Source: a virus. From it: 20,719 nt of DNA. Below are positions 1-20,719 of this stretch, piece by piece; positions within the stretch are counted from its first letter, which is position 1, and each line of letters begins with the position of its first letter. Below the pieces are notes generated by a model. That model had not been told where the DNA came from, did no database searches, and was given only the letters and a program-made list of their open reading frames with translations. The position numbers and the translations under genes are program-made. The stretch spans positions 1 to 20,719 of the IMG/VR virus record IMGVR_UViG_3300029953_000173; one strand, 5' to 3'.

Positions 1-1
1 C

Positions 2-178
2 CACGAGATCATCCACGGCTGTTACAACGCCACGGGTGACCTTGCGAACAACGCAAAGCTGGGTGAGGAGGACGTCTGCGGATACCTCGACAAGCAGCTC
101 ACCGCTGTCCTTCTAGGGAACAGGTGGCTGTTTGACGTTCTCGAAAAAGCAATCCACGAAGACGTAAGGATCGTGTAA
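2..178 (+). CDS. C-terminal part of a zinc metallopeptidase-like protein (5' end outside window)
   Basis: An open frame enters from the left edge and stops with TAA at 176-178, giving 58 visible residues. There is no internal Met, so the true start lies outside the window. The first five visible residues are HEIIH, an HExxH zinc-binding motif, and a downstream GEEDV segment near residue 22 could supply a third (Glu) ligand. The rest is helical, with a hydrophobic stretch (TAVLLGNRWLFDVL). From memory this resembles small phage zincin-like proteins that carry a HExLHA motif followed by an acidic EE helix. The role is unknown. The stop overlaps the next start as TAATG, so the two genes are probably translationally coupled. 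Homology is inferred from a short fragment; the frame and motif are directly seen. Confidence 0.6.
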   Translation, partial: HEIIHGCYNATGDLANNAKLGEEDVCGYLDKQLTAVLLGNRWLFDVLEKAIHEDVRIV

Positions 179-453
179 TGAACCCACTCGCTGCCATAGC
201 CATCATCTGCGGCCCAGGTCTTTCTGGCTGCGGGAACAAGCCTCTCCCGCCTGCTCTAGCTCCCTGGTCCCTAACGGCACCGGGTGTGGCTACGAGCAGC
301 GACGGGCGCATCACGATAAGTTACGACCCCGACCGAGACGTCTACCTCGTCGCCGGCACCGGGTGGAAGCACACCGCGAGCGATCTGGACTCCGCGATGT
401 ATGACGCGGACAAGACGCGGGACTCTATGACCCGAATGGGTATGCAGCCCTAA
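178..453 (+). CDS. putative small lipoprotein, function unknown
   Basis: This is a 91-aa frame starting at the ATG of a TAATG junction with the metallopeptidase-like gene. A good Shine-Dalgarno sequence, AAGGA at 166-170, lies 7 nt upstream. The N-terminus is short and hydrophobic and ends in LSGC (residues 15-18), which matches a lipobox, so Cys18 could be lipidated. The segment has no basic residue before the hydrophobic core, which weakens the signal-peptide call. A proline-rich stretch follows (KPLPPALAPW), then a mixed domain with a DGRITISYDPDRD segment. A Pro-rich lipoprotein in a phage recalls outer-membrane spanin subunits, but this gene is on the strand opposite the holin with no partner spanin visible, so that remains speculation. 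It is the last gene before the convergent terminator. Confidence 0.55.
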   Translation: MNPLAAIAIICGPGLSGCGNKPLPPALAPWSLTAPGVATSSDGRITISYDPDRDVYLVAGTGWKHTASDLDSAMYDADKTRDSMTRMGMQP

Positions 454-469
454 CTAGCCGCCGCGTGAC

Positions 470-525
470 AAAAAAACAGGTAGCTCAGCTTCCCCTTCGT
501 GGGTTGCCGGGCTACCTGTTTTTTT
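470..525. terminator. bidirectional intrinsic terminator between convergent operons
   Basis: Seven A (470-476) plus CAGGTAGC (477-484) are matched exactly by GCTACCTG (511-518) plus seven T (519-525), a perfect 15-base inverted repeat around a 26-base loop. Read either way it gives an 8-bp GC-containing stem followed by a run of seven U. It sits 17 bases after the plus-strand lipoprotein stop and 81 bases after the minus-strand holin stop, so it can end both units. The loop is long for an intrinsic terminator but contains short complementary stretches (CCCC/GGG) that may fold. The remaining bases of this gap (526-606) show nothing I recognise. Confidence 0.85.
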
Positions 526-606
526 CGCCCTGGAGGCCCGCCCAGCGCCACCGGTCCTACCCCACGCGGAGATCGGAAAGGGGGCACTGGGCATCGTCTA
601 TCAGGT

Positions 607-1038
607 TTATTTTGCCGCTTTGGCTGACGCTGCCGCCTTACTCGCCTGCACGTTCTCAAACGCGTGCATCCCGCCGACACCCAAGAGGGCCGTAACGAGG
701 TCCATCAAGGTCGCGGAGTCCAGCGTGACGGGACGGTAAGCCGGCCAGTGGAGCATGATAAGGGGATTGCAGAGGGGCGCGAAGAGGAACGTGTAGGCCA
801 GCGAAACGCCGCAGACCCAGATGATGAACGGGCGGGCGCGGCTGGTGAACGGGTCGGCCGATTTGGCCTCGCTGTCATCGACCTGCGCCTGGGAAAGCTG
901 GGACTTCTCAGCAAAGTCCAGCATGGCCATCTGGTAGGCCTGCGCAGCCTTCGCCTTGTCGGCGGGGTCTGGGATGAAGTCGAGAACCTTCGTGAGGACG
1001 GTGTTCCCCATCGTCAGCCAGTCGAGTGGGTTGCTCAT
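607..1038 (-). CDS. holin, 3-TM GTA/HP1-like family
   Basis: A 143-aa membrane protein at the end of the virion operon. It has an N-terminal helical part (about residues 1-60), the segment FTSRARPFIIW leading into a strong membrane helix (about 69-89), a short Pro-containing loop, and a second hydrophobic segment rich in Leu/Gly/Ala (about 108-126), then an Ala/Lys-rich tail. The SRARPFI...W stretch followed by the LVTALLGVGG segment is the pattern I associate with the 3-TM holin family of gene transfer agents and HP1-like phages. The likely role is permeabilising the inner membrane at lysis. The ATG overlaps the upstream stop by four bases (ATGA, 1035-1038), coupling it to the small upstream protein. 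No endolysin lies beside it in this window. Confidence 0.8.
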   Translation of the reverse strand: MSNPLDWLTMGNTVLTKVLDFIPDPADKAKAAQAYQMAMLDFAEKSQLSQAQVDDSEAKSADPFTSRARPFIIWVCGVSLAYTFLFAPLCNPLIMLHWPAYRPVTLDSATLMDLVTALLGVGGMHAFENVQASKAAASAKAAK

Positions 1039-1259
1039 GGATTTGCTCCGAGGCCGAATAGCGCGGCCAAATGGTCCTTCCCGAGGTATGTCGAGAAGGC
1101 AGCGAGGGCCAGCGCGACCCCGTGGAGGCGCGAGGACGCGGTCTCCAGTTTAGCTACGCGCTGGCCTAGGGACGTGTTTGTTTCGAGGATCATATCCAAC
1201 TTCCCGTCGAGACGACCGATGAGCAGGATCAGGTCCTGAGATGTTTCTTTTTCAGGCAC
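1035..1259 (-). CDS. small coiled-coil plus hydrophobic-segment protein, lysis-associated candidate
   Basis: A 74-aa frame with a GTG start at 1257-1259, supported by a strong GGAGG Shine-Dalgarno (1265-1269) five bases upstream. Residues 8-42 look like an amphipathic helix or coiled coil (heptad-like Leu/Ile positions). They are followed by a moderately hydrophobic segment (about 45-59), a KDH break and a short hydrophobic end. The layout resembles small XhlA-like proteins encoded next to holins, but the membrane segment is weak and I cannot assign a family. The four-base ATGA overlap with the holin suggests joint expression, for example as holin partner or regulator. The gap to the receptor-binding gene upstream is 18 bases. 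Confidence 0.6.
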   Translation of the reverse strand: MPEKETSQDLILLIGRLDGKLDMILETNTSLGQRVAKLETASSRLHGVALALAAFSTYLGKDHLAALFGLGANP

Positions 1260-1277
1260 TGAGGCCTCCGTTCGGGG

Positions 1278-2741
1278 CTAGAAGATGAACACGAAGTATG
1301 CAGGAGCGGACGAGGGTAGCTGTGGCCCGTCGGAGGGTTTGGCGAACACGTAAACAACCGATGAGGCACCAAATTGTCCACCGTCCGACCCTACGGCGGG
1401 GTCGGTGAAAACCACCTGACTGAACCTGTTGCCCGCCGCGCCCACCGGCCACGAGATGGATGAATAAGCGCCGACGGTGCCGCCGATTAGATCGGTGAAA
1501 CCTGCTGTCCCGGCGCTAAGGCTATGGGCGTCTAAGAAGCCAGTGCAAACTGCCCACTGGGGATCGCCAGATGATGCGGCTGAGTCTGAGCCACTCAACA
1601 CTGAGCCAGTGGGCGGGGTGTACTTGATGTTGTTCCGGGCGCCGTAAAACGGATCGAGCACGAAGCCGAACTGCTCAACACCGTCCGCGTCTTGGACAGA
1701 GGCACGGCCCTCGGCATTGCCGGTTGTGGCGACCAGCACTTCAACGCGCGAGTATGCGCCGCCGGAAAGAACGAGTGGAAGCGCCGCTGGAAATCCATTC
1801 CACGTCTGGTTAGCGAGCACGCCAACGAGCACGGACCCATCCGTGGGGAGCGTCATAGCGGCGCCGTATCGTGGCCCGGTCATGTTGGCTGGGTTGGCGC
1901 CGCTCTTGAAGACGAGCGTTTCGATACTCCCCGCCACACCGGACGTTCCGCCGTAAGCGGTTCCAGATGTTCCCGTGGTAACACCTGTGGCCAGCGTCCA
2001 GGTGGAGCCGTTATCGGCGCTCCAGTATATCGAGGTCTCGCCCTGGGGGTTAACCCACGCGAACGGAACAGGGCTGGCGGGAGCTACGGGCTGGATAACA
2101 GCCTCGAAAGTCCCTGGTGGGTTCCCGAAACCTGCTGGGAGGGGCCAAGGCGGTGGCTCCTGCCCCGCGTTCATGTGAACGACGGCATCCCCGGAATAAA
2201 CCTGAGCGAAGATGGCGTAGGGGCCGGTAGAGCCTAGCGGGAACCCGCCGACGCCCGCGAGCACCTGAGCCTCAGTCAGCCCAGTCCCGGCCAGTCCGTA
2301 GAACGAACCATCCGTGCCTGCGTTAGTCACCCAGAAGCATTGATTAACGGGGTCCACCAGAAGCATGGCGGTTGTCCAGACACCGGGAAGGGTCGGGCCT
2401 GCGACGAGGCTGCCGGTGTTGTAAAAGACCTGTCCACCGGCCTGAACGCAGGCTGCTCCGGGGTTTTGGTAGGCTGAGCCGAGGTTATTCCCGACCAGGG
2501 ACAGGGGAACAATACCCATGTTGGCTGCGAAGGAACTGCCGGAATATCCGGTCGTAGCCGTGAAAGTTACTGCAAACTTTTCAGTGGCGTTGGTCAGGCA
2601 GTAGGCGGTGATGTTGCCACCGTCAGACTGAAACGCGAAGCCATCCGAGGATATGTTGCAGGTGTTGTAAGAAGCCGCAGCGACGTGCGCGCCCCCTCCA
2701 CTATCGTAGAGAAGCCCGGAGAACCGGGCAGGAGCGGCCAT
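1278..2741 (-). CDS. putative receptor-binding / tail fibre tip protein with SPRY-like domain and Asp-box
   Basis: A 487-aa protein rich in Gly, Ala, Ser and Thr with predicted beta structure and only four lysines. Residues about 25-205 read like the SPRY/concanavalin-like modules of phage tail proteins: a Cys/Tyr-containing entry strand, YNTGSLV, VWTTAMLLVD, FWVTNAGTDG, YAIFAQVYSGDAVVHMNAG, and a Pro-rich exit ending LPAGFGNPPG. Residues 241-248 (SADNGSTW) fit the Asp-box/BNR motif S-x-D-x-G-x-T-W exactly. The C-terminal part (about 290-487) is Gly/Ser-rich beta with no family I recognise. The start ATG overlaps the upstream rod gene stop as TAATG. Position after the rod protein and just before the lysis genes suits a host-recognition protein. 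The fold assignment is by pattern only; carbohydrate binding is inference. Confidence 0.65.
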   Translation of the reverse strand: MAAPARFSGLLYDSGGGAHVAAASYNTCNISSDGFAFQSDGGNITAYCLTNATEKFAVTFTATTGYSGSSFAANMGIVPLSLVGNNLGSAYQNPGAACVQAGGQVFYNTGSLVAGPTLPGVWTTAMLLVDPVNQCFWVTNAGTDGSFYGLAGTGLTEAQVLAGVGGFPLGSTGPYAIFAQVYSGDAVVHMNAGQEPPPWPLPAGFGNPPGTFEAVIQPVAPASPVPFAWVNPQGETSIYWSADNGSTWTLATGVTTGTSGTAYGGTSGVAGSIETLVFKSGANPANMTGPRYGAAMTLPTDGSVLVGVLANQTWNGFPAALPLVLSGGAYSRVEVLVATTGNAEGRASVQDADGVEQFGFVLDPFYGARNNIKYTPPTGSVLSGSDSAASSGDPQWAVCTGFLDAHSLSAGTAGFTDLIGGTVGAYSSISWPVGAAGNRFSQVVFTDPAVGSDGGQFGASSVVYVFAKPSDGPQLPSSAPAYFVFIF

Positions 2742-3793
2742 TATGCGGTCCTCACGATAGCTGCAGTGATCGCTAGGCCAGCCAAGGTAGCGTCCGCCGT
2801 CGCCGGGAGGCCCAGCAGAAGCTGGTCACCCGCAGGACCGGAGGTCTGCGTCACAGTGGCCGTCACGACCGTTCCGGTGACGGAAAGCGAGCCGATTGAG
2901 GTAGTAACGCCCGCGCTTCGGACGGATAGCGGGAACACCGTCGGAGCCGTCGCAGCTGCCTCAACGTCGAACTGCGAGAACGTAAGGTTCGTGGGTATTT
3001 GATAGGCCACCGGGAAGGCGGGGAACGCGATGTGCGCGACGGCCGGTGCGGTGGACGTAGCGGCGGTGACGGCCGGCGGGAACCCTGGGAAGGTGATCCC
3101 TAAGAAAAGCGGAGGCAGACACGTCAGTGTGGCCCCGCTGCCCGTGGATAGCATGGACAGGGCGCCACTAATCGCTGTGGCAACTAATCCACCGCCGGTA
3201 TTCGTGCCGAGAATGGCCGCGCCGTCGGGCAGGGAGAAGCCGATCGAGGTTGCCTCAGCAGCCGCAGCAGCAGCCTCCGCAGCCGCAGCCGAAGCCGCCG
3301 CCAGGGTGGCGCTAGACGCAGCTGCAGTAGCCGCAGAGACCACCGCAGTGACGCTGCCGGCCACGCTGGTGGCACTCTCCGCCGCCGCAGTGGCACTTGT
3401 CGCGCACGCCGTCTGGCTGTTGCTGGCGGCCGTCGCAGCCGTCGCAGCCGTGGCCGCTGATACCATCGCGGAGGTGGCCGAAGCCGCAGCCGCCGCAGTG
3501 GACGCAGAGAGCGTTGAGGTGGCCGAAGCGACAGCCGCAGCAAGCGTTGAGGTGGCCGCTGTAGTGGCCGTGGTGATCGACCCTAAGGCACTCGCGCCGG
3601 CAGCAACAACGGCCGTCAGCGACCCGCTAATCGAAGCCACGTCGGCGTTGCAGGTGACCACGTCGGCTTGGCAAGCAGCCTCAGCAGCAAGAACTGTGGC
3701 CAGAAGGTTCTGGAGATCAACGCCTGCGCTTCCGCTAGCCTCGGAAGAAAAGAGGCCCGAGTTGAACTCGATGATTTGTAGTGTCCCGCTCAT
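2741..3793 (-). CDS. Ala/Ser/Thr-rich fibre shaft-like virion protein
   Basis: A 350-aa protein. Residues 1-30 could be an attachment segment. Residues about 51-182 are almost only Ala, Ser, Thr and Val in an irregular 7/11-residue pattern, as expected for a long trimeric helical rod. Residues about 185-350 are hydrophobic and beta-like, with Pro/Phe-rich parts and two final Val/Thr-rich strands. The protein has no lysine, two arginines and one histidine. I propose a tail or head fibre shaft whose tip is encoded by the TAATG-coupled downstream gene. A GGAGAG Shine-Dalgarno lies just upstream of the ATG and one base separates it from the adaptor stop. Low complexity makes homology calls unreliable; a virion role rests on composition and position. 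Confidence 0.6.
   Translation of the reverse strand: MSGTLQIIEFNSGLFSSEASGSAGVDLQNLLATVLAAEAACQADVVTCNADVASISGSLTAVVAAGASALGSITTATTAATSTLAAAVASATSTLSASTAAAAASATSAMVSAATAATAATAASNSQTACATSATAAAESATSVAGSVTAVVSAATAAASSATLAAASAAAAEAAAAAAEATSIGFSLPDGAAILGTNTGGGLVATAISGALSMLSTGSGATLTCLPPLFLGITFPGFPPAVTAATSTAPAVAHIAFPAFPVAYQIPTNLTFSQFDVEAAATAPTVFPLSVRSAGVTTSIGSLSVTGTVVTATVTQTSGPAGDQLLLGLPATADATLAGLAITAAIVRTA
3248..3643 (-). repeat. degenerate Ala/Ser/Thr codon repeat encoding the rod
   Basis: GCN/TCN/ACN-rich tract inside the rod gene (residues 51-182). A near-exact unit AGCGTTGAGGTGGCCG on the plus strand occurs at 3510-3525 and 3543-3558, a 33-base (11-residue) period, and a related GAGGTGGCCGAAG copy sits near 3474. 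The mix of 11- and 14-residue spacing fits hendecad/heptad coiled-coil geometry and possible growth by slippage. Confidence 0.7.
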
Positions 3794-3794
3794 G

Positions 3795-4424
3795 TTACTC
3801 TCCGTCGCAGTCAGTGTTATACATAGACTGCACCGCAGCCGGGCCGCCGTTCATTTCGAGGTCCTCGGCCAAGGACTTAAGGCTTTCGCGGATGCCTTCG
3901 TATTTCGACTCCCACCGATCGGTGTTCGGGTGCTCGAAATAGTCGCCGGCATAGCTGAGGGCGGCGTAGACGATCATGTCGGGCTCGGACGCGGTGATCT
4001 CGTTATCCTGCGTCGGATCGCTGATCGCGGTGAACTGGCCATGATAGAGGACCTGCACCGGAGTGCCGGCGGCGACCGCGCCCGCAATGAAGAACAGGTT
4101 CTGAAAGCGCGCATAGGAGGTGGGCCACGCCGTAGGGGCCATCCGAACGAGCTGTCGGTATGGAACCTTCTTCAGGGGCCGCATCGTGCCGTCATTAGCG
4201 CCTGGAACCAGAATGTCCTGTAGCATCAGAAGATCGTTCGGGACGGGGAACTGCGAGAGCGACCCCGTGGAGGTGATGACCTGAAGGCGTTCCATGCAGG
4301 GGAGCCGCACCTCGCGTTGGATGCGGTTCATCGCCTGCTGGACAAAGAGGTTCGCCTGCGCCGCTGTGCAGTCATTGCGGTTGAGTAGCGTGGTGAACGA
4401 CGCCACTACTGAATTGAAAGACAC
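3795..4424 (-). CDS. head-tail adaptor (connector) protein, SU10/P22 gp4-like
   Basis: A 209-aa protein with a GTG start at 4422-4424 and AGGAG (4433-4437) eight bases upstream; that Shine-Dalgarno overlaps the TAG stop of the preceding gene. The N-terminal helix contains AMNRIQREVRLPCMERL, then an LSQFPVPNDLLMLQDILV strand/turn region and a central HGQFTAISD segment. Near residue 150 comes a helix resembling the PDMIVYAALSYAGDYF pattern, with a charged C-terminal helix (RWESKYEGIRESLKSLAEDL). That succession is typical of phage adaptor proteins that dock under the portal ring. Length and position in the head operon agree. Specific assignment to the SU10 adaptor family is from memory. Confidence 0.75.
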   Translation of the reverse strand: MSFNSVVASFTTLLNRNDCTAAQANLFVQQAMNRIQREVRLPCMERLQVITSTGSLSQFPVPNDLLMLQDILVPGANDGTMRPLKKVPYRQLVRMAPTAWPTSYARFQNLFFIAGAVAAGTPVQVLYHGQFTAISDPTQDNEITASEPDMIVYAALSYAGDYFEHPNTDRWESKYEGIRESLKSLAEDLEMNGGPAAVQSMYNTDCDGE

Positions 4425-4435
4425 GGCGCTGGCTC

Positions 4436-4732
4436 CTAGACGTTCTTGCTGGTCGTGATGAGGGCCTCATAGCCCTCGCTACGGAGGCGCGCGAGGATGT
4501 CGCGTGGTTTCGCCTCGTAAATGTTAAAGCCCTCGTTCAGCCACTTGTCGGCCAGAATGGTCGGAACAGAGCATACGCGCTCCATTTCGCGGGACCGACA
4601 TGGGGCGCTGCTGGCGAGGCGGGCGTCGGAAAGATCGCTCAGGAACGCGCTGTCGATGTCGGTCTTCCGGTGGATGACCATGCGGCCGGCGGCGTCGGTC
4701 AAGAACCTTGTGGTGGCGTCTATGAGTTGCAT
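4436..4732 (-). CDS. conserved-type phage protein of unknown function, head region
   Basis: A 98-aa protein starting at the ATG of a TAATG junction with the upstream beta-rich gene. It opens LIDATTRFLTDAAGRMVIHRKTD, has a central RSREMERVCSVPTILADKWLNEGFNIYE stretch, and ends in a basic helix (ILARLRSEGYEALITT). The pattern of charged residues, V-x-S-(I/V)-P, W-L-x-E-G-(F/I), then an LRSxxY helix recalls a small protein common between capsid and adaptor genes in podoviruses, for which I know no function. It contains two cysteines. The stop TAG forms part of the adaptor ribosome binding site. Confidence 0.65.
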   Translation of the reverse strand: MQLIDATTRFLTDAAGRMVIHRKTDIDSAFLSDLSDARLASSAPCRSREMERVCSVPTILADKWLNEGFNIYEAKPRDILARLRSEGYEALITTSKNV

Positions 4733-5013
4733 TATTTGGTCAGCTCCGTGACGTTGAGGACACCCGAGGAACCCGTAGCCTCGATCACCGCGATCTGGTC
4801 GCCTTGAGTGACGATGGCGATGAGGGGAGGTTGGTTGGCGCGCACGAGCGTGCAGGCACCCGCTACCGCCACGGGAGTGGTTGAGATTTTGACGTAGCAG
4901 TCGCCCGTCGCCGTCAGGCGCACTTCGCGGCAGCCAACAGGGATCAAATGGGGGCCGAGAGTGGACGCGCTCGACAGCGCGATGTCGTAAGCAGTAGAAA
5001 GACGAAACAGCAT
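4732..5013 (-). CDS. small beta-rich protein, candidate capsid decoration/stabilising protein
   Basis: A 93-aa protein. The start at 5013 is chosen because AGAGG (5019-5023) lies five bases upstream; a longer frame to 5043 would begin inside the terminator hairpin. The sequence alternates polar and hydrophobic residues (REVRLTATGDCYVKIS, IAVIEATGSSGVLNVTELTK), suggesting a small beta sandwich. Proteins ending GxLNVTEL next to capsid genes are frequent in phages, but I know no proven function. Position directly after the major capsid gene, behind a terminator that would lower its dose, fits a decoration or minor head protein; this is inference. The stop overlaps the next start as TAATG. Confidence 0.65.
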   Translation of the reverse strand: MLFRLSTAYDIALSSASTLGPHLIPVGCREVRLTATGDCYVKISTTPVAVAGACTLVRANQPPLIAIVTQGDQIAVIEATGSSGVLNVTELTK

Positions 5014-5025
5014 GGCTACCTCTGG

Positions 5026-5058
5026 AAAAAGAAAAGGGGACACCCGAAGGTGCCCCCC
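5026..5058 (-). terminator. intrinsic terminator after the major capsid gene, UUCG tetraloop
   Basis: On the minus strand a 9-bp stem (GGGGGCACC paired with GGTGTCCCC, one G-U pair) closes a C(UUCG)G tetraloop and is followed by TTTTCTTTTT. The A-C mismatch that would arise on the plus strand shows it is oriented for minus-strand transcription. A smaller hairpin with a GCAA loop (5067-5078) lies between it and the capsid stop. The U-tract ends two bases before the ribosome binding site of the next gene. Confidence 0.85.
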
Positions 5059-5083
5059 TTAGTTGCAGCCTTGCGGCTTCGTG

Positions 5084-6001
5084 TTAGCTCAGGCCGGTGA
5101 TCAGGCCCGAGGCGGCGTAGTTACGGTGCTTCAGCGAGAACTCGCCCACGATCTGCACGTTGGTGCTGTCGCCGGTCTTCGCCAAGGTCTCGCGGAACCA
5201 GTTACGCAGCACGAGCTTCTTCCACATCGTGGTCTCGAAGATCAGCGCCGTGGTGGCCAGCTGGAAGCGGTTGATCACCACCTTCAGGCCCTCTTCCGAG
5301 AACGGCGTCACGTAGACGTCGATCACGTTGTAGAGTTTCTTCGTGCTGTTCTCAACACGGTCGGTGCGGGCAACGGTGCCACCCGGAGCAACGCCGCTCT
5401 TCCACAGCGCGATCTTCGGCGCGTCGGAGGGCTTCACCATCAGGATGTTCGGCTCGGCACCCTGCACGTAGCACTCCTGTGCAACGGTAAGCACGTTCGC
5501 CTCGGTCAGCGGGCTGGCGGTATTCGTCACCGTCGAGCTGGCCGCAACCTGCGCCTGATAGCCGGCGAACATACGCGCAACGCTGTCGCTGCCGACCACC
5601 TGGTTCTGGCCAGTGCCAACCAGGGCGAACTCCAGATCGCGCTTCAGCTCCATGGAGCGCAGGCCCAGCTGGTAGCTGAGTTCCTTGTCGCGGCCGTATT
5701 TCCGAACGACGTCCGCAGTGCCAGACGCTTTCGCGGTCTTGGTCAGAATCTGCGTGCTGTTGTTCCGCATCACGGTCGCCTGCGCAACCGCAGTGCCGGC
5801 ATCCGCGCCTTCGATGGCCGCGTTCGACGCCGGGTTGATCAGGCTGTCTTCCTGCCACTGCGGGTTGGTGTTGGTGCAACCCTCGCTGCCGATCATCGAC
5901 TGGAACGGCGTCTTGGTCGGGCTGATGTTGGTGATGATGTTGCTGACGTCTTCCTTGATGCCAACAATGTCATAAGTCGAGATGGTGCCGCTGATGGTCA
6001 C
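5084..6001 (-). CDS. major capsid protein, SU10-like HK97 fold (DUF5309 type)
   Basis: A 305-aa protein that forms the phage head shell. The N-terminus STYDIVGIKEDVSNIITNIS, followed by PTKTPFQSMIG and QWQEDSL, is the signature I associate with the DUF5309/SU10 major capsid family. The middle has the expected long spine helix region (DKELSYQLGLRSMELKRDLEFAL) and the C-terminal half carries KPSDAPKIALW, INRF and FRETLAKTGDS segments. Length is near the family norm. The start is GTG (5999-6001) with AAGGA (6011-6015) nine bases upstream; no in-frame ATG precedes the conserved N-terminus. It follows the scaffold after 33 bases, and a strong terminator follows it, as suits the most abundant virion protein. 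Confidence 0.92.
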   Translation of the reverse strand: MTISGTISTYDIVGIKEDVSNIITNISPTKTPFQSMIGSEGCTNTNPQWQEDSLINPASNAAIEGADAGTAVAQATVMRNNSTQILTKTAKASGTADVVRKYGRDKELSYQLGLRSMELKRDLEFALVGTGQNQVVGSDSVARMFAGYQAQVAASSTVTNTASPLTEANVLTVAQECYVQGAEPNILMVKPSDAPKIALWKSGVAPGGTVARTDRVENSTKKLYNVIDVYVTPFSEEGLKVVINRFQLATTALIFETTMWKKLVLRNWFRETLAKTGDSTNVQIVGEFSLKHRNYAASGLITGLS

Positions 6002-6010
6002 GATATGTAG

Positions 6011-6015
6011 TCCTT
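6011..6015 (-). promoter_or_regulatory. ribosome binding site fixing the GTG start of the capsid gene
   Basis: AAGGA on the minus strand, nine bases before GTG at 6001. It supports initiation at GTG because no ATG is available before the conserved N-terminal motif. Confidence 0.7.
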
Positions 6016-6034
6016 AGAGTGTGGAGAGGTGGAG

Positions 6035-7012
6035 TTAAGCTGCGCGACGAGAGGTCGCAAAGAACGCGTCGGCGGCGTCGTCGGGGGTTCCGCTACTGGA
6101 ACGGAGACGGTCGATGACGGACTTCCGATCGCTCGCCTCGCTGGCGGACGTAGCGGACGCGCCAGGGGACAGAACCTTTGTCGGGCGGTTCTGAACCTTC
6201 ACGACCTGCTCAACGGCTTTCGCCCGGCCGGTGCGGAACTGCATGGCGTCGTGCAGGAGCTTCACGGCCCAGGGATCGACCTGGGTGAGCAGCATGTCCT
6301 TCGGAGCGCCATAGGCGGCCACAGCGTGGTCCACCATTTTGGTGTAGAGGTCCGGCGTGAAGTCGGGGATGCCGTTCACGGGGTCCTTTAGAGCAACCAG
6401 GGTGGCCTGGGCGCGCGCACGGATGCCGGCGTTGGCTTCCTCCTGGCGCGATGCCGTGGTGCGGCTCAGTTCCTGGGTGAGGTAGTTGTAGTCCGCCATA
6501 GCCTCCGAAGCGTCCTTGCGGAGCTGGTCAAAGGTTTCCTGGTCGATCGTCGGATCGCGGCTCAGTGCCAGGAAATCAAGCTGGGCATACGGGGCCCATT
6601 TCGCGGTGGCCTTATCGACCATCGCCTTCAGTGCCGTCTCAGCGCGCGCGGTGCGCTCCAGAGAGGTGGCGCGGACGGCCTCAACCTCGGCGGCGCGCGT
6701 GGCGACTTCAGACTGCTTACCATACGCCTCTTTGAGCGCCTTCAAGCTGGCCTTACTCTTCGCCGTCCCCTCGCCCCATTCCAGCTCGGCGTCGTCGTCG
6801 GCCGGGGTGGGGGTCTTAGGTGCCGCCACAGAACCTTCAGGATCGTTCGCCAGGGCGATGGCGTCCTCTTCCGCTGGGGCAGCCAGCCGGGCGTCGGTAG
6901 TGCCGTCAGGGGCCGTCAGCGCGCCATCTTCGGAGCGGGCCGACGTGTTGAAGAAAGCAGCCGCGCCGTTGTCTTCGCCGCCATCGACGTCGTCATAGGT
7001 CTCAGTCGTCAA
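6035..7012 (-). CDS. capsid scaffolding protein
   Basis: A 325-aa protein immediately before the major capsid gene. It has an acidic, disordered N-terminus (about 1-85, many Asp/Glu/Ala/Pro), a long helical middle with heptad-like character (about 86-230, including ALKEAYGKQSEVATRAAEVE), and a C-terminal part with a basic patch (RTGRAKAVEQVVKVQNRP) and a final helix. This acidic-helical-basic layout and the position between portal and capsid are typical of podovirus scaffolds, which guide procapsid assembly and then leave. The start is TTG at 7010-7012, overlapping the upstream gene by 11 bases; no in-frame ATG occurs before residue 130. The octapeptide pattern AFFxTSxR occurs at both ends (residues 19-26 and 316-323). 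Confidence 0.82.
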   Translation of the reverse strand: MTTETYDDVDGGEDNGAAAFFNTSARSEDGALTAPDGTTDARLAAPAEEDAIALANDPEGSVAAPKTPTPADDDAELEWGEGTAKSKASLKALKEAYGKQSEVATRAAEVEAVRATSLERTARAETALKAMVDKATAKWAPYAQLDFLALSRDPTIDQETFDQLRKDASEAMADYNYLTQELSRTTASRQEEANAGIRARAQATLVALKDPVNGIPDFTPDLYTKMVDHAVAAYGAPKDMLLTQVDPWAVKLLHDAMQFRTGRAKAVEQVVKVQNRPTKVLSPGASATSASEASDRKSVIDRLRSSSGTPDDAADAFFATSRRAA

Positions 7013-7292
7013 GTTCGGGGTCCTTATCTGCGTCGGCGTCTAAGAAGGCCTGGAGCTGGTCAGCGGCTTGCGCCCACATCTGAACCTGCTGACCAATCTC
7101 CGCGACTGCGGTGTGGAGGGTGTGGTGATATTCCCGCGCGTCAGCACCGGACGGGCCGGCGGGGCTGCGGATCATGGCCGTGAGGTGGAAGTTTGAGACC
7201 TCGTCGATCACGGAGAGAAACGTAGCGTTGTTGAGGAGTTCTGTGCAGGCCATGCCGCGTTTCAGAACGACCTCGGGATCGGGTCCGATCAT
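7002..7292 (-). CDS. small helical protein between portal and scaffold
   Basis: A 96-aa acidic, helical protein. The ATG at 7292 has AGGAAA a few bases upstream (ACAGGAAACCTAATG context). It contains LLNNATFLSVIDEV near residue 20, a central REYHHTLHTAVAEIGQQV helix and an Asp-rich C-terminus. Small proteins with an LLxNxTF motif followed by a charged helix are frequent between portal and scaffold in podoviruses; I know no assigned function. The 72-base gap to the portal stop is the largest within the packaging/head block and holds no terminator I can support. Confidence 0.65.
   Translation of the reverse strand: MIGPDPEVVLKRGMACTELLNNATFLSVIDEVSNFHLTAMIRSPAGPSGADAREYHHTLHTAVAEIGQQVQMWAQAADQLQAFLDADADKDPELDD
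7021..7025 (-). promoter_or_regulatory. ribosome binding site supporting a TTG start of the scaffold gene
   Basis: AAGGA on the minus strand, eight bases before the TTG at 7012 and inside the preceding gene. It is the main reason to accept the TTG start. Confidence 0.65.
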
Positions 7293-7364
7293 TAGGTTTC
7301 CTGTGTCAGAGGGTGGGGCTTGTTAATGCGGTGGCCCCGGCCGCAGACGTCCGCTGGTAGCTAA

Positions 7365-9416
7365 TCAGCGGGTAGGCTCTGCCATGGAAGACAGCTTGGC
7401 GTCGGCGGCTGCCTGGACCTGAAGCTGAGTCTCAATGGCGTCAATGGCGACCTTATGCGCCAACTGGTCCTGCTTAAGCTGCTGATCCGAGAGCATACGC
7501 TGCGTCTCAAGGTGCATCTTAGCGAGGGCGTCCTGTGCCTTCTGCTGGCTCTCTGCGAGCGCCAACTGAGCACCTTGCTGGGCGGCCTCCGCGTTCGCCA
7601 GTTTGACCTTGGCGTCTGCGTGTTTGACCGCGAGGTCGGCTTCCTGCATGGGGTCGGGAGGAGGCGGCTGGACTTGGTCGGGCGAGAGGATGTAATCCGA
7701 GACGTCCTTGATGCCCATTGCGTTCATCGCTTTCTTCACGACGTTGTAACGCTTCGCCGGCGGATAGGCGATCTTCAGCATGGGGTCGTTCGACAAGTAG
7801 GAGTCGAGGGACTTCCACTTCATCAATTCGCGGTCCTGATCGCCGTAGCCGAGGGCGAACGAGACTTCCATCTCGGTGTCTTCGGGCCACTGCGTGAAGT
7901 CTATCGGGGTCCACGAACCACCCACCTGAATGACCTTCTGGCGGTTCTCGTTCTCGATCACCAACTGATAGATCATCATGTAGAGATCACGGAGGAAGTT
8001 CTCAGCGAAGTTCCGGGCGATGATCTTCTGGCGGATTTGGCTGACCGAGATCAGGTCATTGACCATCCCCTGGCTGTTCTGCTTCGAGATCGCGTCCTTG
8101 TTCAGACCCTGGCTGAGGCGGCTGATGCCGGTGATCTCTTCCTTGTCGCTGTCGAGCAACTCGATCGTTTGAAACACGAACGGGTTCAGGCCTGACTGCG
8201 GGATCGGAGCGATGCCGTCGGCGCGCTTGACGTTCACGATGCCGCCGATGCGGTTCTCCATCAGCTCCCGAGGATTCTCTACGGTGCCACGGACGACCTG
8301 CAGGCGGGGGTTGTTGGTGATCAGCGTGTGGTTGATGATCGACCGCGTGAGGTAGGTGCGAGCGTTCTGCGTCGGGATCAGCATCTTCGCGTAGTTCGTC
8401 CCCCAAAACGCATGGGGGCGCGGAAGGGGCGTGAAGACGATAAAGGGCTTCCGATCGACGGGCTCTTTGTCGAGGATGCGGTCGCCGGCCATGGTGATCT
8501 TGTAGAGCTGGCTGACGGGAGTATCGTCGTCCCCGTCCTCATTGATCTCCATGTAGCACTCATAGACCATGATCTGGCGCGCGCTCTGCTGCTGCTCTTC
8601 CAGACCACGGACGCCGATCATATCGTCCGTCTCCTGCCAACGCTCGATCTGCTCGGGCTCTTGAGAGAGCCACAACCGGTCGGTGTCTTGGAGGGCGGTG
8701 ATGATGGCGCGGTCGTAGCCGGCCTTGATCAGCTGAGAAACGGTGCGCGGCTCACGGTGGAAGCAGAAATCCGAAGACTTCAAATCCTCCGACATAGGAG
8801 CCACACCGAATTGTTCGGGAGGAAGGACCTTAATGCGGACCTGAGAACGATCCTTAGGCACCCGCAGGCGGACGCGTTTGAACGTCTCGCTGTCGCTGCC
8901 TTTAGGCTCCACCTGCGTGATCTCTGCGCCGGGGTTCTGCGAGATAAAGGAGGACACCTCTGCGTAAGTGGTCTCGCTCAGGTCATAGAAGTTCGTCGTC
9001 TTCTTCTGCTCCCACCACACCTTAACGACACCCGCGCGACCGAGAAGGCCGTCGTCGATCGTGTCCTGCATGATCTGGAAGCCGGGGTTCTGGCGGAACA
9101 GGACGTGTGTGGCGTAGTCTGTTCGGACCTGCGCGGCCTGGGCATCCTCACCGTTCACTGGGGAGAAGCTGACCGGCTGGTTGTTCCCTGAGAATACCTC
9201 AAGGAGCTGGGCCTTCATGCTCTCGACCGCGTCCCAAACGTCATAAGACACATAGTTGGTGTCCCCCGCGTTCAGTTTGTAGGGACGCTCGCCGTTGTAG
9301 AACTTCATGACCAGCTCACGCTCTTTCGAGAGTTTACTTTCCGAGAAGCCTACCGCGAGACCGATCTGATTACTGAGCCGGGCGACTAAGGCTTCGTCTG
9401 CCTCGCTGTCTGCCAT
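7365..9416 (-). CDS. portal protein, SU10/P22-like
   Basis: A 683-aa protein forming the dodecameric DNA gateway at the capsid vertex. Family features include an early KFYNGERPY motif, then YVSYDVWDAVESMKAQLLEVF, a DGLLGRAGVVKVWWE stretch, LPPEQFGVAP, FWGTNYAKMLIPTQN and the clip/crown region EEITGISRLSQGLNKDAI. Together these match the podovirus portal family seen with SU10-type capsids. Residues about 584-590 are a PPPP linker, followed by a long Ala/Gln-rich coiled coil (about 590-677) that could form the barrel or crown projecting into the capsid. The start ATG overlaps the terminase stop as TAATG. Length is near that of related portals. Confidence 0.92.
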   Translation of the reverse strand: MADSEADEALVARLSNQIGLAVGFSESKLSKERELVMKFYNGERPYKLNAGDTNYVSYDVWDAVESMKAQLLEVFSGNNQPVSFSPVNGEDAQAAQVRTDYATHVLFRQNPGFQIMQDTIDDGLLGRAGVVKVWWEQKKTTNFYDLSETTYAEVSSFISQNPGAEITQVEPKGSDSETFKRVRLRVPKDRSQVRIKVLPPEQFGVAPMSEDLKSSDFCFHREPRTVSQLIKAGYDRAIITALQDTDRLWLSQEPEQIERWQETDDMIGVRGLEEQQQSARQIMVYECYMEINEDGDDDTPVSQLYKITMAGDRILDKEPVDRKPFIVFTPLPRPHAFWGTNYAKMLIPTQNARTYLTRSIINHTLITNNPRLQVVRGTVENPRELMENRIGGIVNVKRADGIAPIPQSGLNPFVFQTIELLDSDKEEITGISRLSQGLNKDAISKQNSQGMVNDLISVSQIRQKIIARNFAENFLRDLYMMIYQLVIENENRQKVIQVGGSWTPIDFTQWPEDTEMEVSFALGYGDQDRELMKWKSLDSYLSNDPMLKIAYPPAKRYNVVKKAMNAMGIKDVSDYILSPDQVQPPPPDPMQEADLAVKHADAKVKLANAEAAQQGAQLALAESQQKAQDALAKMHLETQRMLSDQQLKQDQLAHKVAIDAIETQLQVQAAADAKLSSMAEPTR

Positions 9417-11035
9417 TACTCGATCCTTTCATACCACGCGTCGTGGTTTATGATGGGCGCATAGAAGCCCTCGTTGATGTGGTCGCAGAGGGCGAGCGCC
9501 ATTACGGTGTCGTCGTGGCAGCCTTTCTCAGCCTCCATCGTGCCCTTGTCGGTGACGATGAATGACTGCATCTCGGCTAAGGTGGCCCTGTCGTAAATCT
9601 CGATATTCCCCTCACGCACGTTCGCGCGGAGCTTGTCGATGATCAGGGGTTTGCTTTTCTCGCTGGTGAAGAAACCAACGAAAGTGGTCTCGACGTCGGT
9701 GATCTTGTCCACGACGGTCTCTGTGTAAAAGTTCGGGTAGCCCTCATCCTTCTGGATCACCCGGTTGGTGAGGATGCCGTGGTTGTTCCGCTCGCAGACT
9801 ATCAAGGCGTCGTTGAAGAGGCGGCCAATGTTTGCCAGCACAGTGCCGAAGTAATCTGGATCGGTGCGATCGGAGCGCCACACAGCGCACTGCCGGCGGT
9901 GGCTGTCGAACACCTGGGCGACCGAGAAGTCCTTCCGAACACCCGCGCCGACGTCCGCGCCAACGTAATATGTCTCAGCCTCATCTAGGGGCCGATAGCA
10001 GAGGAGGTCCCCTCGGGGGTCATTTTCCCAACGCTTTCCGAAGAGCGCCAAGCGGGCGATCGGCTCCCACCCGAGATCGCTGTCGGGAGACTTAGGGAAC
10101 ATCGCCTTGGCCTTGTTCCGCATCGCGTCGATCTTTTCGAGCTTGAACACGGGTCGCCCGGAGGTTAGGAACGATTCCTCAACATTCAGCGGATATTCCT
10201 GTTTGAACAGGTCCTCGCCCTTGCCGGCAATCTTCCTGCGCCGGAACATCAGTTGGCCGTCGTCAAGGCCGTATTGAGCGGCTAAATCAACTTCCTGCGG
10301 CGTTTTGCGGAAGTCTGCCGGCACTTCTGCCCGGTAAGAAGGCTCTATATACCATGGAAGGAAGACAAGCTCGAACTCACTCTCGCCGCTTATTGCGGCT
10401 TGGCATTGGTCATAGAAAGTGCCGCTCATACCATTCGAGGTGGACTCGATATAGACCTCGGTGCCCCGTGCGTCGGGGATTGCTTCCATCAGGCCGTTAT
10501 AGTTGGCCAGCGCGGACCCTTTTGGCCAGTGCGCCAGCTCGGATAGGTGGGCGTGGGTGATCGTTTCTCCGCGCCCGATGCCGTCACCGCCCGCCGTGGC
10601 CACCATGTAGCCGGCGTCGATGTTGGCGAACTTCAGTTCCTTGCGGGACGAGTATTTCGTCTCAGGCCGAACAGCCTCAGGACACAGCTCGTAAAATCGC
10701 TGCGTCATGTCGAATAGGGATTGGGTGGACTCCGCCTTGTGCGTCACCACGATGGCCTTACGCGCCTGACCGGCGAGCGTTTGGGTGACCTGGGAAAAGA
10801 GACGGCCTCCCACGTATGTCGAGAGCCCCATCTGGCGGCCCTTAACGATGATGACGCGGACCCGCCCCTTCTCCCTGATCTGACGCTCGACCACCTCGTG
10901 GAGGCGGCGTTGGGCTTCATTCAGTCGGAAGGGGCGGATGCCATTTTCTTTCGTCCTGATCTTTAGGACGTTCTCGGCGTAGTAAGCGAAGTCTTCATAA
11001 AGTCTGCGGCGCACTGCCAGGATAGATGCGGACAT
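9416..11035 (-). CDS. terL: terminase large subunit
   Basis: A 539-aa DNA packaging motor with ATPase and nuclease domains. Visible motifs are a Walker A-like KGRQMGLST (65-73), a Walker B region HAHLSE (161-166), a coupling motif ESTSNG (197-202), and an RNase H-like nuclease with YVGADVGAG (Asp361), VCERNNHG (Glu415) and CHDDTVMAL (Asp508/509). The full set of active-site residues appears intact. The Walker A has Leu before Ser/Thr instead of Lys, as is common in this terminase type, with the basic residue at the start of the loop. The ATG has GGAGG only three bases upstream. The gene is 12 bases after the small terminase candidate and runs into the portal by TAATG overlap. Confidence 0.95.
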   Translation of the reverse strand: MSASILAVRRRLYEDFAYYAENVLKIRTKENGIRPFRLNEAQRRLHEVVERQIREKGRVRVIIVKGRQMGLSTYVGGRLFSQVTQTLAGQARKAIVVTHKAESTQSLFDMTQRFYELCPEAVRPETKYSSRKELKFANIDAGYMVATAGGDGIGRGETITHAHLSELAHWPKGSALANYNGLMEAIPDARGTEVYIESTSNGMSGTFYDQCQAAISGESEFELVFLPWYIEPSYRAEVPADFRKTPQEVDLAAQYGLDDGQLMFRRRKIAGKGEDLFKQEYPLNVEESFLTSGRPVFKLEKIDAMRNKAKAMFPKSPDSDLGWEPIARLALFGKRWENDPRGDLLCYRPLDEAETYYVGADVGAGVRKDFSVAQVFDSHRRQCAVWRSDRTDPDYFGTVLANIGRLFNDALIVCERNNHGILTNRVIQKDEGYPNFYTETVVDKITDVETTFVGFFTSEKSKPLIIDKLRANVREGNIEIYDRATLAEMQSFIVTDKGTMEAEKGCHDDTVMALALCDHINEGFYAPIINHDAWYERIE

Positions 11036-11047
11036 GCGCCTCCAGTT

Positions 11048-11587
11048 TTATGTTGAGGTCTGCTCCTGTGCGAGGAGAGCCAGGAAATCTTCAGCTTTCG
11101 AGACTTTCGCCTCGATCTTCTGCGCCGGCTTGGCCTTGCAGTAGGCCAGGACGGTATTCACCGCCGCCGTGCGCTCACGGGTTGTCTCGGTTGGGTTGAG
11201 CGCCGTCGCCATCACGACCTTCAGAGCGGCAACCGCCATCTCCTCATCGGTGGTGAGCGGCGCATCAATGACGCCCTGTTCAATTAGAGTTTCGATGGTC
11301 TTTGCTCCTTCGATAGTTGCCTCAGCGCGAGCCGCAGCGACTTCCTCGCCTCGGCCTGCCCAGCCATCGGGAACCCCACGGCGGGTCTTCATTGTTCCCG
11401 CTTCCCGCATGGCGCGCACACGTTCGCGCATCCCATCCCGACGTTTCTCGAAGCCTTCCAGGGTTCTCGGGTAGCCCCGAATGAGCCCCACAAGCTCGGG
11501 ATACCAAACGCCCCGCGTGCGGTGCTTCGTCAGATAGTGCTTTTCCTTCGTCTTGACGCGGCCGGGACGTTTGATCTTTTCGGTCAT
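11048..11587 (-). CDS. probable terminase small subunit
   Basis: A 179-aa basic protein directly before terL. The N-terminus is Lys/Arg-rich (MTEKIKRPGRVKTKEKHYL), followed by a GVWYPELVGLIRGYP segment and a charged Arg-rich helix. The C-terminal half contains TDEEMAVAALKVVMATALN, RERTAAVNTVLAYCKAKPAQKIE and KAEDFLALLAQ, the kind of helical segment found in small terminase or terminase-associated proteins. I cannot see a clear helix-turn-helix. The call rests mainly on position and on the AVNTVLxYxKxKPAxK pattern, so it could be another packaging-associated protein. One base separates its ATG from the upstream stop (TAAAATG). Confidence 0.55.
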   Translation of the reverse strand: MTEKIKRPGRVKTKEKHYLTKHRTRGVWYPELVGLIRGYPRTLEGFEKRRDGMRERVRAMREAGTMKTRRGVPDGWAGRGEEVAAARAEATIEGAKTIETLIEQGVIDAPLTTDEEMAVAALKVVMATALNPTETTRERTAAVNTVLAYCKAKPAQKIEAKVSKAEDFLALLAQEQTST

Positions 11588-11588
11588 T

Positions 11589-12194
11589 TTACATTCCCGG
11601 TGGGCGTTGCCCTGGAGCGCCCCCCATCGGAGGCTGCCCCATCGGCGGACGCGGAGGTTGAGCCATCATTGGAGCGCCTGGAGGTGCCCCACCCATCGGC
11701 GGGCCGCCCGGCATCGGAGGCGGAGGACCACCTGGGCCACCCGGCATCGGGGGCTTGGGCTGCATCTTCCGGCCGATCGCGGCCTTGGTGATGGTGTGCA
11801 TAGTTTGGATGCCGGCTTGACCTTGGAGGGGGCCGTTGTGGGCGATGAGCGCCTGCCCCTGCTGCGGGGTGAAGGTCCCAGCCTGCGTCAAGCCGGCGAT
11901 GGTTGAGTGGATGTCGTCGGTGTTCACCGGGACGCCCGCGTGGGCCGCTGCCATGGCGATATGAGATTTGAAGCTCATGTTCGGGTTGGGCGGCATCCCC
12001 TGAACGCCAGGAGGACCACCCACCGCGCCCCCGGTGGCAGCCGGCGGTGCTGAGGGCGAGCCCGCCATGCGGCTCATTACGCGGGCGGCAGATGCCTTGA
12101 CGGCCCCTTTATGCGCAGCCTGAGAGGCAGCCGAAGAGGCCACGCCCTGGCCCTGGCCGGGGGTATGGTTCGTGGAGTCTTTCCACATATGCAT
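11589..12194 (-). CDS. unknown protein with Pro/Gly/Met-rich C-terminal tail
   Basis: A 201-aa protein between the largest ejection protein and the small terminase. It has an Ala/Ser/Gln-rich N-terminus, a Pro/Gly linker, a small helical segment (about 73-140), and a tail from about residue 145 to the end made almost entirely of Pro, Gly, Met, Ala and Gln with repeated PPMGGAP-like units (coding 11592-11762). Two starts compete: ATG at 12194, coupled as TAATG, and ATG at 12188, which is nine bases from the AAAGG at 12198-12202 and so better spaced. The product is 201 or 199 aa. No family is recognised; a minor virion or ejection-associated role is inferred from context only. Confidence 0.6.
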   Translation of the reverse strand: MHMWKDSTNHTPGQGQGVASSAASQAAHKGAVKASAARVMSRMAGSPSAPPAATGGAVGGPPGVQGMPPNPNMSFKSHIAMAAAHAGVPVNTDDIHSTIAGLTQAGTFTPQQGQALIAHNGPLQGQAGIQTMHTITKAAIGRKMQPKPPMPGGPGGPPPPMPGGPPMGGAPPGAPMMAQPPRPPMGQPPMGGAPGQRPPGM

Positions 12195-15100
12195 TAACCT
12201 TTCGGGTGTCTCGGGCCGTGCGACATCATGCGGGCAGTGAAGAACTTCGCTGCCTTGGCGCGATGGTGGGCATCGGCAATCGTGTTGAGGTGGGTATCAC
12301 GCGCTGCGGCCTTCGCTGCGACGTTCGCGGCGGGGTCTGAGGCGTGCGTGTTCAGGACGTCCTGAAGGCCGTTCGCGGTGGCCGTCTTGACGTCGGGAGG
12401 GAGATCGGAGGCGTTCACCCGGTCGATTTGCTTCATGGTGGTCGCTCGGGCGTTTTCGATGGCTCCCTGATATGCCAGGGGATTCGCCACGGGGCCGTTG
12501 TTGCCTTCAGGCGTGTTGCCGGATGGAGCTTTCGAGTTAAGTTTGGCTTGGATCAGTTTCGCGGCTGCCGGGTCGATGCCGCCACCAGCTTCACCGTGAG
12601 CGATGAGCGCCGTGGCTGCGTCGGGGAAGGCTGCGCGGATGGCCGCGTGGACCGCGCCGCGCGTGTGCGCCGGGTTACCGTTGGCGAGGTAGCCTTCCAA
12701 CTTGTTCGCGGTCATCGCCGGGGTATCGAGGCCCGGAGCGGAGGACGCCTGGGGGATACCGACAGAAGCGGCCACGGGATCGTTCAGGACGTTCGCTGGG
12801 GCCGGTGTAGCGGTTGGCGCGGGGGGTTGGGCCGGCGCGGGCTGCGGGGCCCTCAGCGGGTTGTTATTCCGATCCAGCGGAGTGTTGACCGGGACGAGAT
12901 TGGGCCGAACACCCGTGATAGGGTCGGCCTGCCCGTCGGATGCCTGCGCCATGATGGATCGCGCGCCCTTCACGGCGTTGTTGAGGGTGGCATCCACGGC
13001 CGTATCGGAGACCAGCGGGTTGGCGGTGGGCGTCGTGGTGCCGGCCGTCAGCTTCGTTTGGTTCGAGAGAGCCGCCCTGTCCACGAGGTTCTGCGCCAGA
13101 ACAGTGGGGTTCGCATTACGCGCACCCTCAGCGTTCTTCAGCTGTTGGCGGGTGCGTGCAATTTGGAGAACCTTAGCCTGCTGAGCCTGCGCCTGCCCAT
13201 CGAGGTCTGCGGAAGCGTCTGGAAGACCTGAGGGCTGGAGCGTCGGGGTTTTCGACAGCGGATCGCCGCCGGAACCGGGGAGCGCCATTCCTGCGAGGTA
13301 TTCAGCCGCCCTCTGTTGCGCGCCGGCCGCCGTAAGGTCTTGCGAGGCCCACGGATCGCCAGTAGGAACCTTTGCAGGCTTCGGCGTGTTGGCTGCCCAG
13401 GCGGCGTCGATCTGCCCCTGCACATTCGGAGGTGTGGGCTCAGCCGGGGCGGCTGCCTGCGTAGCAATTCGCGCGGCCTGCGCTCCCGCGTTATGCACGG
13501 CAGCGTCAGTAGCGGTGTCGGACACAGCGGGGTTCGGGACGGGAGCGCCGAGAGACGCCGTCAACTTCGCTTGGTTCGATAGAGCCGCCTTATTCAGAGA
13601 CGTCTGCGCGAGCCAATCCGGGTCAACCTTTCGGTTGGCTATCCGGTTTGCGAAGGCGGCACGCGAGGCTGCAATCCTCTGCACGTTGGCTTGGAAGTCG
13701 GCGGACTGGTTGTCGAGGTCTGGAGATTCCCCAGGCTGCGGGAAATAGTCAGTCCCCTTCTTTCCACCTACCTCCCGATCCAACTGGTCGGCTAGAGGAT
13801 CGCTTCCGGCACCAACAGGAGGGACGCCCGCGTAGAACTTCTGCTTTGCGAGGTCCGCCTTAGCTTGGTCCGAGGCCGACCACGGGTCTCCGTTGGGGGC
13901 CCTGTAAGAGCCTCCGGTCGCTTTGTTCCAGGCCGCATCAATATCCGGAGAGGCCGGCGGGGGCGTGTCCTTAATCGCCGGGCCCGGAGCGTAGGCGGCC
14001 CGAATGTTTGAATTAATCTGCGTGGGGTCCTGAACGGGAGCAGAACCAACCATCAGCCGGGCTTTATTCGCCTGATAGGTGAGCGCCGGCTGCGAGGTTC
14101 CGAAGACGTTGTCCAGCGCGCCGCCGACTGCGGAGCCGAGACCGCCAACCTGACGGTGCCCGATTCCGATCGCGGCGAGTTCCGCCATGTTGCCGTGCAT
14201 CGCAGCGTGAGCTGCAGCGAGGCCGGTTGCGACGGTTCCGCCGACGTTGGCGAAGAACCCAGCGCCCTTCTTCTGGATCGACTGCGTTGAGAGGACGTCG
14301 AGAGTTTGTGCGTTGTGGACGAGCCCATCGACGATGTCGTCAGGCAGGCCGATAGAGCGAATGTTCTGGAGCAAGCCGTCGGTGATCGTGTTGTTATGGG
14401 TAGCGGCGGGGCCTGAGAATATCCAGCTGAGCTGGCGGGCCTGCGCCGCGTCGATCGCGCCGTTCTGCTTCAGGCTCGCAACGGTGGCGAGAGTGTCCTT
14501 CGTCAGGGTCTGCTTGGCGGCGTTGGCGGCGGCGAACGGAGATGTATCACCCTTCACCGCAGCTGCGCCGGCCTGGGCCTGCTTCATTGCGTTGTCGGCG
14601 GCGACGATCGCCTGGGCGTGTGCGTCGTTTACGGGGTCGGCCGCCTGAGAGGTCATATAGCTGTCCGCGCCGGCTTTAATACCGACCGCAGCTAATTCAG
14701 GGATGAGCGAGGCCGCGCGCGCCGCACCCGCTTGGATGCCGGCGTTGGCGACCGCGTATGGATCGAAGGCTGGGCCGTTTTTTGTTCCGGCTGAGGTGGC
14801 GAGCTGGTTCGCCGCATCGGTTGCAGCGCCAGCGCCCGCGTCCAGAGCGGCGCCCACAAAGGGACGCGCCAGGGTGGGGGCCGCTTCGAGAAGAGCGCGG
14901 CCGGGGCCGATCTTTCCCAAACCGACCGCAGCCAGCCCAGCGTCAGCCGCCGTGGCCAGACCACCACGCACGAAGTCTTCCGTGCTGGGAGCTGCATCGC
15001 CGTTGTTCTGCGCGGCGGCTTTGACATTGTTCCCGAGGTTCAGCGCGGCGGCGGTGAGGCCGACAGCGCCAGCGGTAGCGGCACCCTCGGGAGCCAGCGC

Positions 15101-15538
15101 GCCGGCACCGAGCATCGCTGCGGTGGGAGCGAGGCCCTCTGTGGCAGCGCGGGGGAGATCGTGAAAGAACTGGCCGTAGTTTCCCTGTTTTAGGGCGCCA
15201 GCTTCGTCGGTGGGGACGTATCCTTTCGGGGCTGCTGTAGCTCCCTCAAGGGTTTTCCCAAAGGAGGCCACCGAAGGGAGCCCTACGGCTGTCCCCACGG
15301 TGTCGAGCGTGTTTCCGAGGCCTGTCGCGGCGTTGTGCAGGCCATATCCGGCGGCGCCCGTGAAGGACGTGTCGGAGGGTGGCGTAGCAGCAGGAGCTGG
15401 CGAGGAAGCGTTCGTAGCCTGCATTGAGGCCTTCACTTCGTCAACCTGCGCCTGCTGATCGTCTGGTGACATATTCTCCAGGCCGTCGATGTTCACGTTG
15501 GCGATATGATCGCCCATGTCGATGGCAACGGTGGCCAT
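12194..15538 (-). CDS. large internal virion (DNA ejection) protein with duplicated module
   Basis: An 1114-aa Ala/Gly/Asn/Pro-rich protein, the largest in the window. Residues about 131-300 are Ala/Gly-rich amphipathic and hydrophobic stretches (for example AAMLGAGALAP, AVGLTAAALNLG) like the membrane-active regions of podovirus ejection proteins. Residues 301-480 form a mostly helical domain. Residues 532-869 hold two diverged copies of a module of about 160 residues, preceded by a partial copy. The C-terminus (about 935-1114) is helical and ends in a basic HPKG. I infer it is packed in the head and ejected into the host envelope, as large internal proteins of podoviruses are. ATG 15538 has AAGGAAA upstream; that site overlaps the TAA of the preceding gene (TAAGGAAA). 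Confidence 0.75.
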   Translation of the reverse strand: MATVAIDMGDHIANVNIDGLENMSPDDQQAQVDEVKASMQATNASSPAPAATPPSDTSFTGAAGYGLHNAATGLGNTLDTVGTAVGLPSVASFGKTLEGATAAPKGYVPTDEAGALKQGNYGQFFHDLPRAATEGLAPTAAMLGAGALAPEGAATAGAVGLTAAALNLGNNVKAAAQNNGDAAPSTEDFVRGGLATAADAGLAAVGLGKIGPGRALLEAAPTLARPFVGAALDAGAGAATDAANQLATSAGTKNGPAFDPYAVANAGIQAGAARAASLIPELAAVGIKAGADSYMTSQAADPVNDAHAQAIVAADNAMKQAQAGAAAVKGDTSPFAAANAAKQTLTKDTLATVASLKQNGAIDAAQARQLSWIFSGPAATHNNTITDGLLQNIRSIGLPDDIVDGLVHNAQTLDVLSTQSIQKKGAGFFANVGGTVATGLAAAHAAMHGNMAELAAIGIGHRQVGGLGSAVGGALDNVFGTSQPALTYQANKARLMVGSAPVQDPTQINSNIRAAYAPGPAIKDTPPPASPDIDAAWNKATGGSYRAPNGDPWSASDQAKADLAKQKFYAGVPPVGAGSDPLADQLDREVGGKKGTDYFPQPGESPDLDNQSADFQANVQRIAASRAAFANRIANRKVDPDWLAQTSLNKAALSNQAKLTASLGAPVPNPAVSDTATDAAVHNAGAQAARIATQAAAPAEPTPPNVQGQIDAAWAANTPKPAKVPTGDPWASQDLTAAGAQQRAAEYLAGMALPGSGGDPLSKTPTLQPSGLPDASADLDGQAQAQQAKVLQIARTRQQLKNAEGARNANPTVLAQNLVDRAALSNQTKLTAGTTTPTANPLVSDTAVDATLNNAVKGARSIMAQASDGQADPITGVRPNLVPVNTPLDRNNNPLRAPQPAPAQPPAPTATPAPANVLNDPVAASVGIPQASSAPGLDTPAMTANKLEGYLANGNPAHTRGAVHAAIRAAFPDAATALIAHGEAGGGIDPAAAKLIQAKLNSKAPSGNTPEGNNGPVANPLAYQGAIENARATTMKQIDRVNASDLPPDVKTATANGLQDVLNTHASDPAANVAAKAAARDTHLNTIADAHHRAKAAKFFTARMMSHGPRHPKG
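12941..13414 (-). repeat. second copy of the internal protein module (residues 709-866)
   Basis: The order QIDAAW, GDPW, GGDPL, VLAQNL, RAALSNQTKLTA, NPLVSDTAVDA mirrors the first copy, about 177 residues downstream. DNA of the two copies has diverged, so it is an old duplication kept at protein level. Confidence 0.85.
13445..13945 (-). repeat. first copy of the internal protein module (residues 532-698)
   Basis: Landmarks in order are DIDAAW (532), GDPW (550), GSDPL (578), WLAQTSLNKAALSNQAKLTA (642-661), NPAVSDTATDA (669-679). A half copy (LTYQANKARL...VQDPTQINSNIRAA, residues 486-515) precedes it. Confidence 0.85.
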
Positions 15539-15547
15539 GGAGTTTCC

Positions 15548-17698
15548 TTACTGCTGCTGGGTGGGTGTGGTGCCGACTATTTGGAACTTCGTCCCACTCT
15601 TCGTTACGTTCCACTTACCGGACTGGTCTTTGGAAACGGTAGGCCCTGAGCCGATCTGATCAACGTAGGGTGCGTCCTGTTTGGCTTTCCAGGCGTCGAA
15701 AGCGCCGGGTGATGTCCGTAAGGCGTTCTGCTGTTCCACTGGGGTTCCGCGCCACGCTTTGTAGACGTCGAGCTGGTGCTGAGCGGCCTGCTGCGCGGGC
15801 GCAACGAGAGCGCCGATCGCCTTCGGGTCGGTGTCGATGCTCGCAAGCTGGCCCTTGAAGAAGTCGAACTCCTTCTGGTTTCGGACAGCAACGCCCTTCG
15901 CGTTGGCGAAGCCGCCGCTGGTTACCTGCTTGCCCCACGCGTCCGCGATTTGGGCGCTGGATGCGTCGGCCGGGCCGAGACCGAGTTCGGTGGCCATATA
16001 CCTCTTGAACTGCTGCGCAAGTTGGGGGCCGGCGGCTGCCTGCGGGTCTGAGGCGACCTTCTGGAAGTTGGCGATGGTCTGCAACTTCTCGGCGGCAGGG
16101 ACACCTGCGTGGACGATGTTGTCGATGGCGTCTCCAGAGTCCTTTACGGTATCCGCCGCGAGGGTTTGGTTTCCCTTCGTGGTTCCGCTGATCTGCCCCT
16201 GAACGACCGCAGAACGATTGGCGGCGTTGGAAGTCTGCGCCGTCTGTCCCTGCATTGGACGGTAGGAAGTCTGTCCCGAGGTGGGGTCGATGAACTCCTG
16301 CAGGTCGGGACCGCCGTTCGTTCCCATCGTGATCTTGCCGGTCGGCTTCGGCTGCATCTTCATCCCGAGCACCAGATTCTGGTTCTGCATCTGGGCGTTC
16401 GCGCGCGCCTGCGCGATAACGTCCGTCTGATACTTCAGGTTGTTCGATCGGTCCTGGGCTTTAAGGTTCGACAGGTTCGTCATCCCCTGTCCAAGGCCTT
16501 GTCCGAGGGTTCGCGCCCCTGCCAGACCTGCACCCATCGCCAGCAGCCGGTCGCTGAGCGTTGAGCGATACATGGACGGATCGAGCGTCGGAATACCGAT
16601 CGCCGCCATCTGCGGGTCCTGCGGAGGAATGTTTCCGCCGCGATCTTCCGGCATGGAGTTGGCGTTCGGGCCGCCGGGAAGGTTGCCGTTCCCAGGGAGA
16701 GGAATGGCGGGTGGTATGGCGCCGCTGGTGGGCGAACCAGGAGAGCCCGCGCCGGGTTGTCCGTAGCGTTGGAGCCCCGTGGCCACACCAGATGCGTAGA
16801 CTGACGGATCGAGGGTAGAGTTTCGGTTTTCCTGGCGCCCGATGCCCTGGACAACGCTTTGCAGCAACTGAGGCTGTTTGAGCTGGTCTAGCGACAGTGG
16901 GGTGTTCGGATCGACGCCGACAAAGGTTCCGAGGTTCTTACCGTAGGCTACGGGGTCGTTTTTTCCGTCGCCCTTTGGCGCCCACACGGCGGCGAGCTGG
17001 TTCAGGCTGATCTGTCCGCCATTTTCGCGGGCCTTTGAGAGGACGTTCTGAGCCGCCGCAGATACACCATTCTCAGGCGTGTCGAAGCCGGCATAGCCTC
17101 CGCTAGAGCCTACCTTACCAACCCACGGAACGCCGTTGTCGCGGACATTCCCGACGTTGTTCTTAACGGAATCTATCGTGGCGGGGGCGTCGGATGGGGC
17201 GGTCGGGGCGGATGGAGCGGGAGAGGCGGATGAGGGGCCGTTTGGACCAACGGGGCCGGGGCCCATCCCTTGGAGAGCTGCTGGCGGGATCGGTGTGCTG
17301 GGAGCATCCGTCGCGGCCGGAGCGTTCACCGGAGGAACATTCGCCATCACCGATCCGACGTTGGCCGGCGGTGCGTCTGGATCGGTGGCGGTCGAGAACT
17401 TCCCAGAGGTGAGAAGGTTCGTCGCGCCGTTCGCTATTGATGTGCCGAGCTTGCTCGCCTTGTCCCAATCGAGGCCGCCGTCGGAGTTTCCAAGGAGGCT
17501 GGGGTTATTGATCATGGCTGAGCTGATCGGCGTGATGGGTTCTGGGCCCGCCCCCGGCAGTCCCGCTGATGGGGAAGCTGGTGTGGAAACACCCAATGCG
17601 GGTGCCGGGGGAGGTGCCGTCGAGGCAGAATCGTCCGGTGCCAGCACGAAGCCGCTAGTGGGCGGATCATAGACCACCGAGGACATCGAGTCGGACAT
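15548..17698 (-). CDS. internal virion protein with virion lysozyme-like domain
   Basis: A 716-aa protein starting at ATG 17698. The frame stays open upstream to 18166, but that part is a shadow of the preceding gene. Residues 1-180 are Pro/Ala/Ser-rich and disordered. Residues about 184-312 resemble the phage structural peptidoglycan hydrolase family (RNNNPGN...FDTPEHG...RWAPP..ND...Y): here NVRDNGVPWVGKVG, GGYAGFDTPENGVSA, LAAVWAPKGDGKNDPVAYGK, VGVDPNTPLSL and a GRQEN helix. After it comes a Pro/Gly linker, a Gly/Gln-rich segment (about 385-445) and a helical C-terminus. The likely role is local cell-wall digestion during DNA entry. It sits among ejection proteins, 34 bases after the 474-aa gene. 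The opening motif is altered compared with the family, so enzymatic activity is unproven. Confidence 0.75.
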   Translation of the reverse strand: MSDSMSSVVYDPPTSGFVLAPDDSASTAPPPAPALGVSTPASPSAGLPGAGPEPITPISSAMINNPSLLGNSDGGLDWDKASKLGTSIANGATNLLTSGKFSTATDPDAPPANVGSVMANVPPVNAPAATDAPSTPIPPAALQGMGPGPVGPNGPSSASPAPSAPTAPSDAPATIDSVKNNVGNVRDNGVPWVGKVGSSGGYAGFDTPENGVSAAAQNVLSKARENGGQISLNQLAAVWAPKGDGKNDPVAYGKNLGTFVGVDPNTPLSLDQLKQPQLLQSVVQGIGRQENRNSTLDPSVYASGVATGLQRYGQPGAGSPGSPTSGAIPPAIPLPGNGNLPGGPNANSMPEDRGGNIPPQDPQMAAIGIPTLDPSMYRSTLSDRLLAMGAGLAGARTLGQGLGQGMTNLSNLKAQDRSNNLKYQTDVIAQARANAQMQNQNLVLGMKMQPKPTGKITMGTNGGPDLQEFIDPTSGQTSYRPMQGQTAQTSNAANRSAVVQGQISGTTKGNQTLAADTVKDSGDAIDNIVHAGVPAAEKLQTIANFQKVASDPQAAAGPQLAQQFKRYMATELGLGPADASSAQIADAWGKQVTSGGFANAKGVAVRNQKEFDFFKGQLASIDTDPKAIGALVAPAQQAAQHQLDVYKAWRGTPVEQQNALRTSPGAFDAWKAKQDAPYVDQIGSGPTVSKDQSGKWNVTKSGTKFQIVGTTPTQQQ

Positions 17699-17705
17699 GG
17701 AAGGT

Positions 17706-17711
17706 TCCTTT
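17706..17711 (-). promoter_or_regulatory. ribosome binding site fixing the start of the 716-aa gene
   Basis: AAAGGA on the minus strand, seven bases before ATG 17698. It decides against the much longer upstream frame, which overlaps the 474-aa gene. Confidence 0.75.
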
Positions 17712-17732
17712 GAGGTTTTCTCAGGAATACTT

Positions 17733-19157
17733 TCAGTATTGCTGAGAGGGAAAGGTAGAGTTAATCGGGGTGTATTGAGTGGCACTGTTCGTCGGGATTT
17801 GCTCCGACCAAGGGTTTTGGCCACCTCCTCCAAATAGGTTTGATAAGAGCCCTCCTCCGGAGGAGCCGGAGGGCCCGCCAGCGAACAGAGAAGCAGCGCC
17901 AAGAGCGCCACCCAATACCGTGGTGAACGGATTTGCCTGCTGGGTCTGCGTGGAGTTGGACTCGCCCGTAGTGTTACCACCCCAGTTACTCGCGCCCACA
18001 ACCCCGTAGTAATTGTCGAGGACGCCCTGCTGGTAGGTGTTCTGGCCCTGCCACTGATCATATTGATTGGTGAGCCCCTCCTGTGCTCCCTGCTGCTGGA
18101 GACCACCTGCGGCAGCGCCGAGTTGGTAGTTCCCCTCAGCGAGGTTCTGGCCCTCGGAGGCCGCATTGAGACCCAGCTCAGTGCCTTGCGCGAGCTGCGC
18201 GTTACCGGCGAGCTGCGTCTGCGCGTTTAGGCCTTCATAGCCCAGGGTGGAACCCAACGCGGACGTTGCAGCGTTGTTCTGCATGTTCTGCGTGGCGAGG
18301 TTGTTCGCCTGCTGGTTCTCTGCGATCCCGGCGTTCTCGCTGATGCCATTCTCGGCACCGGAAAGCTGCGCGGAAAGACCGACGTTGCGCTCGTTCGCGG
18401 CCGTCGAGAGGCCGGTGTTGAACGCGTTGTTGTCGATGCTACTGTCAGCGTTGCCGACGGCGAGGGCAGCGTTATACGTGTCCGCCCCTTGGATTGCGCC
18501 GGCACGAGAGCTGTTCTCACCGCCGTTGATCGAGGCAGCTTGGTTCAGTCCCGGAAGCGTCGAGGTAGTCAGCGTGTGGTCGATCGCGCCGTTCGCCTGC
18601 TGCAAAGCCTGCTGAATGGGCGAGGAGTTCATATACTGGCCCGCGTCGGTAGCGAGCTGCTGCGTTGGGTCCGTCGCCGCTTCGTTAATGGCGTTGTTCA
18701 ACTGCGTGTTATAGCCGGCGATGTTATTCGCCCCCGCAATCGCGGCGCCATTCAACGCGGTGGTGAGACCCCCACTGATGGCGGTCCCCTGGCCGGCGGC
18801 GGCGCCGTTCAATTCACCAATGTTCGCGGCGTTCGGGCCGGCGGTTCCCTGGGCGAGCTGAGCAGCGTTCTGGTCGTATTGGCTGGTGCCGTTCAGATAT
18901 GAGTTGGCGGTGTTGCCAACTGAATTGACTGCGGCGGCTCCTTGGCCCTGAGTGTATCCCAACGCGCTGGCTTCTGTTTCTTGCTGGCCTGCGTTCTGAC
19001 CGGCGACGTAGTTCCCCGTGTAGGGGCCGGAAGCCATCCGGTTGTCGAAGATGTCTTGTGCGTTGGTGAACGCGTTGGTGATCTGGCTGGCTTGCGGCGC
19101 CCACGGAGAAGTCTGCTGGGCCGTCTTACCGGAGGTAGTGGTTGTCGAATCGCCCAT
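17733..19157 (-). CDS. internal virion protein, Asn/Gln/Ala/Gly-rich, almost without basic residues
   Basis: A 474-aa protein. After an N-terminal TTTTSGKTAQQTSPWAPQ motif, common at the start of podovirus internal proteins, the rest is Asn/Gln/Ala/Gly-rich and mostly helical by pattern. A hydrophobic glycine-rich segment (about 409-446, TVLGGALGAASLFAGG and GGGLLSNLFGGGG) precedes a polar tail. I count one Lys, three Arg, one His and no Cys, against nearly 30 acidic residues. The composition, glycine-rich segment and place in a run of ejection-protein genes suggest a protein packed with the DNA and released into the host envelope. The start ATG lies 32 bases inside the GNAT-like gene, with GAGG ten bases upstream. 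Function is inferred. Confidence 0.7.
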   Translation of the reverse strand: MGDSTTTTSGKTAQQTSPWAPQASQITNAFTNAQDIFDNRMASGPYTGNYVAGQNAGQQETEASALGYTQGQGAAAVNSVGNTANSYLNGTSQYDQNAAQLAQGTAGPNAANIGELNGAAAGQGTAISGGLTTALNGAAIAGANNIAGYNTQLNNAINEAATDPTQQLATDAGQYMNSSPIQQALQQANGAIDHTLTTSTLPGLNQAASINGGENSSRAGAIQGADTYNAALAVGNADSSIDNNAFNTGLSTAANERNVGLSAQLSGAENGISENAGIAENQQANNLATQNMQNNAATSALGSTLGYEGLNAQTQLAGNAQLAQGTELGLNAASEGQNLAEGNYQLGAAAGGLQQQGAQEGLTNQYDQWQGQNTYQQGVLDNYYGVVGASNWGGNTTGESNSTQTQQANPFTTVLGGALGAASLFAGGPSGSSGGGLLSNLFGGGGQNPWSEQIPTNSATQYTPINSTFPSQQY

Positions 19158-19461
19158 GGTTGAGGGGCCTCATGAAAAAGGGAGCTAGCTCACCTCGCTG
19201 ATTGGTGACGACGCCGTCAGGCACGAAGCCGTGGGCGAGCAGGAACTTCGGAAGGTTCGGTCGGTCTGGAGGGACGACCACGAACAGCGGGACGCCAATC
19301 AGCGCGTGCGCCGCGTCGATGTCTTTACGAAACTGTCGTGCGCTCTTCGCGGTCCACTTGCGGACGTGAACATGGACGATCTGGTGCCCTGTTGGCGCAA
19401 GTTCGCTGGTCACCGTGTATTCCGGCCGCGTGATGACCGGGACGCCTCGGAGTGCAGCCAT
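19126..19461 (-). CDS. GNAT-like small protein in tail/ejection region
   Basis: A 111-aa protein. The strand-helix-strand run IVHVHVRKWTAKSARQFRKD, PLFVVVPPDRP, then KFLLAHGFVPDGVV resembles the C-terminal half of a GNAT acetyltransferase, in which a helix precedes an xxGF turn. It is too short for a full GNAT fold and shows no clear acetyl-CoA loop (R/Q-x-x-G-x-G/A). Similar small proteins sit next to internal virion proteins in T7-like and other podoviruses and may have lost catalysis. A GAGGT Shine-Dalgarno precedes the ATG, six bases after the upstream stop, and the gene overlaps the 474-aa gene by 32 bases. Confidence 0.6.
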   Translation of the reverse strand: MAALRGVPVITRPEYTVTSELAPTGHQIVHVHVRKWTAKSARQFRKDIDAAHALIGVPLFVVVPPDRPNLPKFLLAHGFVPDGVVTNQRGELAPFFMRPLNHGRFDNHYLR

Positions 19462-19467
19462 GTTACC

Positions 19468-19749
19468 TCAGGGGAAGGCGACCCACGTTTGTGTGGCCGC
19501 GTTGTATTGCACCCACGCGTCCCCCGACTGGCCCGTAAGGGGCTGCCAGGGAGCACGGGAGAGTCGGATCATTCCGTCTCCGAGGGCGGTGGGGGGTTTC
19601 GTGGCGACGGCGGGGATGAAGATCAGCATTGTGGCAATCGAGGTAGCGATGTTCGCCAACTCGCTCTGCAAATACTGCCCATCCCCGCCTTCCAGGATGG
19701 GTATGGACGTCCGAACGAAGCCCTTCGGCGCAAGGATGGGAGTTGCCAT
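19468..19749 (-). CDS. small tail-associated protein of unknown function
   Basis: A 93-aa protein. The start is placed at ATG 19749, which overlaps the nozzle gene stop as TAATG; a start five codons further upstream would overlap more. Residues 22-45 (DGQYLQSELANIATSIATML) look like a helix, and the C-terminal half (DGMIRLSRAPWQPLTGQSGDAWVQYNAATQTW) reads as a small beta module that I recall as frequent in phage tail-region proteins, in which DGxIRxAxG..W.PGSG is followed by an aromatic-rich strand. No activity is known to me. The position between nozzle and ejection genes suggests a tail role. Confidence 0.65.
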   Translation of the reverse strand: MATPILAPKGFVRTSIPILEGGDGQYLQSELANIATSIATMLIFIPAVATKPPTALGDGMIRLSRAPWQPLTGQSGDAWVQYNAATQTWVAFP

Positions 19750-20719
19750 TATCTTGTGCCCCAAGGAGTGACGTCGAGGTCGAAACCTTCGATGTTGAAG
19801 TCAAGCTGAGCCGTTGTGCCGAACTGCACGGCGAGGTATCGGCCACCTGATCGCATATCAACGTGATAGTTGATCTCAGGATTGAACGGGAGCGGCGAGC
19901 CCCACTTAACGACACCTGACGGCGTCATGGAGTAGCCGATCTTAATGTTGATCGCTGCGTTGCGATACAGCTCGATCAGGGGGAACATACGCCGCGCGAC
20001 TTTATACGTGTGCGTGTCGGAGCCCACCTGCTCCATGTCAATTCCGGTGCGCTGGACGAACGATAGGCCGTTGCGCAGGGGGTCGTATGGATAGTTGAGC
20101 TTCCCGAGGTTCACGAAGTCATAGGCCACGATGGCTGGCGTGGGAATTAGGTTATTCCCCGTGGTGACGGGGCGGGAGACCCCAACGCAGGTCTGAGTGT
20201 AGCTGTTCTGGTCGCTGAAGTAGCTTCCGCCGACTGTGGCATAAGTGATAGTGCTCGACTCGGTCGCATAGGTCGGGATCGTCTCGATATTGACCAGGGT
20301 TGTCTGCGGGACGTTCGGGAGATCGACGAAGGACCATGTGTCGGTGGTCACGGAATAGACAGCGCCTCGGTTGGCGTATGTCGTTCCTGAGAGGTTCTGA
20401 AAGAACTCCGTTCCCGTGCCTGAAGGGTAAGCGAAGGTGATCTCGTTCAGCGCGGGATTGTAGCTGACGTAGCACGCCTCGGTGTTGTTCGTGTCGAGCG
20501 CCGAGTAGACGGTCTCGCGGTTGCGGCCGTCGAGGATGCTCTGCTTCGAGACGCCGTCGTGAACATAGACGTCGGTAGGGCCGAACACATAGTGCCGGCC
20601 CTCAACCTCCACGGCGCAGTTGGGCGAGATCATCCCGCCTTCGCTGAAGAGCCGTTGGAAGTCAAAGATGAAGTTGTCGCCGGAAGGCGTCATGCCCCAT
20701 ATCTGGTTCTCGGAATAGA
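19749..20719 (-). CDS. tail nozzle/stopper-like protein, C-terminal part (P22 gp10 / T7 gp12-type)
   Basis: The frame is open to the right edge (YSENQIWG precedes the first in-window Met), so the gene is cut and only the last 322 residues are seen. The segment GGMISPNCAVEVEGRHYVFGPTDVYVHDG, followed by YVSYNPALNEITFAYPSG and NRGAVYSVTTDTWSFVDLPNV, shows the repeated strand pattern of a beta-propeller or tubular tail protein. The end, GGRYLAVQFGTT..LDFNIEGFDLDVTPWG, is typical of podovirus tail nozzle/stabilisation proteins. It would form the distal tail tube that closes the head after packaging. It is the first gene seen in the operon; any promoter lies outside the window. Confidence 0.72.
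   Translation of the reverse strand, partial: YSENQIWGMTPSGDNFIFDFQRLFSEGGMISPNCAVEVEGRHYVFGPTDVYVHDGVSKQSILDGRNRETVYSALDTNNTEACYVSYNPALNEITFAYPSGTGTEFFQNLSGTTYANRGAVYSVTTDTWSFVDLPNVPQTTLVNIETIPTYATESSTITYATVGGSYFSDQNSYTQTCVGVSRPVTTGNNLIPTPAIVAYDFVNLGKLNYPYDPLRNGLSFVQRTGIDMEQVGSDTHTYKVARRMFPLIELYRNAAINIKIGYSMTPSGVVKWGSPLPFNPEINYHVDMRSGGRYLAVQFGTTAQLDFNIEGFDLDVTPWGTR

Follow-up and report, generated by a model that had tools for sequence, protein, structure and literature searches.

A diverged tandem module of varying copy number in a probable ejection protein of an SU10-like phage

To our knowledge, it is poorly understood how podophages span the envelope with their last ejection protein. The 20.7-kb virus record studied here (the window, meaning the whole stretch of 20,719 nucleotides) encodes a 1114-aa protein for which the original prediction proposed a diverged tandem module, preceded by a half copy and possibly variable in number between phages. 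Is this repeat real, how many copies do related phages have, and what could such a module do in a protein of this kind?

Judged by Pfam matches to SU10-type portal (PF23899, E 1e-160), major capsid (PF17236, E 1e-75) and adaptor (PF24175, E 1e-16) families, the phage is a member of the SU10-like portal/capsid group of podoviruses. A run of genes for 474-aa, ~716-aa, 1114-aa and 201-aa proteins leads to the terminase gene, which adjoins that of the portal (Table 1). The 474-aa protein has homologues in the same place in relatives. Residues ~180-310 of the 716-aa protein are 39-40% identical to the N-terminus of a Kayfunavirus gp16-type protein (E 2e-10) annotated as "peptidoglycan transglycosylase / internal virion protein D", and this gp16-N-like domain has no Pfam match. 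The open reading frame here could encode 872 aa (15548-18166, minus strand), overlapping the 474-aa gene, and the ATG at 17698 is the likelier start. The 201-aa gene begins right at the stop of the 1114-aa gene, and in relatives its start lies two codons further on, at the second ATG.

The 1114-aa protein itself gave no credible match in Pfam, PHROG, PDB or phage-record searches, so its identity rests on position and neighbours: the gene lies within the ejection-gene run beside the terminase, as it does in relatives. The label "ejection protein" is thus backed by synteny and adjacent genes rather than by direct homology to a characterised ejection protein, and the product is probably the last and largest of the set. 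Of the genomes of known origin that carry related portals, the nearest are prophages of the acetic acid bacterium Asaia, which makes an alphaproteobacterial host plausible. Elsewhere in the window, a 350-aa protein (2741-3793, minus strand) has an N-terminal half that is long, Ala/Ser/Thr-rich, coil-like and of very low complexity.

Table 1. Coordinates of the features discussed, with the basis of each assignment (L007 is the relative with the closest complete orthologue)
Feature	Coordinates	Strand	Basis
201-aa conserved protein, Pro/Gly-rich tail	11589..12194	-	80% identity to L007
1114-aa protein, probable last and largest ejection (internal virion) protein	12194..15538	-	Intact ORF, position, L007 orthologue
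C-terminal region, residues 946-1114	12197..12703	-	Identity by region; model
Conserved peptide after copy B, residues 869-900	12839..12934	-	81% identity to L007
Module copy B, residues 701-868	12935..13438	-	Alignment to copy A and single L007 module
Module copy A, residues 524-700	13439..13969	-	Alignment to copy B and single L007 module
Ala/Gly-rich hydrophobic region and core, residues 131-500	14039..15148	-	GRAVY; Asaia profile match
End of conserved core, residues 466-499	14042..14143	-	Alignment to relatives' core ends
N-terminal beta-beta-alpha motif, residues 1-44	15407..15538	-	80% identity to L007; pLDDT 61-72
Neighbouring ejection-type protein, ~716 aa, ATG at 17698	15548..17698	-	gp16-N-like match
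474-aa protein, probable ejection protein	17733..19157	-	PHROG 4287 "DNA ejection protein", E 9e-7 (weak)

The tandem repeat in the 1114-aa protein is real. Copies A and B align over essentially their whole length and not at shared landmarks only, with a local score of 273 against a shuffle mean of 45 (sd 8, maximum 77, n=500), and an ungapped scan of the protein against itself gave z = 29.5 relative to shuffles that preserve local composition. The ordered landmarks proposed for the two copies are all in place: IDAAW (residues 533 and 710), GDPW (550 and 727), DPL (580 and 759), LAQ (643 and 814), ALSNQ (652 and 823) and VSDTA (672 and 843). The proposed period of about 177 residues describes the first third of the module, where landmarks are 177-179 residues apart, but not the later part, where the spacing drops to 171 because of indels; copy A carries an insert of ~8 residues (KKGTDYFP region), and further short indels separate the copies. 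As predicted, the DNA has diverged (48% nucleotide identity; pS 0.73, near saturation, and pN 0.44) and the longest DNA repeat is 56 nt at 77%; the repeat is kept at the protein level.

The half copy proposed at residues 486-515 (13994-14083) did not hold up. Its score against both A and B equals the shuffle mean, and a search restricted to the tandem register gave p = 0.25. The first part of this segment lies instead in residues 466-499, the terminal stretch of the conserved core, which aligns with the core ends of three relatives with scores of 79 in L007 (shuffle maximum 49), 55 in L103 (47) and 55 in L010 (48). Comparison with the module found no third copy downstream of B.

The number of modules does vary between phages: there are two in the window, one in L007, one in L103 and part of one in L010. 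The terminase of L007 is 83% identical to that of the window, and its 956-aa orthologue aligns so that window residues 1-501 and 698-1114 map to L007 residues 1-506 and 549-956. The single L007 module scores 296 against A (shuffle maximum 67) and 351 against B (shuffle maximum 78). In L103 (partial, 831 aa) there is one diverged module (118 against a shuffle maximum of 80), and in L010 (934 aa) the second half of one (112 against 77). A module profile searched against all fetched ORFs was significant only for L007 and for a further contig, L002, which matches most of copy B onwards at 100%; the evidence from L103 and L010, which comes from pairwise shuffles, is accordingly weaker. No further phage with the module turned up when the viral collection was scanned with alignments of the module, the whole protein and the 201-aa protein. 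The largest ejection-position proteins of L007, L103, L010 and the Asaia prophages (L041 and L072) all have a core homologous to that of the 1114-aa protein (E 6.7e-10 for the Asaia group in profile comparison), whereas no module was detected in the prophage L041.

The two copies are most simply explained as a derived duplication, in the window lineage, of a module that was probably single in the ancestor. Identity between A and B is 41%, compared with 43% for A and L007 and 50% for B and L007. The L007 module resembles B at both ends and A in between; in the A-like stretch, SRAAFAARLANRKVDPDWLAQT, which is unlike B, 17 of the 19 compared codons encode the same residue as A. Polarised alignment columns are clustered in runs (p = 0.00065). 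Within the central stretch the outgroup L103 favours A over B by 7:1; outside it, B is favoured by 16:7 (Fisher p = 0.011, for a central region picked after seeing the alignment and an outgroup that aligns weakly). This split pattern is suggestive of one ancestral module, different parts of which would have been kept in different copies through partly complementary losses. In comparisons of the copies with each other and with L007, pS clearly exceeds pN.

Because A and B are no closer to each other than either is to L007, a duplication before the L007 split, followed by loss and recombination in L007, fits nearly as well. Under that history two copies would be ancestral and the L007 lineage would have lost one through inter-copy recombination, leaving a mixed module of just the B-like, A-like, B-like type that is seen. 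We regard this history as possible though doubtful, since L103 has one copy only and L010 part of one, the alternating pattern requires two crossovers or gene conversion, and polarisation by L103 makes A the ancestral version in the central stretch and B everywhere else, as differential loss predicts. A misjoined contig in the window or L007, both of which are metagenome contigs, is very improbable, given that copies with DNA merely 48% identical make a read-level false duplication very unlikely and that L002 independently supports most of copy B onwards.

Net charge of the module is about zero (-3 and 0 for the two copies) and 18% of residues are hydrophobic, values that speak against a general role in DNA binding or membrane insertion for the module as a whole; A, G, P, S, T, N and Q make up 62-66% of the stretch. 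AlphaFold run on the module with five sequences predicted, at low confidence, five helices and no strands (pLDDT 51, pTM 0.19), and the model of the whole protein reached pLDDT 35; both are too poor to support a claim of fold or disorder, of helix content or of flexibility. The original prediction named no known domain, and indeed we obtained only weak and inconsistent matches for the module in Pfam, PHROG and PDB; a single weak PDB match to FlgC (E 0.04) was not considered credible.

Residues 1-44 are the best-predicted N-terminal part of the whole-protein model (pLDDT 61-72), and helices are predicted near residues 1045-1106 with pLDDT of about 60-74. In the Ala/Gly-rich hydrophobic region and core, GRAVY is +0.37 for residues 131-300 and +0.11 for 301-480. 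Identity to L007 is 49% in the module and 45% on average in the whole protein; residues 1-44, 869-900 and 946-1002 are far more conserved than the module (73-81%), and within the C-terminal region a strong part (946-1002, 73%) is followed by a weak one (1003-1114, 30%). The 869-900 peptide, SDGxADPxTGVRPxLVPVNTPLDRNNNPL, is thus 81% kept in a protein otherwise 45% identical, and it is absent after copy A.

We also asked what occupies this position in other phages. The set comprised the largest protein upstream of the terminase in all fetched loci, giving 56 proteins after removal of near-duplicates, and 57 with that of the window. Strong tandem repeats (z of at least 7) occur in 7 of the 57, all centred at 64-74% of protein length, with periods of 171, 61, 33, 97, 33, 40 and 44 residues. 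The window module showed no homology to the other six repeats (five were compared directly, and L016 is an 84% homologue of L017). The positional clustering is significant under a uniform-position null with L016 dropped (p = 0.0002), and where homologues exist the repeats are flanked by conserved N- and C-terminal parts. Other large ORFs of the same loci, used as a control, have repeats in 18 of 192 cases, and overall rates do not differ (p = 0.62). Seventeen of these 18 lie at least 6.5 kb downstream of the terminase, in the expected tail-fibre region. With that region left aside, an exclusion made after seeing the data, repeats occur in 1 of 162 controls against the 7 of 57 ejection-position proteins (p = 0.0004). 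A literature search for repeats in ejection proteins gave nothing relevant, which does not prove that none have been described. The ejection-position proteins of L016 (6972-9476) and L017 (4479-6995) contain a 33-residue Pro-rich unit, with LSPVAMSMLKQRLK, several times over.

In the more distant relatives L011, L021 and L051, the protein encoded where the window has its 1114-aa gene opens with an SLT transglycosylase domain, and the L011 protein matches PHROG 342, "internal virion protein with endolysin domain". Profile comparison between the group of the 1114-aa protein and the SLT-bearing syntenic group was not significant. The protein at this position in L144 (2917-5958) starts, by eye, with a lambda-endolysin-like rather than an SLT sequence, which by the same inspection would be a third hydrolase arrangement, and also has a 61-residue repeat. 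Movement of hydrolases between adjacent ejection proteins has been described in a review (PMC8954989). The gp16-N-like match in the 716-aa protein, which Pfam does not see, may represent an undescribed gp16-N-type domain that moves between ejection proteins.

We hypothesize, with about an even chance of being right, that a segment of ~170 residues, single in the ancestral ejection protein, was duplicated in tandem in the window lineage and forms a loosely folded, mainly helical arm of variable length that makes some specific contacts. The arm would connect the hydrophobic core, the part likely to enter the envelope, with the C-terminal region. After passing as a thread through the narrow portal and tail channel, it would span or tether parts of a trans-periplasm channel built by the ejection proteins, its length being set by the number of module copies. 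Ejection, channel formation and threading are carried over from work on SU10 and T7 (PMC9509320, PMC8954989), not from this phage. Duplication would have partly freed the copies, so that A kept the ancestral stretch SRAAFANRIANRKVDPDWLAQT and B kept most of the rest. The GDPW, ALSNQxKLTA and VSDTAxDA parts are retained in both, so some of the contacts of the arm are probably sequence-specific; specific motifs together with conservation equal to that of the rest of the protein are more than a pure spacer needs.

The main alternative, which we consider rather unlikely, is that the modules are specific binding domains, whose target would be DNA, neighbouring ejection proteins or the 201-aa protein, so that two copies provide two sites. 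Specific motifs kept in A, B and L007 and conservation matching that of the rest of the protein would suit such a domain, as would the basic stretch ANRIANRK, retained by A and lost in B, and the complementary losses, which resemble a split of ancestral functions. Near-zero charge and low hydrophobic content speak against it, there is no match to any domain family or solved structure, and specific binding would not lead one to expect that other phages have unrelated repeats at this position. The wider comparison points to a variable arm or spacer no less strongly than to a binding domain.

Distinctly improbable, in our judgement, is neutral drift, in which an Ala/Gln-rich low-complexity linker would expand and contract by chance and the repeat would have no function. 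The biased composition of the stretch and the independent origin of repeats in relatives fit this explanation; the excess of pS over pN, both between A and B and to L007, does not, nor does a module as conserved as the rest of the protein or the retention of the three motif-bearing parts in both copies.

The arm reading could extend to other members of the group. In SU10-like phages generally, the arm of the last ejection protein might be a length-adjustable element of the trans-envelope channel, built repeatedly and independently from unrelated repeats and with copy number tuned to the host envelope, a conjecture that we advance tentatively and think unlikely to hold. With a pair of close relatives that have one and two modules, and with unrelated repeats at this position in other phages, the idea of an arm or of a length effect could be tested by simply deleting a copy. 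The module itself constitutes an undescribed sequence family, small so far.

Among known systems, T7 gp16 with its homologues (internal virion protein D) is similar in being, like the 1114-aa protein, the last and largest product of a consecutive ejection-gene cassette and a large protein with hydrophobic stretches. The 1114-aa protein differs in having no sequence homology to gp16 detectable in PHROG or phage-record searches, and no N-terminal transglycosylase or hydrolase domain in Pfam searches, the gp16-N-like domain being found in its neighbour; we know of no tandem modules described in T7 gp16. The 1114-aa protein also differs from the SU10 (Kuravirus) ejection proteins gp20-gp24 in that it matches no record in the phage collection. 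The likeness to SU10 lies in the same portal, capsid and adaptor families and in a multi-protein ejection set here too; SU10 releases five ejection proteins, proposed to extend the nozzle, and its set includes a transglycosylase (PMC9509320).
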